Source of the DNA: Laspinema olomoucense D3b
GTDB taxonomy: Bacteria > Cyanobacteriota > Cyanobacteriia > Cyanobacteriales > Laspinemataceae
Reading direction: 5' to 3'
NCBI RefSeq assembly: GCF_025370785.1
Contig: NZ_JAMXFA010000021.1
Location: 1-64,000, forward strand
DNA: 64,000 nucleotides
In this document: piece after piece, positions 1-64,000 of the stretch
How positions within the stretch are numbered: the stretch's first letter is position 1
How the letters are laid out: each line of letters begins with the position of its first letter
Position numbers and translations under genes: made by a program
Notes under the pieces: model-generated
Databases searched by the model: none
Seen by the model: only the letters and a program-made list of their open reading frames with translations
Told to the model about the DNA's origin: nothing

Positions 1-77
1 ATCTCCCCTATCTCCCCTATCTCCCCTATCTCCCCTATCTCCCCCATCTCCCCTATCTCCCCTATCTCCCCTATCTC
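1..77. repeat. 9-bp tandem repeat ATCTCCCCT
   Basis: Eight full copies plus a five-base partial copy of ATCTCCCCT run from the window edge to three bases before the stop of the following minus-strand gene. Copy five ends in C instead of T. The array may continue outside the window. Related purine-rich versions, read on the other strand, occur near 1905-1950 and 22776-22865, so this looks like a dispersed minisatellite family. Copy count and unit are read directly; any function is unknown. Confidence 0.9.
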
Positions 78-79
78 AA

Positions 80-1672
80 TTAGTCCTGCTCATCTAGCAT
101 TCGTTCCAATGCCACGCGATCGACTCGTCGGGGGTAGCGTTTATCCATTGGGATTTTTTCGACGACGCGCAACGCTTCTACATTGGCCCATTGTAGGGAT
201 TCTAGGACGGAGGATAAACTGCGTTGAAATAAGGTGCGATCGCCGCTTTGGTCGGCCATTTCTACAACTAAAGTTCGCTGATAGCGATAGGAAAAAAAGG
301 CGATCCGCTGGACTTCGCGATTGTAATCTACGGCGCATTCTACAGTGAGGGGATAAATCACTCCGAATTTATCTTGAATGCAATCTTGGCAGGGTCCAAG
401 CAACCACAATCGTCCCTGAGAGTCTAAGTATCCTGCATCCCCGGTGCGATGCCATTGTTGGTCCCCGACCCGAAAGTTCATGGGTTCGTCTCCGAGTTCG
501 TTTAAGGTTCGGGTGAGGAAGCGATCGCCTTGCAGCACAATTTCTCCCGGTTCGGAATAAGGGCGGCAGGTGGCTTCAAATTCGGCTTGATTTTGATAGG
601 GGACAACGGGTGCGCCCCATTGGTTGGAAATAATTCTTAACTGAATATCTGGGGCCGGTTTGCCCACGAGTAAGCCTTTTCCCGTCTGCATTTGACTAAC
701 ATCGCTGACTTCAATTTCTCGGCGAGAGAGGCTGGCGATCGCGGCGGTTTCTCCATAAATTGCGATAATTTCTGCTTGGGGTGCAATTTGATTGACTTGA
801 TTAAGCCGACTGGGCAGAACTGGCGTTCCCCAAATAAAAATTTTATACAGCGAGGTTAATAATTCTCTTTTTTTTAGCAACGCTTCGATTAGGTTTTCGA
901 GTAAAGTGGGAGCAGCCACAATCCGAGTGGGTTGATATTTGTTAATGGCATCAATAATCGGTTTTATTTGAGTCATTAAAGGCTTCTGGGTTTGAAACTT
1001 GGGCAATAAACTGGTAACGCCTAAGCCGAGATTAATTAGTCCTAAAAGTGGTTGTAGGGTAATATCTATTTCTCCGGGATGTAATAAAAGAATTTCTCCC
1101 AGTGATTTTTGTTGAACTCCCAAATAATGGTGAGTCAATTCAATAAATTTAAATTGGTCATACAATCCCACAGTAGAGACGATTAATGCTGGAGTTTGTG
1201 GCTCAATTTCGGTAATTTTAGGGTCAGTTTCTAGGGTTTGCGATTTCTGCCAAGAAATGAGGGGGGGGAGGGAAAATCCGATGGTGAATTTCAGCGCAAT
1301 TTTGCGAAAAGCCCGGGAGAAAAACCGCCCAATTAAATTTTTTGTGGTGGTAATGATGGCTTTTGGACGGCACAATGTACAGGCGCGATCGACTTCATCA
1401 GACTTGGCATCTGAATCGAGGATTAAGGCGATCGCACCCAGCCTAAAAATTGCAATGAGCGCCACGTAAAAATCTGTTGACAGGGGCATCATCAGCAAGA
1501 CGGTATCTCCCGTCTGCACCCCTTTTTGTCGCAACAGCGTAACTCCCCTCCGCGCCCTCAACTCCAAGTCTGCAAAACTCACCCTGCCTCTGGCACCGCG
1601 TCGCATCTCCAGGATGGCTGGAGTTTCTGGGGTTTCTTCAACTTGTTTGTGTAAAATTTCGGCAATATTCAT
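80..1672 (-). CDS. AMP-binding (ANL superfamily) ligase homologue with degenerate P-loop
   Basis: A 530-residue protein with the overall plan of an acyl-CoA synthetase/AMP-dependent ligase. It has an N-terminal phosphopantetheine-ligase-like start (MNIAEILHKQVEETPETPAI), a YGETAA segment at the place of the A5 motif, TGDAGYLDSQGRLWLLG corresponding to motif A7, and a C-terminal MDKRYPRRVDRVAL that fits motif A10 with its lysine. The glycine-rich A3 loop (normally [ST]GTTGxPKG) is replaced by a stretch around residues 165-185 with VSTVGLYDQF, so ATP binding is doubtful. The shape resembles OleC-type or fatty-acid ligases, but the substrate cannot be read. It could be a non-catalytic paralogue or an enzyme with an altered nucleotide loop. 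Start is the ATG whose complement lies at 1670-1672. No close co-directional neighbour is visible. Confidence 0.8.
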   Translation of the reverse strand: MNIAEILHKQVEETPETPAILEMRRGARGRVSFADLELRARRGVTLLRQKGVQTGDTVLLMMPLSTDFYVALIAIFRLGAIALILDSDAKSDEVDRACTLCRPKAIITTTKNLIGRFFSRAFRKIALKFTIGFSLPPLISWQKSQTLETDPKITEIEPQTPALIVSTVGLYDQFKFIELTHHYLGVQQKSLGEILLLHPGEIDITLQPLLGLINLGLGVTSLLPKFQTQKPLMTQIKPIIDAINKYQPTRIVAAPTLLENLIEALLKKRELLTSLYKIFIWGTPVLPSRLNQVNQIAPQAEIIAIYGETAAIASLSRREIEVSDVSQMQTGKGLLVGKPAPDIQLRIISNQWGAPVVPYQNQAEFEATCRPYSEPGEIVLQGDRFLTRTLNELGDEPMNFRVGDQQWHRTGDAGYLDSQGRLWLLGPCQDCIQDKFGVIYPLTVECAVDYNREVQRIAFFSYRYQRTLVVEMADQSGDRTLFQRSLSSVLESLQWANVEALRVVEKIPMDKRYPRRVDRVALERMLDEQD

Positions 1673-2303
1673 CGCTCAAGGAGTGGGATAAAGGCAGGCG
1701 TTGATTCGCCATTTTAAGCCAGCAACAGGGCTGGAAACTACATCGGCATCCCGCTCGCCACGGGAATTTAAGGGGTGGATAAAAATTGTTTTGATTGGGC
1801 TATTTTAGAAATATATCCTATGAAGTGACCCCTTGGGAAATCCGAACGGCCAATTTAACAGAGATACCACAAGTGCAAGCGGGTAGCCTCTAGCCCGAGA
1901 GGGAGATGGGGGGATAGGGGAGATAGGGAGGATAGGGAGGATGGGGGAGGAATGGAAATGAGCAAGGTCGTTTTTATATCGACCGAATAAGATAAAATGG
2001 AAATCTTTATTAGGATTTTTCAAGGGAATGATAACCGATTTCATTTTAAAGGATAATGGAAACAATTATTGGGCCAATCTGTGCAAGTAGGGGTCGGTCA
2101 ATTGAGCAGATGTATCCTGAGTCACAATTTAACCCTGCCCATTGAGATTACAATTTTTCCTTAATGTCCCCGGTCCGGATTTGATTCAACTCCAAAGGGG
2201 AAAACCAGCCCTGATCATACCTGATAAATGTCCTGAATTCTAATAAAAATTCGGTTAAACTGCTAATTGATGTCGTACATTCCTCTATAATCTGTTTAAT
2301 CTC
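1673..2303. other. Intergenic region between ligase homologue and pyk
   Basis: No convincing gene. A purine-rich stretch at about 1903-1951 (repeats of GGGGAGATA/GGGAGGATA) is the complement-type version of the 9-bp array at the window start. The rest is AT-rich leader sequence for pyk. Confidence 0.6.
2286..2291 (+). promoter_or_regulatory. Candidate -10 box for pyk
   Basis: A perfect TATAAT lies 12 bases before the pyk ATG at 2304. No good -35 hexamer is seen at the usual spacing (best is TAATTG, 16 bases upstream). If used, the transcript would start within a few bases of the ATG and have almost no leader, which agrees with the absence of a Shine-Dalgarno sequence. Confidence 0.3.
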
Positions 2304-3725
2304 ATGCGTAAAACGAAGATTATCTGCACTCTGGGTCCGGCTAGTTGCGATCGCAATACCATTAAACAAATGGTTCTGGCGGGAATGGATGTAGCTCGCT
2401 TAAACTTCTCCCACGGTGAGTATGCCACTCACGAACAAAATATCCGCACCATTCGCGAAGTCTCCGCCGAATTAAATAAACCGATCGCGATTATGCAGGA
2501 TTTGCAAGGTCCGAAAATCCGCGTCGGAGAAATGGAAACCGGGGTGGTTCTCCATCCTGGGGATCAAACCATCATTACCATGCTAGAGGTATTGGGCAAT
2601 GCTGAACGCTTTAGTTCAACCTATAAAGGATTAGCCCATGATGTTAAAGAAGGAGATTCAATTCTCATTGATGATGGTCTGATTTGCATCCAAGCTAATC
2701 GTATTTATGAGAAAGAAATTTACGGAACAGTAATTTATGGGGGCCCGGTCAAAAGCCACAAGGGAATTAACCTCCGACATTCTTCAATTTCTGCGCCAGC
2801 CATGACCCAAAAGGATATTGAAGATTTGAATTTTGGCTTAGAGCAAAACATTGATTATGTGGCCCTCTCTTTCGTGCGGGAAGCCTCAGATATCAAAGAA
2901 GTAAAAGGAGCAATTAGGCGCAAGGATAAATACGCTCATGTTATTGCTAAAATCGAGCGCCATGAAGCCTTAGAGTGTTTAGAAGAGATTGTAGAAACGG
3001 CAGACGTTGTGATGGTAGCCCGGGGAGATTTAGGGGTGGAAATTCCCTTAGAACGGGTTCCTACCCTCCAAAAATCGATTTTACAGGCCTGTAGAAATCA
3101 TCAAAAACCTGTGATTGTCGCCACTCAAATGTTAGAGTCTATGATTCATAATCCGCGCCCGACCCGTGCGGAAGTATCGGACATTGCTAATGCGATTTAT
3201 GATGGAGCAGATGCGCTGATGCTGTCGGGAGAAACAGCAGTGGGAGATTATCCCATTGAATCGGTCAGAACAATGGCGCTGATTGCCGAAACTGCCGAGG
3301 CTCAGTTAACCACTTCCCGACAATATGTCACGGGAATTGAGGCATATTCGATTGGGAATTCGGTGGTCCATGCAGGCTGCCAACTGGCTGAAAACCTCCA
3401 TGCCAAGGCGCTAATTTGCTTTACTGAACATGGATTCACAGCCCGGTTATTGTCGAAATATCGCCAATCTATCCCAGCGATCGCCGTCACTACCGATGAG
3501 TTTATTCAACGGCGCATCGCTCTATATTGGGGGTTGCAATCCTTGCAACTCCAAGAGGTTTCTAATACCGATGAAATGATTGTTTTATTAGAAAAAACAG
3601 TTTTGGAACAACAACTGGTCGAAAAAGGAGATCTGGTTGTCATTATTGCTGGGTTACCCCTTCCTATTACCGGGGTAACTAACTTGATTAAAGTGCATCG
3701 CATAGGGGAAAGTTATGCCGTTTAA
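2304..3725 (+). CDS. pyk: Pyruvate kinase
   Basis: 473 residues catalysing phosphoenolpyruvate + ADP to pyruvate + ATP, the last step of glycolysis, in the cytosol. Family signatures are clear: N-terminal KTIICTLGPAS-like start (RKTKIICTLGPAS), the active-site segment VIAKIERHEAL with its catalytic lysine, VMVARGDLGVEIPLE, and MLSGETAVGDYP in the barrel, followed by the C-terminal allosteric domain. Length matches the short bacterial type; the extra C-terminal phosphohistidine domain of the roughly 590-residue cyanobacterial isoform is absent, so a second isozyme may exist elsewhere. The ATG at 2304 gives the normal N-terminus. It is followed by a long inverted repeat at 3794-3846 and then by purT on the same strand 268 bases on, so an operon is uncertain. 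Confidence 0.97.
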   Translation: MRKTKIICTLGPASCDRNTIKQMVLAGMDVARLNFSHGEYATHEQNIRTIREVSAELNKPIAIMQDLQGPKIRVGEMETGVVLHPGDQTIITMLEVLGNAERFSSTYKGLAHDVKEGDSILIDDGLICIQANRIYEKEIYGTVIYGGPVKSHKGINLRHSSISAPAMTQKDIEDLNFGLEQNIDYVALSFVREASDIKEVKGAIRRKDKYAHVIAKIERHEALECLEEIVETADVVMVARGDLGVEIPLERVPTLQKSILQACRNHQKPVIVATQMLESMIHNPRPTRAEVSDIANAIYDGADALMLSGETAVGDYPIESVRTMALIAETAEAQLTTSRQYVTGIEAYSIGNSVVHAGCQLAENLHAKALICFTEHGFTARLLSKYRQSIPAIAVTTDEFIQRRIALYWGLQSLQLQEVSNTDEMIVLLEKTVLEQQLVEKGDLVVIIAGLPLPITGVTNLIKVHRIGESYAV

Positions 3726-3793
3726 GGGAAAGAAACGCCCTCTGAGGGAATGATTTTATAATTCCGCACTGATGAGGTACTCATAGCCAGCAC

Positions 3794-3846
3794 GAGTGAA
3801 AGCATCTTGCTCCCCCCACATCCTCGGGAGCAAAATGCTCTCACTC
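3794..3846. repeat. Long imperfect inverted repeat between pyk and purT
   Basis: Arms of 21 bases (3794-3814 and 3826-3846) match with two mismatches around an 11-base loop. No T-run follows, so it is not a standard Rho-independent terminator. It could act as an RNA processing or stabilising hairpin for pyk, or a leader structure for purT. Confidence 0.6.
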
Positions 3847-3993
3847 CCAAAAGAAGGTACGCGGATAACTGTGGGAATGGTGGTAACGCGGTGCAACAGG
3901 AGTTTGGCGTTTGAACCCCGGCTTGCCCTCTGTTGAATTTGAGAATAAACGGTTTAAAATAGTTGGCAGTTTAGTCTATTGGGAATTGGTTCG

Positions 3994-5157
3994 ATGCGTT
4001 TACCCCAAAAATTAATGCTTCTCGGGTCCGGCGAACTCGGGAAAGAATTTACGATCGCCGCTCAACGTCTCGGGAATACAGTCATTGCGGTTGATCGCTA
4101 TGCCAATGCTCCGGCGATGCAAGTGGCGGATTATTCTGAAGTGATTTCTATGCTGAATCCCGATGATTTGGAACGAATCGTAAATCACCATCAGCCTAAT
4201 TTTATTATCCCAGAAATTGAAGCAATTCGCACCGAAAAATTACTCGAATTTGAGAAAGATCGCGGCATTGTGGTCATTCCCACAGCGAAAGCAACAAACT
4301 ACACCATGAATCGCGATCGCATTCGGGAACTCGCTCATCAAGAGTTAGGCATTAGAACCGCTAAATATGCTTATGCCACCACTTTAGAACAATTAATTGC
4401 CGCTTCGGAACAAATCGGCTTTCCCAATGTGGTTAAACCTGTGATGTCTTCTTCGGGGAAAGGACAATCTACCGTTCGCGATCGCAGCGAAGTGGAGGCA
4501 TCCTGGAACTATGCGATCGCCGGTTCCCGTGGCGATACTCAAAAGCTAATTGTTGAGGAATTCATTGAGTTTGAACTGGAAATTACCCTGCTAACAATCC
4601 GCCAATGGGATCATCCCACGTTGTTTTGTCCGGCGATCGGTCATCGTCAGGAACGCGGCGACTATCAAGAATCCTGGCAACCGGCAGATATTTCACCGGA
4701 ACGAGTCCAAGAAGCCGAGGCGATCGCCCAAAAAGTTACCGATGCTTTAGGTGGTGCAGGTATCTTTGGCGTCGAGTTTTTTATCACCAAAAATGAGACC
4801 ATTTTCTCCGAACTCTCCCCCCGTCCCCACGATACCGGCATGGTAACTCTCATCTCCCAAAATCTCAATGAATTTGAGCTTCATCTCAGAGCTATTTTAG
4901 GGCTACCTATTCCCAAAATTGAACAATTTGGTCCTTCTGCCAGTGCAGTTATTTTAGCCCAAGACCATTCAGAATCAATTTCTTATCAAGGGGTAGCCGA
5001 TGCCCTCATCGAACCGGATGTGGATTTAAGATTATTTGGTAAACCCGATTCTCGTCCCTTCCGCCGCATGGGAGTCGCTTTAGCAAAAGGTCAAACCATT
5101 GCAGAAGCAAGGGCAAAAGCAACTCGGGCCGCTAATACCGTGAAAATTAGTAAATAA
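3994..5157 (+). CDS. purT: Formate-dependent phosphoribosylglycinamide formyltransferase (PurT)
   Basis: 387 residues. PurT converts GAR, formate and ATP to formyl-GAR in purine synthesis, bypassing the folate-dependent PurN step. The sequence follows Escherichia coli PurT nearly end to end: [49 protein letters not shown] (ATP-grasp loop), [26 protein letters not shown] and [17 protein letters not shown] (metal-binding and catalytic segment), then the C-terminal [18 protein letters not shown]. An upstream in-frame TTG at 3979 exists, but the ATG at 3994 matches the family N-terminus. The protein is soluble. All expected motifs are intact. The next gene on this strand is about 550 bases away. 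Confidence 0.97.
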
Positions 5158-5471
5158 TCCCAGAAAAATCCTAGGGACTCGGTACAGCAGGCATGAAACC
5201 CTCCGGTTTTTTATTCCATTTCTGCCCCGAAACAGTAAATTTAGGCTAAAAATCGGGTTTCTGACTCCTGCTGATTTAATCTGATACTGATGCCCTAGGT
5301 CCATAGCCCGCACAGGCGCTCTAACGGTAAGAATAAATGTTTCAACTCCAGATTATGCCTAACTATGTCTGGGGGATGAGGGAGAAATCTCTCTCCTGAG
5401 AGAGTATATTTTCCTTTTATTTTTGCATACTATTAGGAGTTTCTAAATAAACCCTCCTACTATCGGCGTGC
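5158..5471. other. Intergenic region with possible small RNA upstream of a terminator
   Basis: No open frame is convincing. A TATATT lies at about 5407-5412. A weak hairpin TAGGAG/CTCCTA lies around 5430-5460, directly before the strong terminator at 5472-5507. The arrangement could be a short noncoding transcript or simply the purT 3' untranslated region. Confidence 0.3.
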
Positions 5472-5507
5472 CTTAGTCTTGGCTTCTGTCAAGACTAAGC
5501 ATTTTTT
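5472..5507 (+). terminator. Rho-independent terminator
   Basis: Perfect 10-bp stem CTTAGTCTTG (5472-5481) / CAAGACTAAG (5490-5499) with an 8-base loop, followed by CATTTTTT. It terminates either the purT transcript, 315 bases after its stop, or an independent small RNA. Confidence 0.85.
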
Positions 5508-5707
5508 CATTGCTTCAGTTGAGAGGATAGCCGAGGATATTTAGAAGCCCGAAACCGAGAGCAAGCCTTAATTATTTTTAAAATATTAATTTTTTTCCCC
5601 TATTCTACATCCCTACTGATATTTTGGAAAATCTTTCACCCAAGGAGTTAGAGCAACTCCCTAAGTCCGGCAATAAATTAGAAATAAATCAAGGAGAATC
5701 CCCGAAA

Positions 5708-6496
5708 ATGTTTAACCCTTTAAAAGTTACCCTAACTTTGATGACATCTGGCCTCTTTGCCTTAATGCTCCCTGTTTCCAAGGGAGCGATCGCCCAAGAA
5801 TATCCAGGCTGTTTTATGATCGATTCTTCCGGCCAAGCCAGGAATCTCAATAACCTCTGTCAACCCCCGTTGCAAACTGCCACACCGGGGGGCCAAATCC
5901 CCGGACAACCGGGCAATGTCCCCGGGGGAGAGGCAGCAGCGCCCGGTCAAGTCCAAACCCTCCCTGATGGCACAACTGTTCAAATCCTCCCCGATGGCAC
6001 GAGGGTGATAAATGGGACGGGTTCTGCCCCGATTCAAACAGTGCCTGGACAGCCCACCCAAGGAACTCCCACTCAGCAGCAGGTTCCCATAGGAACTCCC
6101 ACTCAGCAGCAGGTTCCCATAGGAACTCCCACTCAGCAGCAGGTTCCCACCGGAACTCCCACTCAGCAGCAGGTTCCCACCGGAACTCCCACTCAGCAGC
6201 AGGTTCCCATAGGAACTCCCACTCAGCAGCAGGTTCCCATAGGGACTCCTACTCAGCAGCAGGTTCCCATAGGAACTCCCACTCAGCAGCAGGTTCCCAT
6301 AGGGACTCCCACTCAGCAGCAGGTTCCCATAGGAACTCCCACTCAGCAGCAGGTTCCCATAGGGACTCCCACTCAAACGATTCCGGGGGATTTTCAAGTT
6401 AATCCTGGAGTTCAGCAGCAAGTGAATCCCGGAGTTCAGCAGCAAATTAGTCCCGGAGTTCAGCAACAACCGACGGTTAGTCCCGGAGTACAGTAA
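5708..6496 (+). CDS. Secreted Pro/Gln-rich repeat protein
   Basis: 262 residues from the ATG at 5708, which has AAGGAG about ten bases upstream; an in-frame TTG at 5624 is less likely. An N-terminal signal peptide is clear (basic start MFNPLK, hydrophobic core LMTSGLFALMLPV, then GAIAQ as probable cleavage site near residue 30). The mature part has a short region with two cysteines (CF...NNLCQP), then PDGT repeats, ten perfect-length copies of GTPTQQQVP[IT] plus a partial one, and a C-terminal run of VNPGVQQQ-type repeats. The composition suggests an extended, disordered extracellular or periplasmic polypeptide. No known domain is recognised and no function is claimed. It lies 203 bases upstream of an ABC exporter gene on the same strand, with no evidence of a link. 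Confidence 0.75.
   Translation: MFNPLKVTLTLMTSGLFALMLPVSKGAIAQEYPGCFMIDSSGQARNLNNLCQPPLQTATPGGQIPGQPGNVPGGEAAAPGQVQTLPDGTTVQILPDGTRVINGTGSAPIQTVPGQPTQGTPTQQQVPIGTPTQQQVPIGTPTQQQVPTGTPTQQQVPTGTPTQQQVPIGTPTQQQVPIGTPTQQQVPIGTPTQQQVPIGTPTQQQVPIGTPTQQQVPIGTPTQTIPGDFQVNPGVQQQVNPGVQQQISPGVQQQPTVSPGVQ
6061..6378 (+). repeat. 30-bp coding tandem repeat, 10 copies plus a partial
   Basis: Ten exact 30-bp units (consensus starts GGAACTCCCACTCAGCAGCA) encode GTPTQQQVP followed by I or T. Units differ only at a few sites: ACC versus ATA for the last codon, GGG versus GGA, and CCT versus CCC. The near identity at the DNA level indicates recent expansion or homogenisation. It lies entirely within the secreted repeat protein gene. 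Confidence 0.95.
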
Positions 6497-6699
6497 AGGT
6501 TAGAAACCGGGTTTTTTACGAATCCGCAACCCATCGGGGCCAAAAACTCGGTTTCTTCTCCCGGGGATTTAAAAGGGTGCAGATGTTCCAGCAGTTCAAG
6601 GCAAAACACTGCATTATCATCCCAGGCAAGCTGATTGCGTATGATAGAGGCAGACCTTCAACCCCCATAACGATAAATTCCGTGTCAGTCAATCGCACT

Positions 6700-8475
6700 A
6701 TGACCCGTAAGCATTCAGGGCATCCCTTGGGGCGTCTGCTGGAATATGGACATCAATATCGCGTTCAAATCTGGCAGGCGATCGCCTGTTCTATTCTCAA
6801 TAAATTGTTTGACTTGGCACCTCCAGCCCTGATTGGGGCGGCAGTGGATGTAGTCGTCAATGAAGAAAACTCTTTTGTTGCCCAATTTGGGGTGACCGAT
6901 GTCTTTGGACAATTGCTGATTCTCAGTGGGCTTACCTTTATTGTCTGGGTGTTGGAATCGGTCTTTCAGTATGCTTACGATCGCCTTTGGCGGAATCTAG
7001 CCCAAACCCTACAACATGATTTACGCCTGGATGTTTACCGCCACTTACAAGACCTCGACCTAGCCTATTTTGAGGAGCGTTCTACCGGCGGGTTTATGTC
7101 TATCTTAAATGATGATATTAACCAATTAGAACGCTTTTTAGATGTTGGGGCCAATGAAATTCTCCAGGTGGTCACGACGGTGATTATCATTGGCACAGTC
7201 TTTTTTGTTTTAGCGCCGACGGTGGCATGGATGGCACTGTTGCCCATGCCTTTTATTATCTGGGGTTCGATCGCCTTCCAGAAATTGCTCACTCCTCGCT
7301 ATGCTGAGGTTCGAGAACAAGTCAGTTTACTCAATAGCCAACTGAGCAATAATTTAAGTGGAATTACCACCATTAAAAGCTATACCGCTGAGGTTTATGA
7401 AAGCAAACGCATCGGACGATTGAGCGAAAATTATCGCCAAAGCAATCGACGGGCAATTGCCTTGTCTGCTGCTTTTATTCCTTTAATTAGAATCATCATT
7501 CTGGTGGCTTTTACCGCTACTTTGTTGTTTGGCGGTCTGGCTACGGTAGAAGGGAATCTAGCAGTGGGAACTTATAGTGTTTTAATCTTTTTAACTCAGC
7601 GGTTATTATGGCCGTTAACACGGTTAGGTCAGACTTTAGATTTGTATCAACGGGCAACGGCTTCTGTAGCGCGAGTGATGAATTTATTAGAGACACCGAT
7701 CGCCACCCATCCGGGGAATAAACCGTTACCGATTCAAACGGTACGCGGCGAAATTCAATGGCGGGATGTTAGCTTTGCCTATTTTGAGCGCAATCCGGTG
7801 ATTAATCACTTATCCCTAGAGATTCCAGCAGGAAAAACTATTGCTTTAGTGGGGGCGACAGGTTCGGGGAAAAGTACCGTAGTGAAACTGTTGCTGCGAC
7901 TGTATGAAATCCAGTCGGGTAGTATTACTTTAGATGGGATAGAGTTGCGCGATATTCAGTTGCAGGATTTGCGACGGGCGATCGGGTTAGTCAGTCAGGA
8001 TGTATTTTTATTTCATGGGACTGTTGCTGAAAATATCATTTATGGCAGTTTTGATGCCCGCTATGAAGATGCAATTGAGGCAGCAAAACTCGCAGAAGCC
8101 CATGATTTTATTATGGAACTGCCTCAAGGGTATGACACCATTGTAGGGGAGAGGGGGCAGAAACTTTCCGGGGGACAGCGACAACGATTGGCGATCGCCC
8201 GGGCCCTGTTGAAAAATCCGCCGATTTTGATTTTAGATGAAGCGACATCAGCGGTGGATAATGAAACAGAAGCGGCGATCGGGCGTTCTTTGGACCGAAT
8301 TACTCAAAACCGCACGACCATCGCGATCGCCCATCGTCTCTCGACTATCCGAAATGCGGATTGCATTTATGTCATGGATCGGGGAGAATTGGTAGAACGC
8401 GGCACTCATGAGGAACTCCTGGAACGAGGAGGGATTTATGCAGGGTTATGGCGCGTGCAAATGGGTTTAAAGTAA
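6700..8475 (+). CDS. ABC exporter, fused permease and ATPase
   Basis: 591 residues from ATG 6700. The in-frame ATG at 6577 would add 41 residues without family character. An N-terminal membrane domain of about six helices (roughly residues 20-320) is followed by the nucleotide-binding domain. Walker A is GATGSGKST, the Q-loop region is LVSQDVFLF, the signature is LSGGQRQR, Walker B is ILILDEATSAVD and the H-loop is AHRLSTI. This is the homodimeric type I exporter architecture (MsbA/LmrA-like); the substrate (lipid, peptide or drug) cannot be told. A downstream 145-residue gene starts 36 bases after the stop, suggesting co-transcription. Confidence 0.93.
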   Translation: MTRKHSGHPLGRLLEYGHQYRVQIWQAIACSILNKLFDLAPPALIGAAVDVVVNEENSFVAQFGVTDVFGQLLILSGLTFIVWVLESVFQYAYDRLWRNLAQTLQHDLRLDVYRHLQDLDLAYFEERSTGGFMSILNDDINQLERFLDVGANEILQVVTTVIIIGTVFFVLAPTVAWMALLPMPFIIWGSIAFQKLLTPRYAEVREQVSLLNSQLSNNLSGITTIKSYTAEVYESKRIGRLSENYRQSNRRAIALSAAFIPLIRIIILVAFTATLLFGGLATVEGNLAVGTYSVLIFLTQRLLWPLTRLGQTLDLYQRATASVARVMNLLETPIATHPGNKPLPIQTVRGEIQWRDVSFAYFERNPVINHLSLEIPAGKTIALVGATGSGKSTVVKLLLRLYEIQSGSITLDGIELRDIQLQDLRRAIGLVSQDVFLFHGTVAENIIYGSFDARYEDAIEAAKLAEAHDFIMELPQGYDTIVGERGQKLSGGQRQRLAIARALLKNPPILILDEATSAVDNETEAAIGRSLDRITQNRTTIAIAHRLSTIRNADCIYVMDRGELVERGTHEELLERGGIYAGLWRVQMGLK

Positions 8476-8510
8476 TCCAATCATCCAATCGCAACACAAG
8501 AGAAATAGCA

Positions 8511-8948
8511 ATGACTGGTTTTTTACCGGGGAACCTTCAGCCAGAGAAAGTCGAGGACCGATGGCGTTATGAATTAGCTGATTTTGCCAAAGCTCACCAA
8601 CAGGAATTGGCAGCTCTTTCCTGGGGCCTATGGCTGGAAAATCAACATAACGGCAGCGTGATGGGAATCGACTTGCAACCCACTCCGCATTTTATTTACT
8701 GCCCAAAAGAGGCGGTACTTAAACTCAATGAAACCGTGGGGAGTTTCTTACAAGAAGTCGTGGGAATTGTCGAGGGGTTTAATCCAGAAACTGAGGTTCT
8801 CCTCGTCGGGATTAATCAAGGGCAGCTAAAGGTGATAGAATTTGTCACTGAACCACCCCCTCCCCAATGTTTTGAAATGATATCTACCGATGTGGATACG
8901 TTATTGGACCGATTAGAACAGGGTCTGCAAGAACGGGTGAAAGGGTAA
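8511..8948 (+). CDS. Conserved hypothetical protein
   Basis: 145 residues from the ATG at 8511, 36 bases after the ABC exporter stop; the longer frame from 8448 overlaps the exporter gene and is less likely. The protein is soluble and acidic, with no signal peptide or membrane helix. Sequence such as WRYELADFAKAHQQELAALSWGLW and the closing TDVDTLLDRLEQGLQERVKG look like a genuine alpha/beta fold, but I do not recognise a named family. It ends three bases before the stop of the convergent kinase gene at 8952. Position suggests an operon with the exporter; function is unknown. Confidence 0.7.
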   Translation: MTGFLPGNLQPEKVEDRWRYELADFAKAHQQELAALSWGLWLENQHNGSVMGIDLQPTPHFIYCPKEAVLKLNETVGSFLQEVVGIVEGFNPETEVLLVGINQGQLKVIEFVTEPPPPQCFEMISTDVDTLLDRLEQGLQERVKG

Positions 8949-8951
8949 GAG

Positions 8952-10073
8952 TTAGGGGACTGGGGTGAGGGGAAGGGTAACGGTAAAGGTCGTCCCTTGA
9001 CCCAGTTGGCTTTCTACGGTAATTTGACCGTGATGTAAATCTACGGACCGTTTGGCGATCGCCAGTCCCAACCCAGTTCCGGGAATCGTTCCCACATTAG
9101 AAGCGCGAGAAAATGGCACAAACAAGGTGTTGATTTCTTCGGGGTCAATGCCAATCCCGCGATCGCAGATTTGAAACACCACCTCATCTTCCTGGAAAGA
9201 TAGGTTAATCAAAATTTCCCCCCCTACCGGAGAATACTTAATCGCATTTGCAATTAAATTATTGAACAAATGCCACAGTAATTTTTGGTCGAGGTAGGCG
9301 GTTCGGGATTCTCCTTGTTGAGTAAAAATTAGGCGGTATTCCTGTCCCGCACTCAATTGGAAGGTTTCGACAATCCTCTCGCAAAATGATGCCAAATTTA
9401 AAGGGGCGGGGTTTAAGCTAGTTTTGGGAAAATCCGCTTTACCAAATTTTAAAATATCTTCAAGTAGCTGATTTAGGCTTTCCGTCGCCATCACAATTTG
9501 TTCAAGATGTTTTTGGGTTTTTTCCGGGGGCCAATTATCCACATACTCCTGAATTAATTCCGCTGAGGATTGAATAGTCGTCAGGGGGTTGCGAAATTCA
9601 TGGGCCGCCATCGACAAATATTGAGCTTTAATTTGGCTCATTTCTTCGGCTTTATAACGGTTAGTTTCTGCGGTAGAAACTGCTTTTTTGACTTCCAATT
9701 CAGCCTGATGCCTGGATAAAGCAATTTCGATAGTCACCCACAGTTCAGTTTCCCGAAAAGGTTTGAGAATGTAACCCAAAGGCTGAGTCACCTTCGCTCG
9801 TTTCAAGGTATTTTCATCAGCATAAGCGGTTAAATATACCACGGGAATTTCTAAGGTTTCCCGAATTTGATCCGCTGCCATAATTCCATCCATTAGCCCT
9901 TGCAGCATGATATCCATCAACACCAAATCCGGCTGATGAATGGCCGCAGCGGCGATGGCTTCTTCTCCCGAGGCTACGATATCCACCACCTCATATCCCA
10001 TTTTTTCTAAGCGGAGGGCAATATCTTCAGCAATAATGGCTTCATCTTCTACAACCAGAATTTTATGTGACAT
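8952..10073 (-). CDS. Response regulator-histidine kinase fusion (REC-HisKA-HATPase)
   Basis: 373 residues. The receiver domain occupies about 1-120 (acidic pair E9/D10, phosphoacceptor D54 in LVLMDIML, K104 in YILKPF). A short helix leads to the HisKA domain with H158 in MAAHEFRNPLTTI, then an HATPase domain with the N box (LFNNLIANAIKYSP), G1 box CDRGIGIDPEE and G2 box PGTGLGLAIAKR. It is cytosolic with no sensory module except the receiver, so it probably relays phosphate from another kinase. The HisKA to C-terminus region is closely similar to the 824-residue kinase at 18424-20898 (shared features: EEW/DNWP after the His helix, QLLEDIL, LAxFCE.IVE.FQ), so the two are paralogues. Another kinase gene lies upstream on the same strand after 144 bases; the two may form a phosphorelay. 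Confidence 0.93.
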   Translation of the reverse strand: MSHKILVVEDEAIIAEDIALRLEKMGYEVVDIVASGEEAIAAAAIHQPDLVLMDIMLQGLMDGIMAADQIRETLEIPVVYLTAYADENTLKRAKVTQPLGYILKPFRETELWVTIEIALSRHQAELEVKKAVSTAETNRYKAEEMSQIKAQYLSMAAHEFRNPLTTIQSSAELIQEYVDNWPPEKTQKHLEQIVMATESLNQLLEDILKFGKADFPKTSLNPAPLNLASFCERIVETFQLSAGQEYRLIFTQQGESRTAYLDQKLLWHLFNNLIANAIKYSPVGGEILINLSFQEDEVVFQICDRGIGIDPEEINTLFVPFSRASNVGTIPGTGLGLAIAKRSVDLHHGQITVESQLGQGTTFTVTLPLTPVP

Positions 10074-10217
10074 AACAGGTTTTCCCCAACTTTAATCGGT
10101 ACCATGAGACAGAATTCCTGTCCCTCAAGTTTTGTGTCAATTATAAAACTGAAATTGCCTGGGGTAAAGCAAAGAAGAGTGGGAACTCAAACCCTTTTGC
10201 GGATCCCCGAAACGGCG

Positions 10218-12413
10218 TTAAAGACCTTGGGGAGAGGGAAAGGTAATTTGAAAGCAAGCTCCGTGACTATTTTTAATATCCAGGGTTCCCCGTAATTGTC
10301 GGGTCAGAGCACGGACTAAGCGCAGTCCTAAAGAACTGGTTTTTTTGAAGTCTAATTCGTCCGGTAAGCCCCGACCCGTATCGCGCACCATCAGATTTAA
10401 TGTCTGATGATCCAAGGCGGAAAATTCTATAAAAATGGTTCCCGAACCGTCGTCGGGAAAGGCGTGTTTGAGGGAGTTGGAGACGAGTTCATTGAGCAAC
10501 AATCCGCAGGGAATTGCCGTATCTAGGTTGAGGGAAACATTTTCAATCTGCAGTTTTAACCGGACTTTTTTGGGGCTAATATTGTAGCAGGAAAATAAGT
10601 TGCTCGTCAGGCTTTCAATGTAATCATTGAAATCTATTTTAGCGAGGGTATCAGAGTGGTAAAGTTTTTCATGAATTAAGGCCATTGAAGCAATGCGGTT
10701 TTGACTATCGCGTAAAATCGATAAAATTCGCGGTTCTTCAATATAAGAACTTTGCAGGGAAAAAATACTGGAAATCACCTGCAAGTTATTTTTGACCCGA
10801 TGATGAACTTCCTTGAGGAGGAGTTCTTTTTCTTCTAGGGAGGCTTTAATTTGGCATTGGGCTTTTTTGCGATCGCTCAGTTCCACTTGCAGACGTTCGT
10901 AAAGTTCTGACTGCTGAATTGCAATGGTCAGTTGAGTGGCTAAAGAGGCTAAAAGGTCAATTTCCCCGCCTTGCCACTGCCGAGGTCCCGAACATTGATG
11001 GGCGATTAATAATCCCCACAGTGTATTTTTTTCAATGATGGGAACGACCAGTTTAGCGCGGACTTCGATGGTTTTCATAAACTCCACCAAACAGGGGACA
11101 ACCTGTCCGGAATCGCGGTCAACTAAGGCACAAATTCGTCCTTCAATGTACCGTTGATAATTTTCTACGGGAAACACTTCTTGGGGGAAAACCCGATTTA
11201 AGACCTTCAGCCAACCGGGTTTGACGGCTTCGGCGATCGCACTGCCGGTCCCATCAGCCCAGACCCGATAGACTAAGACGCGATCGCACCCGAGCACTTG
11301 CTGCACTTCCTCAACGGTGGTACTCAGAATTGTGGTTAAATCCAAGGAGTGGCGAATTCGTTGGGCGATCGCCCCAAGCAACCGTTCCCGTTCCACCTGT
11401 TGCCGCATCGCCTCTTCCGCCTGTTTGCGATCGCTGATATTCAACATCACCCCATCGGCGATCACATCCCCATTATCCATCCAAGTATAATGGGTATTGT
11501 CCTGCACCCACTTCAGTTCGCCCGAAGCACTAATAATGCGAAATTCCTGATGATCCCGGGGTTGTTGCCTCCCCCCGAGGGAGGCAATGCGCTCCCGAAA
11601 CCCCTCGCGATCGTGGGGATGGACTCGGCCAAATAATCCCCACAAATCCGCCATCGCATCCATAGGGTCGATCCCTGTGAGTTCTTTAATACCATCACTG
11701 ATGAAAGGAACCGTAATCCGTCCATCGGTCCGAACAATCGCCCGATACATCACCCCGGGCAAGTTCGCGGCGATCGCGGAAAACTGGCGATCGCGTTGCT
11801 CCCGGCGGGCAATTTCAATTTCTAGCCGTTCCACCGTCCGGGCTAATTCCGCAGTGCGCTCTTGCACCAAGGCTTCTAGGGTTTGATTTTCCCGATCAAT
11901 GTTAGAAATCAATTGATCCCGTTCCTGCTCCGCCTGTTTCTGCTCCGTTATATCTTGTACCAGGGATAAAATTGAAATCGGATGTCCCGCTTCATCTAAC
12001 AGAGCCGAATTATGCCACTCACACCAAATAACTTCCCCTTTTTTTGTATAATTTCGATAGCAAACAACATTGTGAGGTTCTTTCCCCTCCATGAGGCGAT
12101 CGAGGGCTGCGATAACCAACCCTTCATCCTCGGGATAATTACAAGGCCACTTTTGCCGAGGAATACCGATTACCTCTTGTGCCTTCCAACCCAAAATTTT
12201 TTCGGCTTGGGAAGACCATCGTTTCACCCCGAACACACAATCCCACTCGATCGCCCCTAGGGGAAAATTTTCTACATGAAAGGTTAATCTCTCGTAAGCC
12301 TGCCGCAGTTCTTCATGATCCGATGGTAGACTTTCCGCACCCTCCAAGGGGGGACGGGTGGGGGCGGCCCAGTTAGTCAAACGGTTCTCCGGCTGTTGGC
12401 TAAAATTTTGCAT
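10218..12413 (-). CDS. PAS-PAS-GAF sensor histidine kinase of the HisKA_2 type
   Basis: 731 residues, no membrane helix. Order: PAS about 45-165 ending in [10 protein letters not shown]; coiled coil about 165-210; PAS/PAC about 215-335 ending [13 protein letters not shown] about 345-510 with the phytochrome-like [10 protein letters not shown] segment but no obvious chromophore cysteine-histidine pair; HisKA_2 with the phosphorylation histidine in [12 protein letters not shown]; HATPase with [21 protein letters not shown] and SLGLRLV. The HisKA_2 histidine box is typical of kinases related to PdtaS and of stress-related signalling. The partner regulator is not fused; the REC-HK protein encoded immediately downstream on the same strand is a candidate. 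Signal unknown. Confidence 0.92.
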
Positions 12414-12716
12414 TCCTTACCTTCCCGAACTCAATCCCCTTCAGCGGTTTCACGACTCCTATTTTTGATAGGCAGTGGCTTTCCTGGCGACCTCCAACCG
12501 AGAACCCCAAACATCTCGGGGGTCGAGTTGCGGTCCCTGACGCCTTCAGGACTTGCCCTGAACCAGCCGGTTTTTTGGACTCCCAGTGGGGGGATTCCAT
12601 TAATCCCAGGCTTTTAGGACAAAAATCCCAGAGATTTTACATCAGGGTTCGCACTGCCTGCATTCCCTAATTTTAGGTTTTGCTATGTCTTTATATTCTG
12701 TCGCGAAAAAGACCCA
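12414..12716. other. Leader region with several short hairpins
   Basis: No open frame is convincing. Upstream of the minus-strand kinase gene there are three short hairpins in a row: CCTAT/ATAGG at 12458-12472, CCGAGA/TCTCGG at 12498-12519, and TTCAGG/CCTGAA at 12545-12562. They could be a structured 5' leader on the minus strand or decayed repeats. I match them to no known riboswitch class. Confidence 0.35.
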
Positions 12717-12738
12717 GTTGCCAAAAAAGTTTGGCAAC
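12717..12738 (-). terminator. Hairpin downstream of alpha/beta hydrolase gene
   Basis: Perfect 9-bp arms GTTGCCAAA / TTTGGCAAC with a four-base loop, 22 bases after the hydrolase stop. On the minus strand the T-run (GTCTTTTT) comes a few bases after the stem rather than directly, so this is a probable but non-canonical terminator. Confidence 0.55.
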
Positions 12739-12760
12739 TGTGGAACAGCCGTGGATCAGT

Positions 12761-13648
12761 TCAGAACTTAGACCATTCCAGAATGTGCTTCGCCGTCATC
12801 TGGGGTTGTTCTAAATGGGGAACGTGACCACAGTTGGGAATCCAGATTAGCTTACTTGAGGCGATCGCTTCCGCGAACTTGTAAGCATCCGCTGTGCCCA
12901 AAATTTGGTCATCTTCTCCCCATAAAATTAGAGTCGGTTTGTCTACCTGCTCAATTTTATCTGCTAAAAAGTTGTAGCCCCCGCTTTTGGTAAAGGCGAT
13001 CGTGCCGCGATCCCACCCCGGCATCTGCAAATGCAGACTCGCACAAGCTGCGGCATCTGCCGAAGCTAACGCGCGATCGCAGTACGCTTTCAGACTGATT
13101 TGTTGCCGAATCCGAGGATTTCTTAAAAATTGGGTTGCCAAATACCCCAGGGGGGGAAACATCATCTTGCCCATCGCGGGACCCTTGGCAAACCCAGCAC
13201 TATCAATTAACACCAATTTTTGCACCGCATTCGGGTAAGATAAGGTAAAATCGAGCGCCGCTGCACCGCCCATTGATACCCCTACTACAATCATGGGCTG
13301 TTGAATTAATTGGGTCCAAAACTCATATAAATGGGTTTTAATCGCCGAGGGTGTAATCGGAATTTCCGGCAGGCGATGGGTAAATCCAAATCCCAATAAA
13401 TCCATCGCCCAAGTTTGGTGCTCTGCTGCCAGCAACGGCAGCAACCGGCGAAACTCAAACACGGAACTATCAAACCCATGTAGCAGCAAAATCGGCGGCC
13501 CCCCCCGCCCTTCCCGAACGAAACTCGTCGGAATCGGGCGATCGCCCCCGGAAGTCAGGATGTCCTGACATTCGATTCTTTGTGCCAGGGCGATCGAAGT
13601 GGATTCCGTCAAAAACTTAACATCAGAAGGCAGAAAACTCGGAAACAT
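12761..13648 (-). CDS. Alpha/beta hydrolase
   Basis: 295 residues from the ATG at 13646-13648; a GTG 39 bases further upstream is an alternative. The core has the oxyanion region ILLLHGFDSS, the nucleophile elbow VVGVSMGG with the catalytic serine, the acid in LWGEDDQILG, and the histidine in NCGHVPHLEQP. This complete Ser-Asp-His triad places it with the large family of esterases, lipases and haloperoxidase-like hydrolases. The substrate cannot be assigned. It is soluble, with no clear signal peptide. It is divergent from the GH57 gene, whose start is 88 bases away. Confidence 0.9.
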   Translation of the reverse strand: MFPSFLPSDVKFLTESTSIALAQRIECQDILTSGGDRPIPTSFVREGRGGPPILLLHGFDSSVFEFRRLLPLLAAEHQTWAMDLLGFGFTHRLPEIPITPSAIKTHLYEFWTQLIQQPMIVVGVSMGGAAALDFTLSYPNAVQKLVLIDSAGFAKGPAMGKMMFPPLGYLATQFLRNPRIRQQISLKAYCDRALASADAAACASLHLQMPGWDRGTIAFTKSGGYNFLADKIEQVDKPTLILWGEDDQILGTADAYKFAEAIASSKLIWIPNCGHVPHLEQPQMTAKHILEWSKF

Positions 13649-13736
13649 AATTTTGATAGAATTCAAAAAGTGTCGGTTGCAAGACACTCAATCAACAGTA
13701 AACTAAAAATAGCACGTCAAAGCAGCAATTAAAATT

Positions 13737-15236
13737 ATGGTTTCCCTCGCCCCCACACCCACAGATCTTCCCAAATTAGATGAATTTGCACAAGGATTAC
13801 CCAATATTTGCGGCTGGGAAAACGCAGTTCGTTCCGTCGTTCAACATAACGAACCTGTATTTTTGCCTATTACAAATATCCGATTAGAAGACATTAGTGC
13901 TGCATTTGCGATCGCCTTGCATATGCACCAACCCACCATCCCGGCAGGACCCAACGGTGAGTATATCGGCCACTTGCAATATATGTTTGAACATACCGGC
14001 GAAGGCGATAATCACAATGCCGGACCCTTCTCCTGGTGCTACAGTCGCATGGGGGAATTCATTCCCGAACTCGTTGCCAATGGTTGTAATCCCCGAGTCA
14101 TGTTAGATTACTCCGGCAATTTATTGTGGGGATTGCGACAAATGGGACGCCATGATGTCATCGATAGTCTCAAACGCATCACCTGCGACCCCCAATACTA
14201 TCTCCATGTGGAATGGTTAGGAACTATGTGGAGTCATGCCGTGGTTCCCTCCACTCCCCTGCCGGATCTAAAACTACATATTCAAGCATGGCAACATTAT
14301 TTTGCCTCAATTTTTGGCTGGGAAGCCCTCGCCCGAGTCAAAGGATTTTCCCCCCCAGAAATGCACCTTCCCAACCATCCTGATACCCTCTTTGAGTTGA
14401 TCAAAGCCCTCAAAGAAAGTGGCTATCGCTGGATTATGGTTCAGGAACATTCCGTGGAAACCTTAGAGGGTCATAGTCTGGGCTACAAACATCTTCCCCA
14501 CCGCCTAATTGCCCGAAATTCCCACGGAGAAACCACCAGTATTACTGCCTTAATTAAAACCCAAGGGTCTGATACTAAATTAGTGGCACAAATGCAGCCT
14601 TATTATGAAGCCAAAACCCTGTCTAAACAGCAAATTGGGTCGGTAACCGTTCCCCCTATTGTTACACAAATTGGTGATGGGGAAAATGGGGGCGTGATGA
14701 TGAATGAATTTCCCGACGGCTTCAAACGCACTACTTATGAAATTGCCCAAAATAATGGGGGAAAATCGGGAACGGTTGCTCTTAACGGGACTGAATATTT
14801 AGAACTGATTGAAGCGGCAGGCTGTTCCCCCGAAGAGTATTCCCCTTGTCAAGCGGTGCAACAACATAAAATCTGGCAACGGGTTGATCTAGAGAATGTC
14901 ACCCCTGAAAAAGTAGCCGAGGCGATCGCGCAGTTAAAGCAAGAAGACCATCAATTTCATGTGGATGGTTCCTCCTGGACGAATAACCTCAATTGGGTGC
15001 AAGGCTATGAAAATGTAGTCGGACCCATGAATTCCCTCAGCGCCCTATTTCATGAAAAAATTGATCCGCTCATGGGTGATGAAAACTTTACCCAAGAACC
15101 GCGCTATCGTCAAGCCTTACTGAACAATTTGTTAACCCAAACCAGTTGTTTTCGCTACTGGGGACAAGGAATGTGGACTGACTTTGCCCGGTCCATCTAC
15201 AATCGGGCGATCGACCAGTTAAACAACGACTTTTAA
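13737..15236 (+). CDS. Glycoside hydrolase family 57 protein
   Basis: 499 residues. The GH57 first conserved region is visible as LHMHQPTIP near residue 60. Further matches are the EMHLPNHPDTLFELIKALKE and RWIMVQEHSVE segments in the catalytic barrel. GH57 members are alpha-amylases, amylopullulanases, branching enzymes and related alpha-glucan enzymes, so a role in glycogen or storage-glucan metabolism is likely, but the exact specificity is not visible. No signal peptide, so cytoplasmic. The ATG at 13737 is the only sensible start. It is convergent with the prolyl oligopeptidase gene and separated from it by repeats. Confidence 0.85.
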   Translation: MVSLAPTPTDLPKLDEFAQGLPNICGWENAVRSVVQHNEPVFLPITNIRLEDISAAFAIALHMHQPTIPAGPNGEYIGHLQYMFEHTGEGDNHNAGPFSWCYSRMGEFIPELVANGCNPRVMLDYSGNLLWGLRQMGRHDVIDSLKRITCDPQYYLHVEWLGTMWSHAVVPSTPLPDLKLHIQAWQHYFASIFGWEALARVKGFSPPEMHLPNHPDTLFELIKALKESGYRWIMVQEHSVETLEGHSLGYKHLPHRLIARNSHGETTSITALIKTQGSDTKLVAQMQPYYEAKTLSKQQIGSVTVPPIVTQIGDGENGGVMMNEFPDGFKRTTYEIAQNNGGKSGTVALNGTEYLELIEAAGCSPEEYSPCQAVQQHKIWQRVDLENVTPEKVAEAIAQLKQEDHQFHVDGSSWTNNLNWVQGYENVVGPMNSLSALFHEKIDPLMGDENFTQEPRYRQALLNNLLTQTSCFRYWGQGMWTDFARSIYNRAIDQLNNDF

Positions 15237-15311
15237 CCGTCCAAGTTCAACATCAAAACGTCAATCCTTATTAATAAACCTCCTGCTTTCATTCGGGATT
15301 GATCCCCCCAA

Positions 15312-15330
15312 CCCCCCTTAATAAGGGGGG
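15312..15330. repeat. CCCCCCTTA/TAAGGGGGG palindrome
   Basis: Perfect 9-base arms around a single A. This C/G-run hairpin sits between two convergent genes. Similar stretches appear around 30620-30680. No T-run follows. Confidence 0.6.
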
Positions 15331-15421
15331 CTTAAGAGATTGAGGTAAGAGGTCTAATGTTTGTAATAACAAGTTCAGTTGTTATAGCAAATCCGGGTAT
15401 CAAAAGTCTGTTTTTGCTCTT

Positions 15422-15480
15422 TAGCCCGCGTAGGCGGGCTTTGTTCGTATAGCCTCCGGGCTTAAGCCTGGGGGGTTTTA
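15422..15480 (+). repeat. Dispersed hairpin repeat, copy C
   Basis: Begins TAGCCCGCGTAGGCGGGCTT, continues TTCGTATAGCC, then a second hairpin and GGGGGGTTTTA. It matches in plan the copies at 60004-60063 and 60122-60201 (AGCCtGCGgAGGCaGGCTTcGTcCGTATAGCC, second hairpin, GGGTTTTTAG). It lies just after the 3' end of a minus-strand gene, as the other copies do. Confidence 0.75.
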
Positions 15481-15505
15481 TAGACTTTGAATGCCGAATT
15501 CCGTA

Positions 15506-17578
15506 TTACTCCTTAACTGGAATCTCCATCTGTAAGGTTCGGACTAGAAATGCCCACTTATCGGCGGCTTCCTCGATGATTTTAGCAGTGGGTTTTCCGG
15601 CACCATGTCCGGCTTTGGTTTCAATGCGAATCAGGACGGGTGCATTCGAGGTATGCGCTTCTTGTAAGGCAGCGGCGAACTTGAAACTATGTGCGGGAAC
15701 AACGCGATCGTCGTGATCTGCGGTGGTAATGAGAGTGGCTGGATAGGCAGTACCCGGTTTAAGGTTATGTAAGGGAGAGTAAGCATACAAGGCTTTAAAT
15801 TCATCGGGATTATCCGGGGAACCGTAATCGGAACACCAGGCCCAGCCAATGGTAAACTTGTGGAAACGTAACATATCCAGGACACCGACGGCAGGGAGGG
15901 CAGCAGCGAACAGGTCCGGGCGTTGTGTCATACAGGCCCCGACTAATAATCCGCCATTGCTGCCACCGGCGATCGCCAGTTTCTGGGGTCGCGTGTACTG
16001 ATGTTCGATTAACCACTCCGCAGCGGCAATAAAATCATCAAACACATTTTGTTTATTTAACTTCGTCCCCCCTTGATGCCAATCTTCTCCGTATTCTCCC
16101 CCACCGCGTAGATTAGGAATGGCAATGATGCCGCCCAATTCCATCCAGACGACTTGGGAGACAGAAAAACTTGGGGTGAGGGAAATATTAAATCCGCCAT
16201 ATCCATACAAATAGGTGGGATTATTTCCATCCCGTTGGATTCCCTGTTTATGGATGATGAACATCGGTACTTGGGTGCCATCTTTACTGGTGTAAAAGAT
16301 TTGCTCCGTTGTATAATTATCTGGGTTGAAGTCTACCTCGGGTTTTCGATAAAGGGTACTCTTCCCGGTCACCATATCGTAACGATAAATCGTGGGTGGC
16401 GTAGTAAAGCTGGTGAAACTATAAAAGGTTTCAGTATCGTGGCGTTTGCCATTAAATCCACCGGCAGAACCGATTCCCGGTAATTCGACTTCGCGGATGA
16501 AGGAACCATCGAGGTTAAAGAGTTTAATTTGACTGCGCGCATCTTTGAGATAATCGGCTACAAATTGATTATTTAAAAGACCGATACTTTCTAAGGTTTC
16601 GGCGGCTTCGGGAATCAGTTCTTGCCGATCGCCAGTGCGGATATTCAAGGCGATCGCCCGTCCCCGGGGGGCATCCAAGTCCGTTTGAAACCAAAACACA
16701 TCCCCTTCTTTATCAATAAACCCATACTGGGCTTCAAATTCGGTAATTAATTCAATAACGGAAGCGTCAGGATTGGTTAAATCTTTGTAAAATACCAAGT
16801 TTTTCGGGTCAGTACCGCGCCAGACCGAGATAATCAGCACCGTGCCATCTTCACTGACACCCCCGCTAAATCCCCATTCTTTTTGATCAGGACGATGGTA
16901 GATTAAAATATCATCAGATTGGGGAGTACCGAGGCGATGATAGAAGAGTTTTTGATAATAGTTAACCTCTTCATATTGGCCTTTGGTGTTGGGTTCATCA
17001 TAGCGGCTGTAGAAAAACCCTTGATGGTCGTGGGTCCAAGAAGCACCGGAGAATTTAATCCATTGAAGATGGTCGGATAAATCCTCGCCGGTTTCAATAT
17101 CGCGCACTTTCCACTCTTGCCAATCGGAACCGGAGGAAGAGAGACCATAAGCCATGAATTGAGCATTTTCGCTAATGGCAATACCTCCTAGGGCGATAGT
17201 GCCATCTTCCGAGAGCTTATTGGGGTCGAGCAAAACCCGAGGTTGATCATCGAGGTGATTGAGGACATAGAGAACGCTTTGATTTTGCAGTCCATCGTTT
17301 TTAAAATAAAAATACCGACTGCCTTTTTTAAAAGGGATACTGTACTTGGAATAATCCCAAAGTTGAGTCAAGCGATTTTTGAGGCGATCGCGTTGAGGAA
17401 TTTCGTTAAGATAAGCAAAAGTGACTGTATTTTGCGCTTCTACCCAAGCTTTGGTTTCCTCAGCGTCGGGGTCTTCCAACCAACGATAAGGATCGGAAAT
17501 CTGGATACCGTGGTAGTCATCCACGATATCGCCTTTACGAGTATTGGGATAGCTGAGGGTTCCGTCGAAATAGGACAT
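15506..17578 (-). CDS. Prolyl oligopeptidase family serine peptidase (S9A)
   Basis: 690 residues, the usual length for prolyl endopeptidases, which cut short peptides after proline. The N-terminal segment (DDYHGIQISDPYRWLEDPD) is the family hallmark. A beta-propeller (about 70-410) gates the C-terminal alpha/beta hydrolase domain with nucleophile AIAGGSNGGLLVGA, acid in TADHDDRVVPAHS and histidine in KAGHGAGKPT. There is no signal peptide, so it is probably cytosolic. All catalytic residues are present. It ends about 25 bases from a dispersed hairpin repeat. Its upstream region contains the 52-bp perfect palindrome 297 bases before the start. Confidence 0.95.
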   Translation of the reverse strand: MSYFDGTLSYPNTRKGDIVDDYHGIQISDPYRWLEDPDAEETKAWVEAQNTVTFAYLNEIPQRDRLKNRLTQLWDYSKYSIPFKKGSRYFYFKNDGLQNQSVLYVLNHLDDQPRVLLDPNKLSEDGTIALGGIAISENAQFMAYGLSSSGSDWQEWKVRDIETGEDLSDHLQWIKFSGASWTHDHQGFFYSRYDEPNTKGQYEEVNYYQKLFYHRLGTPQSDDILIYHRPDQKEWGFSGGVSEDGTVLIISVWRGTDPKNLVFYKDLTNPDASVIELITEFEAQYGFIDKEGDVFWFQTDLDAPRGRAIALNIRTGDRQELIPEAAETLESIGLLNNQFVADYLKDARSQIKLFNLDGSFIREVELPGIGSAGGFNGKRHDTETFYSFTSFTTPPTIYRYDMVTGKSTLYRKPEVDFNPDNYTTEQIFYTSKDGTQVPMFIIHKQGIQRDGNNPTYLYGYGGFNISLTPSFSVSQVVWMELGGIIAIPNLRGGGEYGEDWHQGGTKLNKQNVFDDFIAAAEWLIEHQYTRPQKLAIAGGSNGGLLVGACMTQRPDLFAAALPAVGVLDMLRFHKFTIGWAWCSDYGSPDNPDEFKALYAYSPLHNLKPGTAYPATLITTADHDDRVVPAHSFKFAAALQEAHTSNAPVLIRIETKAGHGAGKPTAKIIEEAADKWAFLVRTLQMEIPVKE

Positions 17579-18386
17579 ACACTTAGGGAATTAAGGAGTG
17601 TATTCTAGTGTAGCGTTTTGCCTAGAGGATTAAAGCCTTACCGGGGACTGGGAGGGCTTTTTTACCTACCCACCATAACCGGGCGATCGGTACAGATTGG
17701 CTCCCAGGAACCCCGTCCCCAGCCCAGCCCCCTCCCGAGGGAGGAATCGCGACAGAATCGCCCCAGGTGTCCGTGATGGCAAGGGAAGCGGTGATTTTTC
17801 AGCCCGAGGTAGGAGCTCGGATTCCCCCACCCTAGGTGATCGGTTATAATCTCCGGATTTTCTGCTCTGTCCAATCAGAATAGAGAGAACTCCATTGCGA
17901 TCGCAATGGAGTTCTCTCTATTCTGAACTGTTCCCCACTCCATGTACCCTAACAAGAAGATCAAAGGGGAAAAACATCCGGTGTAGAAGCAGCTTAATGG
18001 TAGGGTGGGGTCTAAATCCTCCGGGGTCACCCCCCATTCTAGGGTAGCCACGCTCTCAGACTCTAACTGATCCTGAGCCAGCGCGGCTAGGGCTAAGGGT
18101 TTCCCCAAACAGATGCCCTGTCCGGGAGCATCTACACAGAGGTCACCGGGGAAAAATGCCCTCTTGTTTACCCCAGTCTGGAGCGGATCCTAAAGAAAGC
18201 GGGTATCGCCCCTAAGTGGCCTCTATCAATCAACTGACGAATTGTCCGTGGCGAGGGCTACATAAATTAGATTGAGGTAAATGCTTCCATCGGCGAGTTA
18301 TTTAGAATACAAGCTAAAGCAATTGGGTCGCCAACAATGGGAAGTATAAAAAAGCCTTTTTGAATCAAACCAGTAGTTGAGTGAAG
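17579..18386. other. Divergent intergenic region with palindrome and possible gene relic
   Basis: Besides the palindrome at 17875-17926, the minus strand is open from about 18189 down to 17875, without an ATG, giving protein-like sequence (for example FFPGDLCVDAPGQGICLGKP then LALAALAQDQLESESVATLE). I do not recognise a family. It may be a gene relic or chance. The remainder is featureless apart from poly-T and C-rich stretches. Confidence 0.35.
17875..17926. repeat. Perfect 52-bp palindrome centred on HIP1
   Basis: Two 26-base arms, TCAGAATAGAGAG... and its exact reverse complement, meet without a spacer at the octamer GCGATCGC (17897-17904). No mismatch is seen. A loopless perfect palindrome of this size can extrude as a cruciform or form a very stable RNA hairpin. 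No T-run follows on either strand. Confidence 0.95.
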
Positions 18387-18416
18387 TTGACCCTTTCTTT
18401 CTTACAGTGCTACATT
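18387..18416 (+). promoter_or_regulatory. Candidate sigma-70 promoter for the 824-residue kinase
   Basis: TTGACC (18387-18392), an 18-base spacer and TACATT (18411-18416). The ATG at 18424 is only eight bases beyond the -10 box and has no Shine-Dalgarno sequence, so transcription from here would give a leaderless or nearly leaderless mRNA. Confidence 0.4.
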
Positions 18417-18423
18417 TTTTACT

Positions 18424-20898
18424 ATGGCTAAAATCCTAATTGTTGATGATGACGTAACCGTGCAGCTCGTTCTCCAGGACTTACTTGAAAGCGACGGACA
18501 TCGCATCACCGTGGCCTCTGATGGGACCGAAGGCTGGCGTTTGGCTAGAGAACTGGAACCGGACTTGATCGTTTGCGATTGGATGATGCCCGGACTGGAT
18601 GGATTAGAAGTCTGTCAGAAAATCAAGTCTGACCCCAAACTTGCACCGATGTTTTTCATCCTACTCACCGCCCGAGAAGAAGTGGGCGATCGCATCAAGG
18701 GACTCAACACCGGAGCCGATGATTTTCTCTCCAAACCCATCGAAACCGAAGAGTTTCTCGCGCGGATCAGGGCTGCCTTACGACTCCAAGGCTTAACCCA
18801 GGAACTCAGCCAAGCCAATCAGCAGTTAGAAGCCTTAGTCGAAGTGCAGCGCCGACTCCTCGCCTTTAAAGGAGACACCACCACGGATAATAGTCTCAGC
18901 TACCCCTACACAGAAATTCTTAAACCCTTGGGACAAGCGGCTCATGCCAGTCGCGTCTACCTGTGCCAAAATCCGCCCTTGTCTACAGGCAATCTGGCCC
19001 ACAGGGGGCACTCTCCCCTTTTAGTGGCCCAGTGGAGTTGCGAAGAGTTAAAAATTCAACCCGGATCCGACCCCTCTCCCAAACCGGCTCAATGTTTCTC
19101 CTTAAAAGCACCCGTGCTGATTGAGCGGTGGGTATCCCTGTTGGCACGAGGAGAAGTCATTGCCGATGTTGTGAGTAACTTTCCCGACTCTGAACGAAAA
19201 ATCTTAGAACAATCCGGAATTCAATCCCTGCTGATTTTGCCCCTGATTGTGCATGGGGAATTCTTTGGATTTATTCGCTTTGACAACTGCACAGAACCTC
19301 GGGTCTGGTCCGAGTCAGAAGTCTCCATCCTCCGGGCCGCTGCTGCTGCCGTCTCTCTTCATAAAGAACGGGCCTTAGCGGAAGTGGCCCTGCGGTCTTC
19401 GGAAGCTCGCTATCGTGCCATTGTCGAAGATCAAACTGAACTGATTTGTCGGTTTGCACCCGATGGCACTCTAACCTTTGTTAATGATGCCTACTGCCGC
19501 TATTTCGGCGTGAGTCGCAAAGAGCTCATGGATGGATCGGTGGTCTCTTTGATACCGGATATCGATCGCAACCCCATCGCCATGCCTGTGGTCACCCGGG
19601 AACGCCGGATCATCCTGAGCAATGGAGAAGTGCGCTGGCAACAGTGGACCGATCGCGCCATTTTCGACGCCCAGGGGGTGTTGAGTGAGTTTCAAGCCGT
19701 GGGACGAGATATCACTGAACGTAAATTAGCCGAGGCAGCGGTCCAAGCCAGCGAGGAACGGTTCCGCCAATTAGCCGAAAATATCGAAGAGGTCTTTTGG
19801 ATTAGCGATCCAGACTATAGTCAAATCCTGTACGTTTCCCCAGCTTATGAGGAAATTTGGGGACTAGAACGCCAGCAATTGTATGAGAAACCCACTGCTC
19901 GTTTAGATGCCATTCATCCGGACGATCGCCAAGCCGTCCTCAGCGGATTGATGCCGTTAGATCGCCTCGATCGCGAATATCGGATCATTCGACCCGATGG
20001 TTCCATTCGCTGGATTCGCGATCGGGGCTTTCCCATCCGTGACGAAGAAGGAAAGATCTACCGCATTGCCGGAATTTCAGAAGATATTACCGAAATCAAA
20101 CGCGCTGAAGAGCAACTCCGTCATGCCTTGGCGAAAGAACGAGAAATCATGGAGTTTAGAACCCGATTTGTTTCAATGGTTTCTCATGAATTCCGCACCC
20201 CCATGACCACCATTCTCTCCTCTGCCGATTTACTCGAATATTATTTAGAGGAATGGCCCCATGACAAACTGGATAAAAAGTTCCAAGCCCTCCATCGCAT
20301 TCAATCGGCTACGGTGAACATGACCCAATTACTTGAAGATATCCTGTTCATCGGACGGGCCGAAATGAGCCAACTTCCGTTTAATCCCCAACCCCTTGAT
20401 CTCGCCGCATTTTGTGAAGGAATTGTAGAAGAGTTTCAATTTTCTTCAACCAAAAATTACACGATTAACTTTGTCCAAAATTACTCTAAGGAGTTTTTAA
20501 GCCATAAATACCATAAACCTTGCTTTGATGAAAAATTATTACGATATATCTTAAACAACCTCCTTTCTAATGCTATTAAATACTCCCCGGAGGGCGGAGA
20601 AGTTTATTTTGAATTAACCTGTACCGAGACTCAGGTTATTTTTATGATTAAAGACTCAGGAATTGGCATTCCTTCCGATGAAATACCCCGCCTCTTCCAA
20701 ACCTTCCACCGTTGCGGAAATGTCGGGAATATCCCCGGTACCGGGTTGGGATTGGCAATGGTGAAACGGAGTACCGACTTACATGGCGGGGAAATTGCCG
20801 TCAAAAGTGAGGTGGGATTCGGGACGGCATTTACCGTTAGGCTTCCTTTGTATAGCCGACAGCGAGAAGAGGATTCAAGTTCACAACAAGTGGGATAA
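18424..20898 (+). CDS. Hybrid REC-GAF-PAS-PAS histidine kinase
   Basis: 824 residues, soluble. The receiver is at about 1-120 (D8/D9/D10 acidic cluster, phosphoacceptor D52 in IVCDWMMPGLDG, lysine in DDFLSKPIE). A coiled linker leads to a GAF-like domain about 150-320, PAS about 325-445 ending DITERKLAEA, and PAS/PAC about 450-570 ending DITEIKRAEEQ. HisKA has its histidine in MVSHEFRTPMTT, and HATPase has LNNLLSNAIKYSPEGG, KDSGIGIPSDE and PGTGLGLAMVKR. The N-terminal receiver suggests it acts inside a phosphorelay. The kinase core is paralogous to the 373-residue protein at 8952-10073. It stands alone, 122 bases before an RNA methyltransferase gene. Confidence 0.93.
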   Translation: MAKILIVDDDVTVQLVLQDLLESDGHRITVASDGTEGWRLARELEPDLIVCDWMMPGLDGLEVCQKIKSDPKLAPMFFILLTAREEVGDRIKGLNTGADDFLSKPIETEEFLARIRAALRLQGLTQELSQANQQLEALVEVQRRLLAFKGDTTTDNSLSYPYTEILKPLGQAAHASRVYLCQNPPLSTGNLAHRGHSPLLVAQWSCEELKIQPGSDPSPKPAQCFSLKAPVLIERWVSLLARGEVIADVVSNFPDSERKILEQSGIQSLLILPLIVHGEFFGFIRFDNCTEPRVWSESEVSILRAAAAAVSLHKERALAEVALRSSEARYRAIVEDQTELICRFAPDGTLTFVNDAYCRYFGVSRKELMDGSVVSLIPDIDRNPIAMPVVTRERRIILSNGEVRWQQWTDRAIFDAQGVLSEFQAVGRDITERKLAEAAVQASEERFRQLAENIEEVFWISDPDYSQILYVSPAYEEIWGLERQQLYEKPTARLDAIHPDDRQAVLSGLMPLDRLDREYRIIRPDGSIRWIRDRGFPIRDEEGKIYRIAGISEDITEIKRAEEQLRHALAKEREIMEFRTRFVSMVSHEFRTPMTTILSSADLLEYYLEEWPHDKLDKKFQALHRIQSATVNMTQLLEDILFIGRAEMSQLPFNPQPLDLAAFCEGIVEEFQFSSTKNYTINFVQNYSKEFLSHKYHKPCFDEKLLRYILNNLLSNAIKYSPEGGEVYFELTCTETQVIFMIKDSGIGIPSDEIPRLFQTFHRCGNVGNIPGTGLGLAMVKRSTDLHGGEIAVKSEVGFGTAFTVRLPLYSRQREEDSSSQQVG

Positions 20899-21020
20899 TT
20901 ATTCTCAGGCGGTTGTCCGGACTCGTCCCCTCGGAATTCTGCCTCTTCCCGAATTTTTGGGGAGTAGAAATGACTTCCTAACGGGTCTATATCTAGTGCT
21001 TTTCTGATAAACTATCACTT

Positions 21021-22148
21021 ATGATGACTGAATACTTTGCAACTGTTGCTCGGGGTTTAGAACCCATTGCTGCCCAAGAATTAGAACGGTTAGGTGCTCA
21101 AGACGTTCGTCCGGACTTTACAGGAGTCCATTTTTCGGGCGATCGCGCTTTACTTTATCGGGTGAATTTGTGGGGAAGAACTCTGTTTCGGGTTCTCGTT
21201 CCCATACGAGAATTTTTCTGCCCAAATGCTGAAATGCTGTATCGAGAAGTCCAGTCTATTGATTGGGAAGAGTATCTCGATCCAGGTAATACCCTGGCGG
21301 TGAACTGTACCGGCAGCAATCAAAAACTCAATCACACTCATTTTACGGCCTTACAGGTCAAAAATGCGATCATAGACCAACAACGCGATCGCACCGGAGA
21401 ACGGTCTACTGTGGATCCGAAGGACCCGGATTTGTTGCTAAATCTGCATATTCATGGCGATCGCGCCATTCTCAGTTTAGATAGTTCTGGAAATAGCTTA
21501 CACCGGCGCGGATATCGTCCGGCAATGGGAACTGCACCTCTCAAGGAAACCTTAGCTGCTGCTATTTTAGAACTCGCTGAATATTCCCCAGAACAGCCCT
21601 TTTTAGACCCCCTGTGCGGGTCCGGGACTTTACCTTTAGAGGCGGGTTTAAAGGCATTAAATATTGCCCCAGGATTGTTTAGAGAACGGTTTGGGTTTAT
21701 GAGTTGGCGCGATTTTGACCTCGAACTTTGGCAGGACATCCGCCAGGAAGCCCTAGAAGGTCAAAAAGCCGAATTAACCGCCCCCATCTACGGCAGCGAT
21801 CGCGATCGGGCTGTTATCCAACAAGCCCATCTCAATGCGGAAAACTGTGGATTAGATACTCACGTTCACTTTTCTACCCAAGAATTTTATCACATCGAAC
21901 CCCCTGCCGAAACCGGCATTTTTATCTGCAATCCTCCCTACGGAGAACGTCTCGGTGAAGTACAGGAACTCGGTGATTTTTATAAATCCCTTGGAGATAT
22001 TTTAAAACAGCGTTTTACCGGATGGACGGCTTATATTTTATCCGGCAATAAAGAACTCACCAAAAAAATCGGGCTGAAATCCTCAAAACGCATTCCCGTT
22101 TACAATGGTTCTTTACCTTGTACCTTACTCAAATATGAATTGTATTAA
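21021..22148 (+). CDS. THUMP-domain SAM-dependent RNA methyltransferase (RlmL/YpsC-like)
   Basis: 375 residues. The N-terminal ferredoxin-like and THUMP region (about 1-160, start YFATVARGLEPIAAQELERLG) binds RNA. The C-terminal Rossmann methyltransferase domain has the SAM loop FLDPLCGSGTLPLEAGL, the acid in IYGSDRDRA, and the catalytic NPPYGERLGE, typical of N2-guanine methyltransferases acting on 23S rRNA (RlmL type) or tRNA. The length corresponds to the single-domain relatives, without the RlmK half of the Escherichia coli fusion. Two ATGs lie in tandem at 21021 and 21024. It is convergent with the cyclophilin gene, separated by a hairpin. Confidence 0.92.
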   Translation: MMTEYFATVARGLEPIAAQELERLGAQDVRPDFTGVHFSGDRALLYRVNLWGRTLFRVLVPIREFFCPNAEMLYREVQSIDWEEYLDPGNTLAVNCTGSNQKLNHTHFTALQVKNAIIDQQRDRTGERSTVDPKDPDLLLNLHIHGDRAILSLDSSGNSLHRRGYRPAMGTAPLKETLAAAILELAEYSPEQPFLDPLCGSGTLPLEAGLKALNIAPGLFRERFGFMSWRDFDLELWQDIRQEALEGQKAELTAPIYGSDRDRAVIQQAHLNAENCGLDTHVHFSTQEFYHIEPPAETGIFICNPPYGERLGEVQELGDFYKSLGDILKQRFTGWTAYILSGNKELTKKIGLKSSKRIPVYNGSLPCTLLKYELY

Positions 22149-22167
22149 ATTTGAGGCCGGATTTCTC

Positions 22168-22196
22168 GGTAGGGGAATCGCTTTGAAACCCCTACC
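22168..22196. terminator. Hairpin between convergent genes
   Basis: Perfect 8-bp arms GGTAGGGG / CCCCTACC with a 13-base loop, 20 bases after the methyltransferase stop and 9 bases before the cyclophilin stop. It lacks a T-run but may serve both transcripts. Confidence 0.4.
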
Positions 22197-22204
22197 CATG
22201 TTAC

Positions 22205-22627
22205 TTAGTCTTTCTCGATTTTAACCGATATGATTTTATCTCCAGCCCGAATAGAGTTGACGACATTCATATCTTCGGTTTTACCAAAAACGGTATGTTG
22301 TCCATCTAAATGGGGTTGGGGAGAGTGGCAAATAAAGAATTGACTGCCCCCAGTATTACGCCCTGCATGGGCCATTGATAATGTACCCGCTAGATGTTTG
22401 TTGGGGTTAATTTCACAATTAATTTTATAACCCGGACCCCCCGTTCCTGTTCCATTGGGACATCCCCCCTGGATCATGAAATTGGGTATTACCCGATGGA
22501 AGGTTAATCCATCATAAAACCCACTTTCAGATAATTTGGTAAAATTATCTACCGTATTGGGGGCATCTTTATCGAACAGATCCAGATGAATCGTTCCTTT
22601 GTCGGTTTCCATAATGGCACGAGGCAT
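22205..22627 (-). CDS. Cyclophilin-type peptidyl-prolyl isomerase
   Basis: 140 residues catalysing cis-trans isomerisation of proline peptide bonds. The cyclophilin core is complete: [19 protein letters not shown] with the catalytic arginine, [12 protein letters not shown] and [10 protein letters not shown], where H replaces the tryptophan of cyclosporin-sensitive forms nearby. It has no signal peptide, so it is cytosolic, matching the short bacterial PpiB type. AAGGAG lies eight bases before the ATG. It is a single gene convergent with the RNA methyltransferase gene. Confidence 0.96.
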
Positions 22628-22730
22628 AGGTTTCTCCTTGAATTGATTCAGATTTAAGGGCGTTCTCAGTGGACCGATCGCACAGGACAGCCCTATATTA
22701 CCTTAGAGCGTCGGTTGTTGGGGAGAGGGG

Positions 22731-22767
22731 TCATTTGTCATTTGTCATTTGTCATTTGTCATTTGTC
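22731..22767. repeat. Heptanucleotide tandem repeat TCATTTG
   Basis: Five uninterrupted copies of TCATTTG followed by TC. This is the style of the short tandemly repeated repetitive sequences (heptamers) known in filamentous cyanobacteria. Confidence 0.95.
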
Positions 22768-22775
22768 CTTGGTTG

Positions 22776-22865
22776 ATGGGGGAGATGGGGAGATGGGGAG
22801 ATGGGGAGGAGGGGGAGGATGGGGAGGATGGGGAGGATGGGGAGAGGGGGAGAGGGGGAGATGAA
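22776..22865. repeat. Purine-rich minisatellite (GATGGGGAG type)
   Basis: Repeats of GATGGGGAG and GAGGATGGG units, completely G/A/T on the plus strand. It resembles the reverse complement of the array at 1-77. It is in frame with the following gene and would encode a Gly-Arg-Met repeat if translated, but the gene most likely starts later. Confidence 0.85.
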
Positions 22866-22953
22866 TTTTTTGGGTTCATCTTTGCCGAGGATGATGTTGA
22901 TGGGTGCGGGATTGTTGTACTCTAATCATTACCGAAAAAAGCAGAGGAAAATT

Positions 22954-23676
22954 ATGGATAGCGAACAAACTCAAGAAATTCTCAGGTTGCGGGATAAAAA
23001 ATTGACCCCGAAGCAAATCGCCCGCAAAATGGGGTTGAAAGTCTCGGACGTTACAAGATTTGTGAAGGAACAAGCCGAACAAGTGGCGATCGCTCGTGAG
23101 GAATCCGGAGAATTAGCGCCGCTGGTGGAGTGTCTAATCAATGCCAATTGCCTATACAGATTCTTTCCTGAAGAAGGGGCGATCGCAACCCAATCAGAGG
23201 ATGATTTAGAAACCACAACCGACCCGGGTATGGCGATTGTAACGGTGACGCGATCGCCTGGATTGAACCGCTTTATTGTCTGTACTTACCTCGTGGATTA
23301 TTGGTGTTTGGGGGTCAAAGATGCCTCGGGGCCGCGCAAATACAATCGCAGTGAATATCAAAAAATTGCCTCTTTGTATTATGACTCGTTCATCGGGGGT
23401 TCTGAGAAAATTTCATTAACTCAGGCTCAAGCCATTGTCTGGGGCGCTGTTGAATATGCGGAAACATTAGGCTTTAAACCCCATCATGATTTTGAACAAT
23501 CCAAAGAACAGTTAGGGGAGTGGAATGGGGAGCCAAAACTTGAATTTGGAAAAGACGGAAAGCCATTCTATACTAGCGGACCCTACGATAATTCCGCCTC
23601 AATTATTAGTACCTTGAATAAATCTGTGGGTGAGGGAAATTATCATTATATGATGGGTAGGGAGATGGACTTATAA
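22954..23676 (+). CDS. Helix-turn-helix protein with unknown C-terminal domain
   Basis: 240 residues from the ATG at 22954, preceded by AGAGGAAA. The longer open frame from 22801 runs through a minisatellite and is probably not translated. Residues about 5-45 form a Hin-type helix-turn-helix (ILRLRDKKLTPKQIARKMGL then VSDVTRFVKEQ). The remainder has a conserved-looking domain with TVTRSPGLNRFIVCTYLVDY, WCLGVKDASGPR, and a C-terminal SGPYDNSASIISTLNKSVGE. I recall this combination in uncharacterised bacterial proteins but cannot name a function. It might be a DNA-binding regulator or a recombinase-related accessory. It is convergent with the TenA-like gene. Confidence 0.75.
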   Translation: MDSEQTQEILRLRDKKLTPKQIARKMGLKVSDVTRFVKEQAEQVAIAREESGELAPLVECLINANCLYRFFPEEGAIATQSEDDLETTTDPGMAIVTVTRSPGLNRFIVCTYLVDYWCLGVKDASGPRKYNRSEYQKIASLYYDSFIGGSEKISLTQAQAIVWGAVEYAETLGFKPHHDFEQSKEQLGEWNGEPKLEFGKDGKPFYTSGPYDNSASIISTLNKSVGEGNYHYMMGREMDL

Positions 23677-23693
23677 TTTTGTTGAATTTCTGA

Positions 23694-23729
23694 GGTTGTC
23701 AAGCAGGTATTAACTCCCGCTTGACAACC
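23694..23729. terminator. Hairpin between convergent genes
   Basis: Perfect 11-bp arms GGTTGTCAAGC / GCTTGACAACC around a 14-base loop, between the helix-turn-helix gene and the TenA-like gene. It is a likely shared terminator, though without a strong T-run. Confidence 0.5.
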
Positions 23730-23736
23730 CCGAGAC

Positions 23737-24360
23737 TTAGCTGGCATTAAATGCCATTTGCCAAAATGCCTTTTCAAATTGAGCCACGGTAATCACGGTT
23801 TGTTCAGCTTCTTTCTGAACCTCCGGTGAGGCATCCCTGAGCATTTCATCGGCTTGTTGTGCTAACAATTTGACATAATCGGTAAAGCCCGAATTTCCCC
23901 AGCGATCGGCAAATTCAGTATAGGGTTCCGGCATGGGTCCTGGCAATTGCCACCCTTGATTATAAGCCAACTCCACCGCCCACAATCCCGTTGCTTGCAC
24001 CGCATAAGGAGTCCGGGCTAGATTTCCTAAAAACTGGCTGTATTCTTCACAAGTGCGCTGTTTAGCGACATCCAAGGATAAATTCCGTTCGGCGGCTTTG
24101 GCTTGAAACCAGTTCAATTCATCTTTGAGGGCAGTTAATCCTCCTAACAGGACATCAAAATGATGGCGAGGAGCAACGGATAAAATCCGGGCTAACATCC
24201 GCGTAAATTCCACTACAAATTGATAATCCTGCACCAGCCAAGTATTAAATTGCTCGGGGGTAATAGTGCCTTGTTTACACCCCTCCAGAAAAGGATGGAC
24301 CGTGGCTTCCTGCCAAAGAGGTTGATGGTTTTTAAGAATTTCTTGACAGGTGAGGCTCAT
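23737..24360 (-). CDS. TenA/THI-4 family protein
   Basis: 207 residues of the all-helical TenA fold (start region LWQEATVHPFLEGCKQGTI, then FNTWLVQDYQFV, DELNWFQ, and TPYAVQATGLWAVELAYNQGW). TenA_C enzymes hydrolyse aminopyrimidines for thiamine salvage with an active-site cysteine. Here the segment that would carry it reads TGLWAVELAY, without a cysteine, so it belongs to the TenA_E group, whose glutamate-based activity is less well defined. It is cytosolic. The gene is alone, divergent from nothing close; the ABC-F gene upstream runs on the same strand and ends 96 bases before this start. Confidence 0.85.
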   Translation of the reverse strand: MSLTCQEILKNHQPLWQEATVHPFLEGCKQGTITPEQFNTWLVQDYQFVVEFTRMLARILSVAPRHHFDVLLGGLTALKDELNWFQAKAAERNLSLDVAKQRTCEEYSQFLGNLARTPYAVQATGLWAVELAYNQGWQLPGPMPEPYTEFADRWGNSGFTDYVKLLAQQADEMLRDASPEVQKEAEQTVITVAQFEKAFWQMAFNAS

Positions 24361-24455
24361 AAGTTAAGAATAATAAACAACAGCTTCAGGTTACATCATT
24401 TGGGTACAAAACTGCCCCGTCCCGCATCATCAAGGTTGCTAGACGAGGCGGTGTT

Positions 24456-26411
24456 TTAGTTGCTAGAATAGGTGCTTTCAATTTCAGCCAATTCCATCCA
24501 ACGTTCGGTAGCTAATTCAATTTCATGAGCCAAATCTTGGACCTTTTGATGGAGTTTTTGCACTTCGGTGACGGCCCCAGGTTCGGCATGATAGAGGGCT
24601 TTTTCCGTGGCGGCTTTTTCCGCTTCCATTTGGGCGATTTTGGCTTCGAGTTGCTGATACTCTCGCTTTTCCTTGGAGGACAGTTTGCGCTGGCGATTTT
24701 TATCCCAACTGACCCGTTCCGACTTGTCAACGGTGGCGGTTTGGGAGTTGGGTTTTTTGTCGTTTTGGCTGGCGGTTGCCAGCCGTGCGGCTTCGGCGGC
24801 TTCAGCTTTTTGGTAGTCGAGATAAACCGTATAGTTGCCGGGATACTGGCGGAGGTTTCCGCCTTCTTCTAAGGCAAATATGGTATTGACGGTGCGATCG
24901 AGAAAATAGCGATCGTGGGAGACAACGATCGCACATCCGTTAAAGTCTTCTAGGTAATCTTCTAAAACGGATAACGTCTGCACGTCTAAGTCATTGGTGG
25001 GTTCGTCCAAAATGAGAATATTCGGGGCGCTCATCAAGACGCGCAGTAAAAACAGTCGCCGTTTTTCTCCCCCGGAGAGTTTATGAACGGGTAAATATTG
25101 TTGATTCGGGGGAAACAGAAACCGTTCTAACATTTGGGAGGCAGTAATTTGCAGTCCGTCGGCTGTTTTGACTAATTCGGCTTCTTCCTTCACGTAATCG
25201 ATCGCCCGTTGATTTTGATCCGCAGCGGCGAGTAAATCATCACAGTGTTGGTCAAAATAACCGATATGGATGGTACTGCCAATCTCTACTGTTCCCGAAT
25301 CTGGAGCGAGGCGTCCGGTAATGATATCCAGTAAGGTGGATTTCCCAATGCCATTTTTGCCGATAATGCCGATGCGATCGTCGGGACTAAATTTATAGGA
25401 AAAGTCCTGGATCAAGGTGCGATCGCCATAAGCTTTACTGACATTTTCTAGCTCGATCGCCTTCTTGCCAATCCGCCGACTAGCCGTGGAAATTTCAACC
25501 TTCCCTAAACTCTGTTTAAACTCCTTATCCTGGAGATCCATTGCCCGCCCAATCCGAGCTTTTTGCTTGGTACTGCGGGCTTTGGGTCCGCGACTGAGCC
25601 ATTCTAATTCCCGACGTAATACGCCATAATGTTTACGTTCCTGACTGGCTGCCGCTTCTTCGGCTAGGGCTTTTTTTTCTAAATAATAAGAATAATTTCC
25701 GTCGTAAGTGTAAAGTTCCCCACGATCAAGTTCGATAATCCGATTAGTGACGCGATCGAGAAAATAGCGATCGTGGGTAATCAGCAAAATTGCCCCGCGA
25801 AAGCTGTTCAAGTAACTCTGCAACCACTCCACGGAAATCGCATCCAAATGGTTTGTCGGTTCATCCATCAGCAGCACATCTGGATCGCTGAGTAAAGCGG
25901 CAGCTAGGGCGATCCGCTTGCGGTATCCCCCAGAAAGGGTCCCGATTTGGGCGTCAAAATCTTCAATTCCTAACTGACTGAGGATAATTTTCGCTTGGGT
26001 TTCCAGTTCCCATGCGCCGCTGGTTTCCATATTGTGCATGACTTCGGATAACCGCGCCATCAACTGCCCATCTTCAGGATGGCGGGCAATTTTGTGACTG
26101 AGGTCCTCATACTCACGCACCAGGTTCATGCGATCGCCACAGTCGGCAAAAACCTGCTCTAATACCGTCCGATTTTCATCGAGCTCCGGTTGCTGCGGGA
26201 GATACACGATTCTCACCCCAGAATTGACTAAGATTTGTCCGCCATCCACGGGCTCTAAGCGGGCAATCATTTTCAATAGGGTAGATTTGCCAGATCCGTT
26301 CGTGCCGATCAAGCCCACTTTATCGGTGGGATTGAGGCTAAAGCTGGCATCCCGGAGGATTTCTTTAATGCCAAAATCTTTTTTGACGGATTGCAGGGTA
26401 AAGATGCTCAT
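24456..26411 (-). CDS. ABC-F family ATPase (Uup-like)
   Basis: 651 residues with two ABC domains and no membrane helices. Domain 1 has Walker A GTNGSGKST, signature LSGGYRKR and Walker B VLLMDEPTNHLD. The interdomain linker is rich in basic residues (GPKARSTKQKARIGRA). Domain 2 has GKNGIGKST, LSGGEKRRL and ILILDEPTNDLD. The C-terminus (about 560-651) is a lysine/glutamate-rich coiled coil (KEKREYQQLEAKIAQMEAEK), the feature of Uup/ABCF types. These ATPases act on the ribosome as translation factors or on ribosome-associated stress. Its transcript could read on into the TenA-like gene 96 bases downstream. Confidence 0.93.
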   Translation of the reverse strand: MSIFTLQSVKKDFGIKEILRDASFSLNPTDKVGLIGTNGSGKSTLLKMIARLEPVDGGQILVNSGVRIVYLPQQPELDENRTVLEQVFADCGDRMNLVREYEDLSHKIARHPEDGQLMARLSEVMHNMETSGAWELETQAKIILSQLGIEDFDAQIGTLSGGYRKRIALAAALLSDPDVLLMDEPTNHLDAISVEWLQSYLNSFRGAILLITHDRYFLDRVTNRIIELDRGELYTYDGNYSYYLEKKALAEEAAASQERKHYGVLRRELEWLSRGPKARSTKQKARIGRAMDLQDKEFKQSLGKVEISTASRRIGKKAIELENVSKAYGDRTLIQDFSYKFSPDDRIGIIGKNGIGKSTLLDIITGRLAPDSGTVEIGSTIHIGYFDQHCDDLLAAADQNQRAIDYVKEEAELVKTADGLQITASQMLERFLFPPNQQYLPVHKLSGGEKRRLFLLRVLMSAPNILILDEPTNDLDVQTLSVLEDYLEDFNGCAIVVSHDRYFLDRTVNTIFALEEGGNLRQYPGNYTVYLDYQKAEAAEAARLATASQNDKKPNSQTATVDKSERVSWDKNRQRKLSSKEKREYQQLEAKIAQMEAEKAATEKALYHAEPGAVTEVQKLHQKVQDLAHEIELATERWMELAEIESTYSSN

Positions 26412-27243
26412 CGAGTTCCTTTGTACGGCACAGACTCCTGCTTTGTATTATCCCTCAGTCTTTGCCTCGTGGGTAGTGCTTCAGGCTGAATCTGCCTTGA
26501 ATCCACTGCTTAAGGGCCAGTCCCCTCCCTTGAGGGCCACAATTACCGGGGATTTACAACGGGGCTTCCCGAGGATGGGTACAGCTCTAGGGGCAAAGCA
26601 CAAGCAACGGGGTTTCTTGAAAAAATAATAGGCAATGAGTTCCAAATCAGTTACAGCAACCGGGTTAGTCTTCCCTTTGGAATACCCCCGCACTCCGCGA
26701 GTAATTGGCTTAAATTTGCATTAAATCTGCCCCTAATTTTTGGCAGAAATCCCCCCGTTTGCTGGTCCGCTTGCTCACCTTCCCCTGGGTAGGGATCGGC
26801 GCATTAGGAGACGAAATCCGGGGAAACGGAATGATGAGGCGATCTATTATCATACCATTCCTAGTTTTTTATTTAGCAATAGTTTTATTGATAAATATTG
26901 ATAATTTACCGAACTTCAAGGCCATAAAATTAAACTAGCTGGGAGTCAAGGGGTTGAGATCTCTCGATTGGGTGAGATTGTTAATCCTGCCTTGAGAAAT
27001 CCCTTAATTTAGGTCTACCTGGGGAGTGTTTTTTTACGTTCAGGGAGATGAGAGGCTGATGTATAGGAAGCCGACCCCCAGAAAAAAGGCGATCGCCTTT
27101 CCTGATCTACTCCTTGCTGACATCTCCCCTCGTCTGTAGGGGCGTGAAAGCCCAAACCATCCTAGGACCCAGGGTGGCCAGTCATCGGATATCAGTACCC
27201 GACAGGACCATTCCCCCGGGAAACAAGGAAACACAGGTGCGCT
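26412..27243. other. Intergenic region without a recognisable gene
   Basis: 832 bases between divergent genes. Short open frames on both strands have no protein character. An AT-rich segment at about 26850-26940 may hold promoters. I see no RNA gene or sizeable repeat. Confidence 0.5.
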
Positions 27244-28296
27244 ATGAACCCAGACAGTCTAAAAACTCAAATCCCCCCCGATCGCCAGGCGATTCAACTC
27301 TGGCTGCAACAACAGCCTCCCCATCAACGCCGCGATCGCCGCTTATGGGTCAAAGAGTTTTTAGCCTTTGTCGGGAAACCCCTGGCGGTGGTTACCATAG
27401 TCGATGTCCGGGCCTTTGCTCAAACCCTGGCCGCCCGTCGCATCCCACCCCAACAAGCTCAAGCGCGATTGTCCGTGATCAAGTCTCTGTTTGCCTATTG
27501 GTATCGTCAGGGGCAGTTGCCGGTGAATATTCCCCTCCAACATTGGCCCAAAGTCCGGGTTAAGGCACAGTCACCACCGGATTCGGCAATTCTCACTCGG
27601 GTGCTGTCTAATTTAGAATCTACCCTCAGACAGAGATTTGGGCGACGCTCCCGGAAGCGATCGACCCGTCAGAAGCAGGCAGCCTTCTGGGGGGGAGTCT
27701 GTTTGGTGGGGGTGGCGTTGGTGATTCCTGCCCACCTCAACTCACAAGCGGAAACCACGGAAGAAGTCACCCTTCCCCAGCCTGCGCCCCCAGTTCGATC
27801 GCAGACGGTGGCCAGTCTCAAGGCGGCTTATGTCCAGGCTTTTCTCGATACAATCGCCTGGGCTGAAGGGACTGCCGGTCCCTCCGCCTATCGGATGCAG
27901 TTTACCGGCACTGAGTTTTCGAGTTTTAAGGATCATCCCCGGGAAATCAAATGTGGGTCCAGCCACGGGTCCCGCCTTTGTTCCGATGCCGCAGGCAAGT
28001 ACCAGTTTCTGAGTACCACTTGGGACCCCCTGGCTAAAAAAATAGGCGCGTCTGATTTTTCCCCCGCTAATCAAGACCGCGCCGCGATCGCCCTGTTGGA
28101 TGAATATGGGGTGTTAGAAGATATTGAAGCGGGTTCTTTCACTTATGCCGTGCTCCAGTTGATTCCCGTTTGGCCTTCCCTTCAGGATGTGGGCAATGGC
28201 GATCGCGCCCGGGCGATCGCCCGGTTGGAACAGGTGTATCAGCAGAAATTACAGAAGCATTCTTTTGACCAAGCCGCGTTCCCCACAAAAAATTAG
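27244..28296 (+). CDS. Recombinase core-binding domain fused to a lambda-endolysin-like domain
   Basis: 350 residues in three parts. Residues about 12-105 look like the N-terminal SAM-like core-binding domain of tyrosine recombinases (IQLWLQQQPPHQRRDRRLW, ARLSVIKSLFAYWYRQGQL); the catalytic Arg-His-Arg-Tyr domain is missing. A basic stretch (RRSRKRSTRQK) precedes one membrane helix at about 147-163. Residues about 195-320 align with phage lambda endolysin R: AFLDTIAWAEGT with the catalytic glutamate at E208, FSSFKDHPREI, AAGKYQFLSTTWD, DFSPANQDRAAI, and PVWPSL. By the positive-inside rule the lytic domain faces the periplasm and the core-binding-like domain the cytoplasm. It would cleave peptidoglycan as a lytic transglycosylase, for instance in cell-wall remodelling. 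No phage genes lie nearby. The ATG at 27244 is the first start. Confidence 0.85.
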   Translation: MNPDSLKTQIPPDRQAIQLWLQQQPPHQRRDRRLWVKEFLAFVGKPLAVVTIVDVRAFAQTLAARRIPPQQAQARLSVIKSLFAYWYRQGQLPVNIPLQHWPKVRVKAQSPPDSAILTRVLSNLESTLRQRFGRRSRKRSTRQKQAAFWGGVCLVGVALVIPAHLNSQAETTEEVTLPQPAPPVRSQTVASLKAAYVQAFLDTIAWAEGTAGPSAYRMQFTGTEFSSFKDHPREIKCGSSHGSRLCSDAAGKYQFLSTTWDPLAKKIGASDFSPANQDRAAIALLDEYGVLEDIEAGSFTYAVLQLIPVWPSLQDVGNGDRARAIARLEQVYQQKLQKHSFDQAAFPTKN

Positions 28297-28858
28297 CGAT
28301 CGCTATTTGTGCCGTTAGTTAATATTTATTAATAATTGGCTCAATCAACTCCCGGTAAGGATTTGAGAAGCGGCCAGAAAAATTACCTAAAGTTTAATGG
28401 GGGGAATCTGTGCGGGGTTATTAACCCTAATGATAGAGGGGATTTCTCCAGTCTATTCCTGGGAATCTCTGCCTGGGGGGGGAGCATTAACTTTAGGATT
28501 CTCGACAGAATAGAAGCTAAGGTAACTCGAAACTTAGGAGTAATCGCATCAATCAATAATCGGGTTTAGTTCCCTTGGACTAACCTCTGATGAATTGCTA
28601 ACTGCATGAGATGAAAAGAACGGAGTTTCGGGCCGCCGCCCTTGAACCCTGACGCAAGGGAACTATAGATTACCTCGGTAAGCGACCTGCACTAATTTAA
28701 AGATTCTTAACAAATTTTTTTCGGACTTAACTTAAAACTGCGGGTCTTCAGGGTGTTCATTGCCATCGCACAGGTAGAGTCCAAAGCAAAAGACGAATTT
28801 CAGAGTTTGAGACCCGGCGATCGGCGAACTGAAGAAACAAAAATTAAGGAGAATTGCC
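28297..28858. other. Intergenic region and leader of TPR gene
   Basis: No convincing gene. A hairpin CCCTTG/CAAGGG (28647-28668 area) lies in a GC-rich segment that could be a structured leader of the downstream secreted TPR gene, but it fits no riboswitch class I know. AAGGAGAA stands seven bases before the next ATG. Confidence 0.4.
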
Positions 28859-29290
28859 ATGAAAGGTATTTATAAGATAGTCACCGTTTTAGCAATTAGT
28901 TTAGGAATTGGGATAGCCCCAGCGGCGATCGCCGAAAATTTATCTGGGCCATCCCACCAGGAATCCCAGAGTGTGATTGAAGTCGATTCTTATGACTTTG
29001 TAGTGCTGGCAGAAGATGCCCTGGATGTGGGAGATTATCAAAATGCCATTTTCCATGCCAACCGGGCGATCGATATCGAACCGGCTTTAGGAAATGCCTA
29101 TCTGATCCGAGGACAGGCGCGCGCCTATCAAGGGGAAATTCAAGCGGCGATCGCCGACTTAGAACAAGCGGCCCAGGTTTACCGTCAGAACAACAATCAA
29201 CTTGGTTATCGGCTGGCATTGGAATATCTCAAGGACTTGAATGCGCCCACTTCTCCTCAAGCCTTAACCCTTCCAAACCTTCCGGAGTAA
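28859..29290 (+). CDS. Secreted tetratricopeptide-repeat protein
   Basis: 143 residues with a strong ribosome-binding site. Signal peptide: MKGIYK, hydrophobic VTVLAISLGIGIAP, probable cleavage after AIA near residue 25. The mature part carries about two TPR units (ALDVGDYQNAIFHANRAIDI, GNAYLIRGQARAYQGEIQAA), which make helical protein-binding scaffolds. It is periplasmic or exported; the partner is unknown. The next gene, a small membrane protein, starts 160 bases further on the same strand, and both could end at the terminator at 29917-29945. Confidence 0.8.
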   Translation: MKGIYKIVTVLAISLGIGIAPAAIAENLSGPSHQESQSVIEVDSYDFVVLAEDALDVGDYQNAIFHANRAIDIEPALGNAYLIRGQARAYQGEIQAAIADLEQAAQVYRQNNNQLGYRLALEYLKDLNAPTSPQALTLPNLPE

Positions 29291-29450
29291 TGGGGTCCAG
29301 AGTCGGGCGATCGGTCCCCCTCCCCATCACCGGAGGCGATCGCCCTCCCGGGATCACCCTGTATAACTCCCTATCTCTCAGCAGATATAACCTATTCCCC
29401 AGATTCACCTCAACTTTCAAAATGTTCCTTGTCCGCAAAGGATAATCTTT

Positions 29451-29819
29451 ATGACTCTCAAGGCGACCCCAGCCCAATTACCTTACCTGCCACCCCTAGC
29501 AACTCCGTTAAACCAGGCCGCAGAACGAATCCTCCCCCTACAGCGTCGCGCCATCAGCGCCCTCGTTGTTACCCTACTTTTACTCATCCTCACCTATACT
29601 CTGGATGTTCTATCCGTTTGGGCCTCTATCGCTACATCAACGGCCCTCTCCACCTTGTGTTTACTAAACATCCTCACCACCACCCTCACCCTGCTGACTG
29701 GCGTAGCCGGGATCGCCGCAGCCATGACCTTTGTCTCCTATCGTGCTAAGGTACTGCGCTGCGGTTCCCCAAGGGCCAGGATGATGGGACCTCTGGCTCC
29801 CTCCTCCCTCAATCCGTAG
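29451..29819 (+). CDS. Small two-helix membrane protein
   Basis: 122 residues from ATG 29451 with AAAGGAT upstream. Two hydrophobic helices are evident, about 35-58 (ISALVVTLLLLILTYTL) and about 64-92 (LCLLNILTTTLTLLTGVAGI), with a positively charged C-terminal tail (YRAKVLRC...RARM). No family is recognised. An overlapping frame starting at 29429 is proline and histidine rich and looks like a shadow. A terminator lies 98 bases downstream, supporting an expressed gene. Confidence 0.55.
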   Translation: MTLKATPAQLPYLPPLATPLNQAAERILPLQRRAISALVVTLLLLILTYTLDVLSVWASIATSTALSTLCLLNILTTTLTLLTGVAGIAAAMTFVSYRAKVLRCGSPRARMMGPLAPSSLNP

Positions 29820-29916
29820 TCAACGCGCCCCCTCAAAAGCTTTTTCCATTAGACCCAATCCGGTTTTTAAAAGCCAGTTTTCTCTTCACCCTTCCCGGCA
29901 GGCTTTGTCCCTGTCA

Positions 29917-29945
29917 CCACACCGGATATTCGGTGTGGGTTTTTT
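29917..29945 (+). terminator. Rho-independent terminator
   Basis: Perfect 8-bp stem CCACACCG / CGGTGTGG with a GATATT loop, followed by GTTTTTT. It ends the transcript of the small membrane protein gene and perhaps of the TPR gene before it. Confidence 0.85.
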
Positions 29946-30879
29946 ATGAGAAATTTTTCTTTTTTAGGCCAATATCCGGAGAATTTATTAGGCAGAATTT
30001 CGGGAAGTGAACCCTAGATAGGGCCTTTTCTTCCCTCGGCGGGTTAATAAATCTGATTGGGCTTATCAAACTGGTGGCTTCCCCCAAGCCAGTTTCTGCC
30101 CTTACCCCATCAAAATTTCGGGGGATAAAGAGGGCAGAAAAGAGCTTGTTAAAAGGGACTTGAGCCTATATAATTACTCTTTTAAATCGCTCTGACTCCG
30201 TTGAACGGGCTACTCTAATTGTCAGGGTTGCCTCAGTGCCGGATGTCAGAAGGATGGAGACGAGCTTTTAGAGGGAATCGAGCCAATCAAAATAACCGAA
30301 GACTGTCCCTCCCGTTGTGGACCCTGCCCCCCTGCCTTGGGGATCGGCTGTCCCTTAAGAATTGTAAAAATATGTAAAATCTCCCTTAAGGATCTAGTAA
30401 ATTAAAATAAATTGAGCCATTGTTAGCTAGGCTTTACTTCCATCTAAAGCCTATCACGGGAATTTACACATTATTAAGCTAGGCTCTATCGGGATAAAAA
30501 TAGTCCACCAATCCCCGGGGAAAATCCTAAAAAATTATAGATTTAACGGTTAACAATAAAAACAGTTATAGCAATTTTCACCTTCATGAGGTAGGTTTAT
30601 TGGCTCCCCCCTAGCCCCCCAGAGTTCCCCCCTGCCCCCCCTTAAATCCCCGTACAGTCGATGGCGTTCTTAAGGGGGAAGCCATAGGAATAAATGTTTA
30701 ATTACTGGGGGATTTGGAAAGTCTCCCTTTTTCTTCGGGGTGTTAGGGGGAGCCTGAATCTACTTCACCCCGAAGAAAAAGGCTATAGTTCCTCCCCAAA
30801 ATAAATTAAACCGAGTCAAGCCCGTGGCAAGCCAGGGGACAGGACTCTATAAACTGAAGTGAATAAGCATGGATAGAAC
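29946..30879. other. Gene-free region with nested inverted repeats
   Basis: No coding frame. It contains C-run/G-run stretches at 30602-30690 and the large inverted repeat at 30726-30782. The upstream segment GGCTCCCCCCTAG (30602-30614) is also nearly complementary to TTAGGGGGAGCC in the loop of that repeat (30743-30754), so the whole 30600-30782 block may be one folded mobile-type repeat. Confidence 0.5.
30726..30782. repeat. 17-bp perfect inverted repeat
   Basis: CCTTTTTCTTCGGGGTG (30726-30742) and its exact reverse complement (30766-30782) flank 23 bases. It lies about 100 bases before the giant kinase gene. It could be a terminal inverted repeat pair of a tiny non-autonomous element or a leader hairpin. 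Confidence 0.85.
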
Positions 30880-33800
30880 ATGAATTTAGGCCAGATTCAT
30901 ATTATTGAAAAAGACTCGTTAATGATCGCGCCAGCTACCGGGGTGAGTGAGGCGATCGCCCTCATGATTCAACAGCGAGTTAGTTGTGCATTAGTGGTGG
31001 ACAATCATCAGCTAGTTGGCATTTTAACCGAAAGAGATATACTCAGAATTCCCCCAGAGGCGAGAGACCTTCACACCCTCAAAGTTGCCACAATTATGAC
31101 CTCAGATCCGGTCCGGATCGTGGTTTCCTCAGCCTTGGAAATTTTTTCCGTATTATCCACCCTGCGCCAGCACCAAATTCGCCACTTACCGGCTATTGAT
31201 GAGTCGGGAAATATCCTGGGAGTGATTACCAAAAATAGTATCTGCAAAGTCCTTCAACCCACGGATTTATTAAAGCTCCAGCAAGTTGCTAAGGTGATGA
31301 GCGATCGCGTAATTCACTTACCCCAGACTGCTTCTGTGTGGGAAATCGCCCAACAAATGACCCGAGAGCAGGTCAGTTGTATTGTCATTGTTGACGCCCA
31401 ACATGACTCAATAACGGTACCCCTGGGGATGATTACGCAACGGGATATCGTTAAACTGCCGGCTTTAAATTTAAACTTAGCAGAAATTGTTGCCTCCCAG
31501 GTTATGAGTACCCCGTTGCTTCCCCTTAAAACCGGGGATTCTTTGTGGGATGCTCATCAATTAATGGAAAAACATGGAATTCATCGCTTAGTTGTGGTGA
31601 ATGACTCGGGAAATCTAGCGGGAATTGTGACTCAAACTAGCTTGTTAGCAGCCTTTGACCCCCTGGAAATGTACAGCAACCTAGAGGTGTTAAAGGAGCA
31701 ACTGAATCGCCAAGGGATTGAATTAACTCAAGTAAAGGAACGCCTCCAGGAGGAAATTGCCCTGCGACAACAGGAATTGCAGGAACGGTCCCGACTGGAG
31801 ACGGAATTGAAAGCACAAAATACCCGATTGCAGGCTGAGATTAGCGATCGCATTCGGGTCGAAGAAGCTCTAGCCCAACGGGAAGGAGAATTTAGAGCCT
31901 TAGTCGAACAGGGACCCGAGTTAATTGTGCAAAGGTCCGAAAAAATCTTGCAAGAACGGGAGCATTTCATTCAAACCGTTACTCAATCTTACCCTAATTT
32001 TTTATATGTTTATGACCTCATGGCTCAGGAGTTTGTTTATACTAATCGCTCCTTGGGGGAAATCCTCGGCTATTCGGAAGAACAAGTTAAAGTCATGGGA
32101 GAGGACTTTTTTGAAGCCTTGATGCACCCCGAAGACTTTCAGGAAATTCCCGATCGCCTGAAAAGTTATGGTTTGCATGAAGAGGGTCATTTGTTTAGAA
32201 GAGAATACCGTCTGCGAGATGTTAGCGGGATTTGGCGGACTTTCGCCGTTCGGGAATTGGTGTTTGCCCAGGATGCTCAAGGAACGGTGACGCAAATTTT
32301 AGGGACAGCGATCGATATCAGCGATCGCAAACAGGCGGAACAAGAGCGCTTGCAACTGCTCGATCGCGAACAAGCCGCCCGCGCCGAAGCCGAAGCCGCC
32401 ACCAATCGGGTGGTAAATATCCTAGAAAGTATTACCGATGCTTTCTTTTCTCTCGACTCTAGTTGGCGATTTACCTATATTAACCCCCAAGCCGAACGGC
32501 TCTTTCAAAGAAGCAAAGAAGAACTCCTCGGCCAAAATCTGTGGCTGGAGTTTCCCGAAGCAAGACAGGGTAGATTTTATGAGGAATACCACCGGGTGGT
32601 TGCCGACAACATAAGCCGGGAATTTCTGGAATTTTATCCCCCTCTGAATCGCTGGTTTGAAATTCATGCTTATCCCGCAAAGGAGGGAATTTCCGTGTAT
32701 TTTGAAGATGTGACAGAGCCGATTCGATCTGAAGCCTCCCTCAAAGAAAGTGAGCAGTTTTTACGCAGTATCTATGAAGGGGTAGAAATGGCCATTTTTA
32801 TTGTGGATGTCTTGGCTGATGGCACATTTCGCTATTGTGATAGTAATCCCACTCATGAACGGATTTGGCAAATTTCTGCGGAAGAAATGAGCGGGACTAC
32901 TCCAGAACAGTTGTTGCCTCAAGCCAGGGCCGAGGAGGTGATGCATCGGTATCAGCACTGCATTGAAACTAGAGAACGGATAACTTATGAAGAAAAGCTG
33001 CCTTTAGAGGGTGAAGACAGTTGGTGGCTGACTCACTTAAGCCCAATTTTTGACAGTAGCGATCGCATTTACCGTCTGATTGGAACAAGTTTTAACATCA
33101 CTGATCGCAAGCAAGCAGAAATCGCCCTGGAACAACAACTCAGGCGCGAGCAATTACTCAATGCGATTCAAGATCGGATTCGATCTTCCTTAAATTTAGA
33201 AGAAGTTTTAACAACGGCTGCCGACGAAGTTCGCCAATTTTTATCCAATGATCGCGTATTAATTTACCGAGTTTATCCCAATGGCACCGGCATCGTAGTC
33301 ACGCACTCCTCTGGTCCGCTTGCGCCTCAAATTAACGAGAATACTTTTCCCCAGGAACGCTTTAGCCAAGAGGAACGAGACCGTTACGCTCAGGGGGAAA
33401 TTGTAGCAATTGAAGATACCGAGTTGGTCAAACATTTACCTTGTCTAGAGGTGTTAATGAAAACCCTCAAGATTAAGGCTAAACTGGTCATTCCCATTTT
33501 AAAAGAACAAAATTTGTGGGGTTTACTGATTGCCCATCATTGCCAAAGTACGCGAGAATGGCATCTTTCGGAGATAGAATCCCTGCGCTCTATTGCCGGA
33601 CAACTGGCGATCGCGGTTCAACAATCCACCCTATTTGAGCAAGCCCAGGCTGAACTGATTGAGCGGCGAAAAGCGGAAGAAGCCTTGCAAACCAGCCAGC
33701 GCTTCGTTCAGAACATTGCTGATACGTCGCCCAATCTCTTATATATCTACGATATTTTAGAACATCGGAACATTTATGTCAACCGAGAACTCGCCCAAAT

Positions 33801-36180
33801 GTTAGGTTATTCTGACGCAGAAATTTCCAAATTAGGGAATAATTTGTTACCCTCTCTGATTCACCCTGATGACTTGGACAAAATTCCCGAACATTTTCAA
33901 AACCTCTCCCAAGCTCAAGAGGGAGACATTGTGGAACTGGAATATCGGCTGAGAAATATTCATGGGGAATGGCGCACAGTTTTAGCCCGAGAAACGATTT
34001 TTGCCCGAACAGAAGATGGCACAGTTAAGCAACTCTTAGGCACAGCAACAGATATTACCAAACTCAAGGAAAGTGAAGCGGCATTACGCGAAAGTGCCGA
34101 ACGGGAAAAAACCGTTGCTTCCGCAGTCCAGCGGATTCGTCAATCCCTGGATTTAGGGACAATTTTTGCGGCTACCACCGAAGAATTGCAAGGATGTTTA
34201 AGCTGTGATATTGTTGCCATTTACCGTTTTAATCCGGACTACAGTGGCGAATTTGTCTCGGAAGCCGTCACCTCACCACGAGTTTCAGTCTTGCAAAGAA
34301 ACCGGCAATCCCTGCACCTGTCTGCGCAACCGGATCGTGACCAACTTTGCCAGATGCAAGTTCTGATTAATTCTTGCGTAGAATGGCAAGATAGCCATCT
34401 GATTCAGACGGGAGGGAGTGATTTTAACCGAGATGAGAGTTGCTTGGTGGTGGAAGACATTTATCAACGCAACTTTAGCCCCTGTTACTTAGGAAGATTA
34501 GAAGAATTTCAGGTTAGAGCTTACATGATTGTACCGATTTTTTGCGGGCCCAAACTTTGGGGATTGTTAGCTGCTTACGAAAGCGAGCGCCCGCGACACT
34601 GGCAACCGAGCGATCGCAAAATTGTCATCCAAATTGGCAATCAATTGGGAGTTGCCTTGCAGCAAGCGGAATTGCTCGAACAAACCCAGAAGCAATCAGA
34701 AGCCCTCCAAAAAGCGGCGATCGCTGCGGATGCGGCTAACCAAGCTAAAAGTGAGTTTCTCGCGAACATGAGTCACGAATTGCGAACCCCACTCAATGCC
34801 ATTCTGGGATTTACTCAACTCATGAATCGCAATTCCTCCTTAAATGCCCAGCACCAGGAACACTTGAGAATTATCAATCAAGCTGGAGAACATTTACTCT
34901 CATTAATTAATGATATTCTGGAAATGTCCAAAATAGAAGCGGGGAGAACCATCTTTAACCCCACTTCATTTAATTTAATTTACTTACTCCGAAACCTGGA
35001 AGCCATGCTGAAAGTTCAAACCCAATCCAAGGGCTTAGAACTTAATTTTGAGTTGGATAGTAACCTGCCGGAAATTATAATTTCTGACGAAAGCAAATTG
35101 CGGCAGGTTTTAATTAATATGTTAGGGAATGCTATCAAATTCACCAACTCTGGCGGAGTTACTTTGCGAGCCAAACGAGAACCTTCTTTAGACAACAATT
35201 CCCTAAATACTTCCGCAATTTTATCTGAAACCCCATCAATCCTCTGCATTGAAATCGCAGATACCGGAGCTGGCATTGCGCCGGAAGAAATGAATCAGCT
35301 ATTTGAACCCTTTTCCCAAACCGAAACCGGACGTAAATCCCAGCAAGGCACGGGATTAGGATTGCCAATTAGTCGAAAATTTGTACAATTAATGGGAGGA
35401 GATATTCACGTCCGTAGCACCGTGGGAGTAGGGAGCGTGTTTAGCTTTGGGATTCAAATTTTGGAAATCAACAAGACCCCCGAACCTCCGGTTCAAACTC
35501 CTGGAAAAGTGATTGGGTTAAACTGTGCTCTGGAACGCTATCGCATTTTAGTCGTCGATGATGCAGTTAACAATCGGCGGTTTTTAGTGACCCTACTTTC
35601 TGACATTGGGTTTGAGATACGGGAAGCAGAAAATGGTCAAGAGGCGATCGCCCTCTGGTCCAGTTGGGACCCACATTTGATTTTTATGGATATGCGGATG
35701 CCCGTGCTTGACGGGTATCAAGCAACCCAACAGATTAAAGCCAGTCGGAAAGGACAGAAAACTGTGATTATTGCCCTCACAGCCAGCGCTTTTGAAGAAG
35801 AACGAAAAGGGATTTTGTCTTGCGGTTGTGATGACTTTCTGCACAAACCATTTCGGGAAGAAGTCCTCCTCGAAAAAATATCCACTCATCTAGGGGTTAG
35901 CTATCGGTATCACCGCGAAACTTCTCCCGAGTCCCCAAAAGTCTCCCCCATTAAAGACCTTTTAAATTCAGAGGAAATTAAACATTATTTAACTCAAATG
36001 CCTCCACAATTTGTTACCGAACTTTATCACTACGCTTGTCAAGGCTACGATGAAGGAATTTTTGAATTACTCGAATTCATTCCCCCAGAAAATAGCCATT
36101 TGGCTCATACTTTAAGAGAATTAACCAAAAACTTTGATTTTGAAATGATTATTGAATTAACTGAACAGGAGGAGGCATGA
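30880..36180 (+). CDS. Giant hybrid sensor kinase (4 CBS, PAS, GAF, HK, REC)
   Basis: 1766 residues, soluble. Four CBS motifs fill about 1-270 (each ending like GILTERDIL, GVITKNSI, GMITQRDIV, GIVTQTSLL) and could bind adenosine nucleotides. A coiled coil about 275-345 follows, then PAS domains near 360-485, 505-635 and 640-765, GAF about 775-930 ([10 protein letters not shown]), PAS about 945-1075, and GAF about 1090-1285. HisKA has its histidine in NMSHELRTPLNAILGF, HATPase has LINMLGNAIKFTNSGG, DTGAGIAPEE and GTGLGLPISRK, and the receiver has D in LIFMDMRMPVLDG. The tail of about 70 residues is a helical Hpt-like extension common in cyanobacterial hybrids. Its stop overlaps the start of the next kinase (ATGA), showing translational coupling. 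Confidence 0.93.
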   Translation: MNLGQIHIIEKDSLMIAPATGVSEAIALMIQQRVSCALVVDNHQLVGILTERDILRIPPEARDLHTLKVATIMTSDPVRIVVSSALEIFSVLSTLRQHQIRHLPAIDESGNILGVITKNSICKVLQPTDLLKLQQVAKVMSDRVIHLPQTASVWEIAQQMTREQVSCIVIVDAQHDSITVPLGMITQRDIVKLPALNLNLAEIVASQVMSTPLLPLKTGDSLWDAHQLMEKHGIHRLVVVNDSGNLAGIVTQTSLLAAFDPLEMYSNLEVLKEQLNRQGIELTQVKERLQEEIALRQQELQERSRLETELKAQNTRLQAEISDRIRVEEALAQREGEFRALVEQGPELIVQRSEKILQEREHFIQTVTQSYPNFLYVYDLMAQEFVYTNRSLGEILGYSEEQVKVMGEDFFEALMHPEDFQEIPDRLKSYGLHEEGHLFRREYRLRDVSGIWRTFAVRELVFAQDAQGTVTQILGTAIDISDRKQAEQERLQLLDREQAARAEAEAATNRVVNILESITDAFFSLDSSWRFTYINPQAERLFQRSKEELLGQNLWLEFPEARQGRFYEEYHRVVADNISREFLEFYPPLNRWFEIHAYPAKEGISVYFEDVTEPIRSEASLKESEQFLRSIYEGVEMAIFIVDVLADGTFRYCDSNPTHERIWQISAEEMSGTTPEQLLPQARAEEVMHRYQHCIETRERITYEEKLPLEGEDSWWLTHLSPIFDSSDRIYRLIGTSFNITDRKQAEIALEQQLRREQLLNAIQDRIRSSLNLEEVLTTAADEVRQFLSNDRVLIYRVYPNGTGIVVTHSSGPLAPQINENTFPQERFSQEERDRYAQGEIVAIEDTELVKHLPCLEVLMKTLKIKAKLVIPILKEQNLWGLLIAHHCQSTREWHLSEIESLRSIAGQLAIAVQQSTLFEQAQAELIERRKAEEALQTSQRFVQNIADTSPNLLYIYDILEHRNIYVNRELAQMLGYSDAEISKLGNNLLPSLIHPDDLDKIPEHFQNLSQAQEGDIVELEYRLRNIHGEWRTVLARETIFARTEDGTVKQLLGTATDITKLKESEAALRESAEREKTVASAVQRIRQSLDLGTIFAATTEELQGCLSCDIVAIYRFNPDYSGEFVSEAVTSPRVSVLQRNRQSLHLSAQPDRDQLCQMQVLINSCVEWQDSHLIQTGGSDFNRDESCLVVEDIYQRNFSPCYLGRLEEFQVRAYMIVPIFCGPKLWGLLAAYESERPRHWQPSDRKIVIQIGNQLGVALQQAELLEQTQKQSEALQKAAIAADAANQAKSEFLANMSHELRTPLNAILGFTQLMNRNSSLNAQHQEHLRIINQAGEHLLSLINDILEMSKIEAGRTIFNPTSFNLIYLLRNLEAMLKVQTQSKGLELNFELDSNLPEIIISDESKLRQVLINMLGNAIKFTNSGGVTLRAKREPSLDNNSLNTSAILSETPSILCIEIADTGAGIAPEEMNQLFEPFSQTETGRKSQQGTGLGLPISRKFVQLMGGDIHVRSTVGVGSVFSFGIQILEINKTPEPPVQTPGKVIGLNCALERYRILVVDDAVNNRRFLVTLLSDIGFEIREAENGQEAIALWSSWDPHLIFMDMRMPVLDGYQATQQIKASRKGQKTVIIALTASAFEEERKGILSCGCDDFLHKPFREEVLLEKISTHLGVSYRYHRETSPESPKVSPIKDLLNSEEIKHYLTQMPPQFVTELYHYACQGYDEGIFELLEFIPPENSHLAHTLRELTKNFDFEMIIELTEQEEA

Positions 36181-38078
36181 ATTCCGATCTAGGTGAATTA
36201 AATAAACCCCGGGAATCCCAAAACAATCGCCCGAATATTTTGGTAGTGGACGATACTCCAGATAACGTCCGCCTCTTGTCCTCTGTATTGACCAATAATG
36301 GCTACCGGGTTTGTAAAGCCTTGAAGGGAGACATGGCTTTAACCGTCTGTAAAAATGCCTTGCCCGATTTAATCCTCCTGGATGTCATGATGCCGGGGAT
36401 GGATGGCTATGAAGTTTGCAAATCCTTGAAGCAGCAGGAAAGCACTCGTCAAATTCCCGTGATTTTTTTAAGTGCATTGAATGAGGTGGAGGATAAAGTC
36501 AAAGCCTTTGAAGCGGGAGGAGTGGATTATATTTCTAAACCCTTCCAAGAGGCAGAGGTTTTATCCCGAGTTCAAACTCATTTAAAGTTACGCCAACTCC
36601 AGATTAATCTTCAAGAAAAAAATCTTTGCCTAGAACAGGAAATTAAGGACCGTCAAAATGCGCAACGCTCTCTGGAGATGAGTGAAGCCAAAAACCGGGC
36701 ATTGGTCAATGCGATTCCTGATGTAATGTTTCGCATTGGCGAGGATGGATTTTTCTTAGATTATCGTAGCCCCTCTTTAAAAAGTCTGGAGGACATCGCC
36801 GACGACAATCCCGAAAATCAGCCCGGTAATGCCCTCCAAAAGAGCCAGTATTTTACTCAAAATATTTTTCCGATTTCTGAATCTTTAGCCGCTGATTCTA
36901 GTTTTGTAGGGAAGCATATTAATGAGGTTTTATCCAATGATTTAGCCATTTGGATTATGCATTATGTGCAGCAAACCCTGCTGACTTCAAAACTCCAGCT
37001 TGCGGAGTATATTCAACGAGATAAAAACCAAGAGCGGTGGGTGTCTTATGAGGTGCGCTATGTCAAAAGTGGCCCATCGGAGGTGCTGGCGATCGCCCGG
37101 GATATTTCCTCCCGTAAACAGGCTGATGCTGCAAAACTCCAGGCCGAAGCTATCATGCGCCATCAAAAGCAAAAAATTGAACAAGCCTTAAAGGATCTTC
37201 AAGAGGCTCAAGTCCAATTGGTTCAAAATGAAAAAATGGTAGGCTTGGGTCAATTAGTCGCCGGAATTGCCCATGAAATTAATAATCCGGTTAATTTTAT
37301 CTATGGAAACATCTCTCATGTTCAGAGTGCCACCTCTAGTTTAGTCAAACTTCTGGAAATTTATCAACAAGAACATCCCCCCAACGAGAAGGTTAGGGAA
37401 GTGATGGAAGAGTTAGATTTTGATTTCTTAACGGACGATTTAAGAAAAATGATCACTTCCATTGCTGCCGGAGCCGATCGCATCAATGAAATTGTTTTAT
37501 CTTTGCGGAAGTTTTCCCTCATGGATGAAGCCGGAGTTAAAAAAGTTGATATTCATGAAAATTTAGACACCACACTAATTTTATTGAAACACCGATTTAA
37601 AATAACTGACGAACAAGAAATTGAATTGATTAAAGAGTATGGGGAAATTCCGCCGGTTCTGTGTTATCCAGGCGAATTGAACCAAGTGTTTTTTAATCTT
37701 TTCAATAATGCCATTGATGTTTTAAAAGATATCTTACCCGATCGCCTCAAGGCTCAGGAAGCCAATCCCAACGCCCCTGAGTTCATACCTTCCATTCAGA
37801 TTTCTACGGAGTTAACCGAGCACCAAACCCTGTTGATTCGGATTAAAGATAATGGTCCCGGGATCAGTGAATCGGGGCGATCGCGCTTATTTGACCCTTT
37901 CTTTACCACCAAACCCGTCGGCAAAGGCAGAGGATTGGGACTCTCCATTAGTTACCAAATAGTCGTCCAAAAACATGGAGGACAACTCTCCTGCAATTCC
38001 ACCCCAGGTCAAGGCGCAGAGTTCGTAATTGAACTCCCCCTGGTACAATCCACCGTAGACCCCCTGGGGGCTGTTTAA
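36177..38078 (+). CDS. REC-PAS histidine kinase, coupled to upstream giant kinase
   Basis: 633 residues. The receiver is at about 20-140 (VDDTPDNVRLL, phosphoacceptor in LILLDVMMPGMDG, lysine in DYISKPFQ). Coiled coil, PAS-like region about 180-320, long coiled coil, HisKA with histidine in AGIAHEINNPVNF (HK4-type), and HATPase with FFNLFNNAIDVL, KDNGPGI and GRGLGLSISYQ follow. The start ATG overlaps the preceding TGA by four bases, with GAGGAGG as ribosome-binding site, so the two proteins are made together. The giant kinase's terminal receiver or this protein's N-terminal receiver could link them in one phosphorelay. No membrane segment is present. Confidence 0.93.
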   Translation: MNSDLGELNKPRESQNNRPNILVVDDTPDNVRLLSSVLTNNGYRVCKALKGDMALTVCKNALPDLILLDVMMPGMDGYEVCKSLKQQESTRQIPVIFLSALNEVEDKVKAFEAGGVDYISKPFQEAEVLSRVQTHLKLRQLQINLQEKNLCLEQEIKDRQNAQRSLEMSEAKNRALVNAIPDVMFRIGEDGFFLDYRSPSLKSLEDIADDNPENQPGNALQKSQYFTQNIFPISESLAADSSFVGKHINEVLSNDLAIWIMHYVQQTLLTSKLQLAEYIQRDKNQERWVSYEVRYVKSGPSEVLAIARDISSRKQADAAKLQAEAIMRHQKQKIEQALKDLQEAQVQLVQNEKMVGLGQLVAGIAHEINNPVNFIYGNISHVQSATSSLVKLLEIYQQEHPPNEKVREVMEELDFDFLTDDLRKMITSIAAGADRINEIVLSLRKFSLMDEAGVKKVDIHENLDTTLILLKHRFKITDEQEIELIKEYGEIPPVLCYPGELNQVFFNLFNNAIDVLKDILPDRLKAQEANPNAPEFIPSIQISTELTEHQTLLIRIKDNGPGISESGRSRLFDPFFTTKPVGKGRGLGLSISYQIVVQKHGGQLSCNSTPGQGAEFVIELPLVQSTVDPLGAV

Positions 38079-38085
38079 GCAGCGA

Positions 38086-38119
38086 TCGGTCCCCGAGTCA
38101 ACCTGGACTCCGGGACCGA
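38086..38119 (+). terminator. Hairpin just after kinase operon
   Basis: Arms TCGGTCCCCGAGTC and GACTCCGGGACCGA pair over 14 bases with one mismatch around six bases, eight bases after the stop at 38078. No T-run follows, so it may be a 3' stabilising structure rather than an intrinsic terminator. Confidence 0.45.
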
Positions 38120-38739
38120 ATCGCACAGGCCCCTCCTCTGTCAGCCTTCCCTTTCCCAACTGGACCTGCACCCTGGAGCCTTCCCCGGGGAACTTTTGAG
38201 CGGCGATCGTTTCCGATATTCCATCCCCCTAACGGTGAGGGCCTTCCTCCCGGGGGTCCATCGATACCCCAGGGGAGAATCTCTAATCCCACACTGTTCA
38301 ATTTAATGTCATGATTTTTTCATTGTGGGGTCAAAAAATCTTTTTAGCCGCCATCAACCCCCTCGAATTCAGCCGATTCTAGCCTTTAGTCCCTCCACAG
38401 ACAGCTCAATTGTCACATGGGTCAAATGACTCGCATCACATCCTCTGGATAGGGTTTAATTCATAATAGAAGCATTTATGGAAAGCTCAAAACAATTGGC
38501 GGACTGAGTGTCCCCTGAACCCGAATGGAACCCAGCCATTTCCATGTCAAAATCAGCCTGGGCAATGAGTGGGTTTAACCCCTCACTTCCCAAAGCGGGA
38601 TGTCGCTCCAACCTCCCACGGAAATCCAGAGGGAAAGGCGATACACCCCCAATTCTGGGGGGTCCGATCTTAAAAGCCCTCTGAGTGGTCAAGAAACCTG
38701 CCCCAACTTTAAGACTTAGTTTGATTGAGAAGACGGAAG
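38120..38739. other. Intergenic region without a recognisable gene
   Basis: Short open frames (for example minus strand 38456-38692) lack protein character. A TATTCTAGC-like AT stretch and a GC-rich block are present; nothing further can be supported. Confidence 0.45.
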
Positions 38740-39594
38740 ATGTTTAATTCAACAGCACTACTCATTGAAGCTTTCGTAGAACGCCTGCAAGAAGGCTACC
38801 ATCGGACCTACGGAGGTTATAAACCTGATTACGCAGAAATCCTGGCTTGGGCCGGTGGTATGGCCTTAGAAAATATTGCCAACAGTGATGCCCTGTATCA
38901 CAACGTAGAACATACGATTTTGGTAACCTTAGTCGGACAAGAAATTCTGCGCGGTAAACATATTCGAGAAGGCGGCGTATCCTGCGAAGATTGGCTCCAT
39001 TTCATTATTTCCTTGTTGTGTCATGATATTGGCTATGTCAAGGGAGTCTGTCGCCAAGATGAAGATAGTAAACGACTTTATGCCACCGGCAGAGATGGTT
39101 TGAAAGTACCGATTCCCTTTGGATCTACGGATGCCAGTTTAACCCCCTATCATGTCGATCGCGGCAAACTTTTCATCTCCGAACGTTTCGGAGGTCATCG
39201 CCTGATTGATGCAGAAGTCATTAAACGCAATATCGAGCTCACGCGCTTTCCCGTTCCGGCAGATGAAGATCATAAAGATACCTTTAATTATGCGGGAATG
39301 GTTAGAGCCGCAGATCTCATCGGTCAATTAAGTGATCCCCGCTACTTGCAAAAAATTGCTGCCTTATTTTATGAGTTTGATGAAACTGGGGCGAATAAAA
39401 AGCTAAATTACCGCCATCCTGGAGACCTCCGTCGGAACTATCCAAAATTCTACTGGCATGGTGTTTTTCCCTTTATTACCCAGGCTCTGGCTTACCTGAA
39501 TTTGACCCAACAAGGTAAACAAATCGTCGCTAACCTCTATGCAAATGTCTTCAAAATAGAACATGAAGACCAGCAGCTTTCTGAGGTTGCCTAA
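38740..39594 (+). CDS. HD-domain metal-dependent phosphohydrolase (Npun_R2479-like)
   Basis: 284 residues from ATG 38740; an upstream in-frame TTG at 38725 is less likely. The HD superfamily metal ligands are visible: H in LYHNVEHT, HD in LLCHDIGYVKG, and the later D in MVRAADLIGQLSDPR. The protein matches a cyanobacterial family of HD-domain metalloproteins whose substrate is not known; HD proteins usually cleave phosphomonoesters, nucleotides or cyclic nucleotides. It is soluble. It lies convergent to the CheA-like gene with a strong bidirectional terminator between them. Nothing is missing or truncated. Confidence 0.85.
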   Translation: MFNSTALLIEAFVERLQEGYHRTYGGYKPDYAEILAWAGGMALENIANSDALYHNVEHTILVTLVGQEILRGKHIREGGVSCEDWLHFIISLLCHDIGYVKGVCRQDEDSKRLYATGRDGLKVPIPFGSTDASLTPYHVDRGKLFISERFGGHRLIDAEVIKRNIELTRFPVPADEDHKDTFNYAGMVRAADLIGQLSDPRYLQKIAALFYEFDETGANKKLNYRHPGDLRRNYPKFYWHGVFPFITQALAYLNLTQQGKQIVANLYANVFKIEHEDQQLSEVA

Positions 39595-39742
39595 ACCCAA
39601 CCGGCGATCGCATCCAACCCCTTCCCCAATCATCCCTCAACAGGGGAACGATAGAGGATGAAAGGGAAATTTCTACTGTTCGCAGTAACGGCTTAAGTCG
39701 TTCTCACTGTTGGGTCTGAGCAACAGCAGAAAACTTACCCTA

Positions 39743-39784
39743 AATAAAAAGCGCGATCGCTCCACAGAGATCGCGCTTTTTATT
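39743..39784. terminator. Bidirectional Rho-independent terminator
   Basis: Perfect 16-bp stem AATAAAAAGCGCGATC / GATCGCGCTTTTTATT with a 10-base loop, flanked by A-run and T-run, exactly between the convergent HD-protein and CheA-like genes. It can stop both transcripts. Confidence 0.92.
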
Positions 39785-39800
39785 ATCCTAGAAACTAAAG

Positions 39801-42800
39801 CTAAACCCCCGCCTCCGCCTTCAGCGAGACCAGCTTTTCACCTTTAAGCATTCGTCCGGCAGCTTCCAGTAAGGATTCCTCCAAATAGGGTTTTGTGAAA
39901 TAGCCACTAGCTCCCATTTGAATTGCCATTTGCCGATGTTTGTCCGCACCCCGAGAGGTGAGCATCGCGATCGGCAGCGTGGTGAGTTGCGGGTCCTTCT
40001 GCATTCGCGAGAGCAGTTCGAGTCCATCCATTCGGGGCATTTCAATATCGCAGAAGACCAAATCGCAGGGGAGACCCGATCGCATTTTTTCCCAAGCTTC
40101 TTGACCATCCCGCGCCTGTTCCACCCGGTATCCCGCCTTATTAAAGGTCATGGACAACAGTTCACGCACCGTAATCGAATCATCCACAATCAGCACCGTT
40201 GGGTCGATCACCGCCTCGATTTCAGGCTCTGGCTGAATCCGGTTACCCAGGGCATCTTCCCACAGAGTGCCCGTGCCTTCTCGGCGCAGACGTCCGGCAG
40301 CCAAATCGAGCAACTCTAAAACGTCCGCGATCGCCACAATTCGGCCATCCCCCATCACCGTTGCACCTGCCACTCCCACGGGCTTCGGCACAGGTCCTTC
40401 GAGCTGTTTAATTACAATTTCCTGCTCCCCTAACACCTGATCCACCTGAAGAGCCAGGAAGTTACCCGCCGAACGCAGAACCACCACCGAAATGATATCC
40501 TCTTCCGGGTTGGCCCCATACACCACCCCGCGTCCGAGATGACGATTATAAACCAACAGTTCTCGCAGGTGACGGAACGGCAACATCGTATCCCGCCAGG
40601 GAATAAACGTCTGTCCATCTTCCTTAGTTTTAATGCGATCGCGGGGGACATCAATCATATCTTCCACCCCATCCATCGGGAACGCAATCCGGGCGCGATC
40701 GCTAATACAGCACAGGGCCTTAGAAATACTCAAAGTTAGAGGCAACCGAATCGTAAAGGTCGTCCCCTTACCCATAGTCGAATCAATCGTCACCACCCCA
40801 CGAATAGCGCTCAAGCAGGTCCGAACCACATCCATCCCGACCCCGCGACCCGCCAAATCATCCGCTTGATCCCGGGTACTAAATCCGGGCATAAACAGTA
40901 AATCATAGACATCCAAACGGGTCATAATCTTCGCCACTTCCGGCGAAATCAACCCCCGTTGTAATGCCTTGGCTTTCACCTTTTCCGAATCAATCCCGGC
41001 TCCATCATCGGAGACAGAAATCACCGTTTGGTTCCCTTGGTGGAACGCCCGCACCACGATCCGCCCAACCGGGGGCTTACCCTTTTTCCGGCGCTCTTCG
41101 GGAGTTTCCACCCCATGAGCCAGAGCATTGTTAACCAAATGGGTCATGGGGTCCGAGAGTTGCTCCAGAATCATTTTATCGATCAGGGTTTCACGGCCCT
41201 CAACCTGAAGCTCCACCTGTTTGCCAAACTTAATCGCATTATCCCGGACCCCACGGGGTAGGCGATCGGCAGTTTGAGCAAAAGGCACCATGCGCGATCG
41301 CGTCAGTCCCTCTTGTAACTGAGTCGTTACCTGGCGCAGTTGGCGGGTCACCTGTTCAGTTTCATCCACCAAAAATTCAATATCCGAAGCCGATTCCCGG
41401 ACCCGAACAATCAACTCCAAAATATCTTGGGACAGACTATGGAACGGCGTGAACCGATCCATTTCCAAGGCGCTCCAATCGGATCCGCCATTGCCTTGGT
41501 CCTTATGGCTATTACTGTTTCCCACCATAAAGTGGTAGTTTTGTCGGGAAGCCAGCAGAGAAATTTCCAAGAGCGATCGCTCGTACAAATCCTGCATCCG
41601 CTGCCCTACATCCGTAAGCTGGGAGACCTGATGCAGCAAATTATCCAAAAACTGCCGCATCCGTTCCTGATTCTGCTCGATGCTATTGCGATTAACAACC
41701 AGTTCCCCCACCAGGTTGCTCAGGTTGTCTAATTGTCGCACCGGGACCCGCATAGTCTGCTCAAAGCCCCCACGCCGAGGGGCTCTGCCCCCGGACTCGT
41801 GGGAACCTGTACCTGGAGTTTCAATCAATTTCGTCAGGGTGGCCCAATCATCGGAAGCCGTGGTATCTGGATCCGATTTGGGGAAGCCCGATGAGGATGT
41901 TAGGGAGTTTGGATACGTCGTCGGTAAAGCAGCCACAGCCGTGGAAGGGCTGGTTGCCCCTGGTTTCTGGCTACTCACCGGGTTTAACAGAATTTCTAAC
42001 TCCTCAAAACTCGCTTTGAGCGGCCCCATTGCTAACAAGTAGTCTAATTCCGTAAAAACATCTGCTCCCTGGGTCAGTTTGGGTTCCGGAGGCAAATCCA
42101 GGCGCTCTCGGATGGGAGCGGATATTGCCACAGGGGTGGCTTGGCCCAGGTCACCCATCACGGAGACGGACGGCTCCTCCCCAAATAAGGATTCAAAGTC
42201 TAAATTAACCTCTGTGGACGAAGAAAATCCTGACCCTGACCCAGTTGCCTTCGATGGCCCTTGGGGGGGCGGGGAGGTTTGGTTGACATCAAGGTTAGGC
42301 GATCGCCCCGTCGGTTCATCGAACAGGGACTCTAAGTTTTGATAAAAGTCGCTAGTGTCTTCCGGGTCTTCCGAACTCTCCGGGTCCCAGTTCCAATCCT
42401 CACCGTCCAGGTTGCTCTGACTCTCCTCGAAGAGGTTGTAGTTGTCATCCCCTGCCGCCAGTTCCTCCCCAAACAGTTCGGAATCTAAAGAGGAGTCCTC
42501 CAGTAGATCAAGCTCTGCGATCGCCCGGGGTGGTTCATCATCAAACAGGCCGTCCAAGGCTTCTAAGACATCGGACTGTGGCTCTGAATCGGTTTCCTCA
42601 AAGTCCAACCAAAACTCGTCAGACTGCCCAGAAGTCCGGGCGGCTTTTCCTTGCCCTACCGGCTCTTTCGCGGCTTGAATTGAGGGCGACGGGGCCCTGT
42701 CGAGTTCAAATAAATCCGTCAAGTCGTCTTCTATAGCTGCACTTTCCGAGGGTTCGGAGTCAAACCAATCCATTGATTCCTCAGACGAGGTAAGATTCAA

Positions 42801-44552
42801 CGAAGCATCCTCATCCTCGCCGGTCTCTCCAAACAAATTGTCAAAATCTTCCTCATCAATGGGAATTTCAGTAGCCAGTTGCGGTTCAAACCTGTCTCCC
42901 CCAGCTTCTGTGCCACTTTCAAATCCATTGATTTCCAGCAAATCCCTAAATTCTGAATCGTCCGCTATTTCTAGGGAAAACTCCGCCTCCGGTTCCGGTG
43001 GGTTCATTTCAGTGACGGCATCTAGCGGCTCATCATCCCACATTTGCTCCCAATCATCGGGCTCTTTGAGTTCTTCGGTGGCGACTTCCTCAAACAAATT
43101 TCCCAAGTCATCTAGTTTTTGACTGGAGGACTTGAGCGGTTCTACGGGGGTGGGACTCCGGGGAGGTTCGCTGATGCTGCTATCCTCCATCTCTACAAAT
43201 CCCTCAAGTCCGAACAGGTTACCTAAATCCTCTTCGTCATTTTCCGGACTACTCATCGGGGTCCGATTGCCCGAAGGGGGTTCAAATAATAAATCGTCAA
43301 AATCATTGGTATTAGAGAGAAGTTCTCCCGGGTCCGGGAGTAGAGCCTCCCGGGTCCCTTCCCCGGTATTTGCTTCTTCTACGACTTCTTCTCCTTCCCA
43401 GTTTTCATCAAAGTAGGAACTCTCTCCTTCAAATAAGTCCGCCAGAGTGTTGAGTTCCGCTGCTCCTACTTCCGGACCACTATTATAAGTGGGTTTGCTA
43501 CCCCGTTTATCTTCACTCCAGGTCTGGTTGTTTTCTGCATCCGGATTCTTTTTCCTTGTAGAGTCGCGCCCTTGGGATGTTCGTTGATTGTGATCAGAGT
43601 TTGACACGTTATTAGGCATAGGATTAAATTTTGAGTCTGTATGAGTAGTTTCCGATAGGATTGGGATGGCTGATGAAGTTGCGGGTTGTTGTTGAGGCCG
43701 GAGGAGTCTTTCGAGTTCTGGACTGACGGTAATGGCTTCGGCATGGCCACAGAGAACCTGTTCTCTAGCCTTTTGGATTTCTTTGATGAGAATAGGGGCA
43801 AGAACCCGATAGCTATATTCTGGAGTAGCGATCGCTGTGGCTACCTGCTCAATTAAATGACACCACAATTTTAAATCGAATTGCTCTCCGGCTCGTATCC
43901 ACTGGCGGCAGATTTGTTGCATCCGTTCTTGTCGTTCAGGATTTTCTCCCTGCTTCAACAGATGCACCATTTCTTGCAACAGCCGAGAAACATCACTTTT
44001 AAAAATGAGTTGTTTGGCACTGTCTTCTTCTGCGCCTCTGTGCTTGGGCGGACTCTGGAGGCGGGTGAGTTCGCCTCCCATCTGGATTCTTTTCTGGGTG
44101 CGCGTCACGAAGGCTGAGGGACTCTCTTGTTCCTGAACCAACTGGGCTAAATGCTTGTGAAGTTGGGCGATCGCCGGTTGGACTTCGGCACAAATCGCGG
44201 CTCCTTTGGCTTCGTCTAAGGGACCGGGAACGCGGATTAATGCCACAGTATCCTGAAGCCCCCGAAACACTCTCAAAAATAGGGACGAAAGCGTGGAGTC
44301 AACTTCCACTTGCACATCCTGAAGCACTTTAAATTCGTCTTCTAGTTTGTGAGCGATTTGTTGAATGGCACCCAGTTCCAGCATTCCTGCCCCCCCTTTA
44401 ACGGAGTGGGCCGCCCGAAAGAGTTCCGCAAGTACGGAGGGATCTTGTACCGCGATCGACAGATTTTGCAACCCTTGTTCTATTGTATTGAGGTGTTCTG
44501 TGGCCTCCTCAATAAAATAGCCCATTATTCGCTCTCGTTGTTCCGGCTGCAT
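39801..44552 (-). CDS. hmpE: CheA-type hybrid histidine kinase of pilus chemotaxis (HmpE/PilL-like)
   Basis: 1583 residues. An N-terminal Hpt domain has phosphorylatable H49 in RAAHSVKGGAG. It is followed by a very long acidic, low-complexity segment (about 300-960) with eleven LF[EGD] motifs such as DLFEGE, NLFGLE, SLFGEEP. The CheA core comes next: dimerisation helices about 965-1090 (VPVRQLDNLSNLVGELV), HATPase with LVNNALAHGVETPEER and GRGVGMDVV, CheW-like domain, and a C-terminal receiver with D in LVFCDIEMPRMDG. It phosphorylates itself and the CheY and PatA-like regulators under receptor control. It is the last gene of the locus, 400 bases after the receptor gene. Homologues are named PilL (Synechocystis) and HmpE (Nostoc). 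The acidic linker replaces the usual P2 domain. Confidence 0.9.
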   Translation of the reverse strand: MQPEQRERIMGYFIEEATEHLNTIEQGLQNLSIAVQDPSVLAELFRAAHSVKGGAGMLELGAIQQIAHKLEDEFKVLQDVQVEVDSTLSSLFLRVFRGLQDTVALIRVPGPLDEAKGAAICAEVQPAIAQLHKHLAQLVQEQESPSAFVTRTQKRIQMGGELTRLQSPPKHRGAEEDSAKQLIFKSDVSRLLQEMVHLLKQGENPERQERMQQICRQWIRAGEQFDLKLWCHLIEQVATAIATPEYSYRVLAPILIKEIQKAREQVLCGHAEAITVSPELERLLRPQQQPATSSAIPILSETTHTDSKFNPMPNNVSNSDHNQRTSQGRDSTRKKNPDAENNQTWSEDKRGSKPTYNSGPEVGAAELNTLADLFEGESSYFDENWEGEEVVEEANTGEGTREALLPDPGELLSNTNDFDDLLFEPPSGNRTPMSSPENDEEDLGNLFGLEGFVEMEDSSISEPPRSPTPVEPLKSSSQKLDDLGNLFEEVATEELKEPDDWEQMWDDEPLDAVTEMNPPEPEAEFSLEIADDSEFRDLLEINGFESGTEAGGDRFEPQLATEIPIDEEDFDNLFGETGEDEDASLNLTSSEESMDWFDSEPSESAAIEDDLTDLFELDRAPSPSIQAAKEPVGQGKAARTSGQSDEFWLDFEETDSEPQSDVLEALDGLFDDEPPRAIAELDLLEDSSLDSELFGEELAAGDDNYNLFEESQSNLDGEDWNWDPESSEDPEDTSDFYQNLESLFDEPTGRSPNLDVNQTSPPPQGPSKATGSGSGFSSSTEVNLDFESLFGEEPSVSVMGDLGQATPVAISAPIRERLDLPPEPKLTQGADVFTELDYLLAMGPLKASFEELEILLNPVSSQKPGATSPSTAVAALPTTYPNSLTSSSGFPKSDPDTTASDDWATLTKLIETPGTGSHESGGRAPRRGGFEQTMRVPVRQLDNLSNLVGELVVNRNSIEQNQERMRQFLDNLLHQVSQLTDVGQRMQDLYERSLLEISLLASRQNYHFMVGNSNSHKDQGNGGSDWSALEMDRFTPFHSLSQDILELIVRVRESASDIEFLVDETEQVTRQLRQVTTQLQEGLTRSRMVPFAQTADRLPRGVRDNAIKFGKQVELQVEGRETLIDKMILEQLSDPMTHLVNNALAHGVETPEERRKKGKPPVGRIVVRAFHQGNQTVISVSDDGAGIDSEKVKAKALQRGLISPEVAKIMTRLDVYDLLFMPGFSTRDQADDLAGRGVGMDVVRTCLSAIRGVVTIDSTMGKGTTFTIRLPLTLSISKALCCISDRARIAFPMDGVEDMIDVPRDRIKTKEDGQTFIPWRDTMLPFRHLRELLVYNRHLGRGVVYGANPEEDIISVVVLRSAGNFLALQVDQVLGEQEIVIKQLEGPVPKPVGVAGATVMGDGRIVAIADVLELLDLAAGRLRREGTGTLWEDALGNRIQPEPEIEAVIDPTVLIVDDSITVRELLSMTFNKAGYRVEQARDGQEAWEKMRSGLPCDLVFCDIEMPRMDGLELLSRMQKDPQLTTLPIAMLTSRGADKHRQMAIQMGASGYFTKPYLEESLLEAAGRMLKGEKLVSLKAEAGV

Positions 44553-44952
44553 AGCGGGTGTCCCATTCCTATTCCTATTTGTTAAACAAGGGTCTCATCG
44601 GCTTATCTAACGGAGTTTTATCCCCTTAAAAGGTCCGGATTTTGCTGATTAAAACGGCCTCCGCCAGCTTAGAGGGATTGTCGTCCGCAGGTGACAAGCG
44701 GTCTTCTCGGGATTAAGGTCCGTCTACAGGCATCGGTCCTTGATGGGTTGGACGGCTTGTGACCTGGGATCAATGTACCCATTCCTACCGATTCGGTGAT
44801 CAACAGGTCCCGTTGTCACCCTGAGAGACCCTCGGGCCGCTGTTTCTAAACAATTGTAGAGACACCCTAGAGCATCTCTACAATCACCCATTCACCCCCC
44901 ACCCAGGCAGAGATTAAAACTCTTGCCGGTGCTTAAAGGCAACTTGTAGACC
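44553..44952. other. Intergenic region between receptor and CheA genes
   Basis: 400 bases without a gene. It contains the inverted repeat at 44853-44884. The rest is GC-rich and unremarkable. The gap suggests the CheA gene may also have its own promoter. Confidence 0.5.
44853..44884. repeat. ATTGTAGAGA/TCTCTACAAT inverted repeat
   Basis: Perfect 10-bp arms with a 12-base loop. TTGTAGAGAC...TCTCTACAA palindromes are a very common dispersed repeat in filamentous cyanobacteria; the interior of this copy differs. It lies 69 bases after the receptor stop. Confidence 0.75.
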
Positions 44953-47900
44953 CTAGCGACGCTCTCCAGTTTCCACTCGGAACCGTTCCACCGAGGTCAA
45001 CAGGTCTCGCGCCACACCCACGAGGTTTTGCAGAGAACCCGAGACCCGCTGGGCTTCTTGGGAGGTTTCCTGGGCGGTGAGTTCCACCGCTTGCATCACC
45101 TGGGCGACCGATCGCGACGTTTGGGATTGTTCCACCGTATCGGCCGTAATCGATCGCACCAACACATCGATGCGATTAGTCACCTGAATGATATTTTCCA
45201 AGGCCCGTTTGGCTTGTTCTGCCCGCTTCGTCCCCTCAATCACCTGTTGGGTGCCTTCCTCCATTGCCACCATCACCCCGCCGGTCTCGCTCTGAATTTG
45301 CATCACGATTTGCTCGATTTCTTTGAGCGCTTTAGCCGAGCGATCGGCTAACTGACGGACTTCATCCGCCACAATCGCAAACCCCCGACCCGCTTCCCCG
45401 GCACGAGCGGCCTCAATACTAGCGTTGAGCGCCAAGAGGTTAGTCCGTCCGGCGATCGTCGCAATCAAGGCCACAATTTTGGAAATTTCTTGAGTCGATT
45501 CCGCCAGTCGCTTGACTTTTCGCGTAGTTTCTGCAACCGTTTCCCGGACTTCCAGAATCCCCGCCACAGTCTGTTCCACCGCCTCTCCGCCTTTTTTAGC
45601 CGTTGCCGAGGCAGATTTTGCCACTTCTTCGGCCTCCCGAGCGTTATCAGCCACCCGTTGAATCAAATCCGTCATCACCTGGACAGAATTGAGGGTAGCC
45701 GCCAGTTCTTCGGCTTGTCGGAGGGCATCTGTGGATAAACTGCGGGCAAACGATTCGCTATCCGTTGCTCCTTTGGTCACTTGTCGCGCCGCCAGTTTCA
45801 CTTGCAGAACGATTTCCCGCAGGTTTTGAATCGTTAGATTAAAGGAGTCAGCCACGGCCCCGAGGACATCAGCAGTAACTTCGGCCTGCACCGTCAGGTC
45901 CCCTCTAGCCGCCCCTTCCACATCATCCAGCAGACGAATCACTTGTCGTTGCAAGTCTTCCTTGGACTGTTCCTGTTCTTCTGCCTTCCGTTGGGCTTCC
46001 GAGGTGGTCGTGTAGATGATTCGCCCCATTTGGTTGAATTTAGCGGAAAGCTGGCCGAATTCATCTTCAGTATAAACCGTCGCTCGGGCGGACAGATTGC
46101 CCTGAGACATCGTATCGAATTGCGCGTGTAAATCGTCCACCGAACGGCGAATCAACTTCGCGCTGGCACTGCCGACCCCAAAACAAGTGAGAATGCTGGC
46201 CCCTCCAGCAACTAAGGCCATCATGGGGTCCTTCAGTTGTTGGGGCCAACTGCGTTGACTGGAAAACGCAAAAGAAACCGAAGCCGCTGCGATCGCTGAG
46301 ACTCCTCCAGAAATTAACGCAATCCACAGGAATTTTTTCACCAGGGACGCATTTTCCAAAAAGCTCAAAATCCCCGGTTCTGTATTTGCTACCGCTTCTA
46401 CCGGAGGATTTTCCGGCTGAGTAAATACGGGGACTTGTTCGGCACTTCCAGCGAACCGAAAAATCTCATCATCCCGAATGATCGACCCATCCGTATCTTC
46501 TCCAATATCGTAGCTATCGTCGATATTTCGGAAGGAGGCTTTTCTGCCCATGCTACCCATTCCAAATCCACCCGTACTCGAACCTGTCGTATCCTCAGAC
46601 AGATCGAAATCGGGAATATTATCCGGAATGTTGCCGAAATCATCAAAATCATCGAACTCACCCAAAAAGTCAACGCCCTCTTCTTGGAGAGGGGACGAGG
46701 TTGCGATCCGGTTCGGAAAATTCTCCCCCTTGCCCTGAGAATCAAAGGCATTGTCCCCACTAAAGGCGTCGTCAAAATCCTCTAAATCGTAACTAGGGGC
46801 GCGATTGTATCCATTCGTGGGTTCAGAGACGAAGGTCTTACTATCGTAGTCATCATCCTCTTCTATTTTCGGTTGATCCAGTCCTTTGGGCTGGGAGTAA
46901 GGAGGCCCTGATGCTTTGGAAATTCTGTTGAGCGCTGGAGTCTGTTCGAGCTGTTTGCGTCCCATCAACAGGGTTTCTTCTTCCTCTGAAGGGGGGTTAA
47001 AGTCAAAGTCTTCGTCAATATCATAAGGAATGCCCGGATCCCCCGCACCGTTTCCATTCTGATGGTAGGATGCCTGTTCATCATCCTCGCTGAACTCATT
47101 CCCTACATCATCGACGGCATCGAACAGGTCAAAGTCTGAGTCGATCGCCGACCCATTGTTGTTGTAATAACTGGTTGCTTCGTCATCCTCTAAGGGGTCT
47201 GAATTGGACTCGAAGTCCATATCATCTTCTACAGCAAACGCATCTTCAAACTCCTGAAACGGGGTTGCCAAATCCATCAGGTCCAAATCATCATGGCCCC
47301 CATCAAAGGGAGAGTGATTCGAGACCCCGATCGCCGTTTCCTCCCCCACCAAATCCGGCATTTCATCCTCTCTAGGCAAAAAGTCCGGTAACTCCGATGC
47401 CAGGGGATCTCTCCATTGGTTGTTTTGGACCTCGGAGAGCATTTCTTCGTCATCAATCGCAAAGGGGTCTTCATCTGCCATCCCCTCATAAGCCTCTTCG
47501 CTTGTAAAGGGATTCATCAAGCCGCCCTCTTCTGTCCCAGCAGAAGCCACTCCTAAATCCCCCGAATCATACCCCTCCAACTCATCAAATTCCATTGATT
47601 CGAGTTCGCGATTCGGGTCCACCGGATCCAGTTCCAGACTCAAGTCCTGTGAATCCGACCCAATCTGGTTGATAGCTAAGGCTTCATTGTAAGCCCGGTC
47701 GTGCAAACCCAGGGCGGAGTCCTCTTCTTCCCAGAATTCTTCTTCCTGGCTCGGGGCTGGGGCTTCCAGCTCATACAACGCCGTATCTTGTTCCGATTGA
47801 ATCGGATCAAAATCCGTCTCGAACTCCTGCGCGGCGGAGTCATATTCATTGTCCGACTCATACCCATACTCGGAAGGCTGCATCCCTTCTGAAGCGTACT

Positions 47901-48168
47901 GATTGGCGTAGTCTATGCCTTGGGACGCTCCCTCAACGAACGCCGGGTCATCCGTCAGATTCAGCACCCCTTCGTACTGACCCAGTGCCACATCATACAT
48001 TTGCAATCCATAACAATAGATGTGACCGGCTAAGAGTCGCGCACTGGGATCCTCGGGAAAATTCGCCACTAATTGATTGACGATTCCCGCTGCTTCTTCA
48101 TAATTTTTCTCGGTATAGGCCGTTAAAGCTTGTTCGTACTCCTGCTGATAGTCCGTACTTGATACCAT
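44953..48168 (-). CDS. hmpD: Methyl-accepting chemotaxis protein of pilus locus (HmpD/PilJ-like)
   Basis: 1071 residues. About 1-90 is TPR-like ([20 protein letters not shown]). About 95-610 is a strongly acidic, disordered region. Two membrane helices follow at about 625-650 ([19 protein letters not shown]) and about 668-690, separated by only some 15 residues, so there is no periplasmic ligand domain. HAMP comes next, then the cytoplasmic signalling tip with [20 protein letters not shown] and the following [17 protein letters not shown]. It passes signal through CheW to the CheA-like kinase. Lack of GAF domains separates it from the phototaxis receptor PixJ and favours the PilJ/HmpD type. 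GGAGGGGG precedes the ATG. Upstream lies a TnpB relic instead of direct coupling to cheW. Confidence 0.9.
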
Positions 48169-48575
48169 TTGCCCCCTCCTGGCGGTGCCTACCTGGTGCG
48201 CTCTTACAATTTTTCTAGTGAAATCTTATCAAGGTTAACTAAAACTATAGTTATATCCATTGGATTTCTGGACTGCCTTGATGGGATTCTAGGAGACTGA
48301 TATTACAAAAAAAAATGGATTTAAAGCCCCGTCCTTATTAAGACGGCTTTTAATAGGTGTGCTATAACTGAGTGTAGTGTATCGACGTAACGATAGCCTT
48401 TCCCCGTCTGATCCGATCGCCCATCCATGCTCAAACCTTTGCTCTCCTTGTCGGGGCTGTACCTCATCAGTTTGACCGGGGCTAGAGGGGGGTTGTGGCA
48501 AAACTTGAAATAGAAAGGCCCCCGCCACGAGGAGTCCCCAATCCGGGCCTCGGATATCTGCTCGAAAACCAATAG
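48169..48575. other. Intergenic region, left part of the insertion relic
   Basis: No intact gene. The minus-strand frame at 48321-48749 runs antisense to the TnpB relic and looks spurious. An AAGCC...GACGGCTTTT hairpin around 48325-48355 is possible. It probably belongs to the decayed insertion that separates the cheW and receptor genes. Confidence 0.4.
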
Positions 48576-48884
48576 AGAAATCAGTCCGGACTGAGCGCCC
48601 CTTTCCCCGTCCTCAACCCAAAAGTTTCTGGGGCCAACTGGCTCAGCCCTGAGTTTAACTCCTGTTTCCAGCCCGATCGCCTCACCCAGGGCGCACCTAC
48701 GATTCGAGCCTTTGGGTGGGAGGTGGGGTGGCTGAGTACCAGAACTCATAAATGTCTCATCTGTGGTTTTGTACTGGACAGAGATGGGAATGCCGCTCTT
48801 AAGAGACTCAAGGGAACCGTCCGTACGGTCCGGCTTCCTAGAAGGGTCCGTACCGCCCTAGAGGCATTGACTCGGTGGATCTGA
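48576..48884 (+). pseudogene. TnpB (IS200/IS605-type) C-terminal relic
   Basis: The plus strand is open from 48576 to a TGA at 48882-48884 with no sensible start. The end carries the TnpB signature: HKCLICGFVLDRDGNAAL at 48747-48800, that is the CxxC of the zinc ribbon and DRDxNAA containing the last RuvC acidic residue, followed by a short basic tail. The first zinc-ribbon cysteine pair and the rest of the nuclease are missing or out of frame. It lies opposite to the flanking chemotaxis genes. TnpB nucleases are encoded by IS200/IS605 elements and use an RNA made from the 3' end, which here would fall in 48790-48960, but no intact guide RNA can be claimed. Confidence 0.65.
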
Positions 48885-49067
48885 AGGTGAAATCCTTCAA
48901 GGTTAGCCGAGTCGCGACAACCGGAAAACGCTGCAACAGTGATACTGGGAATCAGGCTGGGTTTACGGTGCAAAGGAGGTTAACTTTCGGATGAGTTGTA
49001 ATTAGCTTGCGCTGAGTTTAACTCGCCGGGGCGGTTGGTCCTGTGGGACACCGGGGGTCGGGGCTAT
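48885..49067. other. Right flank of the insertion relic
   Basis: Short region before the cheW stop. The 13-mer CTGAGTTTAACTC occurs at 48649-48661 and again at 49012-49024, a direct repeat 363 bases apart that may mark recombination or element boundaries. Confidence 0.4.
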
Positions 49068-49616
49068 TTATGCTGCCCATCGTGCCGATCGCACAATCGC
49101 CACCTGATCCAGCAATCGCAAAATTTTCTCCTCTTGTTCTTTAACTTCTTCTTTGGGTGGGATGACCCACTCCCCCCGTAAAAAAGGAGCCATACTGTCT
49201 GGAACATTGGTGGGCAGTCGGACTTGCTCCACATCAAGCCAGTCCATTCCCACGATTTGATCAACCGCTAACCCTAGTATAGTGTCTTGGTCTTCGACTG
49301 CGATCACGGGAATTTCGGGGCGATCGGTATTTAACGTGGTGGGTTCTCCGAGAAATTGCCCTAGATCCGCGACCCAAATTACCCGCCCACGAATATTGAG
49401 CGTTCCCAATAGTAAGGAGGAGACGTTGGGAATCAGTGTAATGCGATCGGGGGATTGGGAAATCACCTCCCGAATCCCCGTGGCACTTAAAGCAAATTCA
49501 TTGCCAGAAGGCACGAAAAACCGAAGATGTAACTCCCCTTCAGGGCTTTCTAATTCTTGAAATTCCGGTGCTTGTTCTAAGCCAATCCCCGTTAAAAAGT
49601 CCGGATTACCCACCAT
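49068..49616 (-). CDS. hmpC: CheW-like coupling protein (HmpC/PilI-like)
   Basis: 182 residues from the ATG at 49614-49616, 14 bases after the cheY stop; the longer frame starting at 49700 would overlap cheY by 71 bases. The CheW fold is recognisable: RFFVPSGNEFALSATGIREV, LLGTLNIRGRVIWVADLGQFLG, and GLAVDQIVGMDW. It bridges the chemoreceptor to the CheA-like kinase at the membrane. Tight spacing to cheY shows one transcript. The gene order PatA-like, CheY, CheW, MCP, CheA is the standard cyanobacterial chemotaxis layout, but here the next gene is 899 bases away because of a TnpB relic. Confidence 0.9.
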   Translation of the reverse strand: MVGNPDFLTGIGLEQAPEFQELESPEGELHLRFFVPSGNEFALSATGIREVISQSPDRITLIPNVSSLLLGTLNIRGRVIWVADLGQFLGEPTTLNTDRPEIPVIAVEDQDTILGLAVDQIVGMDWLDVEQVRLPTNVPDSMAPFLRGEWVIPPKEEVKEQEEKILRLLDQVAIVRSARWAA

Positions 49617-49629
49617 GATTGCAAGTCCC

Positions 49630-49995
49630 CTATCTTCTGAGTAGCTGTTTGACCGTTCCCACCAGTTCAGTGGGCTGGAACGGTTTGGCAATGTAAGCAT
49701 CTGCGCCTTGCTTCATGCCCCAGTAGCGATCAAATTCTTCACCTTTCGACGAACACATGACCACTGGAACGTTTTGGGTTTTGGGATCAGCCTTGAGACG
49801 GCGACAAACTTCGTAGCCATTCATCCGAGGCATCACAATATCGAGTACCACCAGATCCGGGCAGGTCTCCTGAATCCGTTCCAGGGCTTCTAAGCCATCA
49901 CTTGCTACGGTAACATTCAATCCACTCTCTTTCAGTAGGGTTGAGATCATCTCCCGTTGCGTGACGCTATCTTCTACAACCAGAACTGTACTCAT
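49630..49995 (-). CDS. hmpB: CheY-like response regulator (HmpB/PilH-like)
   Basis: 121 residues, a single receiver domain: acidic pair in VVEDSVTQREM, phosphoacceptor D in LVVLDIVMPRMNGYE, threonine/serine replaced by VVMCSSKGEE at the switch position, and lysine in YIAKPFQP. It has no output domain, so it signals by protein contact, probably to the pilus motors or as a phosphate sink for the CheA-like kinase. Start is the ATG at 49993-49995. It is followed 13 bases later by the CheW gene. The PatA-like gene lies 726 bases upstream on the same strand. Confidence 0.92.
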   Translation of the reverse strand: MSTVLVVEDSVTQREMISTLLKESGLNVTVASDGLEALERIQETCPDLVVLDIVMPRMNGYEVCRRLKADPKTQNVPVVMCSSKGEEFDRYWGMKQGADAYIAKPFQPTELVGTVKQLLRR

Positions 49996-50721
49996 AACTT
50001 CCCTTCGCTGAAAAGCTCTCTGAACAGATTAACGGGACCGCCCCCAGGGCGGCGTGCTTGTCTTAGCCCCGCTGCCTCCAGGTTATGCAACCGGAGACAT
50101 TTGAGGGATGGGTTTAACAGTGCCAGCGTCTTCAACACAGTGGGTGACAGGTAGTTTTCCTTTGAGAATTAGAAATAAATCCTATTATATTGGCCCCAAA
50201 GCACTCATAAAAATCAAGGCTTTCACCCCCCACCCTCTGGTGCGGTCAATTTGGGTAGCCCACAAAGGGGGTATTCAAAGAGCCGATGAGCCTCCGGTGC
50301 GATCGCAGGTTTGCTTTAAGGGGTAGGGGTTGGGGTCCAACTAACCGAGGGGGACAAACGAGCAGCCTCCGGTTCGGGACCCTTTCTGGGAAAAGAGCGT
50401 TCGTTGGCCTGGTTTCGTGCTAATGATAGTTTACCTCTTCACGCTCCCGGATCTAAACAGACTGGGATTCTAGTTTCCAAAAGTTTCTCATTTTCTGGTC
50501 CTGGGCTACGGTTTTAGATGCCAGGGACAAGAAACCTGGTTTTTAGCCTAAGTGGGGTACTCACTGCCCAAGAGTTTGTCAAAAAACCCAGTTTTTAACA
50601 TAAGCGGTCCCCCCGGACTAAATGGGATGCCGCATGGAGCATCGATCGCCCTGGGTGTGACTTGCCCTTGACAATGATGGCGATCGCCTCCGAGGGCTGA
50701 GTGTTTCAAGGATAATCCAGA
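49996..50721. other. Intergenic region between PatA-like and CheY genes
   Basis: 726 bases with no credible gene. Two stretches AAACCTGGTTTTTAG (50531 area) and AAACCCAGTTTTTAAC (50585 area) are near-repeats of a motif also seen at about 6504-6560. Unusually long for this normally compact operon; it may include a second promoter for the cheY-cheW pair. Confidence 0.5.
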
Positions 50722-51999
50722 CTAGAGTTCCGCTTCTATCACCTCGGCTAATACCCGGTCCGGTTCAGGAACATCGGGGTCTCCGGGGCCAATATATTTT
50801 TCGACAATGGTTAAGAGTTCACTTGAACCGAAGGGTTTGGTGAGATAGTCTGTGGCTCCCACCATTCTAGCTTTGACGCGATCGATAAAACCATCTTTGC
50901 CCGTGAGCATCACGATGGGGGTCTGGCGAAAAGCACTGCTATGACGGAGCATCGCACAGATTTCATACCCATCCAGTTCGGGCATGGTAATATCGCACAG
51001 GATCAAGTCAGGTTTGAGGTGAAAGACTAAACTTAGGGCTTTGAGGGGATTCATCAAGGCAGTTACTTCATACCCATATTGCGCCAGGATCGCTTCCACC
51101 GTTTTACCCACAGTCAGGTCATCTTCGATACAGACTACTCGGGGAATTTTCAATCCGTGATCTACATCGCATTCTCCCAACCCGTTGCCATTTAAGGGGG
51201 AGTTTGGATAAAAAAGTTGGACCAATCCCAACTGAACGAAGGGATAGATGGCACGGGCAACGGTTAAGATATCCCGATTCAGGTATCGAGACATTTGGCG
51301 GAGGTTGGTTGTCCCATCTGCCCAGCGATTGAGGTTATTAAAGGTATTTTCCGGAAGAGCTTCGCGCATCTGGGCAGCATCGGAGATCACCGGGCATTGA
51401 TTGGGGGATTGGATATGGGGATGAAACTGTTTCCACTCCTGAACCTGCTTGATAATTTTGGTCACGAGGGGCGCAATTTCCAGGGTGGTCAGTTGCGGCG
51501 CGAGTGCCGGACCCATTTCAAAAATAAAGGAGCCTTGGTGGAGGCTGAGTAGATCGAAGAGGGTTTCGCGAACCATGCCCTGAATGATGCTACGTCCTTG
51601 GGCTGGGGTGAGGATGTGGTTTTCTAGTAAAGCCCATAAATAGCCATATTCTAGAGCGTTGGTTGCAGAGATGGAGAGGTTGGTGATGCTATCTAAGGCG
51701 GATTCTGCGTTATAGCGCCGCAGGAAGTCCCGCAATCGGGATAGGCTGGTATCCGTATTGGCGGCATAAATGATTTGTCCATTGGAGAAGAACACAAACC
51801 AGGATTGGTCACAGGAGCGCGATCGCTTATCTCGGTAAGGATAGCGATACACCAAGGAGTCCCGCACGTTATCGCGTCCGCCACAGGTATTGCCGGAGTT
51901 AATCCCATAAGCTTCTACAAACAGTTCTCCTGTTCGCTGTCCCAGTTCAATGAGTTGTAGAATGCTCCGAATATCGATTTCATTCAAATTTCCCTGCAT
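50722..51999 (-). CDS. hmpA: PatA-like response regulator (HmpA/PilG-like)
   Basis: 425 residues. The N-terminal PATAN domain (DUF4388; LNEIDIRSILQLIELGQRTG, FVFFSNGQIIYA) is followed by a helical middle, then a C-terminal receiver with phosphoacceptor in LILCDITMPELDGYE and lysine in DYLTKPFG. The family includes PatA of heterocyst patterning and PixG/PilG/HmpA of the motility loci; they appear to act by protein-protein contact. The position at the head of the chemotaxis genes fits the latter. The ATG is at 51997-51999. Upstream is a 2.3 kb divergent region shared with hmpF. Confidence 0.9.
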   Translation of the reverse strand: MQGNLNEIDIRSILQLIELGQRTGELFVEAYGINSGNTCGGRDNVRDSLVYRYPYRDKRSRSCDQSWFVFFSNGQIIYAANTDTSLSRLRDFLRRYNAESALDSITNLSISATNALEYGYLWALLENHILTPAQGRSIIQGMVRETLFDLLSLHQGSFIFEMGPALAPQLTTLEIAPLVTKIIKQVQEWKQFHPHIQSPNQCPVISDAAQMREALPENTFNNLNRWADGTTNLRQMSRYLNRDILTVARAIYPFVQLGLVQLFYPNSPLNGNGLGECDVDHGLKIPRVVCIEDDLTVGKTVEAILAQYGYEVTALMNPLKALSLVFHLKPDLILCDITMPELDGYEICAMLRHSSAFRQTPIVMLTGKDGFIDRVKARMVGATDYLTKPFGSSELLTIVEKYIGPGDPDVPEPDRVLAEVIEAEL

Positions 52000-53666
52000 G
52001 CCACTAAAATTTTCTCCTTAAAACCGTTTGAAACCGACCGTGCTGTAAGGCCCGCAGGGGTAGGGAATACACTGTTCACCTGAAAGTAGGGGATGCCTGG
52101 AATCCCTGTTGATTGAGAGCAGGGAACTTTGGCTGCGCTATTTCATTTATTCCGAGCCCAGCAGCCAGCTACAATAGAAAGAGCCGCAAGAATAATGATC
52201 TGCCTGTGGAACCCCTGAAATAAGGTGAGACTCCTGCGTTAACAAAGAAGGCTGGATTGCTGTAGCCCCGTTGAACCAGCACTTTTTAGAATGGTTGAGC
52301 GGACCTAACACAGCATCAGTGACAGACAATGACAAGCAGATTTACATACCATAATGTCCGCAAAGTTGCAATACCTCTGATTCGGGTAGTTGTTTGGAGC
52401 CGGTTGTAGCACCTTGACAAGACCTTGACCGGGGATCTTTGAGAAGATCCGCCTCGATTTGAGGTAGCCTGGTCAAAGCAGCCGGACTAGAATTGTCAAA
52501 GCTGTCCTTTTACTGTACCGTCTTATTCCCCGGTAGTGGAACGGTGCGCACGGATTGTTATGATGCGCGAATAAGCCGGATGAGTTCCTCGGCTGGCCTA
52601 TTCCCACCCCAGAATTCGGGGGTTTTACCCTGGGCAAACCCGGGAGTCTTGCGACAACAGGCTTTAAACTGTCCTGGGCCTGATACAATAGAACAAAATT
52701 TTCTTTCTCTCCCGGTTCTGGGGCTGATTGGAGATTCCGGGGTCTACCCATCAACCTCGTCTGACCTTATGCGATCGCTTCCCTGATAGGGTATGATACG
52801 CCTTTATAGGTTCTGACCTGTAACTGCCAGATGTGTGTTCCAATTTTTTAGACTTTTTCCGTTGCCAGCGGTGGGTGAAGGGTAAACCACAAAGTCCATT
52901 CGGGCTGATGTGACCGCCACTCTCCCAGACGCTGTTTAAGCCCTAAAAGCAGATAGAACAGCAGATAGCTCGGCAACTGAAATCCCGCTCGGAATCTTCA
53001 GGGAGGGATTCTGATCTACAGTGTTGGTTCTGATTATAGGTCAACCTGTCCCCTCTTGCTTGGGGCGATCGCCTAAATCAAGCTGGGCGATCGCTGGCCT
53101 AAGTTCTCCCTATTCTGGTTTACTGTTAGGGGTCGGCATAGCGATCGCCCCTCGGGGATCGCGTTGGCTCGACTCATCCTAACTAACCCAGGACATTCTA
53201 ACCATTCACCGGAGGTCACAAAACTTAGCTACCCTTTAAACTCAACTCATCGTTTGGGTTGAATAACGGGTTAGCTTATGCTAACAAATGCTAATATACG
53301 CTACCATTTAGGTAGGCCATAATACTACTGCCCTCAACGCAGTTAAAGTTTGGGGAATATACCCCCATACGCTTCTGAAATGTCAGCCCCCCTCCCAGTG
53401 GGAAGGGACTTGGGCCACCCATCGGCACTGAAAAGCTGACACTGCCAATCATGCCGTTACCCGGTAAACAACTTGATGAATCCCCCCGACTTCCGATGAT
53501 TTGCTTTTTCAGCAGTTGCCAGACTCGGCTCAAAAGCAGACATTTAGTTAGCTCGGTTTGAAGGAGCGTATCCAGGTTTCGGAGAGTTCCCCGGGAAATA
53601 AATTCCCGAAAAAATCCCTCCCCCTTCTCGCCAGAAGCCCCGGGTTTTCAGACAGGTTTTTAACAG
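52000..53666. other. Large divergent non-coding region between hmpA and hmpF
   Basis: No convincing protein gene or recognisable RNA gene in this part, yet it is the longest gene-poor stretch of the window. Several promoter-like -10 words occur (TACAAT near 52174, TATGAT near 52791). A GGGAATACA word at 52063-52071 resembles, with one mismatch, the J-box reported for hormogonium genes. Three 10-base iteron-like repeats lie at 53277-53306. Minus-strand frames at 52147-52335 and 53291-53533 look spurious. Confidence 0.5.
53277..53306. repeat. Three 10-bp iteron-like repeats
   Basis: TATGCTAACA, AATGCTAATA and TACGCTACCA follow each other without gaps, giving a GCTAA/GCTAC core once per helical turn. 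GGTTAGC-type words also occur at 53269-53275 and about 54262-54270. They could be binding sites for a regulator of the divergent motility genes. Confidence 0.5.
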
Positions 53667-54221
53667 ATGAAGGCCAAATCAACCGCACCAAAAATGCCCA
53701 AAAGCCAAGAATTTATTCCGTTGAATCCCATTCACCGGATTCAATTAAGCCGGTCATTGTCTGCTTACGGTGATTTTATTCTCTACCCCAAAAAAATAAG
53801 AGGGTCAGACCCGGGAAATTTAGGCCAACCCGATACCCCTAAGCTGACGTTAGTTCAAATATTAGACCAGATATCGGCGAATATAGCCATCACCCGAATT
53901 ATTTTAAATACCCTGCTAAAACAGGTTAAATCAGTCCCCCCTCACATAAAAAATTTTATAGTTAAAACTGCTGATATAGCACTAAATTCACGCCAAACAG
54001 GGTCAAAAAAGGAGGCACAGATTCATCCCAATGAGTATAGCAGTCGCCGAATGGATAAAGTCCCAAAGGGATTGTTCCCCAAGTTGGCTATTAACCCCCC
54101 CAAAATGTATCCTGATTATTTAGGACAGGTCACCCTAAACAACAGGCTGCCTCACCGGAGTTTCCTAACGGTTAACCCTTGCTTTTTTTTGCAAGAAAGA
54201 CCCCCTTGTTTCGGGAATTGA
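53667..54221 (+). CDS. Possible hypothetical protein (doubtful)
   Basis: An open frame of 184 residues, rich in lysine and proline, with one plausible helical segment (LTLVQILDQISANIAITRII). There is no Shine-Dalgarno sequence before the ATG and no recognisable family. It lies 118 bases upstream of hmpF on the same strand. It may be a real lineage-specific gene, a decayed gene, or chance. Confidence 0.25.
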   Translation: MKAKSTAPKMPKSQEFIPLNPIHRIQLSRSLSAYGDFILYPKKIRGSDPGNLGQPDTPKLTLVQILDQISANIAITRIILNTLLKQVKSVPPHIKNFIVKTADIALNSRQTGSKKEAQIHPNEYSSRRMDKVPKGLFPKLAINPPKMYPDYLGQVTLNNRLPHRSFLTVNPCFFLQERPPCFGN

Positions 54222-54339
54222 TACGGTTGGGTTGAGGCCAGCCTTCAACGGATTAATGGGTTAACTTAGGTTAGCAAAAACGTATCAAAGTATTGGTTGA
54301 GATCAGAATTCGGCATAGAAACGGAAGAGGAAGAGCGGC

Positions 54340-56088
54340 GTGCTTTATCTAGCGGAAGTACAAAAACAGAAAAGCGGCTTTGGCCTGGGTAGCGGTAAAG
54401 CTGAACTCAAACTACTCGCCTGTCAGCGAGGTGAACAAAGTTGGGCAGCAGTACCCGGATCGGAGACGATCCCAGCGGACGATGCCAATAATTTGAATGC
54501 GGGGACTCTGGTACTCGTCGATCTGAGTCCTAATAAACAAATTAAAGGCAATATTGAAGAGGCGGCTAACCGTCTCGTCAGTATTTTGCAGGGATTCTCC
54601 CGAGGCCAAGAGAAAATTAAAACCAAGGAAGAAGAAATTGAGCAGTGGATGCAGTCGCTGACTTACCAAAGTCAGGAACTCCAGCGCCGCGAAATGGAAC
54701 TTCAAGTTCGAGAAGAAGAAATCGCTCAACTGGAGTCTCAACGCCAGGAAATTCAAGGCTCCTCGGAAGAAGCACAACGCATTCGCAATGAACTGCAAGC
54801 CAAGCAGCAGGAACTGGATGCTGCCCTGGAAAAACTCCAGTCTGAAAAACAGGGGATGGAGGCGCAATTGGCTCAATCCCAACAGTCCGTTAAGTTGGAT
54901 GAGGGACTTGCCACTCACATTCAGGAATTGCTGGATTATCTGACCCAAACAACTCCTCCGACTGCCTCCCTTGGGGAACAGATTGCAGTCGTCCTAGAAC
55001 AGATTTCGTCACAGCAGGCGGTTCTTGATGAACACTGGCAACGTTTGGAACAACATCGTTCCCAAGCCCAGGTAGAAGAACAGGAAGCGGAGGCCAAACA
55101 ACAAGAATTAGGGCGATTGCGCCAAGAGTGGGAAAAAAATCAGGGAGATCTAGCTGAGGCTCACTCGCAGTTAAAACTCCTGGAAAAGACGCTTTCGATT
55201 CAGCAAAACCAGGCGAATACTCTTGATGCTCAAGTGCAGAACCAAGTGATCTTAAGAGAACAATTGGTTCAACTTTCGGAGATGTTTGAACAGGTGGCGG
55301 TGGTTCCAAAGGTGGATATAGAAGCCTTGGAACGGATGCCAATTGAAGAATTACAAGGGTTGGCACAAAATCTCCAGCACGATTTGGATAAAATCTTTCA
55401 ATTTGTGAATGGTCAAGAAGAGGAGTTGAAGTTACAGCGGGAGACGATTCAAGAGCTAGAGCGACAGTTGGCGAATGCGAATGACTCCGATCGCTGGAAT
55501 ATTCAGCGCAATCTAACCGATGAGCAGGAAGCGTATCAAATGTTAGACCAAACTTTGGTGGGTCAGCGCCGAAACCTCCGGGAACGTCAAGAAACCTTGA
55601 CTCACCACCAAGCGGTTCTGGCTCGTCGTCAAGGTCATGGGGATGCGACGCCTGTTAAGCAAGCTCAACCGATGGATCCGGTGTTGGCACAAATTGACCA
55701 ACAGAAACAACTTTTGGATGAGCAACTGGCTCAGATTAAACAGGAAATCGAGCAAACTCGACAGTCTCTCGATGGGGTTCAGGGTCAGGTGAGCGATCGC
55801 GCCAGTCAAATGGAGGGGAAACGACAGGCGATCGAGCAATTGGAGGCACAGTTGGTGCAACTGCGGTCTAGCGCGGCTCAATTAAGGGGTCGAGTCACCA
55901 ATTATGAGGAGATGTTGCAGCCACTGCAAGACAAGCTCAATGAGCTCAAGTCTAAGCTGGAAGAAGTCAGCAGTTTGTTGACTCAGGTCCAGGAAACCGA
56001 GGGTCATCAACAGCAGGCCGTCACCCAGTTGCGGGACCTGTTGATGGGATTGATTACTTCCCAGTCGGCTGAGTTGGCAGCATCGTAG
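54340..56088 (+). CDS. hmpF: Pilus motility taxis protein HmpF
   Basis: 582 residues starting with GTG at 54340, with GAAGAGGAAGAG as ribosome-binding site. The N-terminal about 90 residues (LYLAEVQKQKSGFGLGSGKA) form the conserved HmpF domain. The rest is nearly continuous coiled coil rich in Gln and Glu (about 95-560). HmpF is known in Nostoc as a polarly localising protein needed for type IV pilus activity and directional movement of filaments, controlled by the Hmp chemotaxis proteins. Its position divergent from the chemotaxis genes fits that role. It ends 35 bases from the convergent tilS stop. Confidence 0.9.
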   Translation: MLYLAEVQKQKSGFGLGSGKAELKLLACQRGEQSWAAVPGSETIPADDANNLNAGTLVLVDLSPNKQIKGNIEEAANRLVSILQGFSRGQEKIKTKEEEIEQWMQSLTYQSQELQRREMELQVREEEIAQLESQRQEIQGSSEEAQRIRNELQAKQQELDAALEKLQSEKQGMEAQLAQSQQSVKLDEGLATHIQELLDYLTQTTPPTASLGEQIAVVLEQISSQQAVLDEHWQRLEQHRSQAQVEEQEAEAKQQELGRLRQEWEKNQGDLAEAHSQLKLLEKTLSIQQNQANTLDAQVQNQVILREQLVQLSEMFEQVAVVPKVDIEALERMPIEELQGLAQNLQHDLDKIFQFVNGQEEELKLQRETIQELERQLANANDSDRWNIQRNLTDEQEAYQMLDQTLVGQRRNLRERQETLTHHQAVLARRQGHGDATPVKQAQPMDPVLAQIDQQKQLLDEQLAQIKQEIEQTRQSLDGVQGQVSDRASQMEGKRQAIEQLEAQLVQLRSSAAQLRGRVTNYEEMLQPLQDKLNELKSKLEEVSSLLTQVQETEGHQQQAVTQLRDLLMGLITSQSAELAAS

Positions 56089-56123
56089 CATCCCCTGGGA
56101 AGGGGGTGCGGGCAGCGGTCCCT

Positions 56124-57140
56124 TCACCTCCTCTCGGGACTCAGGATGATCCAATCTCCCTCTACTCGGGCAGTCGCCCCTCCCGGAAACGGATCGGTTT
56201 GAGTTTTGTTCGGGGCCTGAATTAAGGCGGTCATTTTCTCCACTTGCTCGTAATTCGGCGCTTTCGGTAACTGTTGCTGCAACAGTTGCCGCAGGGCACG
56301 GCGCTGAAGGGCGAGGGGTGCAGTCTCCAAAATGCGCCGATTGATTCTCTGAGTCATCTGGGTAAATTCACCCTTGACAATTGGCTCACTTTGTGATTTG
56401 GCTTGCTCCAACAGTTCCCCCGCTTGGGTTTCCAGGTATTCCACATCAGCGCGTAAGAGTTCGGCAGTTTGTGCGAGATGTTGCTCTACACCGGGGTTAA
56501 ACTGTTGAGTGAGGTAAGGGAGCAATTCTTGGCGGATGCGGTTTCGGGAATAGGTGATATCGAGGTTGGTAGCGTCTTCCCAAATGGTAATCTCACGCTG
56601 TTGACAAAATCTGCCGGTTTCTTGGCGGCTAACTTCTAGGAGGGGACGCACCAGGCGGAGATTAGGAGTAAGCTGACGGTCCCAGGAAAGGGCTTGTAAT
56701 CCATCGGCACCAGTGCCCCGGATTAAGTTAAATAGGAGGGTTTCAGCCCGATCGCTCAGGGTGTGACCCGTGACGAGGGTGGTATAACCTTCCCTTTGGG
56801 CAGTCGCGCTTAAGGCATGATAGCGCCATTCTCGCGCACCGGCTTCCGTGTGCGGGACTTCAGTGCCAGCGGTTTGGAGGAAAAAGGGTAACTGCCACTG
56901 ATTTGTGAGAGTTTCCACATATTTTGCATTAGGAGTCGAATCGCTACGCCACTGATGATCACAATGGGCGATCGCCAGATGCCAATTCCATTTAGGTTGT
57001 AAATCTAGCAGCAACTGGGCTAAACAGAGGGAATCTTGTCCACCGGAAACGGCGATTAAAATGCGATCGCCCGGTGACAATAACCCACGCTGTCGCAAAG
57101 TTCGATGGAGTTTAACATGGAGAGGCGTCCATTGAGTCAT
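56124..57140 (-). CDS. tilS: tRNA(Ile)-lysidine synthase
   Basis: 338 residues. TilS attaches lysine to C34 of the CAU-anticodon tRNA-Ile using ATP, so that it reads AUA. The PP-loop ATPase motif ILIAVSGGQDSLCLAQLL is near residue 30, followed by IAHCDHQWRSDS and TGHTLSDRAETLLFNLIRGTG. A helical domain completes the protein; the extra C-terminal domain of the longer Escherichia coli enzyme is missing, as is usual in cyanobacteria. Essential and cytosolic. The ATG is at 57138-57140. KGK genes lie just upstream on the same strand, but the 26-base gap does not prove a functional link. Confidence 0.94.
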   Translation of the reverse strand: MTQWTPLHVKLHRTLRQRGLLSPGDRILIAVSGGQDSLCLAQLLLDLQPKWNWHLAIAHCDHQWRSDSTPNAKYVETLTNQWQLPFFLQTAGTEVPHTEAGAREWRYHALSATAQREGYTTLVTGHTLSDRAETLLFNLIRGTGADGLQALSWDRQLTPNLRLVRPLLEVSRQETGRFCQQREITIWEDATNLDITYSRNRIRQELLPYLTQQFNPGVEQHLAQTAELLRADVEYLETQAGELLEQAKSQSEPIVKGEFTQMTQRINRRILETAPLALQRRALRQLLQQQLPKAPNYEQVEKMTALIQAPNKTQTDPFPGGATARVEGDWIILSPERR

Positions 57141-57166
57141 AGGTGATTGAGCATCGGTTGTTTATC

Positions 57167-57463
57167 CTAACTGTCCATTTGGCGAATTTCATCTAGTGGA
57201 GATTCGGGTTCTGTGGGGCGATCGGGATAAAATTCTATATGAAGTTTCATTTTTCCCGTTTGCCATCCTTTTCCCGGTTGGAGAACTTTACATTCCCATC
57301 CATTGAAAAAAAACTTTTTAAGCGGATCGTAAGTTTGATTTTCCCAGGATTTGAGTAAAGTGGCAAGTGTAAATAGCTCCGGCAAGTTACTAATCTTTGC
57401 AAAATTGGATTGCTGAGAAATTACGTCATTTTCTGGATGCAACTCAATCCATTTATCATTCAT
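57167..57463 (-). CDS. KGK-family protein, copy 1
   Basis: 98 residues. The family hallmark is the C-terminal CKVLQPGKGWQTGKMKLHIE strand region and the closing FYPD...ESPLDEIRQMD. KGK proteins are small, soluble, cyanobacterial and of unknown function. It is one of three tandem paralogues; it shares the ending SPLDEIRxMD with copy 2, to which it is closest. Start ATG is at 57461-57463 with GGGAGA upstream. It is followed 26 bases on by tilS. Confidence 0.85.
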   Translation of the reverse strand: MNDKWIELHPENDVISQQSNFAKISNLPELFTLATLLKSWENQTYDPLKKFFFNGWECKVLQPGKGWQTGKMKLHIEFYPDRPTEPESPLDEIRQMDS

Positions 57464-57585
57464 TTTTGTCTCTCCCTTTGATTGTTTTTACTCTCTTTCA
57501 TCGTGACAAAAGCTGGTTTTTTACCTTGTAAAAAAACTCAAATTTTGAGCTAACCCCGCTTGACCTGCGTAACTTTTGCTTGATT

Positions 57586-57882
57586 CTAACGGTCCATTTT
57601 CCGAATCTCATCCAGGGGTGAATCTGGTTCCGTGGGGTCATCCGGGCAAAATTCGACATGAATCCTAATTTTTCCAGTCTGCCATTTTTTCCCCGGTTGG
57701 AGGACTCTACACTCAAACCCATCGATAAAAGCTTGCTCTTCCTCACTCAGTTGCTCTCGCAGGTGATCAAGGATTTGGATACCCGTAAAATTCCAGGGCC
57801 AATCCTCAATTTGATTTTCGGAATTGAATTGTTGAGAAATTATATCCTCTTCTGAATTCAAAATTATCCAGCTTTCCTCCAC
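57586..57882 (-). CDS. KGK-family protein, copy 2
   Basis: 98 residues starting with GTG (57880-57882), chosen because AAGGAGG lies eight bases upstream and the N-terminus (ESWIILNSEEDIISQQFN) then parallels copy 1 (DKWIELHPENDVISQQSN). The conserved block reads CRVLQPGKKWQTGKIRIHVE, with KKW in place of KGW. Function unknown. A shifted open frame at 57498-57746 is only a shadow of this gene. Confidence 0.85.
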   Translation of the reverse strand: MEESWIILNSEEDIISQQFNSENQIEDWPWNFTGIQILDHLREQLSEEEQAFIDGFECRVLQPGKKWQTGKIRIHVEFCPDDPTEPDSPLDEIRKMDR

Positions 57883-58096
57883 GGTTTTATTCCTCCTTGT
57901 CTGACAGTCTACAAAATAGTGAGGTGAGGTTGAGGGAATTTCCAGAAAATAGGGTGCGCTAGAGATGTGTAACGCACCCTATAAGTTATCTTGCTGAGTT
58001 CAGATTGGATAAGAAAATCGAGGGAAACCTGGCGATATAACCTTACCCAATCCGGTAAATTTCTTGGAGCGAAGGTGATGGGAAAATAATTGCCAA

Positions 58097-58387
58097 TTAT
58101 TCCTTCTTGATAGTGGAAGGTTCGGGAAAACCGCTGAGATGATTTTGAACAGAATTACTGTCTTCGGGACAAAATTCAAGACGCAGTTGAACTTTTCCTC
58201 GTCGCCAGTATTTACCTGGACTTAACACTTCACATTCTAAGCCCTCGGTAAATAAACTTTCTTCTTCTAATTTTGTTTGCAGCAAGTCCATGAGTTCACT
58301 GACTTTGAACGTGCATTGAAACATCAGATTGCTGCCACTGGTAGACAGGACGTCTTCATTTCCGAGCGCCTCAAATTGCTGAGCCAT
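58097..58387 (-). CDS. KGK-family protein, copy 3
   Basis: 96 residues. The block CEVLSPGKYWRRGKVQLRLE corresponds to the KGK signature of the other two copies, but the N-terminus (MAQQFEALGNEDVLSTSG) and tail (NHLSGFPEPSTIKKE) have diverged, so it is the oldest member of the set. ATG at 58385-58387 with GGAGAT upstream. Copies 2 and 3 are separated by 214 bases. No function is known. Confidence 0.82.
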   Translation of the reverse strand: MAQQFEALGNEDVLSTSGSNLMFQCTFKVSELMDLLQTKLEEESLFTEGLECEVLSPGKYWRRGKVQLRLEFCPEDSNSVQNHLSGFPEPSTIKKE

Positions 58388-58525
58388 TTCTATCTCCGCG
58401 TTCTATTAATTTGACAGTTTTCATAGCGGCGGTTATGGGGTGGATATTCAGTCTCCCTCGACCCTGGCGATCGCCCTTTGAGAGCGACTCCTAATGGGAC
58501 CCCATAACCACTTTGTATTGACGGT

Positions 58526-59599
58526 TTAGAAAAACCACCCGTAGGAATGCAGCCCTTTACCCAAAAGATTGACCCCAAGATAACAGATCCAGACTACGAC
58601 AAACCCAGCGGCTGCCAAAATTGCTGGTTTTCGTCCTTGCCAACCTCGGGTAATGCGCGCATGAAGATAGGCAGCAAAGACTAACCAGGTAATTAATGCC
58701 CAGGTTTCTTTCGGGTCCCAACTCCAGTAGGAACCCCATGCTTCGTTTGCCCAAACTCCACCGGCAATGATTCCAATGGTGAGGAGGGGAAACCCTAATC
58801 CGATAATCCGATAACTGATGTTATCCAGGGTGTCGGCAAGACTGAGGCGTTGGGGTGAGAGGGTTGCTTGGAGGGTTTCGGTAGCGGGTTGTGCGGAGGT
58901 ATCAACTTGCACGACGTCAAGCAAGGCAACATTGCCGCTGAAACCCTTGCCGTTGTTGTTGCCGGAGAATTCGGTAGCAAATTCCGGGGTGGGACCTTCG
59001 ACTGCTGGAATGGGGGTTCCTGCACGTTGGAGGCGGTAGCGATCGCTGCGATAGGACCCATTCCCAATGGAACTCCCCCGCAGTTCGATATTTTGACCCC
59101 GTGTCACCACTAAGAAGGCGATCGCCAGCAGAGAACCCACCATCAGGGTGGCATAACTGAGCATCATGACGCTGACGTGCATCATTAACCAGTTAGATTT
59201 TAAGGCAGGGACGAGGGGTGCTGATTGCTGCATTTCCCCCGGTAAAGTGAGGGCAGCAAATGCGGTAATCGCCATCGCCACTGGGGCAGTGGCTACCCCA
59301 ACTAACCGACTGCGGCTCATATTTTCCGCAATGAGATGAATCGCGGTAATTCCCCAGACGAGGAAAAACAGGGATTCATAGAGGTTACTTAAGGGAAAAT
59401 AGCCCGCTTCGATCCATCTTGCGCCGAGTAAGGTGGCGATGCAGAGATTGGCGATCGCCATGCCACTGGTCCCCAAGGGCCACAAAGCGGGAATTCCCGG
59501 AAATGCTGCACCTATCCAATACAACAACATGGTAATGAATAGGACGCAGAAAGATGTATTGTCTAGCCAATTCTGAAGGCTACTGAGGTCCACAAGCAT
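58526..59599 (-). CDS. ccsB: c-type cytochrome biogenesis protein CcsB (CcsA/ResC type)
   Basis: 357 residues, thylakoid or plasma-membrane protein with about eight helices. System II cytochrome c maturation moves haem across the membrane for attachment to apocytochromes such as f, c6 and c550. The tryptophan-rich haem signature [20 protein letters not shown] near residue 280 and flanking histidines (for example [21 protein letters not shown]) are intact. A loop of about 60 residues (about 170-235) without membrane character separates the helices and is proline and glycine rich. The chloroplast homologue is called CcsA (Ycf5). Start is the ATG at 59597-59599. It stands alone upstream of the repeat-rich region. 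Confidence 0.93.
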
Positions 59600-59730
59600 T
59601 CTCCCATCGGTTTAGATTGAGACGTTCTAGTTCTCTTTATCCTAACCATTGTTGTTACTGCTCAAACCTGTGAATTTGATACGGGAGTGTTCACGGGCGA
59701 TCGCACTGGGGATTTTTGGGGTGGAAAAAA
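59600..59730. other. Short spacer before the repeat array
   Basis: Probable promoter region of ccsB on the minus strand. No clear -35/-10 pair can be assigned. Confidence 0.4.
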
Positions 59731-59912
59731 CCCGCACCCTGAAGGGTGGGGCGTTTGCGGACAAAGCCCGCCTGCGCGGGCTGAAGAGAAGCCCGCACCC
59801 TGAAGGGTGGGGCGTTTGCGGACAAAGCCCGCCTGCGCGGGCTGAAGAGAAGCCCGCACCCTTCAGGGTGGGGCGTTTGCGGACAAAGCCCGCCTGCACG
59901 GGCTGAAGAATA
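59731..59912. repeat. 61-bp tandem repeat, three copies
   Basis: Units start at 59731, 59792 and 59853, each exactly 61 bases apart, beginning CCCGCACCCTGAAGGGTGGG and containing a second hairpin GCCCGCCTGCGCGGGC. In the third copy the first hairpin reads CACCCTTCAGGGTG instead of CACCCTGAAGGGTG, and the second reads CCTGCACGGG. The short open frames on both strands are artefacts of the repeat. Confidence 0.95.
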
Positions 59913-60003
59913 AAGGGGCCGGAAAAACCTGCACCCGGTTTGAGGAGTGTGCCGTCAGGAAAGGGTGGGGGTTAAAGCGTAGGAGTACCGGATTTGGAAA
60001 TCT

Positions 60004-60063
60004 TCAGCCTGCGGAGGCAGGCTTCGTCCGTATAGCCCCACCCTTCAGGGTGTGGGTTTTTAG
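60004..60063 (+). repeat. Dispersed hairpin repeat, copy A
   Basis: CAGCCTGCGGAGGCAGGCTT, then CGTCCGTATAGCC, then a second hairpin CCCACCCTTCAGGGTGTGGG and TTTTTAG. It shares its whole structure with copy B 118 bases away and copy C at 15422-15480. Confidence 0.9.
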
Positions 60064-60121
60064 GGTATTCCAACAAATAAATCATCCAAATCCGAGGGTT
60101 AAGGACCCAACAATACTCTTG

Positions 60122-60201
60122 TAGCCTGCGGAGGCAGGCTTCGTCCGTATAGCCCCACCCTTTCCTTACGGAACGCTACGCGAACAGGGTGTGGGTTTTT
60201 A
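60122..60201 (+). repeat. Dispersed hairpin repeat, copy B, with 22-bp insertion
   Basis: Identical to copy A over the first 40 bases and the last 17, but the loop of the second hairpin carries a 22-base insertion at 60163-60184 (starts TCCTTACGGAACGC). The insert resembles another common cyanobacterial short repeat, so this is a repeat within a repeat. Confidence 0.9.
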
Positions 60202-60219
60202 GAAACCTTTGACTCTCTA

Positions 60220-62055
60220 TTACTCTGGGGTACTCGGGGTCTGTACCTCTGGAGTCGCTGGTGCTTTAGGCGCAAGAGAGGGGGTAGAAGGTTGTGCGCC
60301 CGGAAGGGTAGCGCCGGGGAGAGGTTGGGCACTACCGGCTTTTTTCATCGCCACAAAGACTTGATAACGAGTAGTCCGTTGGTTTTCAATTGCAGCAGTG
60401 ACCCCGATCGCCCGCATGGCACTAATGGCAATTTGTTGTTGGGGAGGCAGTTGCAACCAGGCGGGAGTATTCTGATTAAGAGTCCGTTCCATATCCATGA
60501 AAAAATGGCCGTTGTTAGGAGAAAGCTCTAACGGGACCACACTTTGGAATTGCTGACTCATGGCGAGGGGAGTTTGCGGTTTGGGGATAATCCGCTCAGC
60601 AACGGGGGCCAAAACGCTGATAAAGGCTACATTCCCATCTAACCACCCGTGGTTCACGCTCACGGAACCATTTTGAGCCGTCCATTTGACTAGAGGCTGT
60701 TCGCCAATCTGAGCCTGTTCAACTTTAAAGTTATATTGCTCAGTCATCACTTTATCCAGCTTAGCGAGAATCGCTTCCCCCGCACGGCGATCGCTGGCTT
60801 GGACCATTAATACCACCCCCACGGGAAAAAACGAGGTATTGTTTTCTGCCGGTGGCAGCATTGCCAGGGAAAATTCCCCTTGCATCCAGGGGAGTAAGTC
60901 TTTTTCTAAATCTAGGGTCGTGGTATTTCGGATGGCAGTTTTCAACCAGTCCGGACTAATCGGTGCGAGGGGATTGGTTGCCACCCCTTGGCTATAATCT
61001 TGCCAGACGCGCTGTAAATTGCCTCCGGACATCATCATTAAAGTGTCTGCCGGGAGGCGGGTTGTCATAGTTTTACCATTATTTTCGACGGCATATTTCC
61101 GTTCGCTATCGGGTTTGAGCCATGCCACGGTATCAAAGGCAATGCCTTCGGTTTGGAGGGTGATACTGGTGGCGAATCCTTGGTTTTGTTGCTGCTGCGC
61201 AATTTCATTGGGATCGGCGCGATCGGAGTTTAACGAGGCAACGGCAGCGGCAACGGGAACGTTGACATAAAAACGACCAAAGGGTCGGGAGGTTTCGATT
61301 TTTTGCCATGCAGCGATCGCACCCGGTGCATCGACGATGGAGGGTGCGCCGAGGAAGGTGTCAATGGCGCGGTTGATGGTTTCACTATCCTTGGCGATCG
61401 CTAAATAGCGCCCATCGATGACAGTGACGGAAAAGCGATTCTCATCGGGCACCCCTTGGGTTTCTTTAATTTCTATATTTTTGTAGGTCCGAGGGACCCA
61501 TCTGCCGCCTTGTGGAGGTTGGGCGGATTCTAGAATTTGCTTGGCGCGACTGGGATTGGCGATCGGTAACACCATGAGTAGAGACTGGCGACCCGAAAAT
61601 GCGGCGGGAGAAGGCACTACTTCTTCCTTATTTTCCCCAGCGGCATTCACGGGGAAAGGGGGTAAAAACCCCAGGGTCACTTCGGACCCTACCCAAGGTT
61701 GAATGTCTTTTTCATACTGGAATCCATTGGCGGTGAGGTAGCGATCGCGCAACTGCACTAGGTAGTTATCCAGCAACTTTTGGCTTTCGGGGGTGCCAAA
61801 TTCGCGCATTCTCTGCCACTGTCCCGCATTGGTGGTGAGGGAAAGGGTCATCAAAGCATCTTCAGGGATCAGTTCGGCACCCACTGGGATCTCGGGTAAA
61901 GGCCGTTTTTGGGCGATCGCCCAGAATGCCGTAATTGCTCCACCGAGTAACAGAACCGCCGCAACAGCAGCGATCCCGATGGAAACTTTTGGTTTTTCCA
62001 GTTTGAATTTGGGGGTCCCTTTGGTGTCTTGGGTCTCAGATTTAGTCTCAGACAT
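60220..62055 (-). CDS. DUF3352 domain-containing membrane-anchored protein
   Basis: 611 residues from the ATG at 62053-62055; the frame extends 25 codons upstream but without family character. N-terminal cytoplasmic tail, one membrane helix about 25-48 (VSIGIAAVAAVLLLGGAITA), then a long periplasmic or lumenal part and a Pro/Ala/Thr-rich C-terminal tail (about 580-611). This matches the DUF3352 family, widespread in cyanobacteria and of unknown function. The segment DALMTLSLTTNAGQW after the helix is typical. It stands alone and its 3' end lies beside the dispersed hairpin repeats. Confidence 0.85.
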   Translation of the reverse strand: MSETKSETQDTKGTPKFKLEKPKVSIGIAAVAAVLLLGGAITAFWAIAQKRPLPEIPVGAELIPEDALMTLSLTTNAGQWQRMREFGTPESQKLLDNYLVQLRDRYLTANGFQYEKDIQPWVGSEVTLGFLPPFPVNAAGENKEEVVPSPAAFSGRQSLLMVLPIANPSRAKQILESAQPPQGGRWVPRTYKNIEIKETQGVPDENRFSVTVIDGRYLAIAKDSETINRAIDTFLGAPSIVDAPGAIAAWQKIETSRPFGRFYVNVPVAAAVASLNSDRADPNEIAQQQQNQGFATSITLQTEGIAFDTVAWLKPDSERKYAVENNGKTMTTRLPADTLMMMSGGNLQRVWQDYSQGVATNPLAPISPDWLKTAIRNTTTLDLEKDLLPWMQGEFSLAMLPPAENNTSFFPVGVVLMVQASDRRAGEAILAKLDKVMTEQYNFKVEQAQIGEQPLVKWTAQNGSVSVNHGWLDGNVAFISVLAPVAERIIPKPQTPLAMSQQFQSVVPLELSPNNGHFFMDMERTLNQNTPAWLQLPPQQQIAISAMRAIGVTAAIENQRTTRYQVFVAMKKAGSAQPLPGATLPGAQPSTPSLAPKAPATPEVQTPSTPE

Positions 62056-62493
62056 GATGTTACCGAGTGTCAGGAGTGCAATTGACAATTTAACGCAAAC
62101 TGTTGCTTTCTTTCGCGTATCCTTCCCCAATTCTCAAAAATGTGGCATCCGCCCAGAGGTAGAGCCCCCCTGATGCGGGATACAGGAATAAGGTAGAGGA
62201 AGAATCCAAGGGAGGGAAAACCCGTTTTTTTAGTAGAAATTTCAGGAACTATTTTACATCTCTCGGGTGAATCAGTAAAACGCGGATACAGTATTCGCTA
62301 AACCGGATAAAAATCCAGTTTCACTGCCCACAGAAAGGGGCAATTTGCTACGGATTTTCTCAAAAAAACCAAGGTTTTCCCCATGCGGTACTGACGCCCT
62401 AGACGGCAGTAGACTTAAAATCAGTTCCGGTTGGTTTTCTGGGATTTGACCTAACCGGCGTGATATTTTGTTGATTCTGGCTCTCCCATTTTT
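62056..62493. other. Intergenic region without a recognisable gene
   Basis: Leader of the DUF3352 gene and 3' region of cofH, both minus strand. AAATCCAGTTTC and AAAACCAAGGTTTTCC motifs occur (62310-62380), similar to intergenic motifs elsewhere in the window. No clear terminator. Confidence 0.45.
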
Positions 62494-63645
62494 TTAAGGG
62501 CAAATTGGGGCAGTTATGGGGCGATAGAGGGTATCTCGTTGTTGGTAAGGGCGATTAATTCCGGTAATCGCCGATCGCAGGGTTTCCGGTTCCATACAGC
62601 TTCCCCCTTTCGCCCCGGCCATTGTGGTAATATGTTCTTCCATTAACGTGCCGCCAATATCATTGCATCCCCAGTTGAGGGCTGTTGTTGCACCCTCTAA
62701 TCCCAGTTTTACCCAACTGGGTTGATGATTGGGAATCCAGTTGCCGAGGAAGATTCGGGAAACCGCAGTTAGGAGCAAAGTATTGGAGAGAATGGGTTGA
62801 TCTCGACCGACACGACTGCGCAAGGGGGCGGGGGCTTGTTCTCCTACAAAGGGGAGTAAAATAAACTCGGTAATTTTGGCAGGATAGTTACGATCGCAGG
62901 CAGTTTTTTGAAGCGATCGCAATTTTTCCAAATGGTCAATTTGTTGCTGCGGTGTTTCAATATGTCCGCACAACATCGTGCTAGTTGTTGGTAATCCCAA
63001 GCGATGGGCGGTACTGATAATTTCTAGCCAAGTTTCGCTATTAATTTTTTCCGGACAAATAATATTTCGGATGCGATCGTCCAAAACTTCCGCAGCAGTT
63101 CCCGGCATGGAACCCACTCCCGCCTCCTGCAAGGTGGCGATCGTTTCCTCATAGGTGATCTGGTCTTCCCGGGCAATAAACTGGACTTCTTGGGGAGAAA
63201 AAGCGTGCAAATGCAAATCAGGAAATTTATCTTTAATTGTCCTCACCAGTTTAAGATAATAAGGCAAGGATTTTCCGTCAATTTTAGCCTCCAAATGCAA
63301 GCCGCCCTGCATACAAATTTCTGTTGCTCCCCGTTGCACCGCATCGGTTGTTTTTTCCAGAATTTTTCCCCAATCCAGCCAAAATGCTCCCTCTTCATCC
63401 GCATCCCGACGAAAGGCACAAAAACTACAATGTTGCTCGCAGATGTTCGTAAAATTAATATTGCGATTAATCACGTAGGTCACCGTATTGCCAGATTGTT
63501 TTTCCCGGAGTTCGTCAGCCACCTGGGCAATGGCATTGACCTGTTTGGGTTCGGTTTGTTGGAGCAAAATTGCGGCTTCGGCGGGAGAAATATCGGTTCC
63601 ATCCAAAGCCTGAGATAGAAGAAAATCAACAGTTTTTAAAGTCAT
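62494..63645 (-). CDS. cofH: FO synthase subunit CofH (radical SAM)
   Basis: 383 residues. CofH joins the tyrosine-derived unit to the ribityl-aminouracil precursor; CofG then closes the ring to give FO (7,8-didemethyl-8-hydroxy-5-deazariboflavin). The radical-SAM cluster motif is CEQHCSFC (CxxxCxxC) near residue 70. Other conserved features are [22 protein letters not shown] and [14 protein letters not shown]. In cyanobacteria FO serves mainly as the antenna of DNA photolyase rather than F420 redox chemistry. The second subunit CofG is not in this window. Cytosolic, ATG at 63643-63645. Confidence 0.95.
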
Positions 63646-63748
63646 GACAGTAGAAGTAGTTAATGAATAGGAAGGGTTAATTCGTTTTAATTAACCCATT
63701 TGTGAGGAGCTATAGGGAGGGGAGCCAAGTCGGGTGGGATAATAGTGA

Positions 63749-64000
63749 TTAAATTAATTCAGCTTTATCCCTCCATTCTATAATCTGATGAATTTCTTTT
63801 TTTGAAGCTAAGAGGGTGATTCGATTCCCCCAAAATATGACCGGGTACTCAGGACATAAAATTAGGGATCCTTTCAAAAACTGGATCAAGGCGTCATAAT
63901 AGATTCTTGGTCCTTGGGGTTCGATGTTCCTGTAATCCAGATTGATTCCACTTGCTCATCGATTTTAGCCCGCAGGGAAAACACGACTATTTGGGTTTGA
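63749..64000 (-). pseudogene. Probable frameshifted gene, truncated by window edge
   Basis: On the minus strand, one frame enters from the window edge and reads protein-like sequence (IVVFSLRAKIDEQVESIWIT) to a TGA at 63886-63888. An overlapping frame without any start codon continues, from within the first, as IYYDALIQFLKGSLILCPEY and on to a stop at 63749-63751. Together they look like one gene with a frameshift near 63900-63920, or a gene whose second frame is an unrelated remnant. No family recognised. Confidence 0.4.

Follow-up and report, generated by a model that had tools for sequence, protein, structure and literature searches.

The locus of the filamentous cyanobacterium Laspinema olomoucense D3b described here raises the question of whether the mRNA of a sensor kinase gene begins directly at its start codon, without a leader. 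A preliminary description of this DNA had proposed so from the sequence TTGACC-18-TACATT, whose -10 hexamer ends seven bases before the ATG, and from the lack of a Shine-Dalgarno sequence at the gene. Both features were found as described in the window (the whole stretch of DNA analysed, 64,000 nucleotides), and the reading built on them was followed through the genus and against the rest of the genome.

The kinase gene and the promoter-like sequence at its start codon

The gene, located at 18424-20898 on the + strand, encodes a hybrid sensor kinase of 824 aa with receiver, GAF, PAS, PAS, HisKA, and HATPase_c domains, all of them Pfam matches above cut-off. Its start codon is secure, since the receiver domain (residues 4-116) begins at residue 4 and the nine aligned homologues all share the ATG from which MAKILIVDDD is read, this being also the codon with which leaderless mRNAs begin. 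A misplaced start was rejected because of this early receiver, inside which the next in-frame Met lies. The best NCBIfam match of the protein was the scytonemin-biosynthesis sensor kinase, a family assignment that was rejected as its score (304.8) fell below the cut-off (865).

Extended -10 promoters of the sigma-70 type carry a TGn before the -10 hexamer. Upstream of the kinase gene, a putative -35 hexamer TTGACC (18387-18392, + strand, 5/6 match to TTGACA) is followed by a spacer of 18 nt (18393-18410) and by TACATT (18411-18416, 4/6 match to the -10 consensus). The preliminary description had not mentioned the TG located one base 5' of the latter hexamer (18408-18409), with which it forms an extended -10 element, TG-C-TACATT (18408-18416, + strand). 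Seven bases, TTTTACT (18417-18423, + strand), separate this element from the ATG at 18424 as a putative discriminator. None of the four Shine-Dalgarno 4-mers searched for (GGAG, GAGG, AGGA, AAGG) was present in the 21 bases 5' of the ATG; across 819 starts sampled from the genome, such a 4-mer was found at -18 to -5 in 256 cases, against 75 in the control stretch from -48 to -35.

As a lone consensus match (9/12) the kinase promoter is unremarkable and means little: 5 kb of sequence contained 11 such sites, where shuffling gave 5.7 +/- 2.1. This frequency, together with the lack of conservation of the hexamer before pyk (see below), speaks for a chance resemblance to a promoter in AT-rich DNA 5' of a start codon. 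We regard this as very unlikely, as both hexamers were unchanged in 8/8 Laspinema genomes and only 1 of the 819 sampled starts had a comparable site 6-8 nt upstream of its ATG. Position and conservation together exceed chance.

Conservation of the putative promoter within Laspinema and comparison beyond the genus

The comparison within the genus comprised the eight Laspinema genomes returned by our searches, namely that of D3b and seven others. TTGACC, the TG, TACATT, and the seven-base gap were identical in all eight, so that in each of them the TGn directly precedes a TANNNT hexamer and the -10 ends 7 nt before the start, within the approximately 5-8 nt of leaderless spacing. Differences were confined to the spacer, which showed three single-base changes and was 18 nt long in seven genomes and 19 nt, through one inserted base, in the remaining one (L002). 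Invariant columns amounted to 39/43 in 18381-18423 versus 254/441 in 17940-18380 (Fisher p 6e-6, a value that treats alignment columns as independent), and to 255/300 in the adjoining coding DNA. The promoter block therefore stands out from the upstream intergenic DNA, not from the kinase gene, and its genus-wide conservation can also stem from short divergence. Six -10-like positions of the + strand were kept in at least 7/8 genomes between 17900 and 18418; the kinase promoter was the top-scoring one (mean score of 10.0, the next reaching 6.9).

Beyond the genus, the kinase homologue of a sister genus (L009) kept just TTTACTATGG of the promoter region, and no -10-like hexamer was present 4-13 nt 5' of its ATG; for this reason, the putative promoter was taken as a genus-level trait. 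Among the six closest family homologues from other genera (L210-L215), no -10-like hexamer was found 5-9 nt 5' of the ATG in five; the sixth, L215, showed TAAACT at 6 nt, without a TG.

With TTTACTATGG the sole part retained in the sister genus, and no -10-like hexamer present there, TTTACT might owe its conservation to a role in translation rather than to one as discriminator. Such a role fits an alternative in which the kinase mRNA has a leader and comes from an upstream promoter only, the block at the ATG being a regulator's site or a pyrimidine- and AT-rich translation element before the AUG that mimics a promoter. The part retained in the sister genus agrees with it, as does the conserved dipyrimidine reported directly 5' of cyanobacterial start codons (PMC3160421). 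However, a translation element would not account for TTGACC and TGC-TACATT being invariant and spaced as in a promoter, and we consider this alternative distinctly unlikely.

Reading by eye, a leaderless-like arrangement was also seen in another branch of the family: the REC-kinase homologues of Baaleninema (L069) and Geitlerinema (L071) carry TGC-TATGTT 8 nt before the ATG, just before position 3001. These two loci were not taken as support, because the match covers the first 137 residues only and they resemble each other.

Predicted start of transcription and the conserved stretch upstream

In sigma-70 promoters, the first transcribed base usually lies 7-8 bases beyond the end of the -10, and by this geometry the kinase transcript would be expected to start at T18423 or A18424. 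The nearest purines 3' of the -10 are A18421 and A18424. In S. elongatus UTEX 2973, 52.3% of the transcripts were reported to start with A and 35.6% with G (PMC6091082), and this purine preference would favour A18424, with A18421 as a possible start. In the mechanism that we propose, the sigma-70-type promoter TTGACC-18-TACATT, with its extended -10 TG, would drive transcription of the kinase gene, RNA polymerase would start at A18424 or within three bases of it (A18421), and the resulting mRNA, without a usable leader and beginning with AUGGCU, would be translated by ribosomes starting at its 5'-terminal AUG. The first 21 bases of this predicted mRNA were unpaired in the minimum-energy fold of its first 50.

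We consider it probable that the kinase gene produces, throughout the genus, a leaderless mRNA with a leader of 0-3 bases. The proposal of the preliminary description is supported by the position of the promoter, by the extended -10, and by the fact that -35, -10, and gap do not vary among the 8/8 genomes, while keeping its standing as a prediction from the sequence.

A second conserved stretch, with 25-35 invariant columns per 40, was detected upstream of the kinase promoter (18244-18363, + strand). It includes GTATAAAAAAGCCTTTTT and could hold another promoter, in which case the kinase gene would have two starts, the leaderless one and one used under other conditions that would give a leader of roughly 70-120 nt. 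Its 3' part (18324-18363) is invariant in 35/40 columns, a share close to that in the coding DNA (255/300), and a TAGAAT at 18303 on the + strand is kept in 8/8 genomes. Against this, the best -35 match of TAGAAT in the window's copy reaches just 2/6, and the conserved + strand sites other than the kinase promoter are weak (means of at most 6.9 versus 10.0). No strong + strand promoter was found in 18244-18363, and no part of the window matched an Rfam family at gathering scores. The existence of two starts is, in our view, rather unlikely.

The adjacent RlmL-like gene

The leaderless start predicted for the kinase gene has a candidate neighbour of the same type, absent from the preliminary description. 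The next gene (21021-22148, + strand) encodes a THUMP/UPF0020 methyltransferase, RlmL-like according to Pfam, starting at ATG 21021 or ATG 21024. An extended -10 element, TGA-TAAACT (21005-21013, + strand), lies 7 nt before the former and 10 nt before the latter, and TGATAAACTAT (21005-21015) was invariant in 8/8 Laspinema genomes, as was the spacing of 7 nt, which equals that of the kinase. In one of these genomes (G001, locus L258), the DNA 5' of TGATAAACTAT is clearly different without any change in the element or the gap, and the distance between the kinase and the RlmL-like gene is about 2.9 kb versus 122 nt in the window. The extended -10 sequence TGATAAACT, in the 21005-21023 region and 7 nt before ATGATG, was kept in all eight, L258 included. 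Thus, a TGn 5' of the -10, as in extended -10 sigma-70 promoters, is found at both genes; the kinase promoter has in addition a conserved -35, whereas the bases where that of the RlmL-like gene would fall are not conserved.

Outside the genus, 38 genomes matched the RlmL-like gene, with loci given for 22 of them. In 15 of these 22 loci an ATG aligns with the second one, ATG 21024, on account of which the leader of the RlmL-like mRNA would be 0 or 3 nt. TGATAAACT was absent near the start in all 22 loci viewed, and nine of them had a -10-like hexamer of some kind 4-13 nt 5' of the aligned start. These nine were read as background, because the genome sample holds 181 such sites per 819 starts at the same distances.

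Leaderless-type starts in the genome and in other cyanobacteria

The frequency of such starts was examined in a sample of 819 ATG starts of ORFs of at least 120 aa preceded by a gap of at least 80 nt, taken from 1.83 Mb of the 7.02 Mb genome (26%); the contig of the window, and hence the kinase itself, was left out. Promoters were counted as comparable when they had a -35 of at least 4/6, a total score of at least 10, and a position 6-8 nt before the ATG, and a single start among the 819 carried one. The -10-like hexamers (A2, T6, at least 4/6) showed no excess at 6-8 nt, with 63 observed versus 70.4 expected from distances of 0-4 and 11-20 nt; the background is raised at 0-4 nt (44 at 1 nt), and distances of 11-20 nt alone give 62 expected. 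Likewise, 5/6 hexamers at 6-8 nt numbered 14 versus 14.8 expected, extended -10 sites 4 versus 2.2 (p 0.18), and strong sites 1 versus 0.4. The 5/6 sites peaked at distances of about 27-43 nt from the ATG, where the promoters of leadered genes would be expected. The sampled starts were picked mechanically, so that wrong ones among them would blur a weak peak. This sample supersedes a smaller count of 577 starts, with the window and GTG and TTG starts included and T1 also required, in which 31 hexamers were found at 6-8 nt.

Starts with a promoter at leaderless spacing are therefore rare in this genome, and the idea that leaderless starts are common in it was not supported. The earlier statement that they are uncommon in bacteria of this type holds as a matter of frequency; rarity apart, leaderless mRNAs are already documented in cyanobacteria, and for this reason the kinase would add a case to a known kind. 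Synechocystis 6803 has 51 leaderless mRNAs, as cited in PMC9938897, and 19 are reported for S. elongatus UTEX 2973 (PMC6091082). In Anabaena, those of cvkR and cas12k are described as leaderless, with complementation tests for cvkR (PMC9938897). As in these Anabaena PCC 7120 genes, in UTEX 2973, and in Synechocystis 6714, the kinase transcript would have its first base at the A of the AUG or beside it, and, as reported for known cyanobacterial leaderless mRNAs, its homologues share the start codon. In contrast to those, whose 5' ends are reported as mapped, the case for the kinase comes from sequence and conservation. Among the papers listed for Laspinema and Oscillatoria acuminata in one library, no report of the kinase promoter or of 5' ends in the genus was seen.

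Leaderless mRNAs reportedly bind directly to the 70S ribosome, and an upstream bias of non-SD genes in Cyanobacteria might, according to the same paper, reflect either such mRNAs or sites for ribosomal protein S1 (PMC5397173). According to PMC3160421, leaderless genes led by TANNNT have a high occurrence in Actinobacteria and Deinococcus-Thermus, and many cyanobacterial genomes are listed as using neither SD-led nor TA-led leaderless genes. In the TA-led genes of that report the first T of TANNNT lies about 12 nt before the start, a distance of 13 nt in the kinase; unlike the phyla rich in them, the genome of D3b shows no excess of TANNNT at this position.

The conservation of the two Laspinema starts differs from what has been reported for leaderless starts in cyanobacteria, which are poorly conserved: 48 leaderless mRNAs are given for Synechocystis 6714, of which only 6 are conserved in strain 6803 (PMC5386190), whereas the kinase promoter is kept in 8/8 genomes of its genus. 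Two adjacent starts with leaderless-type promoters kept across a genus are thus unusual, and, being of a type otherwise rare, they would offer a clean test of whether there is a reason for keeping a start leaderless; apart from that, the kinase promoter is an ordinary promoter annotation. One speculation, to which we give very little credence, is that selection keeps both the kinase and the RlmL-like methyltransferase leaderless and that a ribosome state preferring leaderless mRNAs produces the two proteins, for example under stress. If true, the pair would couple signalling to ribosome modification.

Other starts and conserved elements in the window

To complete the picture within the window, 35 of the 56 listed ORFs were considered, shorter overlapping ones being dropped, and in seven of the 35 a -10-like hexamer lay 4-13 nt upstream of the start codon. 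Orthologues came from at most five of the seven genus relatives (G001 and G002 left out), with one-base shifts allowed. The hexamer was kept in every orthologue for four of the seven starts, namely 18424 and 21021 (5/5 each) and 28859 and 50722 (4/4 each). The last two, each with an AAGGAG, are more plausibly Shine-Dalgarno starts. Start 29451 had a -10-like hexamer at 4 nt in 3/4 orthologues.

For the pyk start at 2304, the same scan gave 0/4 orthologues. The preliminary description had likened this gene to the kinase. The TATAAT on which the likeness was founded is indeed present (2286-2291), 12 nt before the ATG at 2304, but at this place TCTAAT was found in six and TTGAAT in one of the other seven Laspinema genomes, and TATAAT in none. 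A leaderless pyk was accordingly rejected as a second case; the hexamer is particular to the D3b genome and lends it no support. The gene (2304-3725) encodes a short pyruvate kinase of 473 aa, a second copy next to the one, 45% identical, with a 603-aa open frame on contig C104.

Before the gene at 23737-24360, on the - strand (24361-24400), a TATTAT lies 9 nt before the ATG, with TATTCT in the relatives, in 4/5 of which it was detected; this gene may also have a very short leader, although the case for it is weaker.

Finally, the region between the kinase gene and the divergent prolyl-oligopeptidase gene (15506-17578) showed two further elements. The best conserved - strand site in 17851-18600 was located at 17851 (score of 9.0, 7/8 genomes), with GATTAT and, at 16 nt, TGGACA, and it faces the prolyl-oligopeptidase gene. 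Also between the divergent genes, a perfect palindrome of 52 bases (17875-17926), with arms of 26 bases and no loop, occurs once in the genome. A hairpin is predicted at this place in 8/8 Laspinema genomes, weaker in the other seven, with several genomes changed on both arms (CCATTG/CAATGG, CAATTG/CAATTG, TTAATTG/CAATTAA).
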